DNA of 64,000 bases. Origin: an uncultured Bacteroidales bacterium. Its GTDB lineage: Bacteria > Bacteroidota > Bacteroidia > Bacteroidales > Muribaculaceae. The notes below the pieces were generated by a model. The model made no database searches, had not been told where the DNA came from, and saw only the letters and a program-made list of their open reading frames with translations. Shown here piece by piece: positions 1 to 64,000 of this stretch (position 1 is the first letter of the stretch; each line of letters opens with the position of its first letter). The stretch is taken from NCBI GenBank assembly GCA_902777835.1, contig CACYVC010000011.1:124001-188000 (forward strand), in the 5' to 3' direction. The translations under genes and the position numbers were made by a program.

Positions 1-995
1 TGCTATTCGGCTTTGCCATCTCTACCGAGGTCAACAATGTGAACGTGGCTGTGGTAGCACCCAAGTGGGACGAGCAGATAAGACAAAGCGTCAACAGACT
101 CTCGGCAAATCCTTATTTCACCTATATAGGTCACATCACCGAAAATGATATAGACCAATATCTGCGCTCAGGAAAAGTTGATGCCATTGTGGTTTTTGCC
201 CACGATTTCGACAAACTCATAACTCAATGGAAGCAGAACGGAAACGGCAAAGCCGCCATGCAATTCATCATGGATGCCTCCAACACCAATACAGCCCAAG
301 CAGGTGCAGGATACCTCAATAACATACTTGCTGACGAACTCATGCAGAGCAACAACTTGGTAGAAACCCACATGCTCTTTAACCCACAAATGAAGAGCGC
401 ATTCAACTTTGTGCCAGGCATCATGGGCATGATTTTTATCCTGATTTGCGCCATGCTGACCTCAGTTGCAATAGTTCGTGAGAAAGAGACAGGCACAATG
501 GATGTGCTGCTCGTCTCTCCGGTACGACCTCTCACCATCATCCTTGCAAAGATGACACCCTACTTCATCCTCTCGTGCATCAATCTGACTACAATACTGC
601 TGCTGGCGCGATTTGTGCTGGGCATTCCCATGTCGGGCAACTTAGGAAGCATTATAGTGGTATCGCTGGTATATCTTGCACTCTCGCTCTCATTAGGACT
701 GCTCATTTCCACCATCGCAAAGCAGCAGATTGTAGCGCTCCTCATCTCGGCAGCCGTAATGATTATGCCCATTGTGATGCTCTCGGGAATGTTGTTCCCC
801 GTTGAGAATATGCCCGCTGTTCTTAAACCTGTCTCTGCAATAGTGCCTGCGCGATGGTATATCGATGCAATGCGCAAGCTCTTGATTCAAGGTGCCTCGT
901 TCGGCCTTATCCTCAAAGACTTCCTCATCCTAGTGGGGATGACAATCGCTCTACTGGCTATCGCTTTAAAGAAATTCAACGACAAACTTGAGTAA
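1..995 (+). CDS. ABC-2 type exporter permease, 5' end outside window
   Basis: Membrane permease of an ABC-2 type exporter (YhhJ/YbhR class), which with a partner permease and an ATPase would export a hydrophobic substrate or drug; the substrate cannot be told. The frame is already open at the left edge (from base 3), with residues reading GFAISTEVNN just before the first GTG at 39, so that GTG is internal and the true start lies upstream. Visible order: most of the large extracytoplasmic domain, then five or six hydrophobic helices. The loop REKETGTMDVLLVSPV after the first visible helix is the conserved cytoplasmic loop of ABC-2 permeases. It stops at 993-995, six bases before the next permease, so the two are one operon. 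The ATPase and any HlyD-like adaptor are expected upstream but are not seen. Confidence 0.9.
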   Translation, partial: LFGFAISTEVNNVNVAVVAPKWDEQIRQSVNRLSANPYFTYIGHITENDIDQYLRSGKVDAIVVFAHDFDKLITQWKQNGNGKAAMQFIMDASNTNTAQAGAGYLNNILADELMQSNNLVETHMLFNPQMKSAFNFVPGIMGMIFILICAMLTSVAIVREKETGTMDVLLVSPVRPLTIILAKMTPYFILSCINLTTILLLARFVLGIPMSGNLGSIIVVSLVYLALSLSLGLLISTIAKQQIVALLISAAVMIMPIVMLSGMLFPVENMPAVLKPVSAIVPARWYIDAMRKLLIQGASFGLILKDFLILVGMTIALLAIALKKFNDKLE

Positions 996-1001
996 ACGCC
1001 C

Positions 1002-2105
1002 ATGTCAACGCTAAAAGTATTACTGAAAAAAGAAGTGTTGCAATTTAAGCGCAACTCTTTCTTGCCCAAGCTCGTGGTGGTGTTCCCCATCATGATAATG
1101 CTCATCATTCCCTGGGTGACGACGATGGACGTGCGCCACGTGAATGTTAGCGTTGTTGACAATGACCACTCACAACTCTCACAGCGCATCATCAACAAAA
1201 TTAACGCAAGTGAATATCTCACACTGCATAGCGTGACTGGCAACTTCGACCTTTCGTTCAAGAGCCTGGAGAACGGCGATGTGGATGCCATTCTTGAGAT
1301 TCCTAAATACTTCGAGAAAGGATTTGTCACTGGTAGCACCAAGAAGTTGAGCATCAGTGCAAACAGTGTTAACGCCACAAAAGGCAGCCTCGGTTCGCAG
1401 TATCTTGCACAGACTCTTGCTGCAAGTATAAAGGAAATGAAGGCAAGCCTCTCGCCTGTGCAAGCTGGCGACCTCGTGGTGATTCAGAACCGCTACAACC
1501 CTACTTTAGAATACCGCAACTTCATGATTCCCGCTATCTTAGTGATTCTAATAATCATTATCACAGGATTCTTGCCAGCACTCAACTTGGTAGGTGAAAA
1601 AGAGGCGGGAACTATCGAGCAGATTAACGTGACGCCCGTGAGCCGATTTGCCTTCACCCTTGCAAAACTTATTGTCTATTGGGTCGCAGGACTCATTGTC
1701 ATCACTATAGCACTAATTGTGGCGTGGCTGGTCTATGGACAAACGGCAGTGGGAAGTCTGCTAACCATCTATACAGGAGCATTCCTTTTCATACTTGTGA
1801 TTTCAGGATTTGGATTGATAGCGTCGAACATCTCATCGACTATGCAGCAGGCAGTGTTCTTCATGTTTTTCTTTGTGATGGTGTTCATGCTCATGAGCGG
1901 ACTGCTCACACCCATCGAGTCGATGCCGCAGTGGGCGCAATATGTCACCTATGTGCTGCCGCCGCGCTATTTCATCACCATTATGCGCTCGGTGTTCCTC
2001 AAGGGAGCCACCTTCTACGATATGCGCTTCAACTTCCTGGCCCTCGCCATTCTCGCCGTGGTGATGAACCTGGGCGCAGCACTCACCTACCGCAAGCGCT
2101 CATAA
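1002..2105 (+). CDS. ABC-2 type exporter permease
   Basis: Second permease of the exporter operon, 367 residues, a normal length for this family. It has one N-terminal helix (about residues 22-42), a periplasmic domain of about 130 residues, then five to six helices from about residue 172. The loop GEKEAGTIEQINVTPVSR matches the conserved loop in the preceding gene, so the two permeases are paralogues that probably form a heterodimer. The ATG at 1002 follows the previous stop by six bases, implying translational coupling. No ATP-binding motifs are present, so the ATPase must be a separate subunit. Downstream is repeat-rich DNA with no clear rho-independent terminator on this strand. Confidence 0.92.
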   Translation: MSTLKVLLKKEVLQFKRNSFLPKLVVVFPIMIMLIIPWVTTMDVRHVNVSVVDNDHSQLSQRIINKINASEYLTLHSVTGNFDLSFKSLENGDVDAILEIPKYFEKGFVTGSTKKLSISANSVNATKGSLGSQYLAQTLAASIKEMKASLSPVQAGDLVVIQNRYNPTLEYRNFMIPAILVILIIIITGFLPALNLVGEKEAGTIEQINVTPVSRFAFTLAKLIVYWVAGLIVITIALIVAWLVYGQTAVGSLLTIYTGAFLFILVISGFGLIASNISSTMQQAVFFMFFFVMVFMLMSGLLTPIESMPQWAQYVTYVLPPRYFITIMRSVFLKGATFYDMRFNFLALAILAVVMNLGAALTYRKRS

Positions 2106-2141
2106 CCCTCACAAACGATGTTTCATAAGCACACGCTGGAA

Positions 2142-2239
2142 ATTGGACACAAGAACATAAGCTCACATAAGGAACATAAGTCTTGTTCTTGAGACTATTT
2201 ATGTTCTTATGACTATCTTATGTTCTTATGTCTAAAAAA
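2142..2239. repeat. Dispersed palindromic element, copy A
   Basis: About 98 bases that recur almost unchanged at 5581-5681 and 5723-5805. It starts ATTGGACACAAGAACATAAG and ends CTTATGTTCTTATGTCTAAA, so the two ends form an imperfect inverted repeat. The inside is built of short AACATAAG / CTTATGTT words. No ORF is conserved within it. It could be a REP- or MITE-like element, or encode a folded RNA; no target-site duplication was identified. Confidence 0.8.
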
Positions 2240-2263
2240 CTGTGTGGAAGCCATAAGGCAAGA

Positions 2264-2314
2264 TTTCTTCAAAAAGCTGCACCTGTCGGTGCCAAAAAGC
2301 CTCGCAAGCTCGGA
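2264..2314. repeat. Structured short repeat, copy 1
   Basis: 51-base unit nearly identical to 2446-2496. It consists of an AAAAAGCT box, a small hairpin GCACC-tgtc-GGTGC, a CAAAAAGCCT box and a GC-rich tail. Function unknown; see the inverted copy at 2360-2406, where the hairpin sequence differs but pairing is kept. Confidence 0.7.
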
Positions 2315-2359
2315 CAATTCACAATGCATAATCCACAATTAGGCCACGCTAATTAATTT

Positions 2360-2406
2360 CCTGCGTGAGCAGGCTTTTTGACGAACTCTGTTCGCAGCTT
2401 TTCGAA
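2360..2406. repeat. Structured short repeat, diverged inverted copy
   Basis: Read on the minus strand this has the same block order as the direct copies: an AAAAGCT box, a hairpin, a CAAAAAGCCT box and a GC-rich tail. The hairpin arms are GCGAAC/GTTCGT instead of GCACC/GGTGC, so sequence changed while pairing was kept. The tail also forms a hairpin (CCTGC-tcac-GCAGG). Confidence 0.55.
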
Positions 2407-2445
2407 TGAATCAATTCGTCTTTGGTAACGACCATGAGAACACAA

Positions 2446-2496
2446 TTCTTTCAAAAAGCTGCACCTGTCGGTGTCAAAAAGCCTCGCAAGCTCGGA
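2446..2496. repeat. Structured short repeat, copy 2
   Basis: Direct repeat of 2264-2314, 182 bases further on. The hairpin here is GCACC/GGTGT, with one G-U pair. The repeated part ends at CTCGGA, after which the flanks differ. Confidence 0.7.
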
Positions 2497-2509
2497 ATTT
2501 GCAAATTTA

Positions 2510-2546
2510 AAAGCCACTTGAGCACATGTGGCACCCAAGTGGCTTT
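2510..2546 (-). terminator. Terminator of the BspA-like gene
   Basis: Perfect 11-base stem (AAAGCCACTTG / CAAGTGGCTTT) with a 15-base loop, 43 bases beyond the stop of the minus-strand BspA-like gene. Read on the minus strand the stem is followed by T-rich sequence. Confidence 0.65.
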
Positions 2547-2588
2547 AACGAGCCGTCAGTTCCTCAACTGTGAACTCTTAACCTTCAA

Positions 2589-5153
2589 TCAGTTTCCCAG
2601 CAGCAGGTTATAGAGCACGGTGATGTCGGCGGCAGTGATGTTGCCGTCGCCGTCGGTGTCGCTGGTGGCGGTGTAGGCCTCGTCACCACCTAGCAGATAG
2701 TTGTAGAGGGCGGTGACATCGGCGGTTGTTATCACGCGGTCGCCGTCCACATCCACCACACGCAGCTCCAGGACGGCGGGTGTGGCCTTGCCATCGGCTG
2801 TGGTCACGGTGATGGTGGCGGTGCCGTTCTGCACGCCCACAATCATGATGGCTTTCTCGCTTGCCATCGCCGGAGCCTTGCTGCCGCTTGGGGCGGCCAT
2901 CTCCTCCATCATGGCCAGTGCCTTGCCCTCCTCGGCGAACTGCATCAGCCCAGCGGCAGGAGCATTGGTGCGGTTTATCACGCGCGCCACTGCCACGCTT
3001 GGATCACTTGTGGTCACAACCAGCTCCACAGACACGTCGGGCGAGCAGGTGGGATATACCGTCAACGCCTGGTTGGCACCAATAATGGCATTGTCAAGGT
3101 TGAGAGTAATGATGACATTGTTGGTCACCGTCACATGGCAGGTTGCAGTTTGGTCAAGCACTTTAGCAGTAATGTCGCACTCGCCCTCGCCCACGGCAAC
3201 AACCTTGCCGTTCTCGTCAATAGTAGCAACACTTGTGTTGCTCGACGACCAAGTGGGAGTGAGGCCAGTATTGTCGGGGGTGATTGTGACGCTTAAAGTC
3301 TGCTCGTTGCCCACATTCATCTCAAGCGACTCGTAGCTGAGGGTGAGAGTGATTTCGGGATAAGAAACGATAACATGACATGAAGCATATACAGCGGGAT
3401 TTGAGGCAAGAGTGGCAAAGATATCACACTCACCTTCTCCTGTAGCAGTTACCACTCCATTTTCATCTACAGTGGCAACAGCAGGATTATTTGAGGCCCA
3501 TAGGATATTACTTCCTTCAGGATCAGCAACTGCTGCCAGTGACAAAGTCCCCCATTGAATAAGGTTTGCTGTTGTTATATCCAAAGTAATCTTATCGGTG
3601 AGGTCATTAACCATATTGTTGAAATTATGCCAATAGTCTGCCATAAAATAAGAAGCCATTGAAGCAGCAGGCATATGAAGTGCCCCGTCATAATTAGAGA
3701 ATGTGCCCGATGAGCATGAGGGTGGAGTCGCGGCATAGCAGTTCACGACATCGGGGGTAAAACCGAAGTTCCCCAACGAGGTGATGCCACTGCCAATGTT
3801 TACAGTTTTAATTTGGCTAATGGAAGGCATATTGTTCTTGGGATACCATGCACCGTTTCCAGTAAATGTCAACGATGTCAAGCCACTGCAACCAGAGAAG
3901 GCATACAAGCCAATCGTCGTCACCGAGTTGGGGATGGTCACCGAGGTCAAGCCAGTGCAATATCCGAAGGCCCTTTCGCCAATCGACGTCACCGAGTTGC
4001 CTATGGTCACCGAGGTCAAGCCAGAGCAACCCCAGAAGGCATTATCGCCAATCGTCGTCACCGAGCCCGGGATAATGGTATTCTTGCAACCACTGATTAA
4101 AGTGTTAGTAGCAGTCTCTATTATCGCGTTGCAATTGTTGCGGGAATCATATTTTGTGTTTCCGCTCTCCACAACCATTGAGGTCAAGCCACTACAATAA
4201 CTGAAGGCATAGTCGCCAATCGTCGTCACCGAGTTGCCTATGGTCACCGAGGTCAAGCCACTGCAATAACAGAAGGCATATTCGCCAATCGTCGTCACCG
4301 AGTTGGGGATGGTCACCGAAGTCAAGCCACTGCAATCACGGAAGGCACCGCTGCCAATCGAAGTCACCGAGTTGGGGATGGTCACCGAGGTCAAGCCAGC
4401 GCAACCCTCGAAGGCATGTTCGCCAATCGTCGTCACCGAGTTGGGGATGGTCACCGAGGTCAAGCCAGTGCAACCAGCAAAGGCAGAGCTGCCAATCGTC
4501 GTCACCGAGTTGGGGATGGTCACCGAGGTCAAGCCAGTGCAACCCAAGAAGGCACAGCTTGCTATTCCAACGCAACCAGCTTTTAAAACAATTGAGATGC
4601 CATTAGGCATTGTGCCTTTATACTTATATGCCACCATTCCAGCATAGACCAAACCATCTGGTTGATTATTGTACCATGCAGTTTCATCGAAGGCATAGCT
4701 GCCAATCGTCGTCACCGAGTTGGGGATGGTCACCGAGGTCAAGCCACTGCAACCTGAGAAGGCATCATCGCCAATCAACATCACCGAGTTGGGGATGGTC
4801 ACCGAGGTCAAGCCAGTGCAACCATAGAAGGCATCGTAGCCAATCGTCGTCACCGAGTTGGGGATGGTCACCGAGGTCAAGCCACTGCAACCTGAGAAGG
4901 CACCGTATCCAATCGTCGTCACCGAGTAAGTAGTGCCATTGTAGGTGACTGATGATGGAATATTCACTGCTCCAGTGTATTCGTTTGAATATTCATAAGA
5001 ACTACTTCCTCTGTAAGTCACAGTGGCTTCGTTGCCGTTTATATTGTAATAAATGCCCCCCACCTCAAAGTCGTGGGCACTCGCCAGCTGCGGCAGCATT
5101 GCCAGCGATAGCAGCAATGCGAGTTCTGTAAAATTGTTGATTAAATATCTCAT
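2589..5153 (-). CDS. BspA-like leucine-rich repeat surface protein with Ig-like domains and C-terminal dockerin
   Basis: Secreted surface protein, probably adhesive, of about 854 residues. I start it at 5153 (MRYLINNF), which gives a clean signal peptide ending ...QLASA before HDFEVGG; a frame-open ATG at 5240 only adds an implausible extension. Order: signal peptide (1-26); about thirteen BspA-type (type 5) leucine-rich repeats of about 23 residues (consensus [19 protein letters not shown]) to about residue 460, with two non-repeat inserts typical of this family; a C-cap; two BIG2-like Ig domains containing [19 protein letters not shown] and [19 protein letters not shown]; a third Ig-like stretch; then a type I dockerin over the last ~57 residues with two calcium loops ([26 protein letters not shown]). 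There is no T9SS tail, so anchoring may be through the dockerin. The repeats are nearly identical at DNA level. BspA function is known from oral Bacteroidales; adhesion here is inferred. Confidence 0.9.
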
Positions 5154-5447
5154 AATTTTGAAAGTATTGATTAATAATAAATTAAATGTCAAACTGAACG
5201 CCAAGTTCAAAGCCTTGGCTTGTAACAATGTTAACAACACGTTGCCAAATGGCTTTGTAACCCAGCGAAATCTTGTTGCCTAAGCAAGGTGCGCTTAACG
5301 TTTAGCAGGACATTACATCCCTCTGCAATTACAAGAATAAATAAAACACTAGTTACCAATGCGTTAGCACAATATATCTAACTGACGTGTTGAGATTTGC
5401 GTTTTTACTACACAATTGTGATGATGTTAATGGTTTTAATTTTGATT

Positions 5448-5479
5448 GCAAATTTACAATGAAATTGTTTATTTTGCAA
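5448..5479 (-). promoter_or_regulatory. Probable promoter of the BspA-like gene
   Basis: On the minus strand: TTG at 5479-5477, 20 bases, then TAAATTTGC at 5456-5448, the Bacteroidota sigma-ABfr pattern. It implies a leader of about 290 bases before the ATG at 5153. Confidence 0.6.
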
Positions 5480-5580
5480 TAGACCGATGCTTAAAAGTTT
5501 AAGTCCTCACCAGTATATTATTCGTTTTTTAGAACATATAATTTTGTGGGGGTCGCCTCCGGCGACGGAGGGCACTTGAG

Positions 5581-5681
5581 ATTGGACACAAGAACATAAG
5601 CTCACATAAGAAACATAAGTCTTGTTCTTGAGACTATTTATGTTCTTATGACTATCTTATGTTCTTATGTCTAAAAAAAAA
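5581..5681. repeat. Dispersed palindromic element, copy B
   Basis: Nearly identical to 2142-2239 (one GGAACATAAG reads GAAACATAAG), ending in a run of A. Copies B and C also share flanks (CACTTGAG before, GTGAAACAATGGGG after), so they look like a tandem duplication of a larger unit of about 125 bases. Confidence 0.8.
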
Positions 5682-5722
5682 CGTGTGAAACAATGGGGTC
5701 AGCCCGCGGTGCTTCACTTGAG

Positions 5723-5805
5723 ATTGGACACAAGAACATAAGCTCACATAAGGAACATAAGTTTTGTTCTTGAGAATATTTATGTTCTTATGTCTAAAAA
5801 AAAAA
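5723..5805. repeat. Dispersed palindromic element, copy C (internal deletion)
   Basis: Third copy of the element. It lacks one internal unit of about 18 bases between repeated ATGTTCTTATG words, as expected from slippage or recombination between them. The ends and A-run are retained. Confidence 0.8.
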
Positions 5806-6019
5806 CTTGTGAAACAATGGGGCCTGACCCTGGTGTTTCACTAAGAGGTCAGCACTCGGCTGAAACCCGGCACTGTCGCCTGCGGCTCCTTCTTTGTTTT
5901 GTCGGACAACAATTAGTTTTAATTCGTTTAATTAGTGTGCCTTTGATGTGTCGTAGGTGTGTTGTTGAAGTTATTTTCTAAACTGGGCGCACGTGGCACG
6001 ACATGTGAGTACATAAAAT

Positions 6020-6051
6020 TTGCATATTTCGTGCAATGGTTGTAAATTTGC
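6020..6051 (+). promoter_or_regulatory. Promoter of HAD hydrolase-lipoprotein operon
   Basis: TTG at 6020-6022, 20 bases, then TAAATTTGC at 6043-6051; the ATG follows at 6071. A good match to the Bacteroidota housekeeping promoter. Confidence 0.7.
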
Positions 6052-6070
6052 GGTCTAATCAGCAATAGCC

Positions 6071-6712
6071 ATGACCGATAAAGCAATAAAGGGCGTTTTG
6101 TTTGACCTTGATGGAGTGTTAATCGACACCGAGGGCACTTACACGAAGTTCTGGGAGGCCGTTGATCGCCGCTTCCCAACTGGCGTGGAGGGCTTTGCAC
6201 AAGTGATAAAAGGATCAAACCTTCACAACATCCTGCACACATATTTCCCTACTGAGGAGATACGTGAGCAGGTCACGGTCATGCTCGACCAATTCCAGCG
6301 TGACATGCAGTACAACTACTTCCCTGGCGCCATCAAACTGCTCGATGAGCTAAAGAGCAACGGCATAGCCTGCTGCATCGTCACCAGCAGCGACAAGAGA
6401 AAAATGGAGTCCCTTTATAGCCAACATCCTGACTTCTCCAGTCATTTTGATGCCATTATTACAGGTAATATGGTGAACGAGCCCAAACCGTCGCCCGAGT
6501 GTTTCCTGCTCGGAGCCAAGGAACTCGGTATCGACATAAATGACTGCGTTGTGATTGAAGATTCCATTAACGGCCTCATAGCAGGCATCGCAAGCGGGGC
6601 ACGTGTAATTGGCCTCGCCACCACATGCGCCCGAGAGGCGATTGCTCCTCATTGCCATTTTATAGCAAGCGACATTAGCGACATTACAACAAAAACTATT
6701 TTAGAATTATAA
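6071..6712 (+). CDS. HAD-family hydrolase (beta-phosphoglucomutase/phosphatase-like)
   Basis: Cytoplasmic HAD-superfamily enzyme, 213 residues, of the cap-bearing beta-phosphoglucomutase-like subfamily. Motif I is FDLDGVLIDTEG near residues 11-22, with the nucleophilic Asp and the acid/base Asp two residues later. Motif II is IVTSSDKRK near 101. Motif III is KPSPECF near 140 and motif IV VVIEDSINGLIAG near 159. Whether it is a mutase or a sugar-phosphate phosphatase cannot be decided, since close relatives do both. Its promoter lies directly upstream, and the lipoprotein gene follows after ten bases, so the two are probably cotranscribed. Confidence 0.88.
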   Translation: MTDKAIKGVLFDLDGVLIDTEGTYTKFWEAVDRRFPTGVEGFAQVIKGSNLHNILHTYFPTEEIREQVTVMLDQFQRDMQYNYFPGAIKLLDELKSNGIACCIVTSSDKRKMESLYSQHPDFSSHFDAIITGNMVNEPKPSPECFLLGAKELGIDINDCVVIEDSINGLIAGIASGARVIGLATTCAREAIAPHCHFIASDISDITTKTILEL

Positions 6713-6722
6713 CCACAAAGAC

Positions 6723-7202
6723 ATGAAAATAAAGACATTACTTAGTGCAGCAATCATTGCTGCCATTTTGATAGGCGTTACAGCCTGCAAATGCAAGAAG
6801 GACGAAGACAAGTCGTCAAAACCATCGGTAGAAACTATCCAAGCTATTGACAACAAAGATGAAATCACCTTTTTGCAGTCATTCCTCGAGAACTACATCA
6901 AGCTAAGCGGCAAAGAGGCTCAAGAGTTTGCACGTAAGTATCTTACTGAAGACTTTTACAGCACTTACATCGAAAACTGTAACAACCAAGACAACACCAT
7001 CGACGTGATTTGCGAAGTTCTGACCAGTGAGAAGGTAGAGAAAATCGACAGGATAGAGAAAGGCAGTGAAGACCCTACCAGCTTCATCGTGCAAGTTATT
7101 GCAAAAGACGCTGAAGGAAAAGAATTCACCACACAATACGACATGACCGTCGTGAATGAGAACGGCAAGTTTAAACTAGCTGACAGTCAAATATATGATT
7201 AG
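6723..7202 (+). CDS. Small lipoprotein, DUF4878-like
   Basis: 159-residue predicted lipoprotein: a short basic start (MKIKT), a hydrophobic core and a lipobox ending VTAC, with lipidated Cys near residue 21, followed by a charged linker. The remaining ~110 residues alternate helix (FLQSFLENYIKLSGKEAQEFARKYL) and strand patterns, as in NTF2-like DUF4878/DUF3828 lipoproteins of Bacteroidales. No catalytic motif is visible. It lies ten bases after the HAD gene and ends in TAG. Role unknown. Confidence 0.75.
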   Translation: MKIKTLLSAAIIAAILIGVTACKCKKDEDKSSKPSVETIQAIDNKDEITFLQSFLENYIKLSGKEAQEFARKYLTEDFYSTYIENCNNQDNTIDVICEVLTSEKVEKIDRIEKGSEDPTSFIVQVIAKDAEGKEFTTQYDMTVVNENGKFKLADSQIYD

Positions 7203-7384
7203 CGCCTGCAGCGCGTAAATCGGGAATCGGGGATCGAATTTCTGAGATCGTTTATTGTTATTCGTTTATCGAAGACAATGATGTCAGTTCAGACACTGCA
7301 ATCTCTAAACAATAACCTCTAAGCTTGCGCGAAGTGCACTAACATCTTAACTATTCAATCAAAATCTGAAAAACTGATACAATA

Positions 7385-8737
7385 ATGAAACGCAAGAATT
7401 TAAACCGAAGAGAATTTCTAAAGAGAGCAGGCATCGTTACTGGTGGAGCGATGGCAATGATGGCATTTGAGCCTTTCACAAGTTTTGCTCAGAGTAAAGA
7501 TAATGTAAAATCAGGCGAGAACCTAATGACCTATCGCACACAGCAAGGCACTGGCGAGAAGATTTCTCTATTGGGTTTTGGCATGATGCGCTTGCCACGC
7601 GATAATCAAGAGTTAGTGAATCAGTTGGTTGACTATGCCATTGACCACGGCGTAAACTACTTCGACACCGCACCAATGTATGGCGGAGGCCTCAATGAGG
7701 GCATAGTGGGTGCCGCACTAAGTCGTCATCCTCGCGACAAATATTATGTGGCCACCAAGATGTCGAACTACAAAGAGGATTTTTGGCCCCTAGAAGAAGC
7801 CAAAAAGATGTATCAGAATTCGTTTGAAAAACTGCGCGTTGACTACATCGACTATTACCTACTGCATGGTGTGGGACAAGGAGGCATGGAGGCTTTTGAA
7901 AACAGATTTATCAACAACGGACTGCTCGACTTCCTCGTGAAAGAGCGCGAGGCTGGTCACATTCGCCACCTGGGATTCTCTTATCATGGCGATGTGAGGG
8001 TATTTGACTGGCTCATTGACCATCACGATACCTACCATTGGGATTTCGTACAGATTCAGATGAACTTCCTTGACTGGCGCCACGCCTCTCTTGAGAAGGG
8101 TGGATGGAAGACCGATGCCGACGCAGAATACCTCTATAACAAACTTGCAAAAGCTGGAATACAAGCAGTGATAATGGAGCCATTCCGAGGTGGAGCGCTC
8201 TCAAAAATGTCGGAAGAATTAGTTAACCAGCTCAAAGCCATGCGCCCCAACGACACCGTTGCGCAATGGGCGTTCCGCTGGGTTAGTTCACATCCCAATA
8301 TCCTTACCACCCTCAGTGGCATGAACGTGATGGAGCATCTCGTTGAGAACGTGGCAACCCACTCTCCTTTGGAGCCTTGCACGGCAGCCGAAAATGAACT
8401 GCTCGAGAAGATTGCCGATGCTATGATTGGTATTCCCACCGTGCCATGCACTACTTGTGCCTACTGTATGCCATGCCCCTATGGAGTAGATATCCCTGGC
8501 AATTTCGCCTTCTACAATGAGGCTATGAACAACAAACTGCTACCCCTGCCCGAGAAGTCAAATCCTGACTATAGCACCAAGCAGAAGCAGTTCACAGAGC
8601 AATATCTCGCTCACTTCCCTGCCGAAGCACGCGCCAACCAGTGTATGGACTGCGAAGAGTGCCTCAAGAAATGTCCTCAAGGCATACGCATTCCCAATCA
8701 GCTTAGCCGCATTAACGACATATTGAGAGGAAGATAA
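7385..8737 (+). CDS. Tat-exported aldo/keto reductase with C-terminal [4Fe-4S] domain
   Basis: 450-residue oxidoreductase. The N-terminus has a twin-arginine signal (NRREFLKRAG, then a hydrophobic stretch to SFAQ), so it should be folded with cofactors and then exported by Tat. Residues ~45-330 are an aldo/keto reductase barrel: GFGMMRLP, the FDTAPMYGGG segment bearing the catalytic Asp and Tyr, a Lys in VATKMSN, and YYLLHGVG with the His. The C-terminus carries two cysteine clusters (CTTCAYCMPCPYG near 355 and CMDCEECLKKCPQG near 420) typical of ferredoxin-like [4Fe-4S] sites in this subfamily. The physiological substrate is unknown. It stands alone; the upstream 180 bases hold only a weak promoter-like TAAGCTTGC. 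tatA and tatC are at 41-42 kb. Confidence 0.92.
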   Translation: MKRKNLNRREFLKRAGIVTGGAMAMMAFEPFTSFAQSKDNVKSGENLMTYRTQQGTGEKISLLGFGMMRLPRDNQELVNQLVDYAIDHGVNYFDTAPMYGGGLNEGIVGAALSRHPRDKYYVATKMSNYKEDFWPLEEAKKMYQNSFEKLRVDYIDYYLLHGVGQGGMEAFENRFINNGLLDFLVKEREAGHIRHLGFSYHGDVRVFDWLIDHHDTYHWDFVQIQMNFLDWRHASLEKGGWKTDADAEYLYNKLAKAGIQAVIMEPFRGGALSKMSEELVNQLKAMRPNDTVAQWAFRWVSSHPNILTTLSGMNVMEHLVENVATHSPLEPCTAAENELLEKIADAMIGIPTVPCTTCAYCMPCPYGVDIPGNFAFYNEAMNNKLLPLPEKSNPDYSTKQKQFTEQYLAHFPAEARANQCMDCEECLKKCPQGIRIPNQLSRINDILRGR

Positions 8738-8779
8738 ACTATTGATAGCTAAAAGTTAGGTGTCCAAATTAAGGCTTTT

Positions 8780-9742
8780 TCATTGATCAAGCCCTATGGT
8801 TGTGTCAACATTATACCGCGGGCGGTTCTTCACCTCGGTATAGATTTTACCCACATACTCACCAATAATACCAAGGCCAATCAAGACAAAAGCACCTACA
8901 AACCAAATAGACAGAATAATTGACGGCCAACCCGAAACGGCACGTCCCATAAAGTAGGCGCACAACACATAAATCAGCATTGCTAAGGCAATGAGCAGGA
9001 ACAGCAGTCCCACATGCATCACCAAGCGTACAGGCTTAACGCTAAACGAGGTGATGCCGTCGATTGCGAAGTTCACCATTTTCTTAAATGGATACTTACT
9101 CTTGCCAGCAATACGTGCCGAACGGTCATAATACACGCAATCGGTTTTGTAACCCAACTTGGTGACAATGCCACGAATGAACAGATTTCGCTCCTTGTAG
9201 TCGAGTAATGCCAGTACAGCGCGGCGACTCATCAAGCGGAAGTCGGCATGGTTCTCTATCGTTGATACGCCAAGTCGCTTCATCAAACCATAAAACATGT
9301 TGGCTGTAGTGCGCTTAAACCATATGTCGGTCTTCCGCTCTTTACGCACACCAAATACAATGTCGCAACCATCTTTATAACGTTCAACCATCCTAGGAAT
9401 CACCCTAATATCATCTTGGAGGTCAGCATCAAGGCTCACTGTGATATCACAATGGTCCACAGCAGCGGCTAGTCCTGCCATGAGTGCATTCTGGTGCCCG
9501 CTATTGTAGGTAAGCTTCACGCCAGCCACCCTACTACTCTCGGACGCCAATCGTTCAATGATTTTCCAAGTGTCATCGCGAGAGCCGTCATCGACATAAA
9601 GCAGTTTGCTATCCTGCGCTATAATATCTTGAACAATCATCTCATCCATCAGTTGCATTAGATGCTCATGTGACTGTGGCAGCGCCTCCTGCTCATTAAA
9701 GCTAGGAACCACGATGTATATTGTTGGTATATCTTTTCCCAT
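8780..9742 (-). CDS. Family 2 glycosyltransferase, polyprenyl-phosphate glycosyltransferase type (GtrB/DPM1-like)
   Basis: Membrane enzyme, 320 residues, expected to move a sugar from a nucleotide donor to a polyprenyl phosphate for envelope glycan synthesis. A GT-A domain occupies about residues 1-230: IYIVVPSFNEQEALP at the start, YVDDGSRDDTW near 50 and SLDADLQDD near 103 (the DXD-type metal site). Two C-terminal helices follow (about 236-257 and 269-291) with GEYVGKIYTEVKNRPRY after the second, as in GtrB and DPM1 relatives. It is divergent from mutA and shares no obvious operon partner. The sugar is not predictable. Confidence 0.9.
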   Translation of the reverse strand: MGKDIPTIYIVVPSFNEQEALPQSHEHLMQLMDEMIVQDIIAQDSKLLYVDDGSRDDTWKIIERLASESSRVAGVKLTYNSGHQNALMAGLAAAVDHCDITVSLDADLQDDIRVIPRMVERYKDGCDIVFGVRKERKTDIWFKRTTANMFYGLMKRLGVSTIENHADFRLMSRRAVLALLDYKERNLFIRGIVTKLGYKTDCVYYDRSARIAGKSKYPFKKMVNFAIDGITSFSVKPVRLVMHVGLLFLLIALAMLIYVLCAYFMGRAVSGWPSIILSIWFVGAFVLIGLGIIGEYVGKIYTEVKNRPRYNVDTTIGLDQ

Positions 9743-9905
9743 ATTTTTTATCTTTAAACTACAAAATTACAAAGAAAAATATTTTCATAATACATTAGAG
9801 CCGAAAATTTTTATAAAAAGCACAAAAAGACTATATTCGAACATCTCAATGTGTAAAATTACTTAAATTAAAATTTTTAATATAAATATATTTATATATA
9901 TTTTG

Positions 9906-9914
9906 TACCTTTGC
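9906..9914 (+). promoter_or_regulatory. Promoter -7 element of mutAB
   Basis: TACCTTTGC, 72 bases before the mutA ATG, in very AT-rich DNA. No clear TTG lies at the usual distance upstream. No cobalamin riboswitch is recognisable in this 243-base gap. Confidence 0.55.
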
Positions 9915-9986
9915 AGTCGTTTTTGAAGACCTAGTATTTTACACGAAATTTTATACGTTACTATATAAATTTTACTATTAAAAGTT

Positions 9987-11804
9987 ATGGCAGAAAAATT
10001 TGAGAAATTGTTTGACCAATTCGCTCCTGTCACTCCCGAGGAGTGGCGCGCTAAAGCTGAAGTTGACCTGAAAGGTGCCGACTACAGCAAGAAGATGATT
10101 TGGCGAACAAATGAAGGTTTCAACGTTGAGCCAATCTACCGTGGTGTTGACATTGAGAACCTCAAGACCATTGAGTCGCTTCCTGGCGAATTTCCTTTCG
10201 TGAGAGGCACTCGCGTGAGCAACGACTGGTATGTGCGCCAAGACATCGACGTTGACGATGAGGACGCCAATGCTAAAGCTCTTGAAATTCTGAATAAAGG
10301 CATCAACAACGTGGGATTCAACCTGCCTCACGGAAAGAACGTTGACATCGCCGCACTACTAGACAAAATTGACCTGAACGCTGCTGCTGTTGACATCAAC
10401 TGCTGCCCTAAAGAGGCCATCGACGTTGCCAAGCAACTCGTTGCCATCATTGAGAAGCAAGGTGCCCAAGAGACATTTGTCGGCTCTATCAACTTCGATC
10501 CATTCCGTCGCTACTTCAAGCACGGAGAGCCATTCCCTGGCGACATGGTTGCCATGGCAAAGGAGATGCTCAACATCGTGAAACCCGTCAAGAACCTGCG
10601 TGTTCTTAGCGTTGACGCTATCATGCTTAACAATGCCGGTGCTTTCATCTACCAAGAACTTGGCTATGCCCTGGCATGGGGTAATGAATGGATGGCAATG
10701 CTCACCGAGGCTGGTGTTCCTGCTCAAGAAGTTGCAACTCGCATCAAGTTCAACATGGGTATCTCTACTGTTTATTTTATGGAGATTGCCAAATTCCGTG
10801 CTGCACGCATGCTGTGGGCTCAAATCGTGAAGCAATACAACCCAGAGTGCGACTGCGCTTGCAAGATGGTTGTCAATGCTGCCACCACCGAGTTCACTCA
10901 AACCGTATTTGACAGCTACGTGAACCTGCTCCGCAGCCAGACTCAAGCCATGTCGGCAGCACTCGCTGGTGTTGACTCTATCGTAGTAGCGCCATTTGAC
11001 AAGGCTTACCAAACTCCCAACGACTTTAGCGAGCGCATCGCCCGCAACCAGCAGATCCTCCTCAAAGAGGAAAGTCATCTTGATAAGGTGGTTGACCCTG
11101 CCGGTGGTTCTTACTATGTGGAGATGCTCACCATGTCAATAGCACAAGAGGGATGGAAACTCTTCCTCGACGTTGAGGATAAGGGTGGTTTCAAGACTGT
11201 ACAAGAGGCTGGAGAAATCACCGCAGCGGTTAACGCTAGCGCTAAGGCTCGTTTTGACAAAGTGGCTAAGCGCCGTGAGCAACTGCTAGGCACCAACCAG
11301 TTCCCCAACTTTACCGAAAAGAGCGAAGGCAAGGCTGCCAATATCAACTATGAAGCACAGCCCGATGGCGTGCTCAATCGTCAGCGCCTCGCTACCCACT
11401 TTGAGCAACTGCGTCTTGCTACAGAGAACGCCGCTCACACTCCCAAGGTATTCATGCTGACCATTGGAAACTTGACTATGCGTCTAGCTCGCGCACAATT
11501 CAGCAGCAACTTCTTTGCTTGCTCTGGATATGAGATTATCGACAACAACGGATTTAAGACCGTTGAGGAAGGAATCGACGCTGCTCTTGAGAAGAAAGCC
11601 GATGTTATCGTGCTTTGTTCAAGCGATCCCGAGTATGACGAGTATGCTCCCGCAGCGTTCAAGTACTTGGACGGCCGCGCCGAGTTTGTAATTGCCGGTC
11701 CCGAGAACGACGCGTTCAAAGAACTTGGCATCAAGTACTTTATCAATGTGAAGAGCAATGTGCAAGCCACATTAACTGAATTTAATGCTAAACTTTTAAA
11801 ATAA
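9987..11804 (+). CDS. mutA: Methylmalonyl-CoA mutase small subunit
   Basis: Non-catalytic partner of MutB in the adenosylcobalamin-dependent enzyme that interconverts succinyl-CoA and (R)-methylmalonyl-CoA, the route to propionate in Bacteroidales. 605 residues, normal for the family. The N-terminal ~480 residues follow the mutase barrel (TPEEWRAKAEVDLKGADY near the start; VVDPAGGSYYVEMLT near 370). The C-terminal ~120 residues have the B12-domain fold but lack the DxHxxG cobalamin ligand motif, as expected for the small subunit. mutB starts nine bases after the stop, so the two form an operon. Confidence 0.96.
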   Translation: MAEKFEKLFDQFAPVTPEEWRAKAEVDLKGADYSKKMIWRTNEGFNVEPIYRGVDIENLKTIESLPGEFPFVRGTRVSNDWYVRQDIDVDDEDANAKALEILNKGINNVGFNLPHGKNVDIAALLDKIDLNAAAVDINCCPKEAIDVAKQLVAIIEKQGAQETFVGSINFDPFRRYFKHGEPFPGDMVAMAKEMLNIVKPVKNLRVLSVDAIMLNNAGAFIYQELGYALAWGNEWMAMLTEAGVPAQEVATRIKFNMGISTVYFMEIAKFRAARMLWAQIVKQYNPECDCACKMVVNAATTEFTQTVFDSYVNLLRSQTQAMSAALAGVDSIVVAPFDKAYQTPNDFSERIARNQQILLKEESHLDKVVDPAGGSYYVEMLTMSIAQEGWKLFLDVEDKGGFKTVQEAGEITAAVNASAKARFDKVAKRREQLLGTNQFPNFTEKSEGKAANINYEAQPDGVLNRQRLATHFEQLRLATENAAHTPKVFMLTIGNLTMRLARAQFSSNFFACSGYEIIDNNGFKTVEEGIDAALEKKADVIVLCSSDPEYDEYAPAAFKYLDGRAEFVIAGPENDAFKELGIKYFINVKSNVQATLTEFNAKLLK

Positions 11805-11813
11805 TCGAGCAAC

Positions 11814-13949
11814 ATGAGACCAAATTTCAAAAACATAGACATAGCTAATGAGGCGTTCAACGTAGAACATAAGCCTCTGCATCTTGCCGAACCATGGCGC
11901 AACGCCGAGTTGCTCGACATCAAGCAAGTATATACTAAAGAAGACATCGAGGGTCTTGAGCACCTCAACTTCGTGGCTGGCATTCCTCCTTTCCTGGGAG
12001 GTCCATATAGCCTCATGTACCCATTCCGCCCATGGACAGTGCGCCAGTATGCCGGTTTCTCGACTGCAGCCGAGAGTAACGCATTCTACCGCCGCAATCT
12101 CGCCTCTGGTCAGAAGGGTCTGTCGGTAGCATTCGACCTTCCTACTCACCGTGGCTACAACGCCGACAACCAGCGTGTAGTTGGTGACGTGGGTAAAGCA
12201 GGTGTTTCTATCTGCTCCGTAGAGGACATGAAGGTGCTCTTCGACGGAATTCCTCTGGAGACCATGTCAGTATCAATGACCATGAACGGTGCCGTACTGC
12301 CAATCATGGCGTTCTACATCGTTTCAGGTCTTGAGCAGGGAGCTCAGCTTGAGCACATGGCTGGTACAATCCAGAACGATATCCTCAAGGAGTTCATGGT
12401 GCGTAACACCTATATCTATCCTCCTAAGTTCTCGATGCAGATTATCGCCAGCATCTTTGAGTACACCTCAAAGTATATGCCCAAGTTCAACTCAATTTCT
12501 ATCTCTGGCTACCACATGCAAGAGGCAGGTGCCACCGCCGACATTGAGCTCGCCTACACCCTCGCCGATGGTATGGACTACATCCGCACTGGTGTAAATG
12601 CAGGTCTTGACGTTGACGCGTTCGCTCCTCGTCTGTCATTCTTCTGGGGCATTTCGATGAATTTCTTCACCGAAATCGCCAAGATGCGTGCTGGCCGCCT
12701 GTTGTGGGCGAAGATTGTTAAGAGCTTTGGCTCAAAAAATCCAAAATCGATGTCGCTGCGTACTCACTGCCAGACTTCGGGTTGGTCACTCACAGCACAA
12801 GACCCATTCAACAACGTAGGCCGCACTTGCATCGAGGCAATGGCCGCCGCTCTAGGTCACACCCAGTCGCTGCACACCAACGCTCTTGACGAGGCAATCG
12901 CGTTGCCTACTGACTTCTCGGCACGTATCGCACGTAACACCCAAATCTACATACAGCAAGAGACCTATGTCACTAAGGCTATTGACCCATGGGCTGGTTC
13001 TTTCTATGTAGAGCGCCTCACTCACGAACTCGTGCATAAAGCATGGGAGCACATTCAGGAGATTGAGAAACTGGGCGGTATGGCGAAGGCCATCGAGACC
13101 GGCGTGCCCAAGATGCGTATCGAGGAAGCCGCAGCACGCACCCAGGCCCGCATCGACAGTGGCACTCAAACCATCGTGGGTATCAACAAGTATGCTCTCG
13201 AGAAAGAGGCTCCTATCGACATCCTTGAGATTGACAACACTGAGGTTCGCAACGAGCAAGTTGCACGACTTGAGGTGTTGCGCAAGAATCGCGACGAAGC
13301 AAAGGTTCAGGCTGACCTCAAAGCCATCACCGAGTGTGTGCGCACTGGCGAGGGCAACCTGCTTGAACTAGCAGTAGAGGCAGCCAAAGACCGTGCTTCG
13401 CTTGGTGAAATCAGTGATGCCTGCGAAGAAGTCGTAGGCCGTTATAAAGCAGTTGTTAAAACAATTTCAGGCGTGTATTCAGCAGAAGCAATTTCAGATC
13501 CCGACCTCAAGCGCGCTCGTGAGCTCACAGCTCAGTTTGCTAAGAAAGAAGGTCGTCAACCTCGCATTATGATAGCTAAGATGGGACAAGACGGTCACGA
13601 CCGTGGCGCTAAGGTTGTTGCTACAGGTTATGCCGACTGTGGCTTCGACGTTGATATGGGTCCATTGTTCCAGACTCCTGAGGAGAGTGCTCGTCAGGCT
13701 GTTGAGAACGACGTGAACGTTATGGGCGTTTCATCACTCGCCGCTGGTCACAAAACCCTCATTCCCGCTGTTATCGAGGAACTCAAGAAACTTGGTCGCG
13801 AGGACATTATCGTTACCGCTGGTGGCGTGATTCCTATGCAGGATTACGACTTCCTTTACAAGGCTGGCGTAGCTGCCATCTTCGGTCCTGGCACCTCGGT
13901 GATGAAGAGTGCCATTAAGGTGATGGAAATCTTGCTTGACGAGGAATAA
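11814..13949 (+). CDS. mutB: Methylmalonyl-CoA mutase large (catalytic) subunit
   Basis: Catalytic subunit, 711 residues. The TIM-barrel part contains the conserved segments [13 protein letters not shown] near residue 160 and [20 protein letters not shown] near 380, around the substrate channel. The C-terminal B12 domain carries [12 protein letters not shown] near 590, whose His is the lower cobalt ligand, and [14 protein letters not shown] near 670. It therefore binds cobalamin, unlike MutA. Cotranscribed with mutA, with a terminator 30 bases after the stop. No meaB-like chaperone or epimerase gene is adjacent within the window. Confidence 0.97.
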
Positions 13950-13977
13950 TCCTCCTCACTAAGCAATCATCAATACT

Positions 13978-14012
13978 AAAATCGCTCAGCATTATTAGCT
14001 GGGCGATTTTTA
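13978..14012 (+). terminator. Terminator of mutAB
   Basis: Hairpin ATCGCTCAGC / GCTGGGCGAT (one mismatch or wobble) followed by TTTTTAT, 30 bases after mutB. Confidence 0.85.
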
Positions 14013-14047
14013 TGCAATCTTTTACAGCTTTTTTCCAAAAAATGTTG

Positions 14048-14056
14048 TAACTTTGC
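14048..14056 (+). promoter_or_regulatory. Promoter -7 element of the acidic small protein gene
   Basis: TAACTTTGC, 24 bases before the ATG at 14080. It rules out the in-frame ATG at 14053, which would lie inside the promoter. Confidence 0.6.
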
Positions 14057-14079
14057 AAGTTGAAGTATTAAATTCAATT

Positions 14080-14301
14080 ATGGGTATACTGAAAAACTTT
14101 GAGAGCTGGGCAAATAGCGATAGCAACAAACCATCAAACCAGAGAAAAGGATTTGAGCCTTGGGCACATCCAAACCGTGGCGAAATCACTCGCCCAAGCG
14201 CAAATCCAGCTCAAGATGTTGATGATGCGGCTCTCTATAACCCACACAGCGAGTATCACAACTATCACGAAAACATCGACGATGTTGTAGATGATGATTA
14301 A
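14080..14301 (+). CDS. Small acidic protein of unknown function
   Basis: 73-residue protein starting MGILKNFESWANSD and ending in an acidic tail (ENIDDVVDDD). No signal peptide, membrane segment or known domain is seen; it is rich in Asn, Pro and His and is probably disordered. The start at 14080 is chosen because the promoter box at 14048-14056 overlaps the only upstream in-frame ATG. It has its own promoter and lies 30 bases before an outer membrane barrel gene, so it may be cotranscribed with it. Short, but with proper promoter, start and composition, so likely real. Confidence 0.6.
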   Translation: MGILKNFESWANSDSNKPSNQRKGFEPWAHPNRGEITRPSANPAQDVDDAALYNPHSEYHNYHENIDDVVDDD

Positions 14302-14331
14302 AATGATTAATAATTTAAAACTATAAACTAA

Positions 14332-15195
14332 ATGAAAAAATTTATGTTACTGACTGTAGCCGCAGTCACCGCATTAAGCATGTCGGCACAGTCGTTTGAA
14401 GACTTCTTCTCAAAAGACAAGTCAAGTGAGAAAATAACCTTTGGATTCCGCGTGGGACTCAACATCAACGGCATGAGGAACAACATCCATAACAATGATG
14501 TTTCTAAAATCTTCGATGACCTCCCATACATTCTTGACGTTCACAAAAAGGCGGGTTTAAACTTTGGTGTGAACGTTGACATACCAATCTTGAAGAGCTT
14601 GTGGATCAACACTGGTGTGTATTACACCGCTACTGGCGCAAAGTTTATCTTCAGACAAGACAACAGCAAGGTTGTGGAAGGCACTTATCTCAACGACTAT
14701 TCTGCTAACATTACTATGCACAACGTGCGCGTTCCGATTCAAGCATCTTACCGCTACAACATTAACAATAACTACCAACTGCAAGTGAACCTTGGTCCTT
14801 ATTTCGCCTATGGCATTGGAGGCAAGGCCTACATACGCAACGACGTGGAGAAGAAAAAGATTGGCACATTTGACCTCACTGGTAATCCAAAGTTCAACTA
14901 CATCACTCCCGCTGACGACAGTGATGGTTCATCAAGACTTGATCCATCTCTACTCGAGAGAGACGAGGTTAGGATTCTTAGTGTAGAAAACATCAATGAT
15001 AACAACAGCAACTATATCAACCCATTCGATATGGGCATCGCATTTGGTGTGGGCGTTACTTTAAACAAGAAGTATTTTGCTGGTTTCAACTATGATGGCG
15101 GTCTTGTGAATGTCAATGGCAAGCGCACCCGCGCTCTCAACCACAACAGCATCAAGAACCATACCTTCTCAATCAATTTAGGTTACAATTTCTAA
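14332..15195 (+). CDS. Outer membrane beta-barrel protein (PorT-like)
   Basis: 287 residues with signal peptide (MKKFMLLTVAAVTALSMSAQ). The rest has alternating hydrophobic strands (FGFRVGLNINGM, LNFGVNVDIPI, LWINTGVYYTATG, YQLQVNLGPYFAYGIGGK, KYFAGFNYDGGLVNV) and ends in a strand closing on Phe (FSINLGYNF), as in the OMP_b-brl_2/PorT-like family of eight-stranded barrels. No specific function can be assigned. It is followed by a strong terminator. Confidence 0.8.
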   Translation: MKKFMLLTVAAVTALSMSAQSFEDFFSKDKSSEKITFGFRVGLNINGMRNNIHNNDVSKIFDDLPYILDVHKKAGLNFGVNVDIPILKSLWINTGVYYTATGAKFIFRQDNSKVVEGTYLNDYSANITMHNVRVPIQASYRYNINNNYQLQVNLGPYFAYGIGGKAYIRNDVEKKKIGTFDLTGNPKFNYITPADDSDGSSRLDPSLLERDEVRILSVENINDNNSNYINPFDMGIAFGVGVTLNKKYFAGFNYDGGLVNVNGKRTRALNHNSIKNHTFSINLGYNF

Positions 15196-15221
15196 ACTCC
15201 ACAATAACAGTTTAATGTGAC

Positions 15222-15259
15222 AAACTACCGCTGGCTTCTCACATGCCAGCGGTAGTTTT
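15222..15259 (+). terminator. Terminator of the outer membrane barrel gene
   Basis: Perfect 14-base stem (AAACTACCGCTGGC / GCCAGCGGTAGTTT), then TTAATAAAA, 26 bases after the stop. Confidence 0.9.
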
Positions 15260-15280
15260 AATAAAAAACATTAAAATGAC

Positions 15281-15311
15281 TTGTCATGTGCCGAATTATA
15301 TGTAACTTTGC
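15281..15311 (+). promoter_or_regulatory. Promoter of bamD-rpoZ
   Basis: TTG at 15281-15283, 19 bases, TAACTTTGC at 15303-15311; ATG at 15335. Confidence 0.75.
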
Positions 15312-15334
15312 ACGCTAATTGGTAAAATATTGAA

Positions 15335-16141
15335 ATGACACGCCGTTTATTATTGATTTTGTCGCTGGTTGCGGTACTTTGCTCATGTGGAGAATATAGC
15401 AAAGTTATGAAAAGTAGCGACTACAACTACCGATACTCCTACGCTAAGCAGGCTTTTGAGAACAAGAAATACACTCAAGCCTACACCATTCTGGCCGACC
15501 TCGTGCCCATATTTAGAGGCACAGAGAAAGGCGAGGAATGCCTGTATCTACTTGGGCTTAGCTACTATGAGAATCACGACTACCTAAACTCTGGCTCTTA
15601 TTTCAAGCAATATTACACCCAATATCCTAAGGGACAGTTTGCAGAATTGGCACGCTTCTACGCGGGTTATGGTTACTATCTCGACTCACCCGAACCACAG
15701 CTCGACCAGAGCGAGACCATCAAGGCCATCGAAGAATTGCAGGCTTTCCTCGACTACTTCCCAAAGAGCGACAAAGTGGCGATTGCCCAAAATGCCATCT
15801 TTGAGTTGCAAGACAAGCTGGTGCTAAAAGAGCTAGAAAACGCGCAACTCTACTACAACCTTGGCAGCTACATGGGAAACAACTATGAGAGTGCAGTAAT
15901 TACAGCTAAAAACGCTATCAAGGCCTATCCTTACAGCAAATATAAAGAGAAACTCGAAATGCTCATCCTCAAATCACGCTTCAAAGAAGCTCAGATGAGT
16001 GTTGACGAGAAAAAAGAAGAACGTTATCGCACAGTAGTTGATGAGTACTATGCCTACATCAACGACTTCCCCAACAGCGAGAACCGTAAAGAAGCCGACA
16101 ATATCTTCAAGATTGCTGACAAATTCTTAAACAGGAAATAA
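15335..16141 (+). CDS. bamD: Outer membrane protein assembly factor BamD (lipoprotein)
   Basis: 268-residue TPR lipoprotein of the BAM complex, which inserts beta-barrel proteins into the outer membrane. A signal sequence with lipobox (LCSC, Cys about residue 18) precedes GEYSKVMKSSDYNYRYSYAK. TPR-like helical pairs follow (YTQAYTILADLVPIFRGT, CLYLLGLSYYENHDYLNSG, IEELQAFLDYFPKS, EEYYAYINDFPNSENRKEA), the BamD/YfiO pattern. The next gene is rpoZ, the order usual in Bacteroidales. It should be essential. A strong promoter lies directly upstream. Confidence 0.92.
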   Translation: MTRRLLLILSLVAVLCSCGEYSKVMKSSDYNYRYSYAKQAFENKKYTQAYTILADLVPIFRGTEKGEECLYLLGLSYYENHDYLNSGSYFKQYYTQYPKGQFAELARFYAGYGYYLDSPEPQLDQSETIKAIEELQAFLDYFPKSDKVAIAQNAIFELQDKLVLKELENAQLYYNLGSYMGNNYESAVITAKNAIKAYPYSKYKEKLEMLILKSRFKEAQMSVDEKKEERYRTVVDEYYAYINDFPNSENRKEADNIFKIADKFLNRK

Positions 16142-16213
16142 CATTGCACGCCAATTTGAGATTATCAATAGAAATAGAATAAAACAAACACTCAATAATA
16201 TTTAATAGACACA

Positions 16214-16558
16214 ATGGCTATCGACTACAAGAAATCAAACGCCCCACTCAACACCTCGGTTCATGACTTGATCGACCTCGCTGAGCAAACGGGCAACATC
16301 TATGAGACAGTGGCTATCATTGGCAAACGAGCCAACCAAATCTCGGCCGACATGAAGAACGACCTGGAGAAAAAACTCCAAGAGTTCACCGAAAAGACCG
16401 ACAACTTAGAGGAAATCTCGGAGAACCGCGAGCAAATCGAAATCTCGAAATACTACGAGAAACTCCCAAAATCAACCCTCATCGCCACTAAGGAATATGA
16501 GGAAGGAAAGTTGTACTTCCGCAATGTGAGCAAAGAAAAAGAGGGTCTTGATTTTTAA
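16214..16558 (+). CDS. rpoZ: RNA polymerase subunit omega, Bacteroidota type
   Basis: 114 residues, the size of the Bacteroidota omega/Rpb6-like subunit that stabilises beta' in RNA polymerase. The middle contains ETVAIIGKRANQISADMKN near residue 33, corresponding to the conserved helix of the omega fold, followed by an acidic linker and the closing LPKSTLIATKEYEEGKLYFR. It sits 72 bases after bamD, a synteny conserved in the phylum, and is followed by a bidirectional terminator. Confidence 0.85.
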   Translation: MAIDYKKSNAPLNTSVHDLIDLAEQTGNIYETVAIIGKRANQISADMKNDLEKKLQEFTEKTDNLEEISENREQIEISKYYEKLPKSTLIATKEYEEGKLYFRNVSKEKEGLDF

Positions 16559-16580
16559 AGACCTCACACAACAAAGCTAA

Positions 16581-16612
16581 AGAGCCGCGACACCCTGAGA
16601 TGTCGCGGCTCT
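16581..16612. terminator. Bidirectional terminator between rpoZ and a barrel gene
   Basis: Perfect 12-base stem (AGAGCCGCGACA / TGTCGCGGCTCT) with an 8-base loop, T-rich on the plus-strand side and weaker on the minus side. It serves rpoZ and the convergent gene ending at 16634. Confidence 0.85.
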
Positions 16613-16633
16613 ATCTTTTACACACGGCAGTGT

Positions 16634-17101
16634 TTAGAACTTATACTTCACGCCCAAGCAAGTAACGCTCTGGTTCATGTCCTTAAGGATTTGGAATCGC
16701 TCTTCTACATAGAAAGCGAATCGGTTGTTGATGGTGTATTCAGCACCCACACCCACGTTGGCACCAAAGCGGTTCACACCATCAAGATGCTTGGGAGTAA
16801 CTCTTGCATAAGAGAAACCTGCCAATGGATAGATGGCAAACTTGCTGCTAGTGTGAATCATGTAATTGAAATTAAGGTTCACATTAAAAGCACTCACGCC
16901 ATCGCTCTCAAAATAGTAAATAAACTCGGGCTCAACTCGCAAGTTGTTGATGAACTCATAATGGAAGTTCAATCCAAGACCAACCATTGAGTGCTTTGAA
17001 GCATAACTAAACTGTGCTCCAAACGCTTTCTCTCCCCTCTCGGCATTCATTGTAAAAATGCCTAACATAGCAATAATGCTAACTAAAACAATTTTTTTCA
17101 T
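16634..17101 (-). CDS. Small outer membrane beta-barrel protein
   Basis: 155 residues with signal peptide (MKKIVLVSIIAMLGIFTMNA). Amphipathic strands follow (GLGLNFHYEFI, LRVEPEFIYYF, AFNVNLNFNYMI, FAIYPLAGFSYARV, GANVGVGAEYTI), ending GVKYKF with C-terminal Phe. The pattern and size fit an OmpW/OmpX-like porin-family barrel of Bacteroidota. No enzymatic motif; function unknown. Single gene with its own promoter. Confidence 0.8.
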   Translation of the reverse strand: MKKIVLVSIIAMLGIFTMNAERGEKAFGAQFSYASKHSMVGLGLNFHYEFINNLRVEPEFIYYFESDGVSAFNVNLNFNYMIHTSSKFAIYPLAGFSYARVTPKHLDGVNRFGANVGVGAEYTINNRFAFYVEERFQILKDMNQSVTCLGVKYKF

Positions 17102-17131
17102 AATAATATCTTATTTAGTATGATTGTCGGT

Positions 17132-17163
17132 GCAAAATTAATACTTTTCAACTAATTATGCAA
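17132..17163 (-). promoter_or_regulatory. Promoter of the small barrel gene
   Basis: On the minus strand: TTG at 17163-17161, 20 bases, TAATTTTGC at 17140-17132, 31 bases before the ATG. The -33 end overlaps the foot of the gdhA terminator. Confidence 0.75.
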
Positions 17164-17192
17164 ATGCCCACCTCAAAGAGAGGCGGGCATTT
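17162..17192 (-). terminator. Terminator of gdhA
   Basis: Hairpin AAATGCCCxCCTC / GAGGxGGGCATTT with one internal mismatch and a 5-base loop, 43 bases beyond the gdhA stop on the minus strand. Confidence 0.85.
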
Positions 17193-17234
17193 ATATGTAT
17201 ATTATCTATTTTATATCAACAGATGATATATTGA

Positions 17235-18578
17235 TTAGATAACACCCTGCTCGAGCATAGCCTGAGCAACCTTCATGAAGCCAGCGATGTTAGCGCCCTT
17301 CACGTAGTCGATAGTGCCGTCGGCTTGAGTACCGAACTTAACGCACTGCTCGTGTATGTTCTCCATAATCCAGTGAAGTTTCTCGTCAACTTCTTTAGCC
17401 GACCAGCTCAGGTGAGCAGCGTTCTGAGTCATCTCAAGACCAGAGGTAGCTACGCCACCAGCGTTAACGGCCTTACCAGGAGCGAAGAGAACACCGTTCT
17501 TCTGGAAGAAGTGGATAGCGCCAGGTTGGCAACCCATGTTAGAAACCTCGCAGCAGCACCAGCAGCCGTTAGCCTTCAATTCCTTAGCGTCGTCCTCGCT
17601 AAGCTCGTTCTGGAATGCGCAAGGAAGGGCGATGTCGCAAGGAACGCTCCAAGCCTTCTTGCCAGCAGTGAACTTAGCCTTCTCGGGGAACTTGTCGGCC
17701 ATGTCCTGAACTTTGTTGCGGTTAGAAGCACGCATATCGAGCATGTAGTCGATCATCTCGGGAGTGATACCCTCTGGGATCTCGCAAACGCCGTCGGGGC
17801 CAGAAATGGCAACAACCTTAGCACCGAGCTCAACAGCCTTCTTCGAAGCGCCCCAAGCCACGTTACCGAAGCCAGAAAGAGCAACCTTCATACCCTTGAT
17901 ATCCTTGCCAGCCTTGTGCAGCAGGTGCTCAGTGAAATAGAGTGCACCATAACCAGTAGCTTCGGGACGGAGGATAGAGCCACCCCAAGTCTCGCCCTTG
18001 CCAGTGAGCACGCCAGTGTGATAGCGACGAGCGAGTTTCTGATACATACCATTGAGGTAACCAATCTCACGGCCACCAACACCTACGTCACCAGCAGGAA
18101 CGTCCTGATCGGGACCAATGTTGTGACGGAGCTCCAGCATGAAAGCTTGGCAGAAACGCATGATCTCAGCGTCGCTCTTGCCTACTGGGTCGAAGTCAGA
18201 GCCACCCTTGCCACCACCCATTGGGAGAGTAGTAAGAGCGTTCTTGAAAGTCTGCTCAAAGCCGAGGAACTTCAGCATTGATGGAGTAACAGCCTTGTGG
18301 AAGCGGAGACCACCCTTGTAAGGGCCAATAGCGCTGTTGAACTGCACGCGGTATCCAAGGTTAGTCTGAACCTCACCCTTATCGTCGATCCATGTTACAC
18401 GGAATGTGAAGATGCGCTCGGGCTCTACCATGCGCTCAACGATTTTAGCTTTCTCAAACTCGGGATGCTGGTTGTAAACCTCCTCAATTGACTCGAGAAC
18501 TTCACGTACAGCCTGCAGATACTCAGATTCGCCTGGGTGTTTAGCCTCCAGGTCGGCCATAATTTTTTCAACGTTCAT
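17235..18578 (-). CDS. gdhA: Glutamate dehydrogenase, NADP-dependent type
   Basis: 447 residues, the length of hexameric small glutamate dehydrogenases (about 445-450). It converts 2-oxoglutarate and ammonia to glutamate with NAD(P)H and is the main ammonia-assimilation enzyme in Bacteroidales. Seen: GPYKGGLRFH near residue 87 and LPMGGGKGGSDFDP near 118 (active-site Lys), DVPAGDVGVGGREIGYL near 158, a Rossmann loop ALSGFGNVAWGA near 235 and NAGGVATSGLEMTQN near 380. NADP preference is inferred from the close match to GdhA of this phylum. Single gene with a strong terminator. Confidence 0.96.
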   Translation of the reverse strand: MNVEKIMADLEAKHPGESEYLQAVREVLESIEEVYNQHPEFEKAKIVERMVEPERIFTFRVTWIDDKGEVQTNLGYRVQFNSAIGPYKGGLRFHKAVTPSMLKFLGFEQTFKNALTTLPMGGGKGGSDFDPVGKSDAEIMRFCQAFMLELRHNIGPDQDVPAGDVGVGGREIGYLNGMYQKLARRYHTGVLTGKGETWGGSILRPEATGYGALYFTEHLLHKAGKDIKGMKVALSGFGNVAWGASKKAVELGAKVVAISGPDGVCEIPEGITPEMIDYMLDMRASNRNKVQDMADKFPEKAKFTAGKKAWSVPCDIALPCAFQNELSEDDAKELKANGCWCCCEVSNMGCQPGAIHFFQKNGVLFAPGKAVNAGGVATSGLEMTQNAAHLSWSAKEVDEKLHWIMENIHEQCVKFGTQADGTIDYVKGANIAGFMKVAQAMLEQGVI

Positions 18579-18883
18579 GATTGAAATGATTTAGAAAATT
18601 AATTTTATAAAAAAATTACTATTTAGAATAATTCTTGTTTCAAAAGAACAGCACAAATTTATATCAAAAAAGTGGAATAGCGAAATTTTAAAACAATGTT
18701 TTTTAGCATAAAATTCACTTTTATCCATTTTTCACACGTGTTTATTTTATTTAAACGTCTAACAAAAATTAGCATAAAATCGCAATTTGATTAACATTCC
18801 CCACAATTGTCTAATAAAAAGGAGGCTGTTTATAGATTTAATAGTGCAAAAGCATAAAAACTGCCATTTTAACGAAACTTTGA

Positions 18884-18901
18884 TTATGTTTTATAACATA
18901 A
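18884..18901. promoter_or_regulatory. Candidate operator: inverted repeat
   Basis: TTATGTT-ttat-AACATAA, seven-base perfect arms, centred about 50 bases upstream of the serC -7 box. Such symmetry suggests a dimeric regulator site, but AT-rich DNA makes chance possible. Confidence 0.3.
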
Positions 18902-18943
18902 TTTCTTTTGCCAAAAAATAGTGATGAAATCAAGAAAAATAGG

Positions 18944-18952
18944 TACTTTTGC
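18944..18952 (+). promoter_or_regulatory. Promoter -7 element of serC
   Basis: TACTTTTGC, 45 bases before the original serC ATG at 18997. Confidence 0.55.
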
Positions 18953-18996
18953 CAAAAGATTTTTTATTACCATTTTTTTAAAACAAACTACATTTT

Positions 18997-20000
18997 ATGA
19001 AGAAGCACAATTTCTATGCAGGCCCATCAATTTTAAGTCAGTATGCTATTGATAAGACTATTGAGGGCATTCGTGAATGGACGAGGCACAAGCACTCTTC
19101 AAGGAATTGCTTGATATCCCCGAGGGATATGAAGTAGTATTCTTGGGTGGTGGCGCAAGCACTCAGTTCTGCATGGTTCCTTATAACCTGCTCAAGACTA
19201 AGGCTGCTTATGTTGACTCTGGCACATGGGCCAACAAGGCTATCAAAGAAGCAAAACTCTTTGGCGAAGTTGAAGTAGTAGCTTCATCTAAGGAAGACAA
19301 CTACGTTTACTATCCCAAGAACTTCACCGTTCCTGCCGATGCCGATTATCTTCATATCACTACCAATAACACTATCTATGGCACCGAGTTGCGTGAGGAC
19401 CTCGATGTTAACGTGCCTCTGGTAGCCGACATGTCGAGCGACATCTTCTCTCGCCCAGTTGACGTTTCGAAGTATGCTCTCATCTATGGTGGCGCACAGA
19501 AGAACCTCGCACCTGCTGGTGTAACCTTCATCATCATCAAGAAGGACATCTTGGGTAAGGTAGATCGCGCTATCCCAACTATGCTCAACTATCAGACTCA
19601 CATCGACAAGGGCTCGATGTTCAACACTCCTCCCGTACTCCCCATCTTCACCGCATTGCAGACTCTGCGCTGGCTCAAAGACCTGGGCGGCGTGAAAGAG
19701 ATGCAGCGCATCAATGAGGAGAAAGGCGCATGCCTTTACGACGCAATCGACAACAGCCGCATGTTCGTTGGTACTACTCATGTTGACAGCCGCTCGCTCA
19801 TGAACGTTTGCTTCGTTATGAAGCCTGAGTATAAAGAGCTCGAGAAGGACTTCCTCGACTTTGCAACCAGCAAGGGAATCGTTGGCATCAAGGGTCACCG
19901 CAGCGTTGGTGGTTTCCGTGCTTCGCTCTACAACGCACTTCCTCTCGAGAGCGTGAAGGTGCTTGTTGACGCAATGAAGGAGTTTGAGAACAAACATTAA
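18997..20000 (+). pseudogene. serC: Phosphoserine aminotransferase gene with a frameshifting ~64-base internal deletion
   Basis: SerC makes phosphoserine from 3-phosphohydroxypyruvate. The normal start is present at 18997 (MKKHNFYAGPSILSQYAIDK), but after REW (about 19080) the frame breaks and runs to a TAG at 19135. The rest ([16 protein letters not shown] to the end) continues in another frame from about 19077 to 20000 and is otherwise intact: the [16 protein letters not shown] region, [13 protein letters not shown] with the PLP lysine, and [11 protein letters not shown]. In related SerC proteins about 21 residues lie between these parts, including the conserved GLSxMExSHR substrate-binding segment; here 80 bases replace about 144. 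As read, the product would be non-functional even if started at 19077. A real recent deletion or an assembly error are both possible. serA follows intact. Confidence 0.85.
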
Positions 20001-20019
20001 TTTACACATTATATAATAT

Positions 20020-20051
20020 AGTGGGTCATGGCCAAGTCGTGGCCCACTTTA
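20020..20051 (+). terminator. Hairpin after serC (terminator or attenuator)
   Basis: AGTGGGTCATG / CGTGGCCCACT with two G-U pairs, followed by TTTAAAAC, 20 bases after the serC stop and 90 bases before serA. The short T-run suggests partial termination. Confidence 0.5.
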
Positions 20052-20139
20052 AAACAAAATTAGTGCAAGCCAAGTGCAGCGCCATGCTTGCATGAGCATT
20101 GCCAAGGCACAGCCTAATTTATTAAAAAACCTAAAACAA

Positions 20140-21057
20140 ATGAAGATTTTAGTTGCAACCGAGAAACCTTTTGCTGCAGCTGCCGTTACTGGCATCCGCG
20201 AAGTTGTTGAACAAGGTGGCCATGAGCTCGTGCTCGTTGAGAAAGGCACAAAGCAAGACATGATCAATGCTGTTGCCGACTGTGCAGGCCTCATCGTACG
20301 CAGCGACAAAGTTGACAAGGAAGTGTTTGACGCTGCTCCACAATTGAAGGTGGTAGTTCGCGCTGGCGCTGGCTATGACAACATCGACCTCGAAGAGGCT
20401 ACCAAGCACGGTGTATGCGTGATGAACACTCCTGGCCAGAATGCCAACGCCGTTGCTGAACTCGTGTTCGGTATGATTGTATCACTCATCCGCAACCGTT
20501 ACAATGGCACTTCTGGTACTGAGCTCAAGGGCAAGACCCTAGGTATCCATGCCTATGGTGCTGTAGGCCGCAACGTGGCACGCATAGCCAAGGGATTTGA
20601 CATGAAAGTTAGTGCCCTCGACCCATTCGTTAAGGATGAGGTGATGGAAGCCGATGGTATCATCCCAGTACATAGCGTTGAGGATCTTTACAAGAACAAC
20701 CAGTTCGTAAGTCTTCACATTCCAGCCAACGATCAGACTCGCAAGTCGGTGAACCGTGCTCTCCTAGAGCTTATGCCTAAGGGTGGCACACTCATCAATG
20801 CAGCACGCAAGGAAGTTATCAACGAAGACGACCTCGCTGCTGTGCTTGAAGAGCGCACCGACCTCCGCTACGTTGCCGATGTGAAACCCGACAACGCTGC
20901 CGTTCTTGAGGAGAAATTCCCCGAGAGAGTATTCTTTACACCAAAGAAGATGGGCGCACAGACCGCCGAAGCCAACATCAACGCCGGCCTCGCAGCCGCC
21001 AACCAGGTTGTAGCTCACCTCAAAGACGGTTTCAACCGCTTCCAGGTGAACAAATAA
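20140..21057 (+). CDS. serA: D-3-phosphoglycerate dehydrogenase (first step of serine synthesis)
   Basis: 305 residues, a short-type SerA without the C-terminal regulatory ACT domain. Start chosen at 20140 (MKILVATEKPF), where homologues begin, rather than the in-frame ATG at 20074. It oxidises 3-phosphoglycerate to 3-phosphohydroxypyruvate with NAD. Seen: VVRAGAGYDNIDLEEA near residue 75, the Rossmann motif LGIHAYGAVGRNVARIA near 138, catalytic Arg in INAARKEVINEDDL near 230, and the Glu/His region altered to PKKMGAQTAEANINA near 270. In that position most D-2-hydroxyacid dehydrogenases have His in a PHxG context, whereas Bacteroidales SerA commonly has this Lys/Met form. Downstream of serC, together a serine operon. 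Confidence 0.9.
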   Translation: MKILVATEKPFAAAAVTGIREVVEQGGHELVLVEKGTKQDMINAVADCAGLIVRSDKVDKEVFDAAPQLKVVVRAGAGYDNIDLEEATKHGVCVMNTPGQNANAVAELVFGMIVSLIRNRYNGTSGTELKGKTLGIHAYGAVGRNVARIAKGFDMKVSALDPFVKDEVMEADGIIPVHSVEDLYKNNQFVSLHIPANDQTRKSVNRALLELMPKGGTLINAARKEVINEDDLAAVLEERTDLRYVADVKPDNAAVLEEKFPERVFFTPKKMGAQTAEANINAGLAAANQVVAHLKDGFNRFQVNK

Positions 21058-21081
21058 GCAAAAGGTTATATAATTTAAAAC

Positions 21082-21123
21082 CAGTCCTCATCATGCCAAG
21101 CATCGATGAGGACTAGTTTTTTT
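21082..21123. terminator. Strong bidirectional terminator after serA
   Basis: Stem AGTCCTCATC / GATGAGGACT followed by AGTTTTTTTG on the plus strand and GGTTTT on the minus strand. It serves serA and the convergent helicase gene. Confidence 0.92.
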
Positions 21124-21162
21124 GTTTTATGTCCACGTACTACGAGACGCAGTTTCGTAAAA

Positions 21163-23244
21163 TCATTTCTTCTTCCGTCGCGGTTTCTTTTGTTGTTGAC
21201 GTAGTTGGCGGGCTATTTCTTTGTGCTCATCGGCGAGGTCGTCAAGTCCAATCTTCTCGTATATGTCGGCAAGCCTCACATGTGGCTCAATTGCGGCGCG
21301 AGAGGCTTTTGCAGCTCGTTTAAGTGCTTTTATAGCCGCAGGCAGGTCTTTATTCCTTTCATAGATTGCTGCCGCAGCTACAAGGGCATCATAGCAGTTC
21401 TTGTTCTTAACAAGAATCTTATTGAGCTGCTCAAGAGCTTGATCGGTCTCCCCTATCGTGTCGAGAAGTCGAGCCTTGCCAAGCATAGCTGGAACATAGC
21501 CTTCGCTAAGTCTCAAGGCTTTGTTATAGTTAGCTAACGCCGATTTTATGGCGATTTCGTCGAGGTGTGGCTTGGCAATACCATAAGGCACTTCATCCTC
21601 TTGAGCCAAAGCTCCAAGTCCCATTGATTGGTCGCCCATGGCTGTGAACTCTGCCGCCAAGTCAAGCAATTGCTTGTTTTGTGAGTCTATGACATCTTCC
21701 AGTGTCTTGATTTTCTTGTTGAGTTTGTGGAACTTATTGAACTTGAACTTTATAAACCGCTTTGCCAGTGGATCATTAATCACGTTATGAATCTCCATTG
21801 CCTGAGCAAAGCAATCAACAGCACGAGCAAAATCATCATTGTCGAAGGCGATTGATGCCATTGTATAAAGCCCATTGGCCTTCTCCACCAAGATTGCGTC
21901 GTTTATCGTCGTCTGGTTGTTGAATTGGCGACTGAAATCAACGATAGCGGTATTGACGATTATATCTCGCTGTGAAAGCGGCTTGAGCAGAGTTATACCC
22001 TCGAGCGATGTGCATCGCGACAATGCCACATAGGTCTGACCGCTTGAGAATGCTCCTCCTGCGAAGTCAATAACGATATTGTTAAACGTAAGTCCCTGAC
22101 TCTTGTGCACAGTGAGTGCCCACGCTGGTTTAATGGGATATTGCTTGAAAGTGCCCACCACGTTCTCAATCACCTTTTTCTCCTTCTCATCGTAGGAATA
22201 CTGCACATTTTCCCAAATCTCTTGCTCAAGGACATAGCCATCGCCATTTTCCAATTCTACCTCAATGCCGGCTTCATCCACTCTCGACACCATTCCCAAA
22301 GTGCCGTTAACCCAACGGTTTTCCTTGTCATTGCGAATGAATATAACTTGTGCACCCTTCTTAATGACAAGTTCCTTGTTGGTAGGCAGGTCATTGTCGG
22401 GGAAGACATCGGTGACCTCTCCCATGAACACATATTCGGGCGTATCAAGCGCTTGCATGTGAGCATCGTTGATGGAATCTACCGTGTCACGACGTGTGGC
22501 AAGAGTCATTACTAGACCATTATCGGGTTCTTTATAGTCAAGATTGCAACGGTTATTTAGCAGTTGTAAGTCATTATTGCTGGCATGGCTTACCCGCACC
22601 CTATCGAGCATAGCAATAAAACTGCTATCAGTCTGTCTATATATCTTTCGCAATTCAATTGGAATCAACCCCAAACTGTTAAACACACGCGCATTGAAGA
22701 AGAAGAATTGCTGATAATACCGGCGCAGTATGTCGCGCATGTCTCGGGTGATGACCGGCTCAAGCTGGAAAATGTCGCCCACAAAGAGCAACTGCTTGCC
22801 ACCAAATGGCTCACGCATATTGCCCGAATAGATGCGCAGCACCTTGTCGATAAAGTCGATAATATCACAACGCACCATCGAAATCTCATCAATAATAATA
22901 AGTTGAAGCTTCTTTATAAGCTTCACTTTCTGCGCCGAGTAGCGTAAAGTTTTGCGGATGCGGCGTGGCGAGAAATCGGGATCATCAGGTAGTAGCGGTT
23001 TGAACGGAATCTTGAAGAATGAGTGCAGTGTCTGCCCTCCCACATTCACAGCAGCTATGCCAGTAGGCGCCAGCACCACGTGCTCCTTGCTAGTATTAGC
23101 ACAGATATACTTTAGGAATGTACTCTTACCAGTACCAGCTTTACCTGTTAGAAATACCGAGCGATGGGTATTGCGAATAAGGTTCCAAGCGTTTTGGAAC
23201 TCCACATTATCCAAGTCGATATTATCTAGATTTACCGTGTTCAT
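21163..23244 (-). CDS. Pif1/RecD-like superfamily 1 helicase with C-terminal TPR region
   Basis: 693-residue cytoplasmic ATPase. Walker A is FLTGKAGTGKSTFLKYI near residue 31, then APTGIAAVNVGG (motif Ia) and IIIDEISMVRCD (Walker B, near 117), FVGDIFQLEPV (motif III) and, near 380, WALTVHKSQGLTFNNIVID and YVALSRCTSLEGI (motifs V and VI). This is the Pif1 arrangement, a 5'-3' DNA helicase. From about 450 onward are tetratricopeptide-like helices (ALANYNKALRLSEGYVPAML, ALEQLNKILVKNKNCYDALV), ending in a very basic tail (KKPRRKKK). The fusion is a recognised Bacteroidota form, but its role (genome stability or RNA-DNA hybrid removal) is not established here. Stands alone between terminators. Confidence 0.88.
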   Translation of the reverse strand: MNTVNLDNIDLDNVEFQNAWNLIRNTHRSVFLTGKAGTGKSTFLKYICANTSKEHVVLAPTGIAAVNVGGQTLHSFFKIPFKPLLPDDPDFSPRRIRKTLRYSAQKVKLIKKLQLIIIDEISMVRCDIIDFIDKVLRIYSGNMREPFGGKQLLFVGDIFQLEPVITRDMRDILRRYYQQFFFFNARVFNSLGLIPIELRKIYRQTDSSFIAMLDRVRVSHASNNDLQLLNNRCNLDYKEPDNGLVMTLATRRDTVDSINDAHMQALDTPEYVFMGEVTDVFPDNDLPTNKELVIKKGAQVIFIRNDKENRWVNGTLGMVSRVDEAGIEVELENGDGYVLEQEIWENVQYSYDEKEKKVIENVVGTFKQYPIKPAWALTVHKSQGLTFNNIVIDFAGGAFSSGQTYVALSRCTSLEGITLLKPLSQRDIIVNTAIVDFSRQFNNQTTINDAILVEKANGLYTMASIAFDNDDFARAVDCFAQAMEIHNVINDPLAKRFIKFKFNKFHKLNKKIKTLEDVIDSQNKQLLDLAAEFTAMGDQSMGLGALAQEDEVPYGIAKPHLDEIAIKSALANYNKALRLSEGYVPAMLGKARLLDTIGETDQALEQLNKILVKNKNCYDALVAAAAIYERNKDLPAAIKALKRAAKASRAAIEPHVRLADIYEKIGLDDLADEHKEIARQLRQQQKKPRRKKK

Positions 23245-23266
23245 ACAAGTGGTGCTAAAAAGTTTT

Positions 23267-23274
23267 CAAAGATA
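23267..23274 (-). promoter_or_regulatory. Promoter -7 element of the helicase gene
   Basis: TATCTTTG on the minus strand, 23 bases upstream of the ATG. A CAA (TTG) at 23297-23299 lies 22 bases away, slightly longer than ideal. Confidence 0.45.
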
Positions 23275-23303
23275 GTCAAAAAGGTTCAGAACGGCACAAA
23301 AAA

Positions 23304-23331
23304 AGGAGGCATTTTATTAACAATGCCTCCT
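23304..23331 (-). terminator. Terminator of the FadL-like porin operon
   Basis: Stem AGGAGGCATT / AATGCCTCCT followed on the minus strand by a run of eight T, 38 bases after the porin stop. It lies just upstream of the helicase promoter. Confidence 0.92.
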
Positions 23332-23368
23332 AATTTCACTATTAATTTACGCTCAATGGCGCGAATAA

Positions 23369-24952
23369 TCAGAATCGGAATCCTAATGTCAATGAAACCT
23401 TATTGTTGTTGTCTTTTACTTCCTCGCCTTCTTCACCGGGATAAGCGTGATAATGGCTAGTGCGATTTTGGTGCACATAAGCTGCATCGAGATAGAATTT
23501 CTTGTAACGATATCCAAGACCACAGGTAATATACTGGTTATTCTTGTCATACTGATACATATAGTTGCTTGAAACCACATCTACATTATTGTTTGCCACA
23601 CCTTTTACTTGATCCTTTACTGGTGAGGTCTGGTAAGAGTAACCTGCACGAACGCTGAAGTTTGGTGTCACGCGATATTCAGCACCTACGCGCAGTGTGT
23701 GGGTGGCCTGGAGCTGATCTTTAATCTTTTGTTCAGTATCACCATAGTAGTAGCCACCTTCATCACCGCAGTTGATGGTATTAGCGCCAACATACTCATA
23801 GTCCATGCTGATCATACCCTTGCTTGTTGGCACTACTGCGAGGCTTCCCATAAATCTCCAAGGAGTCTTAATGGTGTAACGATACTCGTCGTAGTAACCC
23901 TCTTCGCCTGTCTCATAGTAACCAGAGAACATGTCAGGATCCAAATCAGCCTTCAGATCAAAGCCGCTCTGCACCTTATAGAGGTCTTTCATATCGTAAT
24001 AGGTGGGAGTGTGGAATGCAGCTCCAATGCGCAGTTGGTTGATGGGCTTAACAATCACACCAAACTTGAAGTTATAACCAGTACCGCGAGTCTCTTGGAA
24101 CGACTGGAAGTCGAAACCAGCATAACCTTTAGTGGTGCTGCCATCACCGTAACGATAATCAAATATCTCAGCATCGTCGAGATCCTCACCATAGTACTGA
24201 TAGCTATCAAAACGCAGGTCAGTAATGCCGAAGTTCAGTCCCCAGAACACAGTATTCTTGAAGTTTCCACCCAAAGTGATGTTATACTCGTCGGTATGGC
24301 CTTTCTCATCAACATAGAAATTGGCAACACCCGAAGTCTGATAATTGGCTATATTAGCAAGGCCTTTAAACGAGCCATCCAAATTGCTGTTGATCAGATA
24401 AGACTGATAGGCGAGAATGCCCAACCAGGGAGCGTTAGACTCGTAGAAGATATTTCCATCATACTGATTGGTAGAGAGGTCCTGGTCAATCCAGTTACCG
24501 GCATTGAGGTTGTCAGCAATCTTGTTAGTGATAGAATGGCCTGTGTAATAGCCTCCCTGATAACGACGTTGGAAGGAATTAATACGATTATACGAGAATC
24601 CCCAGTTGAAATACCTAAAGAAGTCGTTGTCGATCTTCATCGAGCCAACATATCCCACATTGTTGAACCAGAACTTGGTATCGGTCAACTTGTCGTCGGC
24701 AGTCTTTGAAGAAAGGAAGTTGAGGTTCATAGTCGCCGAGATGTCGCTACTGCGGTAAACGCCAATTCCGCCAGGATTCTGAGAAATAGCCGACACATCT
24801 CCACCCAAGGCACCGAAGGCACCTGCCATCGACATATAACGAGAAGTACCACTCAATCCGGTCTCCGACATTTTAAGAACATCAAAAGTAGCTTGAGCAT
24901 TTGCCATGAGCGCTGCGCCACCAAGCAATAATGCAATATATAATTTCTTCAT
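23369..24952 (-). CDS. OmpP1/FadL-family outer membrane transporter
   Basis: 527-residue outer membrane protein with signal peptide (MKKLYIALLLGGAALMANA). After it, GLSGTSRYMSMAGAFGALGGD and ISQNPGGIGVYRSSD form the N-terminal hatch seen in OmpP1/FadL/TodX transporters (the NPGG/NPAG motif). Many amphipathic strands follow, and the protein ends in Phe (VSLTLGFRF), as outer membrane barrels do. FadL proteins take up hydrophobic molecules; the substrate here is unknown. It is the second gene of an operon after the Gly/Tyr-rich protein (56-base gap). Confidence 0.88.
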   Translation of the reverse strand: MKKLYIALLLGGAALMANAQATFDVLKMSETGLSGTSRYMSMAGAFGALGGDVSAISQNPGGIGVYRSSDISATMNLNFLSSKTADDKLTDTKFWFNNVGYVGSMKIDNDFFRYFNWGFSYNRINSFQRRYQGGYYTGHSITNKIADNLNAGNWIDQDLSTNQYDGNIFYESNAPWLGILAYQSYLINSNLDGSFKGLANIANYQTSGVANFYVDEKGHTDEYNITLGGNFKNTVFWGLNFGITDLRFDSYQYYGEDLDDAEIFDYRYGDGSTTKGYAGFDFQSFQETRGTGYNFKFGVIVKPINQLRIGAAFHTPTYYDMKDLYKVQSGFDLKADLDPDMFSGYYETGEEGYYDEYRYTIKTPWRFMGSLAVVPTSKGMISMDYEYVGANTINCGDEGGYYYGDTEQKIKDQLQATHTLRVGAEYRVTPNFSVRAGYSYQTSPVKDQVKGVANNNVDVVSSNYMYQYDKNNQYITCGLGYRYKKFYLDAAYVHQNRTSHYHAYPGEEGEEVKDNNNKVSLTLGFRF

Positions 24953-25008
24953 TGTATAAAATTCTATTTCGTGTTAATTATATTCTATATGTTCTCTCGT
25001 GGAAAAAA

Positions 25009-26184
25009 TTATCGACGTCCGCCGTGACCGCCACCACCGCCGTGGCTGCCACCGCCGCCACCGCTACGACCACCGCCACCACCGTGGCTACCGCCTGAGA
25101 ATCCGCCACTGCTGCGACCACCACCAGAGAATCCGCCACTACTTCTAGAACCGCCAGTTGATGGGGTGTAGCTGCGACTGCCGCCTGTTGATGGAGTGTA
25201 ACTGCGACCGCTACTTCCTGATGGGGTGTAGCTGCGTCCTCTGTTAGATGGTGTGTAAGTGCGTCCGCCAGTGCTACCGCCATTATATCCACTAGAGGAG
25301 CGTCCACCGCCATATGTAGCGCCGTCGTTATAAGAACGGTTTCCAGGTCGCATAGTGCCACGTCCTCCTGCATATCCGCCATTACCGCGCGTGCTGCCAA
25401 TGTTACCGTGGTTCATGCTTGTGCGTCCAGAGCCATTACGTCCAGGTGCGCCAGCATAACTGCCGTGACCATTATAACCACTGTTGCCACGATTGCCATG
25501 ATAATTTATGCCTGGACGGCGTCCGTTATAACCACTGTTGTAGTGATGGCCATACCAGCCATAATCCCAGTGATAAGGTCTGCCCCAGTAGCCGGTCCCC
25601 CAGTAGCCTGCACCCCAAGGACGTCCCCAGTAGGACCATGGATGATAACGGTAACCGCCATACCAGCCCCAATCATACCAGCTGCTGTAGTACCATGGAC
25701 TATGCCATCCCCAAGACCAGCTGTACCACGGGTCATAATAGCGATACCCCCACCCCCAGTATGGGCCCCAACTCCAGTCGGTACCAACAATGAGGTTCAC
25801 TGTTGGAGTGCTGTCGAAGTAGTACTCAATGAGGTCAGGATCGTTACTACGAATCACGATGTCGGGATTGTGGAAACGCTCAATGCGGCGAGTGTTAGCA
25901 AAATCCTCTTCTTTGAGATATACAGTGTCTTTCTCGTCGTAATACTCTATGCGACGGTTATACTCGTCAACATCACGGCCATTGATAATACCCGTGAGCG
26001 GAGTCACTTGAGTTGTGAGTTCTCCATAATACCCCGAAGATGGCGGCGCCTGCTTGGTGACAACCTTGACCGTCTTAGTCTCCTTGCTGCCATCATAGTA
26101 GATGTCGTCCTCGTAATCTTGTGCCATAGCGCAACCGCAGCCCACTAACAAGGCACCCATTAGAGACAATAATTTGTAGTTCAT
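25009..26184 (-). CDS. Secreted Trp/Tyr/Gly-rich low-complexity protein
   Basis: 391 residues. A signal peptide (MNYKLLSLMGALLVGCGCAMA) is followed by an ordered part to about residue 130 with acidic and basic residues (EYNRRIEYYDEKDTVYLKEE). Then comes an extreme W/Y/G/S region (SWGPYWGWGYRYYDPWYSW), then SYTPS repeats near 310-345, and a Gly/Ser/His tail (SHGGGGGRSGG). It looks disordered and aromatic, able to stick or phase-separate; any such role is inference. Cys at 16 and 18 lie inside the signal, so it may alternatively be a lipoprotein, but the AMA cleavage site fits better. It is cotranscribed with the FadL-like porin, which suggests an envelope role. Confidence 0.75.
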   Translation of the reverse strand: MNYKLLSLMGALLVGCGCAMAQDYEDDIYYDGSKETKTVKVVTKQAPPSSGYYGELTTQVTPLTGIINGRDVDEYNRRIEYYDEKDTVYLKEEDFANTRRIERFHNPDIVIRSNDPDLIEYYFDSTPTVNLIVGTDWSWGPYWGWGYRYYDPWYSWSWGWHSPWYYSSWYDWGWYGGYRYHPWSYWGRPWGAGYWGTGYWGRPYHWDYGWYGHHYNSGYNGRRPGINYHGNRGNSGYNGHGSYAGAPGRNGSGRTSMNHGNIGSTRGNGGYAGGRGTMRPGNRSYNDGATYGGGRSSSGYNGGSTGGRTYTPSNRGRSYTPSGSSGRSYTPSTGGSRSYTPSTGGSRSSGGFSGGGRSSGGFSGGSHGGGGGRSGGGGGSHGGGGGHGGRR

Positions 26185-26494
26185 AACGTTTTATGTTTTT
26201 AAATTACTAATAATCAATGATATTTTGATTGTTTCTTAGACTATAAATCTCAGTAAAAGTTTAAATCTTACATAGTTAAACTGCAAAACTACATAAAGTT
26301 TTCCATATTTGAAACAAAAACCATGCCAAAAAGCTGAAAAACACCTAAATTTGACATTCTTTGTTCCGTTTTCAACTGCTAAACACAAGCAATGTTGAAA
26401 TACTGCATATTATCGCGCAATATTAACATTCTTTAACTGCATCCCTTAAGCATTTTTCGTTACTTTGCATCACACTTTTTAAGAACCAGCAATT
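26185..26494. other. Divergent intergenic region
   Basis: 310 bases between the low-complexity protein gene and the S1-domain gene. It holds a minus-strand -7 element (TAGTTTTGC, 26291-26283) and a weaker plus-strand one (TTACTTTGC, 26460-26468). No ORF or RNA gene is seen. Confidence 0.5.
26283..26291 (-). promoter_or_regulatory. Promoter -7 element of the low-complexity protein-porin operon
   Basis: TAGTTTTGC on the minus strand, about 100 bases before the ATG at 26184; the -33 region has no TTG at ideal spacing. Confidence 0.45.
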
Positions 26495-27322
26495 ATGAGA
26501 ATAGGAGAATATAACAAACTACTCATAAATCGCTTTGTCGATTTTGGGGCATATCTTATTGACGATGAGGACAACGAAGTGCTTCTGCCAAAGCGCTATC
26601 TCACTGGCTTCGAAGAACTTGATGACGAAATAGAGGTCTTTGTTTATAACGACTCTGAGAACCGCCCTGTGGCGACTACCGAGCAACCTGTTGCCACTGT
26701 GGGACAATTCTGCCTTATGCGTGTGAAAGCAGTAAACGCCATCGGAGCATTCCTTGACTGGGGACTTACGGCAAAAGACCTGCTAGTACCATTCCGTGAG
26801 CAGCGTGTGCGAATGCAAGCGGGACGCAGCTACATCGTTTACATTTATCTCGATCCAAGCAGTCAGCGCATCGTGGCAAGCGCTAAGCTCGACAAGTTCT
26901 TGAGCAATGACCTCCCCGACTATTATCACCGCCAAAAGGTTGACGTGCTCATTGTCCAACAACAGGAAATAGGTTACCGAGTGATCATCAACGGCAAATT
27001 CTGGGGAATGATTTATAACAACGAACTCTACCAACCAGTGAACATTGGTGAGCATCACATGGGCTTCATAAAACAGGTGCGCGACGACGGCAAAATTGAC
27101 GTCACCCTCGCCAAAATAGAGAAGATGCGCATCGAAGATGTTGCCGACGACATCTTCCATTACCTGCAAGAAAACGGCGGCATAATGACTCTCAACGACA
27201 AGTCATCACCCGAAGACATACTCCGCACTTTCAATTGCAGCAAAAAAGACTTTAAAAAAGCTCTAGGACTGCTTTACAAGCAACACAAAGTGACACTAGG
27301 CAATGAGGTGAAACTCATATAG
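26495..27322 (+). CDS. CvfB-like S1 RNA-binding protein
   Basis: 275 residues matching the CvfB/YitL family: N-terminal S1-like beta-barrels (IGEYNKLLINRFVDFGAYL, GAFLDWGLTAKDLLVPFREQ near 90, GFIKQVRDDGKIDVTL near 205) and a C-terminal winged helix (EDILRTFNCSKKDFKKALGLLYKQ). In Gram-positives CvfB binds RNA and affects virulence gene expression; in Bacteroidota the function is not defined. Single gene, own promoter and terminator. Confidence 0.9.
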   Translation: MRIGEYNKLLINRFVDFGAYLIDDEDNEVLLPKRYLTGFEELDDEIEVFVYNDSENRPVATTEQPVATVGQFCLMRVKAVNAIGAFLDWGLTAKDLLVPFREQRVRMQAGRSYIVYIYLDPSSQRIVASAKLDKFLSNDLPDYYHRQKVDVLIVQQQEIGYRVIINGKFWGMIYNNELYQPVNIGEHHMGFIKQVRDDGKIDVTLAKIEKMRIEDVADDIFHYLQENGGIMTLNDKSSPEDILRTFNCSKKDFKKALGLLYKQHKVTLGNEVKLI

Positions 27323-27346
27323 AAAAGAAGGTAAGGAATTAAACCA

Positions 27347-27383
27347 CAAAGAACCAGCGCTGTTTTGCACTGGTTCTTTGTTA
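27347..27383. terminator. Bidirectional terminator between cvfB-like gene and cohesin-like gene
   Basis: Stem ACAAAGAACCAG / CTGGTTCTTTGT around an imperfect loop, 25-60 bases after the cvfB-like stop and 20 bases beyond the stop of the minus-strand gene at 27403. Confidence 0.8.
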
Positions 27384-27402
27384 ATTCTGAATTAGGTGTT
27401 CT

Positions 27403-29301
27403 CTAATTGCCTAAAAGCACATTGTAAACTGCAGTTATGTCGGCACTTGTGATTTCTCCGTCACCGTTAACGTCGCTTGTTGCGATGAAAGTCTCGTCAC
27501 CGTTGAGAAGATAATTATAAAGACAAGTTATGTCAATAGTAGTTACTTCTCCGTCGCAATTCACGTCGCCAAAGACATGGGATCCGCCATTTGCTGTCAC
27601 TACAACATCAAAGTCGGGAATGGTGACCTCGGTCTGAGCGTCAGCACTGGTAAGCACCACGTTGCTCACATTGATTGTGGCAGTATCCTCGAAGTCACTA
27701 TTCGCAGTGATACTGAGAGACATCACCTCACCAGAGTTTCCAGTAAAATTAGCAGATGGGAAGCTGAAAGCAGCAATCAACACAGTGTTGCCATCAGTGT
27801 TTGCCACCACTTGGTGAGTCGCGGTCTTGCGGTCGCTTAGTGTTGCGCCATTGAAAGTGAGACCAGCGGGCATCATGAGCTTAAGCTGGAAACCTGCTAC
27901 TGGTGTCACCTCGTTGTCCATAATCACAGCCACTTGTTTAGTTTCTCCTGGAGCAATCTCAAAGTCGTTGATATAGAACCTATCTTCAGGCACATACACA
28001 CCGTCGGCAGTCACTGTAACGTTGAAGTTATCGAGAGTAGCTACTTCGTTGTTAGGCTCCGCTAAACGCACATTGCTCACATTAATTAGAACCAGACCCT
28101 CAAATGTGCGGTCGGCAGCCACCTCAATGTTGACAACAGCACCAGAGTCACCTGTGAAGGTATGCCCATTCTCGCCATTCACTTCCACCTTATAGCTATT
28201 CTCATTAATAGCTGTAACAGTCAACGTGTGGTTCAGGGCGCGGTCGGTAAGTTCAAAGGCATCCTCGGCGACTGTCAGGCCCTCGGGAATAGTCATCTCA
28301 AAGCTGATACCGCTAAACTGCGTTACCTCATTCTCAAGCAGCACAGGCATGATTTTAGTCTTGCCAGGCTGAACAGAGAAGTCCTCGATAATCAGATGAT
28401 CGCTGGGGACATACACGCCATTAGCGGTCACTGTCACTTGGAAGTCCTCCACAGGGCTCTCGTGAGCGTCGCTGGTGGAGAGCATCACGTTGCGGAAATC
28501 AATAATCGCGCTATTAGCAAACGACTCGCTTGCCGTGAAGTCGATATACATAATGTCGCCACTATTGCCACTGAAATCGGCTGTGGGGTAACCAAATGCC
28601 ACCACAGTCCAGTGGTCGCCATTATTGTTAGCAACGAGCTGGTGAGTCTCGCCCTTACGGTCGCTAAGGGTGAACGAGCTAGCTGTAGTTGTAATGCCCT
28701 CAGGCAAATACATATCAAACTGGAAACCAGCGATAGCACTCGCATAGTTATCAAGAACAACAGGCACTGTCATGGTGGTGCCAGGGGTAATCTCAAAATC
28801 GTCCATGTAGAACTCGTTGCCAAGCACTATGATGCCCTGTGCTGTCACAGTCACCGACAAATCAGGATGGCTGTACTCATGAGCATCGGCTGTGGTAAGG
28901 GCAATGTTCTTCACGTTGATAACTGCCTGACCTACAAAGTCAGCAGCAGCCACCACATCGATGGTCAGCACCGCCCCACTCTGCCCTGTGAAATTAGTGG
29001 CAGGGAAGCTGAATGCCATCACCGTGAAGTGGTCGCCATTGACATTCGTAATCAGTTGGTGAGAGCTTGAGGCACGCTCACTTAGCTTGAAGCCGCCATC
29101 GGCAACACTAAGTCCAGAAGGCATGTAAAGGTCAAACTGGAAGGCCGCAAAGTCGGTGTCGGGATTATCGAGCAAGACCGGCACAGTAATTGTGTCTCCT
29201 GCCTGGATCGAGAAATCGTCAATGCGCAACTCATTAGCCGCCTGAGCTTGCAGTGCTCCAGCCACCAACATTATGGTTAAAATATGAAATAGCTTTTTCA
29301 T
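27403..29301 (-). CDS. Secreted protein with four cohesin-like modules and a C-terminal dockerin
   Basis: 632 residues. Signal peptide 1-22 (...GALQAQA). Four tandem modules of about 138 residues follow (24-160, 162-300, 301-439, 440-574). Each has the pattern hydrophobic-DF-x-I-xPGxT-xxVPVxLDN, then AGFQFDxYxPxGL, SDRxxxxHQ, a glycine-rich GxSGxVxxIxxxA and INVxNVxLxxxDA. This is the order of strands in cohesins (PF00963-like), though they are diverged. The last 56 residues (577-632) are a type I dockerin with two calcium loops (DVNCDGEVTTIDI, DVNGDGEITSADI). No T9SS tail is present. Such a multi-cohesin plus dockerin design resembles a scaffoldin, but no catalytic or carbohydrate-binding module is present. 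Last gene of a probable three-gene operon. The cohesin call is by motif and should be tested by structure prediction. Confidence 0.82.
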   Translation of the reverse strand: MKKLFHILTIMLVAGALQAQAANELRIDDFSIQAGDTITVPVLLDNPDTDFAAFQFDLYMPSGLSVADGGFKLSERASSSHQLITNVNGDHFTVMAFSFPATNFTGQSGAVLTIDVVAAADFVGQAVINVKNIALTTADAHEYSHPDLSVTVTAQGIIVLGNEFYMDDFEITPGTTMTVPVVLDNYASAIAGFQFDMYLPEGITTTASSFTLSDRKGETHQLVANNNGDHWTVVAFGYPTADFSGNSGDIMYIDFTASESFANSAIIDFRNVMLSTSDAHESPVEDFQVTVTANGVYVPSDHLIIEDFSVQPGKTKIMPVLLENEVTQFSGISFEMTIPEGLTVAEDAFELTDRALNHTLTVTAINENSYKVEVNGENGHTFTGDSGAVVNIEVAADRTFEGLVLINVSNVRLAEPNNEVATLDNFNVTVTADGVYVPEDRFYINDFEIAPGETKQVAVIMDNEVTPVAGFQLKLMMPAGLTFNGATLSDRKTATHQVVANTDGNTVLIAAFSFPSANFTGNSGEVMSLSITANSDFEDTATINVSNVVLTSADAQTEVTIPDFDVVVTANGGSHVFGDVNCDGEVTTIDITCLYNYLLNGDETFIATSDVNGDGEITSADITAVYNVLLGN

Positions 29302-29321
29302 ATCTCAATGAGCATAAGAGA

Positions 29322-31037
29322 TTATTTCACAAGTACTTTTTTGCCGTTTATCACATAGACACCAATAGGCAAGCCCTTAGTAGCCTCGGCGGGGTTCATG
29401 CCTTGACGCACGAGCACGCCGCGCATGTCATAAACGTTAACACCCTCACCATCAACGCCAATCTGAGAGATGGCAGTAACGGCAGCATTGGTGTTCACAT
29501 TGGGCAGCACACTCTCTACCTCGTTTGCCTGAGTGAAGAAAATGTCGCTGATGATGATATTATCATTTTCACTAAGCGAAGCACCGGCTTTCACCTTCAG
29601 AGTGATGATCGCATCGCTGCCAGCAGTTATCTCGGCGTTGTCGAGTGAGAAGCCAAGCAGACGAATCGAGCCATCGGGGTTAACACCGGTCATCAAGGTG
29701 TGAGAAGCGGCGCGGCCAGTGAGTTCAGCGCTCTCTAAAGTGAGGCTCTGTGACAGAGCAATGTCCATCTGGAATCCAGCATAAGCAGTGGAGTTGTCGA
29801 GATTTATTGTGATAGTGCCTGTGGCAGCGTCATAATCACCAAGACTCAGCTCGTCGTTGATAGTAGCCTTTGGAAGTCTCAGCGCTGGAGCATCAGTGTT
29901 TCCTACAGCGATATTGGCAATAGCAATCAAGTCGGTGATGTTGATAGATCCACTTGCGTTAACGTCGGCAGCTTCCTCAATGAACACCTCGGGAGTAATG
30001 CCTACTATATAATTAGCTACACACATCACGTCGGTAACGTTAACCTTCTTGTCGCCATTCACATCGCCAGGGATCACAGGCTCCTCAAATGGCAGAGTGC
30101 CACTCTCGAGCACAACTTTTGCGTTGCCACCAATGAAGCCCATACCATCGCGAATCATGTCGGCAAGGGTGATGTTGCCCATGTCAAACACTGTCTCAGA
30201 GGTCACCTCAGCTTGGGCATACTGATTGGTATAAACATCGGCATAGCCATCAGCATTTGGTCCCCAGTTGTAAAGGCAGAAATGATATGTAGTACCTGTC
30301 TGGTCGTCCTTATATTGGGCAAGCTCTTGGTTGGGATTCTCCCAGCAGTTCTTGCCTGCGCCAGGAGTGAACTCAGGCACAAAACCAAAGTCGAGGAAGT
30401 TGTAGATTGTCACCTTATCATTATAATAGTAGAGATAAACGGGGAACGATGCCACCTCGCCTGTGTTGTAAACGTGGTCGTTTTCATCGAAGTCAATCTC
30501 ATCGTATGTCATCGTGGCATTACTGATGAGGAACTGAGTAAACATGCCATTGTCGTACATCGCACCAGCGTTAACATATTCATCATTGTCGGGATCATAA
30601 TAGATCAGGGCAAGGTTCCATGTGGTAGAAATAGTAAAACCACTGGTATTGACACGACCCGACAAGCTGGTGTTGAGCACGGTGTTCACATCGCTATTGT
30701 TTACTACCGACTGAGCAACAACATAAAGGTAGCAAGTGTAGGTCTCATACTGATAGGTGTAAATGCACTGAGGCAAAAACTGGATAGTGTTGGCTGACCA
30801 GTTCACGCTGAAAGTGAGGTCAGCATCCATAGCAAAATAGTTTGAAACCGTCACACGACTGGTGCCACCAGTATATGCCATCGAAACCCGATTTGAACCA
30901 GTAGTGGCACCCGACTGAATGTCACGATCAATCTCAATGTTGATGCTTGCAAGCTTGGAGGCAGTAAACGGCGAAGCCGCCCACGAAACAATAGTCGTGG
31001 CAAGAGCAAGCAATAAGAGAAATAACTGTTTTTTCAT
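29322..31037 (-). CDS. Secreted protein with internal dockerin, cohesin-like module and T9SS-type tail
   Basis: 571 residues. Signal peptide (MKKQLFLLLLALATTIVSWA). Residues 22-320 are an unrecognised, beta-rich, Tyr-rich domain. A dockerin-like pair lies at about 324-380 (GDVNGDKKVNVTDVMCVANY and ADVNASGSINITDLIAIANI), of a different subtype from those at 2.6 and 27.4 kb. Residues about 390-515 form one cohesin-like module (INLDNSTAYAGFQMDIALSQ, then DAIITLKVKAGASL). The last 39 residues (VNVYDMRGVLVRQG ... GLPIGVYVINGKKVLVK) are a T9SS type A-like sorting signal, so it should be secreted through T9SS and attached to the surface. The next gene starts 20 bases on. No enzymatic motif is visible. 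Confidence 0.82.
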   Translation of the reverse strand: MKKQLFLLLLALATTIVSWAASPFTASKLASINIEIDRDIQSGATTGSNRVSMAYTGGTSRVTVSNYFAMDADLTFSVNWSANTIQFLPQCIYTYQYETYTCYLYVVAQSVVNNSDVNTVLNTSLSGRVNTSGFTISTTWNLALIYYDPDNDEYVNAGAMYDNGMFTQFLISNATMTYDEIDFDENDHVYNTGEVASFPVYLYYYNDKVTIYNFLDFGFVPEFTPGAGKNCWENPNQELAQYKDDQTGTTYHFCLYNWGPNADGYADVYTNQYAQAEVTSETVFDMGNITLADMIRDGMGFIGGNAKVVLESGTLPFEEPVIPGDVNGDKKVNVTDVMCVANYIVGITPEVFIEEAADVNASGSINITDLIAIANIAVGNTDAPALRLPKATINDELSLGDYDAATGTITINLDNSTAYAGFQMDIALSQSLTLESAELTGRAASHTLMTGVNPDGSIRLLGFSLDNAEITAGSDAIITLKVKAGASLSENDNIIISDIFFTQANEVESVLPNVNTNAAVTAISQIGVDGEGVNVYDMRGVLVRQGMNPAEATKGLPIGVYVINGKKVLVK

Positions 31038-31061
31038 TGTTTTGATGTATTTATGATTTGG

Positions 31062-32999
31062 TTATTTATAAAGTCTCTTAGTTGTGGTGCGATTGCCATT
31101 GTCGTAGGTAGTTACAACAACGTTTACACCGTTAAACGGAGTTGCGCTCTCAATGCCAAGCATGTTGTAATACTTCACGTTAACAACCTTGCCTGATGTC
31201 TCTACAGTGTTGATGGCGGTGGGAACATCTATTAAACGTAATGGATAAACTATATACTCGGCCGATAGGTCATCAATAACAGGCTCACTCTGGTTGCCAT
31301 CTTTCAGAAGCGGAGCACCACTGGCAGCAGGCGCCACTTTTCTCAATATTGCGTCAAACTCATAGGCATATCCATCTTGTGGATTACCTGCTGGGTAATA
31401 ATCCCAGTTAACCTTGATACCACCTGATAGGTTATCTACATTACCGTCACTCATAGTGTAGAAATTGCCGTCGGCAGCGTTGTAACATGCCCAAGTGATG
31501 TAGGCATATTCCTGCACTTTAGGCGCCACGAAGAAGAAATGGCTATTGGATGCATAGTAATCCTCGTTGAAGCTTGGCATGATATAGATGTTAGGCTCGT
31601 AAGGGGTAACATCACCTGCCACAGGTGTTGAGGTCACTGCAATAGTGGGGTTAACCTTGTCAACGAGCTTGCCAGTGATGCTCTTACCCTTGATTATCTT
31701 TCCCACATAGTCGTCGGGAGCGGCAACTCCAGTAAGCATCACCCAGTTACTCTGATCGAAATCGGCAACTGGCTGCAGTTTGGTGTTACCCATATATTCA
31801 GCTGCTACTTGACCCAGGAAATCGATTTGACCATCACTAATCTGCGATGGATATTTATACTTGCCTAAGTCCTTTGCGAAGAGCACTGCCCCCATAGTCA
31901 CAGGATAGTCATTATAAGAGGGTCCAAGACGGCAAGAGCCGTTAACAAAATTCCATCCACCATCGTCGTTATTATTTGCCAAACCACTGGTCAGACTGAA
32001 ATAATTCTTGTTATTTTCACGGCCATAAAAATTCACAACTGCACTATAATGAACTCCATCGGTAGTTTCCATAGGCTGACCAACGGTAGGATTCCAGTCG
32101 TTATTATTTGCTTGGCCCAAAACATAGTAAGTGGGATATGAACCATTATTTACAAAACCTGTGATATCTTCTGCGCTTTGCGAAACAGTGAGTGCATTTG
32201 TGCTTAAATCCAAATCAAGTTTATAGCGGCCTTTTTCAATCATAAAGCTGTTTTGATTTCTGCTAACTCCCATAGGAGCGCTAAGCACGCCGTCAACAGT
32301 AGTAACACCCACGAGATCGTCATAAACCTCATATTCCTTACCTACTGTTCCATCGTTGACAATGTCGACAAGGTCGGTCTTATAAGGAGACAATACTGAG
32401 TGTTCAAAGTACTCTATAACACGTACAGGTGCAGTATTGTAAGTCTTATAAACAAAATGCCCCCACGCTCCTAAAGTTATTACTTCATTTTCTAAATCAA
32501 TACTACCATAACACTTGCTTCCAAGTCCATAATCTGGCACAGTACCATCAAAAGCATCTAAGTATGGATTGCTTTGACGATTCGTTGACGCTGGAGAAAT
32601 ATACCCATAAACAGTTGCACCATTTGATAATGAGTAATATCTTTTAAATGCCGGAAAATAGTCAACATTGAGAGGACCGTAATACACCTGTGTCCATTCA
32701 AAAGTAGCTTTTGTATCACTCTGCCAATTTATTTTACTACTCTGAATTATAAGATTTAAAACTGGAGCCGGTAAATTCTTTGAATATGGACTAACAAAAA
32801 AATTGTTAAATGTTAATGTGCCATTTCCAGCATCCCAAACAGCAGTAACGACATTTGTTCTTACAACTTCACCGTTGCGATAATCTTCTTGCAAGAAGTC
32901 CTGAGTAAACGACTCTGGCTGTGCCTTCGCTATATTATTTGTCACTATAGTTGTGAACAGTGCGGCAAATAAGACAGATAAAGTAAATAATCTTTTCAT
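31062..32999 (-). CDS. Large secreted protein of unrecognised family with T9SS-type tail
   Basis: 645 residues, signal peptide to about residue 26 (NNIAKA). Residues 30-215 are homologous to the neighbouring 266-residue protein: both have FLQEDYRxGEVVRTN, a strand pair LTFNNFF/LTINNFY, a W-x-SDTKATFEW/W-ESETKANFTW segment and VIEYFEHS/VIEYFESS. Residues ~290-400 resemble the N-terminal part of SusE/SusF-like glycan-binding modules (YYVLGQANNNDWNP, then METTDGVHYSAVVNFYG), and another beta-rich stretch follows to about 590. The tail VVNVKYYNMLGIESATPFNG ... TTTKRLYK is a T9SS sorting signal. First gene of the three-gene leftward run (24-base gap to the next). Function unknown; glycan binding is a guess. 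Confidence 0.75.
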   Translation of the reverse strand: MKRLFTLSVLFAALFTTIVTNNIAKAQPESFTQDFLQEDYRNGEVVRTNVVTAVWDAGNGTLTFNNFFVSPYSKNLPAPVLNLIIQSSKINWQSDTKATFEWTQVYYGPLNVDYFPAFKRYYSLSNGATVYGYISPASTNRQSNPYLDAFDGTVPDYGLGSKCYGSIDLENEVITLGAWGHFVYKTYNTAPVRVIEYFEHSVLSPYKTDLVDIVNDGTVGKEYEVYDDLVGVTTVDGVLSAPMGVSRNQNSFMIEKGRYKLDLDLSTNALTVSQSAEDITGFVNNGSYPTYYVLGQANNNDWNPTVGQPMETTDGVHYSAVVNFYGRENNKNYFSLTSGLANNNDDGGWNFVNGSCRLGPSYNDYPVTMGAVLFAKDLGKYKYPSQISDGQIDFLGQVAAEYMGNTKLQPVADFDQSNWVMLTGVAAPDDYVGKIIKGKSITGKLVDKVNPTIAVTSTPVAGDVTPYEPNIYIMPSFNEDYYASNSHFFFVAPKVQEYAYITWACYNAADGNFYTMSDGNVDNLSGGIKVNWDYYPAGNPQDGYAYEFDAILRKVAPAASGAPLLKDGNQSEPVIDDLSAEYIVYPLRLIDVPTAINTVETSGKVVNVKYYNMLGIESATPFNGVNVVVTTYDNGNRTTTKRLYK

Positions 33000-33087
33000 A
33001 TAAGAATAAAAAATATGAATATCTAAATAAATATTTCAGTATATTAAAGGTTTAGTTTTATAATTATGCCCTTATATTGGCAAAAAG

Positions 33088-33131
33088 AGGGTGTACCAAA
33101 ATGCCATACATTCAGCATTTTGAGACACCCT
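33088..33131 (-). terminator. Terminator of the 266-residue secreted protein gene
   Basis: Long stem AGGGTGT..CAAAATGC / GCATTTTG..ACACCCT with a 10-base loop, followed by CTTTTT on the minus strand, 19 bases beyond the stop. Confidence 0.9.
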
Positions 33132-33149
33132 CCACGCGCCAAATTATAA

Positions 33150-33950
33150 TTATCTCATAATTTGCTTAGAAGTGGTCTTTTGACCGTTGCTGTACTCCTT
33201 AACGATGATATTCAGGCCATTGAATGGTTCTGACGACTCAACACCAAGGCTATTGTAGTAGCGAGTGTTCACCACTTGTGCATTGGCATTAACATTCTCA
33301 ATACCAGTGTTCACACGAGTCATGTGAGAGCTCTCGAAATACTCAATAACGACAGATGCGCTCATGTTATTCCAAGTGTTATTGCCAATCACGCATCCCC
33401 AAGGGTCAGTGATATCGATAGTGCCAGCCTCAAGGTCGATAGTACCATGGCAATCCTGGCCACCATAATAAGCATAATAGCATGAAACTGGGAGAGTATT
33501 AGTCTCAGGATCATACATTCTCACTGCACTGTTAACATGCTGGAAACGGCTTACCACAGCAGCCTTATAAGTGCGGAATGAGGCATAAGAGAAAGGCAGA
33601 CCTTCAAACAAATCGCTCTGGCCCATCGAGTACGCGCGCCAAGTGAAGTTAGCCTTAGTCTCGCTCTCCCAAGTCAAAGTGGTGGGACTAGAATAATCAG
33701 TAGCGTAAGATGGGATTACGAGATTAACAACTTGGTCGTTGACCATTTCATTAGAATAGAAATTGTTAATAGTCAAAACACCAGTAGCATCATCCCAAGT
33801 AACATTGACAGTGTTTGTTCTTACAACCTCACCACCGCGGTAGTCTTCCTGGAGGAACTCAGAATTAAACGAAGCGCGTTGCGCATAAATGTTGTTAGCA
33901 CACATTAACAAGAATGCAAACAATCCAAATAGTGTAACAAATCTTTTCAT
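33150..33950 (-). CDS. Secreted protein paralogous to the neighbouring 645-residue protein, with T9SS-type tail
   Basis: 266 residues: signal peptide (MKRFVTLFGLFAFLLMCANNIYA), one beta-rich domain (about 26-215) shared with the start of the next protein (FLQEDYRGGEVVRTN, LTINNFYSNEM, YGGQDCHGTIDLEAGTIDI) and a T9SS-type tail (VVNTRYYNSLGVESSEPFNG ... TTSKQIMR) also shared with it. It looks like the minimal form of the family, from which the larger one arose by insertion, or the reverse. It has its own promoter and terminator, so it is regulated apart from the following operon. I do not recognise the domain. Confidence 0.78.
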   Translation of the reverse strand: MKRFVTLFGLFAFLLMCANNIYAQRASFNSEFLQEDYRGGEVVRTNTVNVTWDDATGVLTINNFYSNEMVNDQVVNLVIPSYATDYSSPTTLTWESETKANFTWRAYSMGQSDLFEGLPFSYASFRTYKAAVVSRFQHVNSAVRMYDPETNTLPVSCYYAYYGGQDCHGTIDLEAGTIDITDPWGCVIGNNTWNNMSASVVIEYFESSHMTRVNTGIENVNANAQVVNTRYYNSLGVESSEPFNGLNIIVKEYSNGQKTTSKQIMR

Positions 33951-34009
33951 ACAAATACATTTTTAATTGTTAATATAATAAGTTTGATATCTCCTTTTTC
34001 TAATAACGA

Positions 34010-34041
34010 GCAAATTTACCAATAATCCTTTAAAAAAACAA
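34010..34041 (-). promoter_or_regulatory. Promoter of the 266-residue secreted protein gene
   Basis: On the minus strand: TTG at 34041-34039, 20 bases, TAAATTTGC at 34018-34010, 60 bases before the ATG. Confidence 0.75.
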
Positions 34042-34108
34042 GAAAAAAACATATTTTTCATCAAAGACTTTCAGATAATAGCAATTTAAAAAATTTTGAA
34101 AGCACATT

Positions 34109-34140
34109 TTGTATAATTAGACAAAAAAGTGTAATTTTGC
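34109..34140 (+). promoter_or_regulatory. Promoter of trpS
   Basis: TTG at 34109-34111, 20 bases, TAATTTTGC at 34132-34140; ATG at 34179. Confidence 0.75.
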
Positions 34141-34178
34141 AGCTTAATTTTGATAAAATAAAAAACACATAATTAAAA

Positions 34179-35267
34179 ATGGGAAAAGTAATATTGACTG
34201 GCGACAGGCCTACTGGAAAGCTCCATCTGGGACACTATGTGGGCTCGTTGCGCCGACGCGTGGAACTGCAAAATGCAGGTGATTATGAAAAAATGTTTGT
34301 CTTTATGGCCGATGTGCAGGCTCTTACCGACAATGCCGACAACCCCGAGAAGATACGCCAAAACATTATCGAGGTGGCTCTTGACTATCTATCAGCAGGC
34401 CTCGACCCAGAGAAGTGCATAATTTTCATCCAGAGTCATATTCCCGAACTCGCTGAGCTCACCACCTACCTGATGAACCTCATCACAGTGAGTCGCGTGG
34501 AGCGCAACCCAACAGTGAAGACTGAAATAAAAATGCGCAACTTCGAGGCTAATATTCCACTCGGTTTCTTCTGCTATCCCGTGAGCCAGGCAGCCGACAT
34601 AACTCTCTTTAAGGCCGACATCGTGCCAGCCGGTGAGGACCAGAAACCTATGCTTGAAATTACACGCGAACTTGTGCGCCGCTTCAACAGCACCTACGGT
34701 GAAGTACTTGTGGAGCCTGACATTATGCTTCCCGAGAACGAAACAGCCCGCCGCTTACCCGGTACCGACGGCAAGGAGAAGATGAGCAAGAGTCTTGGCA
34801 ACTGCATCTACCTCAGCGATGATGCCGACACCGTTTGGCAGAAGGTGCGCTCCATGTTCACCGACCCCAACCACTTGAATGTGAGCGACCCTGGCACTGT
34901 GGAGGGCAATGCCGTGTTCACCTATCTTGACGCCTTCTCGTGTGACGAGCACTTTGCGAAATATCTGCCCGACTATCAGAACCTTGACGAGATGAAAGAC
35001 CACTATCGCCGTGGTGGCCTAGGTGACATGAAGTGCAAAAAACTGCTCAACAGTATTCTCAACGAGATGCTTGAGCCAATTCGCCAGCGTCGTCATGAGC
35101 TAGAGCAAGACATTCCCGAAATCTACAACATCTTGCGTCGTGGCACCGAAAAAGCCCGTGAAACCGCAGCTCAGACTATGGACGAAGTGCGAAACGCTAT
35201 GAAGATCAACTACTTCGATGACAAAGAACTTATCAGTCAACAGGCTGAATATTTCCGTTCGAAATAA
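34179..35267 (+). CDS. trpS: Tryptophanyl-tRNA synthetase
   Basis: Class I aminoacyl-tRNA synthetase charging tRNA-Trp, 362 residues. The HIGH motif is HLGH at residues 16-19 in [18 protein letters not shown], and the KMSKS motif is [10 protein letters not shown] near residue 200. The region between them has the family's [22 protein letters not shown]. Length and motifs are normal. Single gene with its own promoter and a terminator shared with the convergent protease gene. No T-box or trp leader is seen in the short 5' leader. Confidence 0.97.
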
Positions 35268-35286
35268 TAGTCAACCACATATAAAA

Positions 35287-35313
35287 AGAGAGGCCGCCAT
35301 AGCGACCTCTTCT
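35287..35313. terminator. Bidirectional terminator between trpS and C10 protease gene
   Basis: Stem AGAGAGGxCGC / GCGxCCTCTTC with loop CATA; T-rich on both sides (TTCTTTTATAT and CTCTTTTTATAT). Confidence 0.85.
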
Positions 35314-35322
35314 TTTATATAA

Positions 35323-37206
35323 TTACCTTATTATCAATTTCTTTCCATTAAATATATACACTCCTGGTGGCAGTCCTTCAGTACCCTGATCAGCAGTGCG
35401 CACTCTCACACCGTCGATGCGGTACACGTCGGCTGAGTTGTCATCGATAGCGACCGTTGTTATGCCCTCATATTCTTTATAAGTAAAATATCCAGGGTTA
35501 GCTGTTCCACCATCAATGTGTGCAAACTCCACACCAGTGTTTGAGGGATTAAAATGCGTACCTTTTTCTCCTGTAAGCATATAGCAATTGAAAAACATAT
35601 TTGCGCCGTCATCTTCAACATTATCCACTTTCCACTTTTCGCTCACGTAGATAGTCTGTAGGTTCTGGCACTCCTCAAACATGGCCCACATATATTTCAC
35701 ATTCTTAGTATTGAAACCACTCAGGTCAAGACTTGTTAATGATGTGCATTTGTAAAACATGTCTGCCATGTTAGTGACTCTCGAAGTATGGAAATTACTG
35801 AGGTCTATACTCGTCAATGCCGTGCAGCTGGCAAACATACCAACTGTGTTCAACACTTCTGAAGTATTTATATTCTCTATTCCCACAATTGTATTCAGCT
35901 TGTCGCATCCTCCAAAAAAACTTTTCAGGCTCTTGAATTTCAACTTAGAGAAAGATGGGTCAAAAACACACTTGGTGATTTCTTTGTTGTCGTCGCACGA
36001 TCTAAGATTCATTATAATGGTTCCAGGGCGGTTATCATATTGATTGTCATAATAAAAAGTGAGAGTCTTATTCTCCTTTACAGCATATACCCTATCACCT
36101 TCGGGATCCATTGGTTGAATGCCCATAATTGCCACCTGATTATTATTGAATCCTCCAACGTCCATCAATAGATAGTAATTATTCTGTTGACCTCCCCATC
36201 CCCAATTGATGTGAAAATAAGGGGCGTCAAGGTCTTCATATCCATACCCATCAATAACGAAAGCATGACCACCATCAGAACTAAATCCCGAATAATATAC
36301 AGGTCTTCCATCTTTTAACTCCTCATAAAGCAGTTCATCCCATCCATCATCATCAAACCGTGAACGGTGTTCAAGATAATTATCATAATTAAAATATAGG
36401 TAAAACGCATTGGCAGCATTTTCTGATGATGCTCCGCTCGAATCGGCATAATCCATTTGAGCCGAACAACCACACAAGAGCATCAGTGTCGCAATGGCAT
36501 CGGCCTGTTCTTCTGTGAAAGGTATATTGCCATTATAATCGTTTAAAATATTTTCCCAATCAATTGTTGTGATCGGCACCTCGGGCAAACCAATATCCAG
36601 TGTGAAGGTTGAGTAATCGGGGATGACATCGGCAGTTTCCATAGGCCACTTGTGACGATACATAATCTGAGCCATAGCGGTCGCCACGCATCCAGTAACG
36701 CAACGATAGCCAGTTTTAGGATTTATGGGACATTTATTGTTATATGGCTCACCTTGACTGAAAAGGCAGTCCATCAATGGCAGTATAACCTCGCGCTCGG
36801 GAGAATCTTTTGGAGAAACCTTTGCCTCGGGATGCTCCCGCAAATAGGCCACTTGTGCGACATACTCTCCGAGCCATGCTTGCATATTACATGGCATATT
36901 ATCGGCGTCAACATTTCCGTCGGGTGAGAAGCCCAATATCTCAGGCATGCGCTCATCGCCACACACTACCACATAACCGCCATTGGCCTCATCGTTAATT
37001 ACATACAACTCGCTGCGGTCTATTGCTACCACAAGTTTTGGTGCTAGATTAGTGGCTCTCGCAACCCGCGTTGCCTGTCGTTTAAAGAATGACTCAGCCT
37101 TAGCCATCGCCTCCTGTCGCGACACCTGCTGACCCCACAATGCAAGAGGCAGCATAGCAACCATGAGTGCAAAAATTCGACTTAAAGATTTTGTATTATA
37201 TGTCAT
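35323..37206 (-). CDS. C10-family cysteine protease with BspA-like surface repeats and T9SS-type tail
   Basis: 627-residue secreted protease of the streptopain/interpain type. Signal peptide to about residue 25; inhibitory Spi-like propeptide to about 150 (ATRVARATN, then YVVVCGDERMPEILGFS). The catalytic domain has Cys173 in TGCVATAMAQIMYRHKWP, His314 in DGGHAFVIDGYG and the NWGWGG loop near 335. Residues about 370-570 are DUF285-type repeats (MFASCTALTSIDLSNFHTS, MFYKCTSLTSLDLSGFNT, MFEECQNLQTIYVSEKW). The tail VYRIDGVRV ... GLPPGVYIFNGKKLIIR is T9SS-like. It should thus be a surface-anchored protease with a binding module. It is the last gene of the leftward run from tatA, 21 bases after DUF3109, and may be transcribed separately. 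Confidence 0.92.
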   Translation of the reverse strand: MTYNTKSLSRIFALMVAMLPLALWGQQVSRQEAMAKAESFFKRQATRVARATNLAPKLVVAIDRSELYVINDEANGGYVVVCGDERMPEILGFSPDGNVDADNMPCNMQAWLGEYVAQVAYLREHPEAKVSPKDSPEREVILPLMDCLFSQGEPYNNKCPINPKTGYRCVTGCVATAMAQIMYRHKWPMETADVIPDYSTFTLDIGLPEVPITTIDWENILNDYNGNIPFTEEQADAIATLMLLCGCSAQMDYADSSGASSENAANAFYLYFNYDNYLEHRSRFDDDGWDELLYEELKDGRPVYYSGFSSDGGHAFVIDGYGYEDLDAPYFHINWGWGGQQNNYYLLMDVGGFNNNQVAIMGIQPMDPEGDRVYAVKENKTLTFYYDNQYDNRPGTIIMNLRSCDDNKEITKCVFDPSFSKLKFKSLKSFFGGCDKLNTIVGIENINTSEVLNTVGMFASCTALTSIDLSNFHTSRVTNMADMFYKCTSLTSLDLSGFNTKNVKYMWAMFEECQNLQTIYVSEKWKVDNVEDDGANMFFNCYMLTGEKGTHFNPSNTGVEFAHIDGGTANPGYFTYKEYEGITTVAIDDNSADVYRIDGVRVRTADQGTEGLPPGVYIFNGKKLIIR

Positions 37207-37227
37207 AAATTATTCTTTTTATGAAAA

Positions 37228-37815
37228 TTAAGTGAGGTATTTCTCAATATAGAGTTCGCAGTTAGTCACCAATTCATCATACCAAGCCTGCCCAAAACGG
37301 CGAATGAGGGGCTCTTTAAGAAACTGATATACACGCACCTTTTTGCTTCGTCCCAAGACCTCTGCACTTTTGCAAATTTTCCAGCGATGGTAGTTAACTG
37401 CCACGCTGCCGTTGCTCAACGTCTTGAGACGCAATGGATAAAGAGCGCATGAGATGGGCTTCATAAAACTTATGCGCCCCTCGCGATAGGCTTTCTCGAT
37501 GGCGCAGATGCACTTGCCGCCTGGCGCATAGCACGAGAACACACAATTGCTGTTGTCTAGAATCTGCGTCACCAATTCTCCCTCGGGATCATGATAGGAA
37601 ATACCGTTCTGTTCTATTTCCTGTTGAGCACGAGGCAACAGGTCGTCCCAAATCTCGGGTAAAATCTTCTTGATTTCAGCTTCCTCGTCGGCAGTGAGTG
37701 GAGCACCAGCATCGCCATCAATGCAGCACTGGCCAAGACAAGAGTCAATGTCGCAACAGAAAAACCGCTCCACCACATCTAGAGTAACTAGGGTATTATC
37801 GTTAATCAGAAACAT
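37228..37815 (-). CDS. DUF3109 family cysteine-rich protein
   Basis: 195-residue cytoplasmic protein of the DUF3109 family, related to YkgJ-type cysteine-cluster proteins. Cysteines occur in FFCCDIDSCLGQCCIDGDAG near the start, NCVFSCYAPGGKCICAIEKA near 92, and CALYPLRL near 122, consistent with a metal or Fe-S centre. The substrate is unknown. The start is three bases from the end of cdaA, so the two are cotranscribed, as commonly in Bacteroidales. Confidence 0.85.
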   Translation of the reverse strand: MFLINDNTLVTLDVVERFFCCDIDSCLGQCCIDGDAGAPLTADEEAEIKKILPEIWDDLLPRAQQEIEQNGISYHDPEGELVTQILDNSNCVFSCYAPGGKCICAIEKAYREGRISFMKPISCALYPLRLKTLSNGSVAVNYHRWKICKSAEVLGRSKKVRVYQFLKEPLIRRFGQAWYDELVTNCELYIEKYLT

Positions 37816-37818
37816 AAC

Positions 37819-38583
37819 TTATTCTATCAAACTAGAGAGGGCGCGATCCAAGTCAGTGCTCGAGAGCTTAAGATGCATTTCACCACGATGGGCGTAAGAT
37901 ATATTACCAGTCTCTTCGCTCACTACAATAGCGATAGCATCGGTGGCCTGAGATATTCCCAGTGCTGAGCGGTGGCGCAAACCAAGATACTTGGGCAGAC
38001 TAGTGTCGTGCGACACTGGCAGGATGCAGCCTGCAGCCTTTATCTTGCCTTCATCAATAATCACCGCGCCATCGTGCAAGGGGCTGTTCTTGAAGAAGAT
38101 ATTCTCAAGCAAACGGTTGTTTACCTCGGCATTAATGATATCGCCAGAATGCACATAGTCCTCAAGCGAGAAATTCTGCTTGATGACAATCAGTGCGCCT
38201 GTCTTTGATTTCGAAAGACTCATGCAGGCATACACAATTGGCATCACCCACTTCTTGCGGGCATTCTTTGGCTGACCGCTATGCCACAATTTTGATATAG
38301 ATTTCCACCCTCGTTTGGAGCCAAGCTCGGTGAGGAACCGTTTTATCTGGTCCTGGAAAATGATAATCAAGATGAAGATACCACTGTCGATAATACGATC
38401 CATAATGGTTCCCAGCAGTTTCATGCCTAGAATCTTATCGACCACTACCCACGCCATGATAAAAGCGAAAACGCCAACAAAGATGTTCAGCGCCCCACTT
38501 TCCTTCATAGAGCGATAGATATAATAAAGCACCACCGCAACAAGCAGTATATCTATCAAGTCTTTAATGCCGAATGAAATCAT
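37819..38583 (-). CDS. cdaA: Diadenylate cyclase (c-di-AMP synthase)
   Basis: 254-residue membrane enzyme that joins two ATP into the second messenger c-di-AMP. Three hydrophobic helices lie in the first 80 residues (LIDILLVAVVLYYIY, IFVGVFAFIMAWVVV, SGIFILIIIFQ). The DisA_N/DAC domain follows with the catalytic DGA motif in SPLHDGAVII near 168 and the ATP-binding RHR motif in GLRHRSALGISQ near 204. It lies downstream of folP, an order typical of Bacteroidales, where CdaA controls envelope and osmotic balance. No CdaR-like regulator is adjacent. Confidence 0.94.
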   Translation of the reverse strand: MISFGIKDLIDILLVAVVLYYIYRSMKESGALNIFVGVFAFIMAWVVVDKILGMKLLGTIMDRIIDSGIFILIIIFQDQIKRFLTELGSKRGWKSISKLWHSGQPKNARKKWVMPIVYACMSLSKSKTGALIVIKQNFSLEDYVHSGDIINAEVNNRLLENIFFKNSPLHDGAVIIDEGKIKAAGCILPVSHDTSLPKYLGLRHRSALGISQATDAIAIVVSEETGNISYAHRGEMHLKLSSTDLDRALSSLIE

Positions 38584-38649
38584 ATCAATTGTCAGTTATC
38601 AGTTGTCAGTTTTGAGTTGTCTAAAGGCAGTTGTAGTTTTTTGTTATTC
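38584..38649. repeat. Short CAGTT-type repeats between folP and cdaA
   Basis: The 66-base gap holds imperfect tandem words (GTCAGTTATCAGTTGTCAGT, then GAGTTGTC). Similar words occur at 40869-40905 and, inverted, at 60706-60745. No hairpin or ORF is present. Confidence 0.5.
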
Positions 38650-39516
38650 TTAGCTACTCTTATCCATTGTGAAAGCGACCAGTTTTCTTGCCTCAACTGC
38701 GGCTTTTACATCGTGAACTCGCACTATGTGAGCACCTTTCATCATGGCAATGGTATTGAGAATAGTTGTGCCATTAAGTGCATCATGGGCACTGCAGTCT
38801 AGCACTTTTTGTATCATAGACTTGCGCGAAATTCCCACAAGCAGAGGCACCTCAAGGGCATGGAACACTTCAAGGCACGATAGCAAGCGATAGTTCTGTT
38901 CCACTGTTTTACCAAAGCCGAAGCCAGGGTCGGCAATCACGTCGTTGATACCCAGCTGGTGCAATATGTCGATTTTGCGCGCCAACTCTTCGAGCACCAC
39001 CGCAGCCACATCGCCGTCATAGTCGGTTAATTGCTGCATGGTGGCAGGCGTGCCACGTGTGTGCATCACTATGTATGGCACCTGCAGCTGCGCCACCATA
39101 TTATGCATCATTGGATCAAGGTCTCCTCCTGAGATGTCATTGACGATATCCACTCCCAGTTCCTCAACACAATGCTGGGCCACTCCGGCACGGAAGGTAT
39201 CGACCGAGAGAACCACGTCATTTCCAACTGCCGCTCTCACTGCCTTAACTGCCACATCGAGTCTCTTAATCTCCTCGGTGCAGGCAACAACCTCAGCACC
39301 AGGGCGCGTTGAACAAGCTCCAATGTCTAGAATATCGGCACCCTCTGCCACCATTGCGGTGGCTCGCTGGGCTATAGCAAGCTCATCCATCACTCGACTG
39401 TCGGAGTAGAACGAGTCGGGTGTGGCGTTGAGGATGCCCATCACCCAAGGGCGGTCAATATCCACCAGTTTTCCACGCAGGGTTAGGCTATATTTCTTGA
39501 AAGAGCAATTATTCAT
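38650..39516 (-). CDS. folP: Dihydropteroate synthase
   Basis: 288-residue folate-pathway enzyme that condenses p-aminobenzoate with dihydropterin pyrophosphate; the target of sulfonamides. Motifs: VMGILNATPDSFYSDSR near residue 25, DILDIGACSTRPGAE near 61, SVDTFRAGVAQ near 104, DIVNDISGGDLD near 122, DPGFGFGKT near 195 and VGISRKSMI near 228, with the closing RVHDV. The start codon overlaps closely with the transporter gene (one-base gap). It is part of the leftward run tatA-tatC-SNF-folP-cdaA-DUF3109. Confidence 0.95.
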   Translation of the reverse strand: MNNCSFKKYSLTLRGKLVDIDRPWVMGILNATPDSFYSDSRVMDELAIAQRATAMVAEGADILDIGACSTRPGAEVVACTEEIKRLDVAVKAVRAAVGNDVVLSVDTFRAGVAQHCVEELGVDIVNDISGGDLDPMMHNMVAQLQVPYIVMHTRGTPATMQQLTDYDGDVAAVVLEELARKIDILHQLGINDVIADPGFGFGKTVEQNYRLLSCLEVFHALEVPLLVGISRKSMIQKVLDCSAHDALNGTTILNTIAMMKGAHIVRVHDVKAAVEARKLVAFTMDKSS

Positions 39517-39517
39517 A

Positions 39518-40867
39518 TCAAAATATTCCTGTATAATACAAGAAGATGATTATTATAGCAACAGGAGCGATGAAACGCAGACAGAATATTAAATATGTCT
39601 GCACAAAACTCGACTTATACTTTCCGCCGTTTGTAAGCTGGTTGTGAACAACCTCTTTCTTAAGGAACCATCCCACATAGATTGCTGTCACCAGTCCACC
39701 AAGCAGCATGAAGATGTTTGGACCAACATAATCGAGGAAGTCAAATATATTCTTGCCAAAGAGTTTCACATCGCTAAGCGTACTGAACGACAATGCGCTT
39801 AACACAGCGATGACTATCATCTGTGCTCCAGTGAGAATCAAAGCTTTGCGTCGTGAAATCTTGTATTCATCAACCATAAAGGTGATGGGAATCTCGCTCA
39901 AAGATATGGTAGATGTTATTGAGGCAAAAAACAGCAGCAAGAAAAATAAAACGGACCAAATGGTGCCACCAGGCATCTGTTGGAAGATGGTAGGCAGTAT
40001 CTCGAAAATCAACTTGGGGCCTGCATTTGGTTCTATGCCAAACGAGAATACTGCAGGAAAGATCACTATACCAGACAGGATAGCGACAAGCGTGTCAAGA
40101 CCCGAGATAGTCACGGCGTCTTTCATCAGGCGGCTATCATCCTTAAAATAAGAGGAATAAGTTATAAGACAGGTGACACCTAGCGACAACGACATAAACG
40201 CCTGGCCCATGGCATCAACTACACCTTCCCAACCTAAATCTTCAAACTTTGGATTGAAAAGGAAATCCAAACCCTTTGTTGAACCTGGCAGTAGTAGCGA
40301 GTTTACACAGAACACGATAAGCAACACAAAGAGCAACGGCATCATGATATTTGACATGCGTTCCACACCCTTCTGAATGCCACGACTCAAGACAGCGAAG
40401 TTGAGCAGCAGGAACAGAAAAGTCCACATCACACAGCGCACTGGTGAGCCTACTAAAGATCCAAATATACTTTCATACTGATCTGGCGTATGTCCCAAAA
40501 GATTGCCACTAGCTGAGCTCCATAAGTACTCAAGAACCCATCCGCATACCACACTGTAGTAACCACATATGAGCAATGCACCAAGTACGCCTATGTAAGA
40601 GAAAATCTTGAACGGAGAACCTGGAGTCAACTCTTGAATAGCACCCTTCATGCTTTTGTGAGTGGAACGGCCTATGATGAACTCCGACATCATGATAGGG
40701 ATGCCGAGCAAAACGACACAAATCAAATATACCAGAATATAGGCTCCACCGCCATTATCTCCAGCCTGATAAGGAAATCGCCAAATATTTCCCAGTCCTA
40801 CAGCACTACCCACGGTAGCGGCAATCGCCCCCAAGCGAGTAGCAAAACCTGTTCGTTTCTCTTTCAT
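39518..40867 (-). CDS. Sodium-dependent SNF-family (neurotransmitter symporter-like) transporter
   Basis: 449 residues, about eleven to twelve hydrophobic helices. TM1 has the family signature GSAVGLGNIWRFPYQAGDNGG near residue 18, with the unwound glycine segment that binds substrate and sodium; other seen segments include FFLLLFFASITSTISLSEIP near 305. The LeuT/SNF family imports amino acids or related molecules with sodium; the substrate is unknown. A single base separates its stop from the folP start, so the two are cotranscribed. Confidence 0.92.
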   Translation of the reverse strand: MKEKRTGFATRLGAIAATVGSAVGLGNIWRFPYQAGDNGGGAYILVYLICVVLLGIPIMMSEFIIGRSTHKSMKGAIQELTPGSPFKIFSYIGVLGALLICGYYSVVCGWVLEYLWSSASGNLLGHTPDQYESIFGSLVGSPVRCVMWTFLFLLLNFAVLSRGIQKGVERMSNIMMPLLFVLLIVFCVNSLLLPGSTKGLDFLFNPKFEDLGWEGVVDAMGQAFMSLSLGVTCLITYSSYFKDDSRLMKDAVTISGLDTLVAILSGIVIFPAVFSFGIEPNAGPKLIFEILPTIFQQMPGGTIWSVLFFLLLFFASITSTISLSEIPITFMVDEYKISRRKALILTGAQMIVIAVLSALSFSTLSDVKLFGKNIFDFLDYVGPNIFMLLGGLVTAIYVGWFLKKEVVHNQLTNGGKYKSSFVQTYLIFCLRFIAPVAIIIIFLYYTGIF

Positions 40868-40916
40868 TTATTTACCAGTTATCAGTTCTAAGTTTTTAGT
40901 TATTCACAATTACTCC

Positions 40917-41717
40917 TTAGTCTTTTTTTACCACACATGCGCTCATCTCATAGAGCAGGTAGATGGGCAGGAACACAATGGTGAGGGTGAATGGATCGCC
41001 TGTAGGAGTGATAAACGCTGCCAATATGAGTAACGCCACTATAGCATGACGACGATATTTTTTGAAGAAGCTACGCTTTAACACCCCGATTTTCCCTAGC
41101 ATCCACGCAAGCAGTGGCAGTTCAAAGATAATGCCCATAATGAGGATCAGCATTAAAAAGGTGTCCATATAGCTATCGAGCGAAATTTGGTTGGGAACCA
41201 TCGCGCTCACGTGGTAGTTTGCAAGAAAACGCAAAGTCACTGGAAACACCACAAAATAACCCACTGCTACACCCAAAAAGAACATCAGGTTGCCAAAACC
41301 AAAGGCACGCTTTATGCCACGTTTCTCATTCTCATAGAGGGCTGGTGCCACAAAAGTCCACAACAGGTATATCACAACAGGGAACGAGAATACCAGCGCC
41401 AGCCAGAACGAAGTGCTCATGTGGATAAAGAATTGCGACGCAAGTTGAATATTGATGAGTTCAACATGGAAGCCTTCTGTAGAGAACTGAGGCAGACAAG
41501 GAATTCCGGCCGTTACCTTCTCAAAGAGACGATAAAGCACAAAATCACCACGGCAAGGGGCAAGTATCACATTGTCGAAGATGCTTGGCATTAGCGCAAA
41601 GAAGACAATCGCCATCGCAACCAACACCACGGCAATCTTTATAAGGACACCACGCAACACATCAAGGTGGTCCCAAAACGACATCTCCTGCAACTGTTCC
41701 TTGCTCTCCTCTTCCAT
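40917..41717 (-). CDS. tatC: Sec-independent protein translocase TatC
   Basis: 266-residue six-helix membrane protein, the receptor for twin-arginine signal peptides. The family start SFWDHLDVLRGVLIKIAVVL near residue 13 contains the conserved HLxxLR pattern (here HLDVLRG), and FxxPxLYENEKRG occurs in FVAPALYENEKRGIKRAF near 135. An insertion in the first periplasmic loop (CRGDFVLYRLFEKVTAGIPC and on) is typical of Bacteroidota TatC. tatA lies 15 bases upstream. The exported reductase at 7.4 kb is a plausible client. Confidence 0.95.
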   Translation of the reverse strand: MEEESKEQLQEMSFWDHLDVLRGVLIKIAVVLVAMAIVFFALMPSIFDNVILAPCRGDFVLYRLFEKVTAGIPCLPQFSTEGFHVELINIQLASQFFIHMSTSFWLALVFSFPVVIYLLWTFVAPALYENEKRGIKRAFGFGNLMFFLGVAVGYFVVFPVTLRFLANYHVSAMVPNQISLDSYMDTFLMLILIMGIIFELPLLAWMLGKIGVLKRSFFKKYRRHAIVALLILAAFITPTGDPFTLTIVFLPIYLLYEMSACVVKKD

Positions 41718-41732
41718 CAGATGGGAGTAAAG

Positions 41733-41978
41733 TTATTTACCGTTTAACTTTGTGCCAGAGTCTTTATTGTCATCAACCTCTGTAGCGTCTTTTATTGGTT
41801 TTTCAACCTCGTCTTTCACCTCGTCCATGCCTTCTTTAAAACTGCGCACACCCTTGCCAATGCCTTTCATCAGCTCGGGAATTTTTCTGCCACCAAAGAG
41901 TAACAAGATGATAACCACAATAATTATCAACTCGGTCGTGCCAAGATTGCCAAAAAGCAATAAAATTGAATTCAACAT
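41733..41978 (-). CDS. tatA: Sec-independent protein translocase TatA
   Basis: 81 residues, the pore-forming subunit. One N-terminal helix (GTTELIIIVVIILLLFGGRKIPELMKG), with the Phe-Gly hinge, an amphipathic helix (GKGVRSFKEGMDEVKDEVE) and an acidic tail. No separate TatB is present, as in other TatA/TatC-only systems, so TatA probably does both jobs. It heads the operon and has a good promoter at 42006-42036. Confidence 0.94.
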   Translation of the reverse strand: MLNSILLLFGNLGTTELIIIVVIILLLFGGRKIPELMKGIGKGVRSFKEGMDEVKDEVEKPIKDATEVDDNKDSGTKLNGK

Positions 41979-42005
41979 AATCGTATATATTTTTGGTTAT
42001 AACTT

Positions 42006-42036
42006 GCAAATTTACACAAAAAAGATGAGATGACAA
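42006..42036 (-). promoter_or_regulatory. Promoter of the tatAC operon
   Basis: On the minus strand: TTG at 42036-42034, 19 bases, TAAATTTGC at 42014-42006, 27 bases before the ATG. Confidence 0.75.
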
Positions 42037-42121
42037 AGATATAGGCATAGTTTTATAAACAAACAACAATATTTCTAATGAATAATTATAAGATATACGC
42101 TATACAATGCAAAAAATGCAC

Positions 42122-42130
42122 TATCTTTGC
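42122..42130 (+). promoter_or_regulatory. Promoter -7 element of the DASS transporter gene
   Basis: TATCTTTGC, 18 bases before the original ATG at 42149. It supports 42149, not the internal ATG at 42284, as the native start. Confidence 0.55.
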
Positions 42131-42148
42131 ACATAAATTATTAATAAC

Positions 42149-43672
42149 ATGAAAAATAAAGATAACTCCTTTGATATCAAACGTCGATCCTTAGGCGCCA
42201 TTTTGGGGCCTATTGTGGCTATTTTCCTATAGTTTCTACCTATTGAGGTTCTTACGGATACAGCTCATCATCTGCTCGCTATCATGTCGCTGGTAGCGAT
42301 ATGGTGGATTACCGAACCAGTGCCCATTCCTGTCACTTCACTGCTTGGTCCCACATTATGCGTGATTCTTGGTATCGCACCAGTTGAAGAGGCATTCGCC
42401 AACTTTGCCAACCCTATGATTTTTCTGTTCATGGGAGGATTTTTGCTTGCCAAAGGAATGATGGTCAACGGTTTGGACAAACGCATCGCATACGGCATTC
42501 TATCAATGAAATGGGTTGGCAACTCGCCACGACGCATCTTCCTAGCCATTGGATTGGCATGCATGATATGTTCGGGGTGGATAAGTAACACTGCCACTGC
42601 AGCAATGATGTTTCCCATTGCGTTAGGTCTGCTTGAGGCAATAAAAGAAATGATGGCTGCCAACGGCAAGACCATCGATTTAAGCAAATACAAATACTCT
42701 ACAGGCTTAATGCTTATGACAGCCTACGCCTGCTCTATAGGCGGTGTGCTTACCCCTATTGGCACACCACCCAATATCATGATGATAGGCTTTCTCGACC
42801 AATTGGCACCCGATGCTCCATCCATATCCTTCTTCGAGTGGATGATTTGGGGAAGTGTGGCAATGATTCTATATTTTATTGTTACCTATTTTGTGCTCTG
42901 GCGCATGTTCCCGTCCGACGTGAAGCATATCAAGGGCGCAAGGGAGTTTATCAGCTCTCATGTTGAAGGCTTAGACAAGTGGACTCGTGCCCAGATTAAT
43001 ACCCTAATAGCATTCGGCATCGCAGTCGTGCTGTTGGTGGCACCCAGTGTGCTAACCCTTGTTTATGGACAAGACTCTGATATCATGAATTTCTACGACA
43101 ATCACCTTCCCGAGAGTATTGCTGCAATGACGGGCGCTATGCTGCTTTTCTTAATGCCTGTTAATCTCAAGAAGAGACAGATGACGTTGAGTTGGAAAGA
43201 GGGCATGGAAGGCATTGACTGGGGCACTCTCCTACTCTTTGGTGGTGGGTTGTCGATGGGAGGACTGATGTACACCACTGGCCTTTCAGATTGGATAGGC
43301 GAAGGCATCAAAGCAGCTATGGGTGGCAATCCATCGGAAGTCCTTTTTATTGCTGTATTCTGTGTTTCAGGACTATTGCTTGCAGAATTCACTTCCCACA
43401 CTGCCGCCGTAAATCTTATAGGAACAATATCCATTGGCACAGCCATCTCGTTAGGTTTCAGCCCCATTCATGTTGCCGTGGGTATCGCCCTTGCTTCGTC
43501 ACTAGGATTCATGATGCCAGTTTCAACACCGCCTAATGCCATTGTCTATGCTTCGGGCTATGTTCCTATCACTAAGATGATAAAGTCGGGGTTCATAATC
43601 GACCTCATTGGCATTTTCTGCATCACTATTCCTATTGTCTTAATAATAGTAAAGGCCGTGATGGGGGCATAG
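42149..43672 (+). pseudogene. SLC13/DASS-family sodium-anion symporter gene with in-frame TAG stop
   Basis: Divalent anion:sodium symporter family (dicarboxylates or sulfate). The native start is at 42149 (MKNKDNSFDIKRRSLGAILG), next to the promoter, but codon 28 is TAG (42230-42232) in the middle of the first helix. The frame then continues open for 480 codons. The rest looks intact: WWITEPVPIPVTSLLGP, ANPMIFLFMGGF, CSGWISNTATAAMMFPIALG (the conserved SNTAT substrate-binding loop), and near the end SSLGFMMPVSTPPNAIVYA. Translation from the ATG at 42284 would give a 462-residue protein lacking TM1. The stop could be a true nonsense mutation or a sequence error. TAG is a normal stop elsewhere in this window (for example at 7200-7202), so recoding is unlikely. 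Confidence 0.85.
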
Positions 43673-43689
43673 AAATATTTGTCAGATAT

Positions 43690-43720
43690 TTGCTAGTATT
43701 GAAAAAATGACTACTTTTGC
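43690..43720 (+). promoter_or_regulatory. Promoter of fabD
   Basis: TTG at 43690-43692, 19 bases, TACTTTTGC at 43712-43720; ATG at 43776. Confidence 0.7.
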
Positions 43721-43775
43721 AGGCGATTTTGAAATTAAAGAAATTTTTCAATAATTAAAAATAACAAGTTTAAGT

Positions 43776-44654
43776 ATGAAAGCATTTGTTTTTCCTGGCC
43801 AGGGTGCACAGTTTGTAGGAATGGGAAAAGACCTGTACGACAACAACGCTGAGGCCCGTGAAATGTTTGAGAAAGCCAACGAAGTACTCGGTTTCCGCAT
43901 CACCGACCTGATGTTTGAGGGCACTGAGGACGACCTAAAACAGACTAAAGTTACTCAACCCGCTGTATTCCTGCATAGTGTGATACTTGCCAAGACCCTT
44001 GGCGATGATTTTAAACCCGACATGGTAGCTGGCCACTCACTCGGTGAGTTCTCGGCTCTCGTTGCTGCTGGTGTTCTGCCTTTTGAGCAGGGTCTAAAGC
44101 TCGTGGAGACACGCGCTCTTGCTATGCAGAAGGCTTGCGAGGCAACTCCTTCGACCATGGCTGCCATCATCGGAATGGAAGATGATAAGGTGGAGGAAAT
44201 CTGCGCCTCAATCGATGGCGTTTGTGTTCCTGCCAACTACAACAGCCCAGGTCAAGTAGTTATCAGCGGTTCGTTTGAGGCAATCGAGGCTGCTTGCGCC
44301 AAATTCAAGGAAGCTGGCGCTCGCCGTGCTCTGCCATTGAAGGTGGGAGGCGCATTCCACTCGCCTCTTATGGAGCCTGCTCGCGAGGAGCTTGCAAAAG
44401 CTATCCACGAGGCAAATTTCAGCGAGCCCATCTGCCCTATCTATCAAGATGTTGATGCTAAACCACACACCAATCCTGAGGAAATTAAAGAGAACCTCAT
44501 CAAGCAACTTACAGCGCCCGTGCGCTGGAGCCACATTGTTGCCAACATGGCAGCCGACGGCATGACCGAGGCTGTAGAGCTTGGTCCCGGCAAGGTGCTG
44601 CAAGGCTTAATTGGCCGCACATGCAAAGACGTTGCAGTGAGCGGAATGGAATAA
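43776..44654 (+). CDS. fabD: Malonyl-CoA:ACP transacylase
   Basis: 292-residue fatty-acid synthesis enzyme that moves malonyl from CoA to acyl carrier protein. Begins FVFPGQGAQFVGMGKDLY; catalytic Ser88 in GHSLGEFSALVAAG; a conserved VSGSFEAIEAA-like segment (VVISGSFEAI near 165); catalytic His in VGGAFHSPLM near 190; and GPGKVLQGLI near the end. Length normal. Single gene with its own promoter and terminator; other fab genes are not adjacent. Confidence 0.96.
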   Translation: MKAFVFPGQGAQFVGMGKDLYDNNAEAREMFEKANEVLGFRITDLMFEGTEDDLKQTKVTQPAVFLHSVILAKTLGDDFKPDMVAGHSLGEFSALVAAGVLPFEQGLKLVETRALAMQKACEATPSTMAAIIGMEDDKVEEICASIDGVCVPANYNSPGQVVISGSFEAIEAACAKFKEAGARRALPLKVGGAFHSPLMEPAREELAKAIHEANFSEPICPIYQDVDAKPHTNPEEIKENLIKQLTAPVRWSHIVANMAADGMTEAVELGPGKVLQGLIGRTCKDVAVSGME

Positions 44655-44691
44655 ATTAATGCATAATTTAGAATGTACAATGCATATTCAG

Positions 44692-44727
44692 GAAACATTG
44701 CTTGAGTTCTTTCAAGCAATGTTTTTT
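44692..44727 (+). terminator. Terminator of fabD
   Basis: Stem AAACATTGCTTGAA-type / TTCAAGCAATGTTT followed by TTTT, 38 bases after fabD. Confidence 0.93.
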
Positions 44728-44746
44728 CATTATTTAATAGTCTATA

Positions 44747-44779
44747 TTGGTAAGGGATAATAAAATTCACTAATTTTGC
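44747..44779 (+). promoter_or_regulatory. Promoter of the calcium/sodium antiporter gene
   Basis: TTG at 44747-44749, 21 bases, TAATTTTGC at 44771-44779; ATG at 44801. Confidence 0.65.
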
Positions 44780-44800
44780 AGCCAATTAAAAGAGATTATA

Positions 44801-45775
44801 ATGGACTATCTATTTTTCTTCTTAGGATTAGGACTGCTGCTGCTTGGCGCCAACTATCTTGTTGACTCAGCAGTGGCGATTGCGCAACGCGCAAAAATAT
44901 CAAACTTCATCATTGGTCTTACAATTGTGGGCATCGGAACCTCAGCGCCAGAGTTGTTTGTCTCCATCCAGAGTGCACTCACTGGTCACGGTGACATAGC
45001 AATGGGTAATGTATTAGGCTCCAATATCGCCAACGTGTTCCTTATTCTGGGTGTAACGGCAACGATTTTGCCGTTTGCCATCGACAAGTTGCAAAGACGG
45101 CGCGACATTCCATTTGGCATTGCTACAGCACTGCTAGTTCTACTGCTTGCTAACGACAACTTTATTCCTGGCATCTCCGATAACTTCTTGTCGAGACTCG
45201 ACGGCATATTCCTGCTTATTGTGTTTGTAGTTTATATGGCGTTCGTTATCCTAAGAAAGGGAAAAGACCCGACACAGGCACTTGCCGAGGCCGACGAAGA
45301 GACCAAGTCGCAACTCGCTGAAAAAAATGTGATACTGCTATGGGCGATTGCAGCCGCATCACTAGCAGCACTGCTCTGGGGAGGAAATATGTTCCTCGAC
45401 TCGGCTAAGAATCTAGCTGCCGCATGGGGCATGAGCGAGGCGGTGATTTCTATAACAATAGTTGCCGTGGGCACTTCGCTGCCTGAGCTCATCACTGCCA
45501 TTATCGCCGCTTGCAAGAAGAATCCACAGCTAGCCCTAGGCAATGTCATTGGCTCTAACGTATTCAACCTATTGATGATACTGGGAGTGTCATCAACAAT
45601 CCACCCCTACTTTCTCACCTCAATCAACATCGTTGACTATCTGATGGCACTATTCGCCGCCATTTGTGTCTTCATCACCATCTTCACCTTTGGAAAGAAA
45701 AAATTCGATCGCATCGAAGGTGTCATTTTCATACTTATTTATATTGGCTATACTGTTTATCTCTTGATGCGATAA
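44801..45775 (+). CDS. Calcium/sodium antiporter of the CaCA family (YrbG-like)
   Basis: 324-residue inner membrane antiporter with ten helices in two inverted halves. The alpha-1 repeat is LTIVGIGTSAPELFVS with GNVLGSNIANVFLILG, and the alpha-2 repeat is ITIVAVGTSLPELITA with GNVIGSNVFNLLMILG; these Glu and Asn residues line the cation path. A charged loop (KGKDPTQALAEADEETKSQL) separates the halves. It exchanges Ca2+ (or another cation) for Na+ or H+. Single gene with its own promoter and a shared terminator. Confidence 0.94.
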   Translation: MDYLFFFLGLGLLLLGANYLVDSAVAIAQRAKISNFIIGLTIVGIGTSAPELFVSIQSALTGHGDIAMGNVLGSNIANVFLILGVTATILPFAIDKLQRRRDIPFGIATALLVLLLANDNFIPGISDNFLSRLDGIFLLIVFVVYMAFVILRKGKDPTQALAEADEETKSQLAEKNVILLWAIAAASLAALLWGGNMFLDSAKNLAAAWGMSEAVISITIVAVGTSLPELITAIIAACKKNPQLALGNVIGSNVFNLLMILGVSSTIHPYFLTSINIVDYLMALFAAICVFITIFTFGKKKFDRIEGVIFILIYIGYTVYLLMR

Positions 45776-45793
45776 ATAAAAAAGAATACAACA

Positions 45794-45829
45794 AAGGCAC
45801 CATTGAGCAAGAATGGTGCCTTATCTTTT
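45794..45829. terminator. Bidirectional terminator
   Basis: Perfect 11-base stem AAGGCACCATT / AATGGTGCCTT with a 7-base loop, followed by ATCTTTTT on the plus strand and TGTTGT on the minus strand. Serves the antiporter gene and the convergent DUF5103 gene. Confidence 0.88.
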
Positions 45830-45841
45830 TACTAGTTTTCT

Positions 45842-47104
45842 TTATCGTCCCGAATAGATAATCCCGAATCCTACGAAGTGGTCGTAGCGCTCGCCGAAGG
45901 GGCGGTCATAAACTTTAATAAGGTATTCATTTGAAGTCTGGTACTTATCACCTTCTATCATGCCAGTCTGCCCTACTCCGCTGCCGTCTGGCACCCATAG
46001 ATACTGGTAGTTGTAGGCTCCTTGCTTGAGCAGGATGTCGCAATTATAGGTGCCATAATTCGGGTCATAGCGCATCAGGCACTGCTCAGGCGGCATTCCC
46101 AGCGTGAACTCGCCCTGCACGAAGAGGTTGCCGCCTTCTAATCGCTCGCCAGTGTAGAGATTGAAATGGGTGACGATATAGTCGCTCTCAACCATCGAGT
46201 CGTAGGCACCCGACGTCCTGATAGTGAAATGCCCATATTGAGTCTTGTCGTAGAGATACTGCCCGTCAACACGTGGTTCATTGCGATAGAGAGTAGCGTG
46301 ATAATAAGGCTCAAAATACTGTATCTTTTCCACGCCCATGTTCATCGAGTTGATGTTCACCATCTCGATGCGGCGATACTCATTGCCAGCAGGAAAGATG
46401 AGGTCACGGTTATGCTCAAAGGTCACCTGGTTTCCGCTCACCATCATTGGTTTAGTTACCATCACCTCGTTGTCGGGACGCGAGTTCTGTGACACGATTA
46501 TCCCAAGTTCGTTATACGGGTCACTAATGCGCTCGCCGCCCTTGGTGGTGACAACAAAATTCACCTGCTGATTATGGGCATTGTAATCTACATCGGTATT
46601 GGTAAGTACTTCGGCATAGACTCCCATAGTGTTCTCACACACCGAAAAACGAGTCTGGAACAGCACATCGTCGGGATCGTCCTGACGATAGACCTTGAGC
46701 ACATAGTTGCCGCTTTTGGTGATGATAAAGTCATTGTTTGGAATACAAAAGTCGTAGTTGAAATAATGCACAAAAGTCGCCTCGCTGGGTTTATAGTCCT
46801 CGATGTCTGCCTGATTAAAACCGTCAACATATTCGCTCTCAACCAACTGCGACGGCTGCCAATTTGCATTACAATGGGTGACGCTGTAGCGCAGATACTG
46901 AATGTCAAGGTCGAGATAGTCGAAGTTCACATTGAGAACATCGTCGCTGCCAAGCACATAGATTGGAGGAAAGTACATATTGCTTAAAGGAGCGATTTTA
47001 ACCGACTTAACATTTGGGTCAAAGATGTGTACTTGAGTGTCCTCTGCAACCATTCTAGTCACAGCTACGAGGCACATTATAATAAAAAAAAGATATTTCT
47101 TCAT
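45842..47104 (-). CDS. DUF5103 domain protein, secreted
   Basis: 420 residues, with start chosen at 47104 (MKKYLFFIIMCLVAVTRMVA), which gives a signal peptide; an ATG at 47113 adds only three residues, and upstream codons lack a matching start. It belongs to the DUF5103 family of Bacteroidota envelope proteins: DTQVHIFDPNVKSVKIAPL near the start, FDYLDLDIQYLRYSVTHCNA near 60, and the closing SNEYLIKVYDRPFGERYDHFVG. All beta in pattern; function unknown. Single gene, with a likely -7 element TATCTTTG on the minus strand at 47136-47129. Confidence 0.85.
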   Translation of the reverse strand: MKKYLFFIIMCLVAVTRMVAEDTQVHIFDPNVKSVKIAPLSNMYFPPIYVLGSDDVLNVNFDYLDLDIQYLRYSVTHCNANWQPSQLVESEYVDGFNQADIEDYKPSEATFVHYFNYDFCIPNNDFIITKSGNYVLKVYRQDDPDDVLFQTRFSVCENTMGVYAEVLTNTDVDYNAHNQQVNFVVTTKGGERISDPYNELGIIVSQNSRPDNEVMVTKPMMVSGNQVTFEHNRDLIFPAGNEYRRIEMVNINSMNMGVEKIQYFEPYYHATLYRNEPRVDGQYLYDKTQYGHFTIRTSGAYDSMVESDYIVTHFNLYTGERLEGGNLFVQGEFTLGMPPEQCLMRYDPNYGTYNCDILLKQGAYNYQYLWVPDGSGVGQTGMIEGDKYQTSNEYLIKVYDRPFGERYDHFVGFGIIYSGR

Positions 47105-47178
47105 AATCGTCATGAATTTGAATTTTGACAAAGATACACATTTTTGGTTTAAAATGCAGAAATTTTGCAGATAATAAT

Positions 47179-47187
47179 TATTTTTGC
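47179..47187 (+). promoter_or_regulatory. Possible promoter of the sulfoxide reductase gene
   Basis: TATTTTTGC ending 14 bases before the ATG at 47202. Its position makes the in-frame ATG at 47184 unlikely as start. Confidence 0.45.
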
Positions 47188-47201
47188 AAAAAAATGTGAT
47201 T

Positions 47202-47663
47202 ATGACAAAGCAAGAGAAATATGAAGAACTGCTGCCACAAGTGGTGGCAATGATTGAAGGTGAGACTAATGAAGTGAGCGTGATGGCCAATGTATCAGCA
47301 ATGCTCCATGAGGCTTTTGGATGGTGGTGGACAGGGTTTTACACAGTAAACGGTGATCGCCTTGAGCTTGGTCCATTCCAAGGACCAATTGCATGCTACC
47401 GCATAAAACGTGGACGAGGAGTGTGTGGCACTGCTTGGGACCGTGACGAGACAGTAATAGTCCCCGATGTGGAGCAATTCCCTGGCCACATAGCGTGTAG
47501 CAGCCTCTCACGCAGCGAAATAGTAGTTCCTGTGCATGACAATAAGAATAATGTAGTAGCCGTTCTCGATATCGATAGCAAAGACCTCAACACCTTTGAC
47601 GAAACCGACAAGACTTATCTCGAAAAACTAGTAAAAGCACTATCAAAAACCGTCATTTGGTAG
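47202..47663 (+). CDS. Free methionine-(R)-sulfoxide reductase (GAF domain)
   Basis: 153-residue GAF-fold enzyme (fRMsr, YebR/MsrC type) that repairs oxidised free methionine. Start chosen at 47202 (MTKQEKYEELL). Seen: GWWWTGFYTV near residue 40; LGPFQGPIACYRIKRGRGVCGTAWD near 55, with two of the family cysteines; PGHIACSSLSRSEIVVPV near 94, with the third; and VVAVLDIDSKDLNTFDE. The three cysteines match the catalytic and resolving set of fRMsr, which other GAF proteins lack. Single gene. Confidence 0.93.
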   Translation: MTKQEKYEELLPQVVAMIEGETNEVSVMANVSAMLHEAFGWWWTGFYTVNGDRLELGPFQGPIACYRIKRGRGVCGTAWDRDETVIVPDVEQFPGHIACSSLSRSEIVVPVHDNKNNVVAVLDIDSKDLNTFDETDKTYLEKLVKALSKTVIW

Positions 47664-47702
47664 TAAAAATTTGCTAAAAACATGTTATAAAACATATTTT
47701 TC

Positions 47703-47734
47703 TTGGTTAATCCAGGAAAAATAAGTACCTTTGC
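47703..47734 (+). promoter_or_regulatory. Promoter of an orphan short transcript
   Basis: TTG at 47703-47705, exactly 20 bases, TACCTTTGC at 47726-47734. One of the best consensus matches in the window, yet no ordinary gene follows on this strand before the convergent nfn genes. Confidence 0.75.
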
Positions 47735-47761
47735 ACCGTGAATTGATGAGAATATTTGTAG

Positions 47762-47781
47762 GGACGAGGCCTGCCTTGTCC
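47762..47781. repeat. REP-like small palindrome
   Basis: GGACGAGG-cctg-CCTTGTCC, eight-base arms with one G-U pair, in the leader of the orphan transcript, preceded by TTTGTAG. It resembles short palindromes dispersed in many genomes; no second copy is in this window. Confidence 0.45.
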
Positions 47782-47820
47782 GATTTCAGGAAATGTATTA
47801 CGATTAAAGATCTTTAGAGT

Positions 47821-47940
47821 ATGAAAACAACAAAAAGGGGTATAAATCACGGCTTCATACTACCAAATCACGCTTATCACCCCAACGTGGCATTACGAAG
47901 CCAGCAACCTAAGGGCTATATAGCATGGCCCGAAAAGTGA
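47821..47940 (+). CDS. Possible 39-residue small protein
   Basis: ATG at 47821 to TGA at 47940. The peptide starts MKTTKRGINHGFILPNHAY and ends PKGYIAWPEK; it is basic, with no membrane segment or signal, and I do not recognise it. It lies about 80 bases after a predicted transcription start and before a terminator, so it is likely transcribed. The same RNA could instead be non-coding. It is not a leader for the neighbours, which are on the other strand or far away. Confidence 0.35.
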   Translation: MKTTKRGINHGFILPNHAYHPNVALRSQQPKGYIAWPEK

Positions 47941-47997
47941 GATCATCAAAATAATGACTTTCACATTTTAGAGAGAAAACAACAGTTTATAATAACG

Positions 47998-48025
47998 GAG
48001 GATGCACCCCTTGGGATGCATCCTC
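47998..48025. terminator. Terminator between the orphan transcript and the nfn genes
   Basis: Nine-base perfect stem GAGGATGCA / TGCATCCTC; weak T-runs on both sides (AATTTCATTT and CGTTATTAT). It probably serves both directions. Confidence 0.7.
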
Positions 48026-48047
48026 AATTTCATTTATCATTAGTTGA

Positions 48048-49505
48048 TTACTCGCCTAGCAGTTGTTTTGCCATGTTTTGGGCAGCACGACGGCCATCGC
48101 CCATAGCGAGGATTACAGTGGCACCACCACGCACGATGTCACCACCAGCATAGAGGTCACCGATATTACTTTGCATAGTCTCCTCATTAACAACGATTGT
48201 GTTGCGGCGGCTCACGTCAAGGCCCTCGATTGAGCGAGGCACAAGCTGGTTGGGTGATACACCTACAGCCACAATAACGATATCAACAGGAATCTCCTCG
48301 ATAGCGCCCTCAACAGGCACTGGAGAGCGGCGTCCGCTTGCGTCGGGCTCGCCAAGCTCCATGCGCTGGATGCGCATAGCCTTGATGTGGCCCTTCTCGT
48401 CACCGATGTACTCGATGGGGTTGTGCAGAGTCATGAACTCAACGCCCTCTTCCTTGGCATGTCCAACTTCCTCACGACGTGCAGGCATCTCCTCCTCGCT
48501 ACGGCGATAGACGAGAATCACGCGCTTAGCACCCATTCGCAGAGCGGTACGGGTAGAGTCCATAGCGGTGTTGCCACCACCAATCACAGCGATAGTCTCA
48601 CCATGCATAACAGGAGTGTCGCCACCACGGCCTGCACTCATCAGGTTGATGCGGGTGAGGTACTCGTTGCTCGACATCACGCCAATAAGGTTCTCTCCGG
48701 GGATGTCCATGAATCGTGGGAAACCAGCGCCGGAGCCAACGAACACACCCTTGAAACCCTGCTCGTGCAGGTTGTCGTAAGTGATAGTTTTGCCCACCAG
48801 CACATCTTTCTCAAATTTCACGCCCATCTTTCGCAGGCCCTCGATTTCGTAGTCAACGATTGAGTTAGGCAGACGGAACTCAGGAATACCATACTTGAGC
48901 ACGCCACCAATCTCGTGAAGTGCCTCAAAAACGGTAACATCAAAACCCTGCTTTGCCATATCGCCGGCAAATGACAATCCCGAAGGGCCACTACCAATAA
49001 CGGCAACCTTGATGCCATTAGCAGGTTTCATTGGCGGAACCTCCTGCTCGGTGTTGTTGCGCTGCCAGTCGGCGGCAAAGCGCTCCAGGTAACCGATTGC
49101 CACTGCGGGCTGTTTCATCTTCAGACGTATGCACTTGCTCTCGCACTGTTTCTCTTGTGGACACACACGGCCGCACACTGCGGGCAGTGAGCTAGTCTCC
49201 TTGAGGGTAGCGGCAGCCTGTGCAAATTCGCCACGCTCAATGTTCTTGATAAACTTAGGAATGTTGATACCAACGGGACATCCTGTGACGCACTGTGGAT
49301 TGGGGCAGTCGAGACAACGGGTTGCCTCAAGCACTGCCTGCTCGGCGTTGATGCCCTGGTTTACCTCCTCATTACAAGTGATGCGATAGGCTGGGTCGAG
49401 CTGAGGCATCTCAACACGGGCTATATTGTTTCTCTCTTTTGCGGTTTTTGACTTGCGCAATTCCTCGCGCCAAGCCTCGTTGCGAGATTCGTTATAGTTT
49501 TCCAT
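48048..49505 (-). CDS. NfnB-type FAD/Fe-S oxidoreductase (annotated in many genomes as NADPH-dependent glutamate synthase)
   Basis: 485-residue flavoprotein with GltD-like fold. The N-terminus has cysteine clusters CLDCPNPQCVTGCPVGINIP near residue 63 and CGRVCPQEKQCESKC near 110 for two [4Fe-4S] centres. An FAD Rossmann motif (KVAVIGSGPSGLSFAGDMA near 165), an NADPH motif (ETIAVIGGGNTAMDSTRTAL near 305) and the closing GDLYAGGDIVRGGATVILAM follow. Because the next gene encodes an NfnA-like subunit, the pair is best read as NADH-dependent reduced ferredoxin:NADP oxidoreductase, which bifurcates electrons between NAD, NADP and ferredoxin. A stand-alone glutamate synthase role is less likely but not excluded. 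The two genes are 21 bases apart. Confidence 0.85.
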   Translation of the reverse strand: MENYNESRNEAWREELRKSKTAKERNNIARVEMPQLDPAYRITCNEEVNQGINAEQAVLEATRCLDCPNPQCVTGCPVGINIPKFIKNIERGEFAQAAATLKETSSLPAVCGRVCPQEKQCESKCIRLKMKQPAVAIGYLERFAADWQRNNTEQEVPPMKPANGIKVAVIGSGPSGLSFAGDMAKQGFDVTVFEALHEIGGVLKYGIPEFRLPNSIVDYEIEGLRKMGVKFEKDVLVGKTITYDNLHEQGFKGVFVGSGAGFPRFMDIPGENLIGVMSSNEYLTRINLMSAGRGGDTPVMHGETIAVIGGGNTAMDSTRTALRMGAKRVILVYRRSEEEMPARREEVGHAKEEGVEFMTLHNPIEYIGDEKGHIKAMRIQRMELGEPDASGRRSPVPVEGAIEEIPVDIVIVAVGVSPNQLVPRSIEGLDVSRRNTIVVNEETMQSNIGDLYAGGDIVRGGATVILAMGDGRRAAQNMAKQLLGE

Positions 49506-49526
49506 TTTTATTGTTTTTTAGCAAGT

Positions 49527-50303
49527 TTACATTTTCAAGCGCATTAACAACTCGTCGAAATCAATCTCATGAGCATCGAACTCAGGACCCTCAACACACA
49601 CAAAGCGGGTCTTTCCACCAACGCTCACACGGCAAGCGCCGCACATGCCAGTACCGTCAACCATGATAGCATTGAGCGATGCCTCGGTGGGAACCTCATA
49701 CTTCTTGGTCAATAGCGACACAAATTTCATCATGATAGCGGGACCAATGGTCACAACCTTATCAACCTTCTCGCGCTTGATAACCTCCTCTACACCAGCA
49801 GTAACAAGGCCCTTTGTGCCATAACTGCCGTCATCGGTCATGATGATCACATCGTCGCTCGAAGCGCGAACCTCATCCTCAAGGATAATCAGGTCCTTGG
49901 TGCGACCTGCTAGCACGCTAACCACGCGGTTGCCAGCCTCTTTCATTGCACGGATAATGGGCAGCAATGGAGCTACGCCCACACCACCACCGCAACAAAG
50001 CACGGTGCCATAGTTCTCGATGCGGGTGGCCTGGCCCAGAGGGCCAACCACGTCGGTCAGGAACTCGCCTGGCTCGAGAGCGCAGATTTTGCGGGTTGAG
50101 TCGCCCACGGCTTGAATCACAAGCGTGATAGTGCCTGCTGCTGGGTCGCTGTCGGCGATTGTCAATGGAATTCTCTCTCCCTTCTCACCACAGCGCACAA
50201 TCACGAAATGGCCGGCACGGCGAGCTTTTGCAATAAGGGGAGCTTCAACAACGAGCTTTGTAACATTCTCGCTGAAACGTTGTTTGCTTACAATCTTATT
50301 CAT
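49527..50303 (-). CDS. NfnA-type FAD/[2Fe-2S] subunit (dihydroorotate dehydrogenase electron-transfer-like)
   Basis: 258-residue partner of the preceding product. Residues 1-100 form the FAD-binding barrel (KARRAGHFVIVRCGEKGERIPLTI). Residues 100-220 form the NAD-binding domain (VLCCGGGVGVAPLLPIIRAM, VVTIGPAIMMKFVSLL). The C-terminal cysteines in GTGMCGACRVSVGGKTRFVCVEG bind a [2Fe-2S] cluster. This is the PyrK/SudB/NfnA layout. First gene of the pair, with a -7 element TACCTTTGC on the minus strand at 50352-50344. Confidence 0.88.
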   Translation of the reverse strand: MNKIVSKQRFSENVTKLVVEAPLIAKARRAGHFVIVRCGEKGERIPLTIADSDPAAGTITLVIQAVGDSTRKICALEPGEFLTDVVGPLGQATRIENYGTVLCCGGGVGVAPLLPIIRAMKEAGNRVVSVLAGRTKDLIILEDEVRASSDDVIIMTDDGSYGTKGLVTAGVEEVIKREKVDKVVTIGPAIMMKFVSLLTKKYEVPTEASLNAIMVDGTGMCGACRVSVGGKTRFVCVEGPEFDAHEIDFDELLMRLKM

Positions 50304-50343
50304 TGGTTATAGTTAATGTGAATTAGTTTTTTAATTTGAACGT

Positions 50344-50352
50344 GCAAAGGTA
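50344..50352 (-). promoter_or_regulatory. Promoter -7 element of the nfn genes
   Basis: TACCTTTGC on the minus strand, 41 bases before the ATG at 50303. No ideal TTG at -33. Confidence 0.5.
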
Positions 50353-50479
50353 AGGAGAATTTCTGAAATAAGACACTTATTACCACTAAACTTTTCAACA
50401 ATTGCTTAATAATAGACAAGTTTCTTAAACCATAACCACATTACTTGCACAACGTGCATAAAAACAATTAAAGACAGAA

Positions 50480-52699
50480 CTAATGAGTGGTGCGTTGCAC
50501 ATCCTTCACACCTTTAAGGTTCTTGATTTTCTTTATTAGCATGTCTAGGTTGTCAAGACTGTTGATGCCTATTACGAGATATCCCTCAAAGATGCCTCCC
50601 ATACTGTTGATTGACACACTACGCAGCACTGTGTCGCCCTCCTTATTGATGAGAGAGGTTATGTTCGACACTATGCCAATGTCGTCATTACCCACCACCT
50701 TAAGCGTTGCTGCAAACTGCTTACCCATCTTGCCACTCCATTGCGAACGGATAATGCGGTAAGGATACTTTGCAAGAAGGTGCTTCACATTCCCACAATC
50801 ACGGCGATGCACCTTGATAGCTCCATCACTAGCGATAAATCCCACAATAGGGTCACCATAGATTGGATTACAGCATCGCGATAACTTATAATTGATGCCC
50901 CTCACATTGTTGCCAATCACGAGAATGTCGTCGTTGCCACGGTTCTCCTCTTCTTCCTTACTTTGAAGCACAAAATTCTCGGCAGCTTCTCGTGGCTTCG
51001 TCACTTCTTGCTGCTTAGCCCTATAGTCAAGCACTTCTTCAACAAGAGTAGCAATATCGATTTTCCCATCATCAATATCAGCATAGAAGTCAGTAGCGAG
51101 CTTATAACCCTTCTTACTGATAAATCGGTTCATCATTGCCTCTTCAATCTCAATCTTTCGGTTTTTGAAGCGGCGCTGCAAGAGTTCGCGGCCCATCTCG
51201 GCCTTCTTAGACTGCGCCTCATTCAGCGCCAGCCTAATCTTATTGCGGGCTTTGCTGGTGACCACGAAGTTTAGCCAATCGACACGCGGCACCTGAGTTG
51301 ATGAAGTGATTATCTCTACAGTGTCGCCGCTGTGCAATTTATAATTGATTTTCTGGTTCTTCCCATCAATCTTTGCACCCGTGCACTGGCACCCCAACCG
51401 CGAGTGAATGCGAAAAGCGAAATCGAGCACCGTTGCTCCCTTAGGCAACTGGAACACATCACCACGAGGTGTGAATACAAAAACCTCATCCTCATAAAGA
51501 TTGGCGTGCATGTCACGAATAAGGTCCATACGGTTTTTGCTCCCCTCCTCAAGCACTTCGCGCACGTTTTGCATCCACCGGTCTATTCCGCCACCATCAG
51601 CCTTTACTCCTTTGTATCGCCAGTGTGCGGCAAGACCCATTTCTGCAACTTCGTCCATGCGTTCGGTGCGAATCTGCACTTCCACCCACTTGTCATCCTT
51701 GCCTTTAAAAGTGCCGTGGAGCGACTCGTAACCGTTGCTCTTGGGCATAGTAATCCAATCGCGCAGTCGTGTGGGATTAGCCTGATAAATATCGCCAACA
51801 AGAGAATAGGTGTACCAGCAGTCACGTTTCTCATATTCGCGCGGAGTGTCAATGATAATGCGAATGGCAAAGAGGTCATAAATGTCATTCATCTCCACCT
51901 TTTTGGTCCTCACCTTGTTCCAGATTGAGTTAATCGATTTGGTACGTCCCTTCACATGACACTTGATGTGCTCGCGCTCAAGAACTTTTTTGATGGGAGC
52001 GGTGAACTCCTCAATATATTTGTCGCGCGCCGCTTTTGTCTCGTTGAGAAATGCGGCAATCTTGTTATACACATCACGCTGCAAGTATTTGAGCGACAGG
52101 TCTTCAAGTTCGGTCTTGATTTGATACAGTCCCAATTTGTGGGCGAGTGGCGCGTAGAGGTAGCGTGATTCAAGCGATATGTCGCGCACAAATTTCTCAT
52201 CCTCATGATTGTTGATATAGCTCATGAGACCCCTGCGGTCAGCAATCATAATCATCACCACACGAATGTCTTGAGCAAGAGTCACAAGCAGTTTGCGGAA
52301 ATTATCATCCTCAACTGCCGACTGCTTTTTATATATTTTTGAAATATTTATAAGACCATGCACCAACTTTGCCACATCGTTGCCAAACATTTCGGTTATC
52401 TCTTTCTCTGAGATGTGTCCCAAACGGCATAGGTGATATACAAGAATTGCTATCGTCATATTGCGGTCGGGAGCGATGTTGTCATGAAGAAGCTCGGCTG
52501 TACGCAGTGTTCTGATTACAGGGTTAATGCCATACTTATCGCGACGGTAAACACCGTCCTTGACACCACTGGCTATTACCTTCTGCAAATAGCGCACATC
52601 ATCGATGCTCATCTCATCGCGCAAATTAGTCCACAATTTGCGTATCGATTGAAACAACATTGCTCGCTCGTGAGCATTAAAAAAACTCGTTTCTGTCAT
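50480..52699 (-). CDS. RelA/SpoT-family (p)ppGpp synthetase with degenerate hydrolase domain
   Basis: 739 residues starting at 52699 (MTETSFFNAHERAMLFQSIR); an in-frame ATG at 52771 adds 24 unlikely residues. Layout: HD domain (about 45-190), synthetase (about 235-360), TGS (about 400-465), helical and CC parts, and ACT (about 665-739). The hydrolase site is degenerate: where active enzymes have HDxxED there is AILVYHLCRLGH, and DRLHNMRT is replaced by DRRGLMSYI. The synthetase is intact: GRTKSINSIWNKV, YDLFAIRIII, MPKSNGYESLHG and EVQIRTERMDEVAEMGLAAHW. It should therefore make the alarmone but not destroy it, like RelA; a second SpoT-like enzyme is expected elsewhere. Confidence 0.93.
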   Translation of the reverse strand: MTETSFFNAHERAMLFQSIRKLWTNLRDEMSIDDVRYLQKVIASGVKDGVYRRDKYGINPVIRTLRTAELLHDNIAPDRNMTIAILVYHLCRLGHISEKEITEMFGNDVAKLVHGLINISKIYKKQSAVEDDNFRKLLVTLAQDIRVVMIMIADRRGLMSYINNHEDEKFVRDISLESRYLYAPLAHKLGLYQIKTELEDLSLKYLQRDVYNKIAAFLNETKAARDKYIEEFTAPIKKVLEREHIKCHVKGRTKSINSIWNKVRTKKVEMNDIYDLFAIRIIIDTPREYEKRDCWYTYSLVGDIYQANPTRLRDWITMPKSNGYESLHGTFKGKDDKWVEVQIRTERMDEVAEMGLAAHWRYKGVKADGGGIDRWMQNVREVLEEGSKNRMDLIRDMHANLYEDEVFVFTPRGDVFQLPKGATVLDFAFRIHSRLGCQCTGAKIDGKNQKINYKLHSGDTVEIITSSTQVPRVDWLNFVVTSKARNKIRLALNEAQSKKAEMGRELLQRRFKNRKIEIEEAMMNRFISKKGYKLATDFYADIDDGKIDIATLVEEVLDYRAKQQEVTKPREAAENFVLQSKEEEENRGNDDILVIGNNVRGINYKLSRCCNPIYGDPIVGFIASDGAIKVHRRDCGNVKHLLAKYPYRIIRSQWSGKMGKQFAATLKVVGNDDIGIVSNITSLINKEGDTVLRSVSINSMGGIFEGYLVIGINSLDNLDMLIKKIKNLKGVKDVQRTTH

Positions 52700-52806
52700 T
52701 TTTTTTATCTTTTGAACAAAAAAATCACCCAAAATTAATTTTTTCTTAGTAACTTTACAAATTAATTCCATATTATTAGCAAATAATCACAAAAAACATA
52801 TAGGCC

Positions 52807-54327
52807 ATGCTAAACGAAAAAGATCAGCAACTAATTGAAAACAAGGGCATAACAGCCGAAATGATTGAGAAACAGATTAAGCGTTTTGAGAATGGTTTTC
52901 CACAACTGCGCATCCACTCGGTAGCAACTGTGGGCGACGGCATCATGCGACTAGGAGAGAAAGAAATCAACCACTTCATAAAGCTTTGGCGACAATCGCA
53001 GCTGCAAGGTGTGACTATCGAGAAGTTTGTACCTGCATCTGGCGCAGCCAGCCGCATGTTCAAAAACATGTTTGCATTCACCACTTCGGGAAGGACAGCA
53101 CCCGAGACCGATTTTGAGAAGCAATACTTCGACAACATCAATCATTTCGCTTTCTATCCTGCCCTTAACAAGGCATGCGACAAGCTCTACAAAGCAACAA
53201 TTCCGCAACTTATTCAAGACGGGAGATATGTAGAGATTGCCAAGACAATGCTCGAGAGCAATGGACTGAACTACGGTTTCTTGCCCAAGGCGCTATTGCA
53301 GTTCCACCGTGCTGCTGGTGGTGGCGTACATACCTCGCTCGAGGAACATCTTGAGGAGGGTGCACAATACGCAGCCAACGACAAACGTGAGGTGAACATC
53401 CACTTCACCGTATCACCCGAGCACCGCAAGGAGTTTGACAAGGTACTTAAAGCTAAGCTACCTGCTATGGAAATGGTGTGGGGAGTGAAGTATAATGTGA
53501 CCATGAGCGAGCAAAAGCAATCAACCGACACTATTGCCGTAAACCTCGACAACTCGCCCTATCGCGACAAAGACGGCAATCTATTCTTCCGTCCAGCAGG
53601 ACATGGGGCACTCATCGAGAACCTCAACGAGCGCGATGCCGACGTAGTTTTTGTCAAGAACATTGATAACGTGGTGCCTCTGCGCTTGCGCAACACCACA
53701 GTACGCTACAAAAAGGCGATTGGCGGCTACCTGATTGACGTGCAACGAGCTATCACAAAACACCTGGCAACACTCGACAAGGGAGCTAACGCCAATGATC
53801 TGAAAAATATCCTCAAGTTTGTGGAGAATCGCCTATGCACCCACAACGAGGCTACAGCAAATATGGATGACAAGCAACTCGCCGAGTATCTGCGCAGCAA
53901 GCTCAATCGACCCATTCGAGTGTGCGGAATGGTGCTCAACGAGGGTGAGCCAGGCGGAGGACCTTACCTCGCCTACAATAGCGACGGCAGTTATTCGCCA
54001 CAAATCCTTGAGGCGGCTCAAATCGATGAGAACGACCCCGCCGCCGTAGAACTGATGAAGAGCGGCACCCACTTCAACCCCGTCGACCTAGTTTGCTACC
54101 TGAAAGACTACAAAGGCAACAAGTTTGACCTCAAGCAGTTTGTGGACCCCGACACTGGCCTCATCTCGATGAAATCGACTGGCGGTGTAGAAATCAAGGC
54201 GCTAGAGTTGCCTGGCCTTTGGAACGGCTCAATGAGCGACTGGAACACTATCTTCGTGGAAGTACCAATCGAAACCTTCAACCCCGTGAAGACAGTAAAC
54301 GACTTGTTGCGCCCTCAGCATCAATAA
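52807..54327 (+). CDS. DUF4301 family protein
   Basis: 506-residue cytoplasmic protein of the DUF4301 family, found mainly in Bacteroidota. Recognisable segments are KFVPASGAASRMFKNMFAF near residue 77, FRPAGHGALIENLNERDADVVFVKNIDNV near 260, and RVCGMVLNEGEPGGGPY near 375, which recall nucleotidyltransferase-type folds (GHGALI and DADVVFVKNIDN are like sugar-nucleotide enzymes). Function is unestablished. Divergent from the RelA-like gene. A -7-like TAACTTTAC lies upstream at about 52747. Confidence 0.85.
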   Translation: MLNEKDQQLIENKGITAEMIEKQIKRFENGFPQLRIHSVATVGDGIMRLGEKEINHFIKLWRQSQLQGVTIEKFVPASGAASRMFKNMFAFTTSGRTAPETDFEKQYFDNINHFAFYPALNKACDKLYKATIPQLIQDGRYVEIAKTMLESNGLNYGFLPKALLQFHRAAGGGVHTSLEEHLEEGAQYAANDKREVNIHFTVSPEHRKEFDKVLKAKLPAMEMVWGVKYNVTMSEQKQSTDTIAVNLDNSPYRDKDGNLFFRPAGHGALIENLNERDADVVFVKNIDNVVPLRLRNTTVRYKKAIGGYLIDVQRAITKHLATLDKGANANDLKNILKFVENRLCTHNEATANMDDKQLAEYLRSKLNRPIRVCGMVLNEGEPGGGPYLAYNSDGSYSPQILEAAQIDENDPAAVELMKSGTHFNPVDLVCYLKDYKGNKFDLKQFVDPDTGLISMKSTGGVEIKALELPGLWNGSMSDWNTIFVEVPIETFNPVKTVNDLLRPQHQ

Positions 54328-54387
54328 ATTTAAACCTTTAAGAGTTTTTTCTATCTAAGTTTATATTCACTTTTTAATAAATAATTC

Positions 54388-54801
54388 ATGAAAAAAGCAT
54401 TATTGATTTTAGCGGCAATTTTCACCATGTGGACCGTTGCCAGCGCACAGACTCAGAGTAAAGTAAAAGAGATTGGCATGCAAGAGTTTATGGGCCTTTT
54501 TAACATGGAAACAGGCACAATAGCTCATCCTTCAGTATTTGACTTCAACGCCACTTGGTGTGGTCCTTGCCGTCAGTTGGCACCAATCCTTGAGGAACTC
54601 GCAGCAGAATATGAAGGACGTGTAAACTTCTACAGCATAGATGTTGATAAGAATAAAGAGCTTGCCAAAGCACTTGAAATCCAAAGTATTCCTTACGTAT
54701 TGTTCTTTGCTCCTGGTGGCGGCGACCCCGAGGAGATGATTGGCTTGTCTTCAAAAGAAGAAGTTAAGGCTTATATCGAGAGAATTTTAAAAGTTAAATA
54801 A
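54388..54801 (+). CDS. Periplasmic thioredoxin-like protein
   Basis: 137 residues: signal peptide (MKKALLILAAIFTMWTVASA), then a thioredoxin fold with active site Cys58-Gly-Pro-Cys61 in FNATWCGPCRQLAPILEEL, and the cis-proline in IQSIPYVLFFAPGG. The dithiol site WCGPC suggests thiol-disulfide exchange in the periplasm. The next gene starts eight bases on, so the two form an operon and the second protein may be a partner or client. Confidence 0.92.
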   Translation: MKKALLILAAIFTMWTVASAQTQSKVKEIGMQEFMGLFNMETGTIAHPSVFDFNATWCGPCRQLAPILEELAAEYEGRVNFYSIDVDKNKELAKALEIQSIPYVLFFAPGGGDPEEMIGLSSKEEVKAYIERILKVK

Positions 54802-54809
54802 ACATCATT

Positions 54810-55334
54810 ATGAAACGATTGATCTTTGGGTTGCTTTTAGCAACAATGTTATTTGCCATTCCTGGCACTATCGATGCGAAGAAAAAGAAGACCACCCGCA
54901 AAACTGCTCAAGAGCAGAAATATGACTATCTCTCTGCTCTAGAACGCAAGATTGTGGGGAAACACTTGCTCACTCTGCAATGGATATCATGGGAAAGCTA
55001 TGGCTCGGTAACTATCAAGAAGGAAGCCAATGGCACGCTCTCTTGCCGCGGTGAACAGTTGGCTCGCAAGTGCCCGAAGGGTACCGAGCAAGGAAACATC
55101 GACAACGATGACTACGTTAAAATCGATGGCGTGATTGATATTGTTGACAAGGACCACCTAATCTTCATCGGACAGATAAGGACCAAAGTCTATCACATCA
55201 ACAACGGCCAAGAAGTGCTGAGGGATGGTACCTTCAACTTTGTCACAAAAGAAAACCGTCATTACTGGCGAATGCAAGAGATGACTAACCCTGCAGATGA
55301 GTGTGTAGATTACATCGACATCTTCTTTAAGTGA
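54810..55334 (+). CDS. Secreted protein of unknown function next to thioredoxin-like gene
   Basis: 174 residues with signal peptide (MKRLIFGLLLATMLFAIPGTIDA) followed by a basic stretch (KKKKTTRKTAQEQ). The mature part is beta-rich (HLLTLQWISWESYGSVTIKK, DHLIFIGQIRTKVYHINNG, GTFNFVTKENRHYWRMQEM) and ends CVDYIDIFFK. It has three cysteines after the signal. No family is recognised. Eight bases after the thioredoxin-like gene, followed by a strong terminator. Confidence 0.75.
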   Translation: MKRLIFGLLLATMLFAIPGTIDAKKKKTTRKTAQEQKYDYLSALERKIVGKHLLTLQWISWESYGSVTIKKEANGTLSCRGEQLARKCPKGTEQGNIDNDDYVKIDGVIDIVDKDHLIFIGQIRTKVYHINNGQEVLRDGTFNFVTKENRHYWRMQEMTNPADECVDYIDIFFK

Positions 55335-55358
55335 TAAAATTCTCGCTTCAGAAACTAC

Positions 55359-55396
55359 AAGTGCCGCCACATAATCGAGGCGGCACTTTGTTTTTT
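55359..55396. terminator. Terminator after the thioredoxin operon
   Basis: Perfect 10-base stem AAGTGCCGCC / GGCGGCACTT, then TGTTTTTTAT. Probably bidirectional with rarA, which stops at 55401. Confidence 0.92.
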
Positions 55397-55400
55397 ATCC

Positions 55401-56687
55401 TTAATTGTCTTCTAAAGAGCCCCAGCGGCGGTCTTGGCGATCTTTTAGCTTTGCTTCGGATGCTGTATGGGGTTGAGGTTTCCAAATCTTTGTATCTTTT
55501 AATTCCTTAGGTAAGTATTGTTGATTAACGAAATGCCCTGGAAAATCGTGAGCATATTTGTAATCGGCACCATAACCTAGCTCCTTCATGAGCTTGGTGG
55601 GGGCATTGCGCAAGTGCAATGGCACTGGCAGATTGCCAGTCTGCTCCACGAGCTGAAGAGCATCGTCGATGGCAAGATAGGCACTGTTGCTCTTCTCGCT
55701 GGTGGCTAGATAGATAGCGCACTCACTTAGAGGAATGCGCCCTTCGGGCCACCCAATCTTGTTGATAACATCAAAAGTGGCATTAGCAAGCAGCAGGGCA
55801 TTAGGATTGGCAAGACCAATATCCTCGGCAGCTAGGATGCACAGGCGACGGGCAATGAACTTGGGGTCCTCACCGCCAGCTATAAGGCGCGCTAGCCAAT
55901 ATACTGCCGCATCGGGATCACTTCCTCGTATCGACTTGATAAACGCAGATATGATGTCGTAGTGCATCTCTCCGTTCTTGTCAAAGGCGAGTGGATTCTG
56001 CTGGAGGCGGTCGGTGACAATCTTGTCGTTGATGACAAACGGCTCATGGGCATCGAGCGACTGATATATCAGGTCAAGGATGTTAAGCAGTTTGCGCGCA
56101 TCGCCACCACTGTAACGTAGAAGAGCCTCAGTCTCCTCCACCCTAACTTCTCGGTCCTGGAATATGCGGTCGGTCTTGATTGTACGGTATAGTAATTCCA
56201 GCAAGTCGTCGCGGTCAAGCGGCTCAAGCACATAAACCTGAGCGCGAGAGAGCAAAGGCCGTATCACCTCAAACGAAGGATTCTCAGTAGTTGCGCCTAT
56301 TAGTGTCACCGTGCCTTTTTCCACTGCACCTAGCAATGAGTCCTGCTGCGACTTGTTGAAACGGTGAATCTCATCGATAAAGAGCACCGGACGGCCTTTT
56401 GTAAAGATGCTTCCAGCATCGGCACGGCATCGGTCAAGCACTTCGCGCACCTCCTTCACACCGCTAGTAACAGCACTAAGTGTGTAGAACGGCACTTTCG
56501 TCTGCTCTGCGATGATGCGTGCCAGCGTAGTCTTTCCTACTCCCGGCGGGCCCCACAAGATAAACGAGGAGATGTTTCCACTCTCTATCATGCGACGTAT
56601 CACAGCCCCCTCACCCACGAGGTGCTTCTGCCCTATGTAGTCATCGAGCGACTTGGGCCTCATGCGCTCGGCTAATGGTTCATACAT
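55401..56687 (-). CDS. rarA: Replication-associated recombination protein A (MgsA/RarA) AAA ATPase
   Basis: 428-residue clamp-loader-like AAA+ ATPase acting at stalled forks. Start set at 56687 (MYEPLAERMRPKSLDDYIGQ), because the promoter -7 box lies at 56710-56717 and the ATG at 56705 would be at or before the transcript start. Walker A is LWGPPGVGKTTLARII near residue 48, Walker B LFIDEIHRFNKSQQD near 103, sensor 1 LIGATTENPSFEV, and arginine finger region PLLSRAQVYVLEPL. The C-terminal helical part (SDPDAAVYWLARLIAGGEDP, NAPTKLMKELGYGADYKYAH) is the RarA tetramerisation region. Confidence 0.95.
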   Translation of the reverse strand: MYEPLAERMRPKSLDDYIGQKHLVGEGAVIRRMIESGNISSFILWGPPGVGKTTLARIIAEQTKVPFYTLSAVTSGVKEVREVLDRCRADAGSIFTKGRPVLFIDEIHRFNKSQQDSLLGAVEKGTVTLIGATTENPSFEVIRPLLSRAQVYVLEPLDRDDLLELLYRTIKTDRIFQDREVRVEETEALLRYSGGDARKLLNILDLIYQSLDAHEPFVINDKIVTDRLQQNPLAFDKNGEMHYDIISAFIKSIRGSDPDAAVYWLARLIAGGEDPKFIARRLCILAAEDIGLANPNALLLANATFDVINKIGWPEGRIPLSECAIYLATSEKSNSAYLAIDDALQLVEQTGNLPVPLHLRNAPTKLMKELGYGADYKYAHDFPGHFVNQQYLPKELKDTKIWKPQPHTASEAKLKDRQDRRWGSLEDN

Positions 56688-56709
56688 AATTACATGTCTT
56701 TTCAAATCA

Positions 56710-56717
56710 CAAAGATA
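56710..56717 (-). promoter_or_regulatory. Promoter -7 element of rarA
   Basis: TATCTTTG on the minus strand, 22 bases upstream of the chosen ATG. Confidence 0.5.
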
Positions 56718-56735
56718 ATACTTTTTTAGACGTTA

Positions 56736-56767
56736 TTGTAAAATCAAAGATTTTTTTGTAAGTTTGC
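56736..56767 (+). promoter_or_regulatory. Promoter of the NhaC-family antiporter gene
   Basis: TTG at 56736-56738, 20 bases, TAAGTTTGC at 56759-56767; ATG at 56795. Confidence 0.7.
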
Positions 56768-56794
56768 ACTCAGAATTTTCAACACACATTAATC

Positions 56795-58282
56795 ATGAGT
56801 AACCACACCACGCCACATCCTCTCATAGCCTCAATTCCTATAATAGTACTAATAGGGCTTCTAGCAGTCGCCATCGCTCTCTTCGGTTCCGACTCACTGA
56901 GCGGCGCCAGCCAGGTGGCATTAATCATGGCTATGGCAGTGTGTGTGTTGATTTCCACTGTCTTCTACCATGTGCCGTGGAAAAACTTCGAGCAGCAAAT
57001 CTCCAAGACCATGGGAGGTATTTTTATCACACTGCTCATACTGCTATCGGTGGGTATGCTCGCAGGTTCTTGGATGATTAGCGGCGTGGTGCCAACATTG
57101 ATTTATTATGGAGTGCAACTGCTATCACCCAAGTTCTTCCTTGTAACCGCATGCATCATCTGTGCTATAGTGTCGCTACTGTCGGGAAGTTCATGGACAA
57201 CTATTGCTACTATTGGCGTTGCACTACTTGGCATTGGCGACGCATTAGGCGTAAGTCAGGCTTGGACAGCTGGTGCTATCATCTCTGGGGCATATTTTGG
57301 CGACAAGATGTCGCCATTGAGCGACACCACCATTCTTGCTTCGTCAAGTACAAGAGTAGATATTTTTGAGCACATCCGCTACATGATGCACACCACAGTG
57401 CCAGCACTCACCATCTCGCTAATCATCTTCACCATAGCCGGATTGGGGCATGGCGATGGTGCAATAAATATAGAGCAATACACCACAGGGCTTTCCTCGT
57501 CATTCAACATCTCGGCTTGGACGCTACTTGTGCCCATTATCACTGGCATAATGATAGCCCGCAAGACCCCGTCGCTCATCGTATTGTTCACGTCCTCAAT
57601 ATTGGCTGGTATCGTAGCACTGATTCTGCAGCCACACATCCTCGCACAGATTGCTGCCGACCCAACACTCACGCATGCCGCATCGCTCACCAAAGGTCTC
57701 ACTATCACTTACTTTGGAGCAACATCGATAGATACAGGTCTTGCCGCTCTCAACGACCTAGTGTCAACGGGTGGCATGGCTGGAATGCTCAACACCATCT
57801 GGCTCATCATCTGCGCCATGTGCTTCGGCGCCGCGATGGTGGCTAGTGGCATGATTCACAGCATCACACAGATTATCATCCGCTGGGCGAAGTCTAGAAC
57901 CAGTCTAGTGTCATCGACAGTGGTTTCGGGAATATTTCTTAACCTCACCACTGGCGACCAGTTCATAAGCATTGTGCTGACTGCCGACACATTCAGCAAC
58001 GCCTACAAGCAGAAAGGCTTTGAGCAACGACTCCTAAGCCGCACCACCGAGGATGCCGCAACTGTCACTTCGGTCCTCGTACCATGGAACACCTGTGGCA
58101 TGACACAAGCCACAGTGCTCGGAGTGCCCACACTCACCTACCTGCCCTACTGCTTCTTCAACATCCTGTGCCCAATCATGACAATAACCATCGCAGCACT
58201 AGGATGGAAAATCAAGCAGTTGAAACCAGCTCCAAGTAATGATAACGAGAACACACAACCAACAGAAAAAACCGAAGATTAA
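56795..58282 (+). CDS. NhaC-family sodium/proton antiporter
   Basis: 495-residue inner membrane protein with about eleven to twelve helices. Family segments: LSGSSWTTIATIGVALLGIG near residue 130, GAYFGDKMSPLSDTTILASS near 170 (the conserved GDKxSPLSDTT of NhaC), FLNLTTGDQFISIVLTADTF near 385, and SRTTEDAATVTSVLVPWNTCG near 417. NhaC relatives export sodium or exchange malate and lactate; which one applies here is unclear. Single gene, promoter upstream; the tRNA-Ser follows after 84 bases. Confidence 0.94.
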   Translation: MSNHTTPHPLIASIPIIVLIGLLAVAIALFGSDSLSGASQVALIMAMAVCVLISTVFYHVPWKNFEQQISKTMGGIFITLLILLSVGMLAGSWMISGVVPTLIYYGVQLLSPKFFLVTACIICAIVSLLSGSSWTTIATIGVALLGIGDALGVSQAWTAGAIISGAYFGDKMSPLSDTTILASSSTRVDIFEHIRYMMHTTVPALTISLIIFTIAGLGHGDGAINIEQYTTGLSSSFNISAWTLLVPIITGIMIARKTPSLIVLFTSSILAGIVALILQPHILAQIAADPTLTHAASLTKGLTITYFGATSIDTGLAALNDLVSTGGMAGMLNTIWLIICAMCFGAAMVASGMIHSITQIIIRWAKSRTSLVSSTVVSGIFLNLTTGDQFISIVLTADTFSNAYKQKGFEQRLLSRTTEDAATVTSVLVPWNTCGMTQATVLGVPTLTYLPYCFFNILCPIMTITIAALGWKIKQLKPAPSNDNENTQPTEKTED

Positions 58283-58336
58283 ACACGTCTCTCAAAAAAT
58301 AAATCAAAAAGTAATATCTTTTTAAATAAAAAGCAT

Positions 58337-58345
58337 TACCTTTGC
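58337..58345 (+). promoter_or_regulatory. Promoter -7 element of tRNA-Ser
   Basis: TACCTTTGC, 21 bases before the mature tRNA 5' end. Confidence 0.55.
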
Positions 58346-58366
58346 ACCGCATTTCGCGAAAATAAT

Positions 58367-58454
58367 GGAGTGATGCTCGAGTGGCTGAAGAGGCACGCCT
58401 GGAAAGCGTGTAAACGTCAAAAGCGTTTCCCGAGTTCGAATCTCGGTCACTCCG
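58367..58454 (+). tRNA. tRNA-Ser (GGA)
   Basis: 88-base class II tRNA reading UCC/UCU serine codons. Acceptor stem GGAGTGA / TCACTCC with discriminator G. D arm with GAGTGGCTGAAGAGG. Anticodon stem CACGC / GCGTG with loop CTGGAAA, giving anticodon GGA. A long variable arm (AAACG..CGTTT) and T arm CCGAG-TTCGAAT-CTCGG follow. CCA is not encoded. A hairpin terminator follows. Confidence 0.97.
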
Positions 58455-58465
58455 CTACAAAAAAC

Positions 58466-58505
58466 AATGCAGAGTTCTCATTTTCAGAACCCTGCATTAT
58501 TCTTT
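58466..58505. terminator. Bidirectional terminator after tRNA-Ser
   Basis: Stem AATGCAGxGTTCT / AGAACxCTGCATT with a 6-base loop, then ATTCTTTAATTT. Serves the tRNA and the convergent lipoprotein gene. Confidence 0.85.
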
Positions 58506-58521
58506 AATTTATATTCAGCAA

Positions 58522-59052
58522 TTAATCAACTTTGAACGATTTGATCATCGACTCAATGTCTTTATCAAATTTGTCTTTCTTCTCAACAGGATAAGTAACG
58601 TCAATCATGAATTTCTTTCCATTCTTCTGAAGCTCATAGTGTGCACGAAGACCAAAATCGTCCTGACTCTTTGAAACGTAGGAAATGTCATCAATTTTCT
58701 TAGCGTCAACACTGTCATTCAATGCCTTACTCATCTCAATGCTCTGGTCGATTGATTTTTCAGGAGTCATATCACCAAGGTAGTTCATCTCTGTAGCTGT
58801 CACGTCGATCATGCAACCATCAGAGAGGAAGAGCTTTCCACCACGTTCTTTTTCCATCTGGGCATCGTTGTTTTGCTGCTTAAATCCCTCGGGCAGGACT
58901 ATTGAATAGCCAAAATCCTTGTTCTCGTACTTTACTCCTTCAATATTCTCTTCGCTTGCATCGCTTCCTGAAGCCGATTTTTTTTCACCAGCACAGCTCA
59001 CAAACATTGTTATTGAAACAATTGTCAACAAAAATAATAATGATTTTTTCAT
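58522..59052 (-). CDS. Lipoprotein with PsbP-like fold pattern
   Basis: 176 residues: lipoprotein signal (MKKSLLFLLTIVSITMFVSC, Cys20), a Ser/Glu linker, then a domain beginning YENKDFGYSIVLPEGFKQQN and ending FDKDIESMIKSFKVD. That start and end resemble PsbP-like or PsbP-related domains of bacterial lipoproteins. No catalytic residues are seen; function unknown. Single gene with a -7 element on the minus strand. Confidence 0.78.
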   Translation of the reverse strand: MKKSLLFLLTIVSITMFVSCAGEKKSASGSDASEENIEGVKYENKDFGYSIVLPEGFKQQNNDAQMEKERGGKLFLSDGCMIDVTATEMNYLGDMTPEKSIDQSIEMSKALNDSVDAKKIDDISYVSKSQDDFGLRAHYELQKNGKKFMIDVTYPVEKKDKFDKDIESMIKSFKVD

Positions 59053-59083
59053 AATAAGATTTAGTTTAGGATTAATAATTTAT

Positions 59084-59092
59084 GCAAAGTTA
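59084..59092 (-). promoter_or_regulatory. Promoter -7 element of the lipoprotein gene
   Basis: TAACTTTGC on the minus strand, 32 bases before the ATG at 59052. Confidence 0.5.
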
Positions 59093-59156
59093 AACCTTTT
59101 ACTTGAAAAAGCCACCAACAACCCCCATTTTTTTATTCTACAATTTAGATTTTTAT

Positions 59157-59165
59157 TAATTTTGC
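59157..59165 (+). promoter_or_regulatory. Promoter -7 element of the YitT-family gene
   Basis: TAATTTTGC, 43 bases before the ATG at 59208. Confidence 0.5.
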
Positions 59166-59207
59166 AGCCACAAAACAAGAACAAACATTAATTAAGTAAT
59201 AAACGTC

Positions 59208-60155
59208 ATGGGAAAGATTAACAAAGTCGCTATCACGCACATTAAGGACTACATAATGATTACAGTGGGACTGCTGTGCTACTGCTTTGGATATTCGGCA
59301 TTTCTGCTACCCGAGAAAATTGTGACTGGTGGTGTAACAGGTCTTGCTTCGCTGTTATATTTTGGGTTTAACTGGAATGTAGCCATCACCTACTACATCA
59401 TAAATGCCATCTTGTTGGCTATAGCTTTCAAGACTGTGGGCAAGCAGTTTGTGATTCGCACTGTTATTGGTGCAACAATTGCCACTCTGCTTTTGGGTAT
59501 AATGGTTCCGCTGTTTAAGGAGCCAATCGTTGCCCAGCAACCGTTCATGAATGTGATAATTGGCGCTGTGCTATGTGGCATGGGTCTGGGCATTGTGTTT
59601 ACTCACAATGGCAGTTCGGCAGGTACCGACATCATTGCTGCAATGGTAACTAAGCACAGCAACATTTCCTTTGGTCGAACAATGATCTATGTCGATATGC
59701 TCATTATCAGTTCAAGCTACCTCATTTTCCATTCGCTCGACAAGATTGTTTACGGTCTCATCTTCATGTTCATCTGTTCAATAGCTGCCGATATGGTTAT
59801 CGACAGTAACCGCCAGAGCGTTCAGTTTATGATTTTCAGTAAGAAGTGGAAAGAGATTGCCAATGCCATCACCAAGGAAACACATCGTGGCTGCACTGTG
59901 CTTCATGGTACTGGCTGGTACACACAAAGCGAAACCACTGTGCTGCTGGTAATGTGCCGCAACTATGAAAGCATGCAAATGTTCCGCATCATTAAAGCCA
60001 TTGACGAGGATGCTTTTGTGTCGCAGGCAAAGATTAAGGGTGTATATGGCGAGGGATTCGACCACGTTAAAGTCAAGCTCCAAAAAGAGGAAGCCGAGGA
60101 GATAGTTCAAGACGCCATGCCAATCGAATCTCCCAAAGAAACTAAACAAGAATAA
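59208..60155 (+). CDS. YitT-family membrane protein
   Basis: 315 residues. Five to six hydrophobic helices in the first ~205 residues, with the family segments GGVTGLASLLYFGFNWNVAI near 45 and GMGLGIVFTHNGSSAGTDIIA near 125. The C-terminal ~100 residues form a soluble DUF2179 domain (TKETHRGCTVLHGTGWYTQS, then LLVMCRNYESMQMFRIIKAI and IKGVYGEGFD). YitT proteins are widespread and their transport substrate is not established. Single gene; a ferredoxin gene follows 180 bases later with its own promoter. Confidence 0.92.
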   Translation: MGKINKVAITHIKDYIMITVGLLCYCFGYSAFLLPEKIVTGGVTGLASLLYFGFNWNVAITYYIINAILLAIAFKTVGKQFVIRTVIGATIATLLLGIMVPLFKEPIVAQQPFMNVIIGAVLCGMGLGIVFTHNGSSAGTDIIAAMVTKHSNISFGRTMIYVDMLIISSSYLIFHSLDKIVYGLIFMFICSIAADMVIDSNRQSVQFMIFSKKWKEIANAITKETHRGCTVLHGTGWYTQSETTVLLVMCRNYESMQMFRIIKAIDEDAFVSQAKIKGVYGEGFDHVKVKLQKEEAEEIVQDAMPIESPKETKQE

Positions 60156-60248
60156 TTGCAATAGCCAAAGTTTTTTTTAGTCCTTTTGAGTAGTTATTGT
60201 TTTTGGCACATTTTTTGCAATTACCATTGAAAATAGTTGCAAAAATAT

Positions 60249-60281
60249 TTGGCAATATCCAAAGAAAAGCAGTAATTTTGC
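60249..60281 (+). promoter_or_regulatory. Promoter of the ferredoxin gene
   Basis: TTG at 60249-60251, 21 bases, TAATTTTGC at 60273-60281; ATG at 60336. Confidence 0.65.
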
Positions 60282-60335
60282 AGCTGTTTACAAGACTAAC
60301 TAATTTTTTACTTAACTATTTTAAATTATTTGATT

Positions 60336-60503
60336 ATGGCATACGTAATTAGTGACGACTGTGTAGCATGCGGAACTTGCATGGATATGTGTCCAACTGG
60401 CGCTATCAGCGAGGGTGACATCTATGTAATTGATCCCGATACTTGCATCAGCTGCGGTACTTGCGCTGAGGCTTGCCCCAACGAGGCAATTAGTGAGGGA
60501 TAA
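60336..60503 (+). CDS. 2[4Fe-4S] ferredoxin
   Basis: 55-residue clostridial-type ferredoxin, a low-potential electron carrier. It has two CxxCxxCxxxCP motifs: CVACGTCMDMCPTG near residue 9 and CISCGTCAEACPNEA near 37, with the usual internal symmetry. Its length is standard. It would link pyruvate or 2-oxoacid oxidoreductases to acceptors such as the Nfn complex at 48-50 kb. Monocistronic, with strong promoter and terminator. Confidence 0.97.
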   Translation: MAYVISDDCVACGTCMDMCPTGAISEGDIYVIDPDTCISCGTCAEACPNEAISEG

Positions 60504-60526
60504 TTTCCACTCCTACGAGAAAATAG

Positions 60527-60566
60527 ATAGGCATTGCAATCAAGCAGTGCCTATTTCTTTTTTTGC
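60527..60566 (+). terminator. Terminator of the ferredoxin gene
   Basis: Stem ATAGGCATTGC / GCAGTGCCTAT (one wobble pair), then TTCTTTTTTTG, 24 bases after the stop. Confidence 0.93.
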
Positions 60567-60573
60567 GCTAATT

Positions 60574-60699
60574 CTACGGCACACGCACAGCTCGCACTGT
60601 ATACCCGTAGTCACAGTCTTCACGCCCCTCGAACACGGCGTCAGAGTGGAAGTACAAACTCCAAACGAGGCTCGAGTCGTAGGCCAGGTTGAGCTTTTT
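60574..60699 (-). pseudogene. C-terminal remnant of a FISUMP-like gene
   Basis: On the minus strand, 41 codons end in TAG and encode LAYDSSLVWSLYFHSDAVF, then GYTVRAVRVP. This matches the C-terminal pattern of Fibrobacter-succinogenes-major (FISUMP/DUF1566-like) domains (W-S-L-x-F ... G-x-x-VRAVR). A stop in the same frame at 60700-60702 and the lack of any upstream coding sequence show that the rest of the gene is gone. It lies in the gap between the ferredoxin terminator and the next gene. Confidence 0.6.
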
Positions 60700-60753
60700 C
60701 TAACTGATAGTCAAAAACCGTCAACTGGCAACCGTGAACTGAAAACTTTTCAC

Positions 60754-60762
60754 TATCTTTGC
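60754..60762 (+). promoter_or_regulatory. Promoter -7 element of the LtaS-like gene
   Basis: TATCTTTGC, only four bases before the ATG at 60767. This implies a leaderless or almost leaderless transcript, or use of a downstream start (none obvious). Confidence 0.45.
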
Positions 60763-60766
60763 AGCC

Positions 60767-62581
60767 ATGAAAGAGAAAGCAAATAATATTATTTCCAAGT
60801 ATCCTAATTTGTGGTTCTACCTTCTATCGATGGGATGCATCATGGTGCAGTTGCTGTTTGTTAGTCACCAGTTCAACAAGTTTGTTGATCCCGAATGGCT
60901 AAGCCACATGGCCACTGGCGACAAGGCAATGCTTGTGCTCAATAGCTTTGCCGACGGTTTATTCTTGCTTACACCACTGATATTGCTACCTCCCAAATGG
61001 CGCAAGTGGAGCTGGATAGTCATCTGGCTCGTAACACTATGGTGCCTGGCTCAATTTCTTTACATGCCCACCTATCGCGACCTGATGCCACTGTCGTCAT
61101 TCTTCATGACCGAGAACATGGGCGACACACTCATGACAAGTATTGTTGGCGCCATTAAGCCACGCATCCTTGAGGTGCTGCTTCCACCTATATTGCTTTA
61201 TGTAGTCTATAGAATATGGCTTAAAAAGCCGATGGAAGAGGTCCATCAACCCGCCAAGCACCGCCTTCTGCTGGCGGCAGCGGGAATTGTGGGGTTTGCC
61301 GTGATAAGACTTGGTGCCACTGCCATTCACAAGGAAGATAACAACGTTCCCACTACTTTCTCACAGCAGTTCTCCGACGACTATTGCGTGATGTGGACCC
61401 GTCAAGGTGACTATATGAACATAAATGGTGCCGTACCTTATGTTGTCTATGGCGCCATCACATCTATCTTCGACACTAAGACCCTAAGCGAAGAAGAAAA
61501 ACAACAAGTGGAACAATATCTTGAGGTGCAGCCACATTACACCGACAACGGCTATGCCACGGCACGAGGCAAGAACGTTATTCTGCTGGTAGTGGAATCG
61601 CTAAACTCATGGGCTGTGAATATGCAAATTGGCGGTCGTGACGTTGCTCCCACGCTCAAGAATCTATGCAGCGACTCCACATGCTTGGTTTCGCTCGCAA
61701 TGAAGTCTCAGGTAAAAAATGGGCGCTCCAGCGACGGCATCTTCATGTATAATACTGGCCTGCTGCCACTCAACACAAAAGTAATTGCAAACAGCTATAG
61801 CGATGCCTCCTACCCCACGCTCTGCGACGCTCTGAACAACTACGACTCCTTTTACGCATGCTGCGACGAGCCATCGTTATGGAACGTCAAGAACATGGCA
61901 AAAACCTACGGCTACAGCAGTTTCTATTGCAAAGACGAGATAAAAGACGCAATAGAACGTAATAACTATCTCCTCGACAAGTCGTTGCTCGAAGAAGTGG
62001 CACAAATAATTCCTACCCGCAAGCAGCCTTTCATTGCCCTGGTAGCCACGGCAGGAATGCATCATCCATTTGATGAAGTAATGGAGCCTGCCACATGGGT
62101 TATGAACAGCAATGTTTATACCCGTGAGGTGAGATGCTATCTGGAGCGAGTTAATGCCTTCGACACGGCCCTTGCCAATTTCATTGATGAGCTCAAAAAG
62201 CAAGACATCTACGACAACACCATGATAGTGATTGTGAGTGACCACAACGAAATGGTGGATGACTCACCACAAGGGCGACCCGCCATAGACAGGGAGGGAG
62301 ACAACTGCGCAATGATTATCATCAACTCTGGACAGGCAGGACACATTAATGGCCCAATAGGACAAATCGACATCTACCCCACTCTGCTCGACCTGCTGGG
62401 ACTCAACAGCCAAACTTGGAAAGGACTAGGCTATAGCGTGCTGCGCAACAATATTACATCGGTTGCCATAGCTCCTACTACGATAGCTGGTAACAGCCCG
62501 CTCAAAAACCGCCAACAAGAGGCATGGCGCATCAGCGACCTGATAATCACAAGTCGCTGGTTTGACTCAAAAAAGAAGTAA
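60767..62581 (+). CDS. LtaS/MdoB-like sulfatase-fold membrane transferase
   Basis: 604 residues: about five helices in the first 195 residues (LWFYLLSMGCIMVQLLFV, GLFLLTPLILLPP, WSWIVIWLVTLWCLAQFLYM), then a periplasmic alkaline-phosphatase-fold domain. Metal ligand and nucleophile regions: NVILLVVESLNSW near 270, with the Glu; KNGRSSDGIFMYNTGLLP near 320, where Ser takes the position of the LtaS Thr nucleophile; MHHPFD near 425; and IVIVSDHNEMVD near 485, with Asp and His. These enzymes move phosphoglycerol or phosphoethanolamine from phospholipids to lipid or glycan acceptors; the acceptor here is unknown. Confidence 0.85.
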   Translation: MKEKANNIISKYPNLWFYLLSMGCIMVQLLFVSHQFNKFVDPEWLSHMATGDKAMLVLNSFADGLFLLTPLILLPPKWRKWSWIVIWLVTLWCLAQFLYMPTYRDLMPLSSFFMTENMGDTLMTSIVGAIKPRILEVLLPPILLYVVYRIWLKKPMEEVHQPAKHRLLLAAAGIVGFAVIRLGATAIHKEDNNVPTTFSQQFSDDYCVMWTRQGDYMNINGAVPYVVYGAITSIFDTKTLSEEEKQQVEQYLEVQPHYTDNGYATARGKNVILLVVESLNSWAVNMQIGGRDVAPTLKNLCSDSTCLVSLAMKSQVKNGRSSDGIFMYNTGLLPLNTKVIANSYSDASYPTLCDALNNYDSFYACCDEPSLWNVKNMAKTYGYSSFYCKDEIKDAIERNNYLLDKSLLEEVAQIIPTRKQPFIALVATAGMHHPFDEVMEPATWVMNSNVYTREVRCYLERVNAFDTALANFIDELKKQDIYDNTMIVIVSDHNEMVDDSPQGRPAIDREGDNCAMIIINSGQAGHINGPIGQIDIYPTLLDLLGLNSQTWKGLGYSVLRNNITSVAIAPTTIAGNSPLKNRQQEAWRISDLIITSRWFDSKKK

Positions 62582-62600
62582 TAGAACAGCCATTAAAATA

Positions 62601-64000
62601 TTATGGCTCCACTTCTAAGATTTTTCCTGAGCGGGTGTACCACACATATCCCTTCACGTTGGTCTCGCCGAGCTGCCTCATCAAGCGGAGATATTCTTGC
62701 ACCTGGCTCGTATGCTTCGCTAGCGTCTTGGGATTGTTGCTGAAGCCGAACTTATAATCGACTATTATCATCTCTCCATTGCTTCGCTTAACGATGTGGT
62801 CGGGGCGATGATGATCAAAATCGCCATCAGCAGATGGGGAACTGATATTACGCTCATTGTAATAGATGTTGTCGTCATCAAACCAAGCCATGAGCTGCTC
62901 ACTTGCCTTGATGCTCTCCAGCAATGCTTTCACTCGCACCTCATTCCAATAGACGTTTTCACTTAGCCAACCATTGTTCTTGGCAAAGTAGAATGCCCTA
63001 TCAAAATCGCGCTTGCTTTTAATCAGACCAAACATTGCATGCATCTTCAAGCCTTCGTCTTGTAATGTACCGCTGGTGTTATGCATCGACACATGCACTG
63101 GCAGCACTTCTGATGCCACCCAATAGTCTTTAACAGAAAGTACATCAGAATCCTCATTTTTGGTGATAGCATCATTGAATTCACCAACATGAAAGGTGTA
63201 AGTGCGCAACTTATTGTCCTCAACGGAGTTTTCATCGCTACCATCTAAAACATCCTCGCTGCTAACATAGCATGTATTAATGTCTCTCTCGGTCATAGCC
63301 ATCTTCTCGCCATCAATCACCAACTGCGGCAAGTACCTGAGCAGGAAGTGGGAACTCTTGCTTATTTTTTTCACTGCAGTTTTCCCTGGCACATCATTCT
63401 TACCAATGATCGCAAACACATGCAACTCCTCTTTAGGACGAGTGAGGGAGACGTAAAGTTTATTGATGTTGTCAATCATACTCTTTTCGTACTCACTATC
63501 ATAGATATCGGTCAAGAATCCTGTTTTCTTCAACTTAGAAAACTCAATGGGCACCAGTGGAGGCACCAACTCATGGTCAATATTCTTGATCGACTCAAGG
63601 GACTTGAGATTATTGATAATTTGAGATTTCTCAATCCAGCACACATCGTCCATCTTGTCGAGCTGCCAGTTGGCAGAAGGCACTATCACGCACTTAAATT
63701 CCAAACCTTTAGACTTGTGAATTGTCATCACGTTAACGGCATCAATGCTACCACTAGCACCAAGTGTCAACTTTTCGCTCATAGAGTCCCAGTATTGCAG
63801 GAACTCGGCTATTGTGCCACCATTATGTCGGTGAGAGAAGCTGTGCACCACATCGACAAATGCCATTATATAGGAATTCTCAAGTTCAGTGCTACTAGCT
63901 CCTATAAGATACTTTGCTATAATCTTATCAACAACATTCACCAGATTTGATAGTTGTGCGGTCTTGTCGGGCATCAGTTCCTGAGTGATGTCACCATATT
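62601..64000 (-). CDS. UvrD/RecB-like helicase-nuclease, 5' part outside window
   Basis: C-terminal ~466 codons of a double-strand-break repair helicase-nuclease of the AddA/RecB type. The frame stays open to the right edge (residues YGDITQEL precede the ATG at 63974), so that ATG is internal. Visible: helicase motif V in VNVMTIHKSKGLEFKCVIVPS, motif VI in NKLYVSLTRPKEELHVFAI, then a PD-(D/E)XK nuclease domain with GDFDHHRPDHIVKRSNG and MIIVDYKFGF (catalytic Asp and Asp-x-Lys). A YVWYTRSGKI stretch closes it. It would process DNA ends for recombination. A partner AddB-like gene is not in view. Confidence 0.88.
   Translation of the reverse strand, partial: YGDITQELMPDKTAQLSNLVNVVDKIIAKYLIGASSTELENSYIMAFVDVVHSFSHRHNGGTIAEFLQYWDSMSEKLTLGASGSIDAVNVMTIHKSKGLEFKCVIVPSANWQLDKMDDVCWIEKSQIINNLKSLESIKNIDHELVPPLVPIEFSKLKKTGFLTDIYDSEYEKSMIDNINKLYVSLTRPKEELHVFAIIGKNDVPGKTAVKKISKSSHFLLRYLPQLVIDGEKMAMTERDINTCYVSSEDVLDGSDENSVEDNKLRTYTFHVGEFNDAITKNEDSDVLSVKDYWVASEVLPVHVSMHNTSGTLQDEGLKMHAMFGLIKSKRDFDRAFYFAKNNGWLSENVYWNEVRVKALLESIKASEQLMAWFDDDNIYYNERNISSPSADGDFDHHRPDHIVKRSNGEMIIVDYKFGFSNNPKTLAKHTSQVQEYLRLMRQLGETNVKGYVWYTRSGKILEVEP

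What the first reader, a model, noticed from the sequence alone, without database searches (positions are those of the whole stretch)
27403..31037. Possible non-cellulosomal cohesin-dockerin surface system
Two adjacent genes of one operon encode secreted proteins with cohesin-like modules and dockerins: one with four ~138-residue modules plus a terminal dockerin, the other with a dockerin, one cohesin-like module and a T9SS tail. The sequence shows the repeat pattern (VPVxLDN, AGFQFDxYxPxGL, GxSG) and paired calcium loops. Cohesins and dockerins are established protein-assembly pairs, mostly in cellulosomes; here no glycosidase is nearby. A surface lattice built by cohesin-dockerin contacts, anchored by the T9SS protein, is inference.
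Basis: partly seen in the sequence, partly recalled or inferred. Interest (0 to 1): 0.72.

Follow-up and report, generated by a model that had tools for sequence, protein, structure and literature searches.

The report
Hidden cohesin-dockerin scaffold in Bacteroidales
Two neighbouring genes of a gut-type bacterium encode a cohesin scaffold and its likely surface anchor, in a genome that carries more than a hundred proteins with the matching dockerin plug, so the cell may build a surface protein assembly of a kind known from other bacteria but not recognized in this group.

Summary
Gene A (27403-29301) has four modules and a C-terminal dockerin; gene B (29322-31037) has a dockerin, one module and a sub-threshold T9SS-type tail. 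AlphaFold2 folds a module with pLDDT 93.8, and the 50 listed PDB matches are all cohesin or cohesin-complex entries. Pfam barely sees the modules; 1 of 7 scaffolds from relatives exceeds the Cohesin cut-off. The pair is syntenic in 9 of 9 close relatives, whose scaffold has six cohesins. The genome holds 140 dockerin matches, 139 of them read as 134 proteins (LRR adhesins, C10 and S8 proteases, amylases), and 16 cohesin modules in 9 proteins. All ten sampled genomes of the genus have both. In a 295-genome order sample 22 of 23 cohesin-positive genomes have dockerins; in 33 of 40 loci inspected cohesin and dockerin share a gene or are neighbours. Best reading: a T9SS-anchored cohesin-dockerin surface scaffold with mainly adhesive, proteolytic and starch-related cargo. 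Binding is not shown; AlphaFold of gene B was uninformative. A rumen survey reports Bacteroidetes dockerins but no recognizable cohesins; these look like the missing ones.

The parts
27403..29301 (-). Gene A: scaffoldin-like protein, 632 aa, four cohesin modules + C-terminal dockerin, no T9SS tail
28831..29238 (-). Cohesin module 1 of gene A
   Evidence: best match is module 1 of relatives
28411..28827 (-). Cohesin module 2 of gene A (lies within the AlphaFold2 target, window 28396-28839)
27994..28410 (-). Cohesin module 3 of gene A
27583..27993 (-). Cohesin module 4 of gene A; modules 5 and 6 of the relatives are absent here
27412..27570 (-). C-terminal type I dockerin of gene A, of the same sequence type as the cargo dockerins
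29322..31037 (-). Gene B: putative anchor, 571 aa: N-terminal domain - dockerin - cohesin - T9SS-type tail
29916..30071 (-). Dockerin of gene B; a divergent type, mean 97% pairwise identity among 10 orthologues
29487..29861 (-). Cohesin module of gene B
29325..29490 (-). T9SS-type C-terminal tail of gene B (sub-threshold; the TIGR04183 match itself is 29346-29504)
31062..32999 (-). Gene C, 645 aa secreted protein with a T9SS-like tail (read by eye), 24 nt upstream of B; present in 9 of 9 relatives
33150..33950 (-). Gene D, 266 aa, similar to both ends of C; present in 8 of 9 relatives
2589..5240 (-). Putative cargo in the window: BspA-type LRR + Big_2 + C-terminal dockerin (2598-2753)

Best explanation
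A and B are a scaffold and an anchor of a Bacteroidales cohesin-dockerin surface assembly. B carries a signal-peptide-like start and a T9SS-type tail and so is probably exported and fixed to the outer surface (inferred). Its cohesin, next to the tail, would hold a dockerin, most simply that of scaffold A (inferred). A would display four cohesins (six in relatives) that bind dockerins of the roughly 130 other dockerin proteins of the genome (inferred): LRR adhesins, C10/S8/M6 proteases, CotH proteins, FGE-type domains, amylases and CBM26 proteins. Shown: cohesin fold of one module, dockerin identity, synteny, genetic linkage of cohesins to dockerins across the order, presence of the T9SS translocon. 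Not shown: binding, which dockerin meets which cohesin, and location. How dockerin proteins without a T9SS tail cross the outer membrane is open.
For: Module fold pLDDT 93.8, pTM 0.86; the 50 listed Foldseek PDB matches (91 at E <= 0.001) are entries titled as cohesins, cohesin-dockerin complexes or cellulosome/interaction modules, best E 5.1e-7, TM-scores up to 0.77. Sequence chain: the profile of 15 own-genome modules finds a G268 module at 4.6e-24, and the same stretch of that protein hits PF00963 at E 2.5e-8, 34.7 bits, cut-off 24.1. 140 dockerin matches at E <= 1 and 16 cohesin modules in the own genome; 10 of 10 sampled genomes of the genus, own included, have 60 or more dockerin matches and 3-16 cohesin modules. 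Co-occurrence: order sample 22 of 23 cohesin+ versus 59 of 272 cohesin- genomes have dockerins, Fisher p 8e-13; family sample outside the genus 23 of 31 versus 23 of 108, p 1e-7 (overlap counted by hand). Linkage: of 40 inspected loci 28 have neighbouring cohesin and dockerin genes, 5 have both in one gene only, 7 show no clear dockerin. Synteny of B-A in 9 of 9 close relatives. SprA 2708 bits. Tag exchange: of 18 C10 proteases 12 have a dockerin (two with frame breaks) and 6 a T9SS-type tail; tandem neighbours with different tags are 70% identical over 839 aligned columns.
Against: No binding evidence. AF2 of B's dockerin-cohesin-tail was poor. The tail of B is below the TIGR04183 cut-off. 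Hmmscan of Pfam did not list Cohesin for A or B up to E 10, and the best sub-threshold hit on A's modules was an Ig-like FixG_C domain, E 0.0015; two modules score 23.6 and 23.1 bits in the genome search, cut-off 24.1, 24.1 when summed. Of 7 scaffolds of relatives scanned, PF00963 is above cut-off in 1, below it in 3, not listed in 3. Profile searches of PDB sequences gave only weak cohesin hits (E 0.015, behind a WD-repeat protein; E 0.22, with unrelated proteins close behind). 9 of 19 order-sample genomes with 4 or more dockerin matches have no matching cohesin, and G001 has 31 dockerins and none, so dockerin richness alone does not imply this system. Co-occurrence is not corrected for phylogeny and partly reflects proteins holding both modules. 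The 87 proteins ending in a dockerin have no T9SS tail behind it, so their surface location is unproved.
Confidence: 0.74

Rival explanations
1. Small closed set: A, B and their linked paralogues bind one another to cross-link surface adhesins or proteases into a mesh; the other dockerins serve other partners.
For: In other families genomes with only 1-2 dockerin hits (G288, G205, G268, G331, G386, G169, G285) keep cohesin and dockerin genes adjacent, some with T9SS-type tails on both. The dockerin of B differs from cargo dockerins and is nearly invariant.
Against: In this genus dockerins number 60-140 per genome, the dockerin of A is of the cargo type, and the nine cohesin proteins are the only partners recognized.
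Confidence: 0.2
2. The modules have the cohesin fold but serve as adhesive or carbohydrate-binding spacers; dockerins act alone, for example as calcium-dependent caps.
For: No binding data; several genomes have many dockerins and no matching cohesin.
Against: Genetic linkage of the two modules in 33 of 40 loci and co-occurrence. Invariant N31, R61 and H66 and conserved Q40, D42 and N117: H66, Q40, D42 and N117 lie on strands that, by strand order, belong to the dockerin-binding sheet of known cohesins (sheet assignment recalled, no coordinates seen).
Confidence: 0.12
3. A true cellulosome-like plant-fibre complex.
For: 4 of 10 relatives' titles name a ruminant gut source; dockerin on GH53, GH18, alpha-amylase and CBM26 proteins; dockerin numbers in the range of the 222 of R. 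flavefaciens.
Against: No cellulase family in the lists shown (25 of 32, 25 of 27 and 25 of 32 families); the commonest cargo families are LRR, FGE, C10 peptidase and CotH.
Confidence: 0.06

Closest known systems
Ca. Stygibacter (Cloacimonadota) cellulosome-like complex, PMC8542988 (passages read)
   Same: T9SS-type CTD anchoring; tandem-cohesin scaffoldin-like protein; C-terminal dockerins on S8 and gingipain-like peptidases and on GH18 and GH57 homologues
   Different: One 3,755-aa scaffoldin-like protein with CBMs and its own CTD, four dockerin enzymes named; here the scaffold ends in a dockerin, the tail is on a separate partner, about 134 dockerin proteins are present, and the cohesins largely escape Pfam
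Ruminococcus flavefaciens cellulosome, PMC2930009 (passages read)
   Same: Very large dockerin repertoire (222) with many LRR and some peptidase cargoes; several dockerin groups; cohesin proteins with dockerins
   Different: Monoderm with wall anchoring (recalled); many CBM and carbohydrate-active modules among the dockerin proteins
Non-cellulosomal cohesin of Archaeoglobus fulgidus (PDB 2xdh)
   Same: Best Foldseek match of the module and best PDB profile hit (weak)
   Different: 15% identity; different organism and context
Bacteroidetes dockerins in rumen surveys: PMC7260996 (section 7 part 1 and passages read) and PMC6071333 (section 14 with Table 1 and passages read)
   Same: Dockerins reported in Bacteroidetes MAGs; PMC6071333 tabulates one Bacteroidetes bin with 5 dockerins and 1 cohesin (Bin136) and one with 2 cohesins and no dockerin (Bin129)
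   Different: No scaffold-anchor operon described in the parts I read; PMC7260996 says none of its Bacteroidetes MAGs had a recognizable cohesin
Limousia mucinolysome, PMC12997984 (abstract and outline read)
   Same: Recent non-cellulose cohesin-dockerin complex in gut bacteria
   Different: Another genus; mucin-specific; interactions modelled with AlphaFold3

Membership tests
Cohesin module | about 140-residue jelly-roll beta-sandwich | tested here: met
   (one module modelled, on an alignment of 71 modules)
Cohesin module | sequence match to PF00963 above its cut-off | tested here: inconclusive
   own modules 23.6 and 23.1 bits, 24.1 summed, cut-off 24.1; not listed; 1 of 7 relatives' scaffolds above cut-off, 34.7 bits
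Cohesin module | tandem array in a non-catalytic scaffold | tested here: met
   4 in A, 6 in each of 9 relatives
Cohesin module | binds a dockerin | not testable with these tools
   no multimer prediction; AF2 of B pLDDT 54
Type I dockerin | two calcium-loop-helix repeats, PF00404 above cut-off | tested here: met
   A 51.1 bits, B 42.5 bits, cut-off 22.9
Cellulosome | dockerin-bearing cellulases and a scaffoldin with a cellulose-binding module | tested here: inconclusive
   no cellulase in the family lists shown, lists truncated; no CBM listed for A
Cellulosome | cell-wall attachment by SLH or sortase | not tested
   no search for SLH or sortase motifs was made
T9SS type A substrate (gene B) | signal peptide plus C-terminal sorting domain | tested here: inconclusive
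   15.3 and 20.4 bits, cut-off 23; tail conserved in 10 orthologues; signal peptide by eye
T9SS type A substrate (gene B) | T9SS translocon in the genome | tested here: met
   SprA 2708 bits; T9SS plug protein in the window

The most novel reading that the evidence does not exclude
In this genus the dockerin has become a second surface-sorting tag beside the T9SS C-terminal domain: dockerin proteins without a T9SS tail, exported by Sec, plug into cohesins of a few T9SS substrates and leave the cell or are retained on it as passengers. Neighbouring protease paralogues that differ by tag (dockerin or T9SS tail) are natural swaps of one tag for the other.
Probability: 0.3. Interest if true: 0.9.

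Novelty: new variant of a known kind. Interest (0 to 1): 0.77.

Why it matters
Rumen surveys list dockerins in Bacteroidetes with hardly any recognizable partner, and one states the two options openly: dockerins not needed for a cellulosome, or cohesins too distant to be recognized (PMC7260996). The window supplies such cohesins, the genome supplies a profile that finds them across the order, and the syntenic scaffold-anchor pair can be tested for binding directly. If right, gut bacteria of this order assemble surface proteases and adhesins on scaffolds in a cell with two membranes, and the export of more than 80 proteins that end in a dockerin and carry no T9SS tail becomes a concrete secretion question.

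Tried and rejected
Ordinary Ig/FN3 modules: rejected by the fold search. The first local HMM iteration was spoiled because I translated some loci on the wrong strand; its antisense hits are discarded, and one search replaces it (the same 16 modules as the whole-genome search, here only within fetched stretches). The PDB profile search with five modules put a WD-repeat protein first (E 3.2e-4); I judge this compositional, as no single stretch passed on its own. AF2 of B's dockerin-cohesin-tail tells nothing about docking. In one search one C10 row (C42) was labelled T9 by default; corrected (12 dockerin, 6 tail; strongly supported branches force at least 2 tag changes, and the labels are not more clustered than shuffled ones). 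Its dockerin lies in a neighbouring frame, so the gene is broken; another (C3:103022) breaks inside the dockerin; neither was mended. The six C10 tails were called by eye; three of those proteins have TIGR04183 matches, one above cut-off. Signal-peptide and lipobox counts are crude pattern counts and are not used. Locus L139 is divergent and not counted among the nine relatives. One of 140 dockerin hits (C49) was not fetched; four fragments under 150 aa were left out of the Pfam tallies (130 of 134 scanned; 111 of the 130 match PF00404 at E <= 1e-5). One neighbour pair (G056) rests on a weak dockerin match. A second look by VIA-align was not available. My notes contain small miscounts (for example 18 genomes for the 19); the numbers here were recounted from the outputs.
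Full report
What is in the window. Gene A (27403-29301, minus) encodes a signal-peptide-like start, four tandem modules and a C-terminal dockerin; gene B (29322-31037, minus), ending 20 nt upstream of A, encodes an N-terminal domain, a dockerin, one module of the same kind and a T9SS-like tail. The whole-genome search with the first five modules finds 16 modules in 9 proteins. The tail of B is sub-threshold.

Are the modules cohesins? Pfam alone is equivocal: hmmscan lists no Cohesin for A or B, its best sub-threshold hit on the modules being the Ig-like FixG_C (E 0.0015); the genome search gives 23.6 and 23.1 bits for two modules against a cut-off of 24.1 (the 14 control genomes ring in 2 at that loose threshold, 1 over the cut-off). 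An AlphaFold2 model of module 2 on 71 aligned modules has pLDDT 93.8 and pTM 0.86. Foldseek against the PDB gives 91 matches at E 0.001 or better; the 50 listed are all entries titled as cohesins, cohesin-dockerin complexes or cellulosome/interaction modules, led by the non-cellulosomal cohesin of A. fulgidus (E 5.1e-7). A sequence chain agrees: the profile of 15 own-genome modules finds a module of G268, of another family, at 4.6e-24, and the same stretch passes the Pfam Cohesin cut-off with 34.7 bits. Of 7 relatives' scaffolds scanned there, 1 is above the cut-off, 3 below, 3 not listed. By fold they are cohesins; binding is untested.

The genome. It has 140 dockerin matches at E 1 or better, 133 of them at 0.001 or better (in that loose search 9 of 14 control genomes ring, 2 over the cut-off). 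139 of them were read as 134 proteins: 87 with the dockerin at the C-terminus, 22 with it just after the signal peptide, 16 internal, 5 anchors of the type X-dockerin-cohesin-tail and 4 cohesin scaffolds. Pfam on 130 of these gives at least 25 LRR_5, 14 FGE-sulfatase, 11 C10 peptidase, 10 CotH, 5 CBM26, 4 alpha-amylase, 4 M6, 3 S8, 3 NAGPA, 2 GHL10, 1 GH53 and 1 GH18 proteins (only 25 families per batch are shown, so these are lower bounds). The T9SS translocon SprA is present, whereas the T9SS-tail model finds only 16 matches at E 0.1 or better, 9 over its cut-off. Three scaffold-anchor neighbour pairs exist: A/B, D055/D056 (contig C11) and D096/D095 (contig C25).

Relatives. A genome scan with gene A returned 10 loci in records titled uncultured or MAG Bacteroidales, Prevotellaceae or Muribaculaceae; 4 of the 10 titles name a source, all ruminants. 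In 9 of 9 close relatives B lies directly before A, and A has six cohesins and a dockerin; the window's four correspond to modules 1-4 in the three relatives compared, so 5 and 6 are missing here. The tenth (L139) is divergent. A and B evolve under purifying selection; the dockerin of B averages 97% identity among ten sequences, its cohesin 78%.

Distribution. In 149 genomes of the family 41 have matching cohesins and 56 have dockerins, both at E 0.001. All ten genomes of the genus have both, with 60-128 dockerin matches in the nine others (four or more were cut at 150 scored candidates). Outside the genus 23 of 31 cohesin-positive and 23 of 108 cohesin-negative genomes have dockerins (p 1e-7, from hand-made counts). 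In an order sample of 295, at E 1e-4, 23 have cohesins and 22 of these have dockerins, against 59 of 272 others (p 8e-13; the control genomes ring in 1 of 14 for dockerin). Matches per genome are capped in these surveys, and phylogeny is not corrected for. Against: 9 of 19 genomes with 4 or more dockerins lack matching cohesins, several of them (G241, G342, G266 among others) with partial hits, some in very long frames; G001 has 31 dockerins and none. In a phylum sample 12 of 395 genomes, own included, match.

Linkage. I inspected 40 cohesin loci from 39 genomes of the order and family samples. The first 20 were chosen for strong or multiple cohesin hits, the next 20 to complete the order list (8) and to extend the family list (12). 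In 28 the cohesin gene lies next to a gene with a dockerin (one resting on a weak dockerin match), in 5 both modules are in one gene only, and in 7 there is no clear dockerin (G193 ambiguous, G292, G396, G438, G012, G027, G110; several on short contigs). Two of the 28 (G135, G060) are probably the same records as two of the nine relatives above. Of the 22 non-own cohesin-positive genomes of the order sample 18 are linked. The six dockerin partners scanned are S8 subtilases with dockerin (G361, G205, G331), BspA-type LRR proteins (G053, G010) and a laminin-G/InlB-repeat protein (G288). Of seven scaffolds scanned, three carry a T9SS-tail match themselves (G416, G386, and G268 just below cut-off) and one ends in a dockerin like gene A (G045).

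Mechanism. Shown: fold of one module, dockerins, synteny, linkage, T9SS translocon. Inferred: B is exported and anchored, A docks to an anchor cohesin, and A's cohesins collect dockerin cargo. The puzzle is export: most dockerin proteins have a hydrophobic N-terminus but no T9SS tail behind the dockerin (crude patterns). The C10 proteases are telling: of 18 in the genome 12 have a dockerin (two in broken frames) and 6 a T9SS-type tail read by eye, and two tandem neighbours (C7:23556 and C7:27849) are 70% identical over 839 aligned columns but carry different tags. The tags look interchangeable, which suggests a common destination; that dockerin proteins travel as passengers of T9SS substrates is my boldest reading and unproved.

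Literature. PMC7260996 (section 7 part 1 and passages) reports Bacteroidetes dockerins with no recognizable cohesin in its MAGs and leaves their role open; [quoted passage not shown] PMC6071333 (Table 1 and passages) tabulates cohesins in two Bacteroidetes bins; PMC7480376 (passages) reports putative scaffoldins in four clostridial MAGs and dockerins in two Prevotella MAGs. PMC8542988 (passages) proposes a CTD-anchored cohesin scaffold in Cloacimonadota, the nearest in kind. The listings of nine full-text searches and the passages opened showed no description of a Bacteroidales scaffold-anchor system; subscription papers and preprints outside the library were not searched. I therefore file it as a new variant of a known kind.

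Noticed in passing
window 35323-37206: C10 peptidase with I69 propeptide, LRR-like repeats and a T9SS-like tail (by eye) but no dockerin, while 12 of 18 C10 peptidases of the genome have a dockerin.
   Followed up: yes
own genome C11:93065-98822 and C25:70774-74393 (L082, L106): Two closely similar scaffold-anchor cassettes: two cohesins, an Ig-like region and a half dockerin with one calcium loop, beside an anchor with repeats or LRRs (by eye).
   Followed up: partly
L052, L067, L081, L097, L100, L113, L118, L126, L127 (own genome): A class of small proteins with the dockerin directly after the signal peptide, followed by FGE-sulfatase domains or by a 'YVDLGLPSGTLWATMNIGA' domain of FISUMP type (name recalled).
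   Followed up: no
window 45845-47290: T9SS plug protein (PF17116) about 15 kb from gene B.
   Followed up: no
G241, G342, G266, G254 (order sample): Bacteroidales genomes with many dockerin hits and no matching cohesin; many listed hits are partial (profile from about position 8) and some lie in very long frames: a different dockerin-like family or unseen cohesins.
   Followed up: no
own genome C37:2 and C25:79765: Two 92-residue dockerin fragments at contig ends with the same start and end, probably one repeat split by the assembly.
   Followed up: no
own genome C3:101735-104089 and C42:25069-27404: C10 protease genes with a frame break in or before the dockerin.
   Followed up: partly
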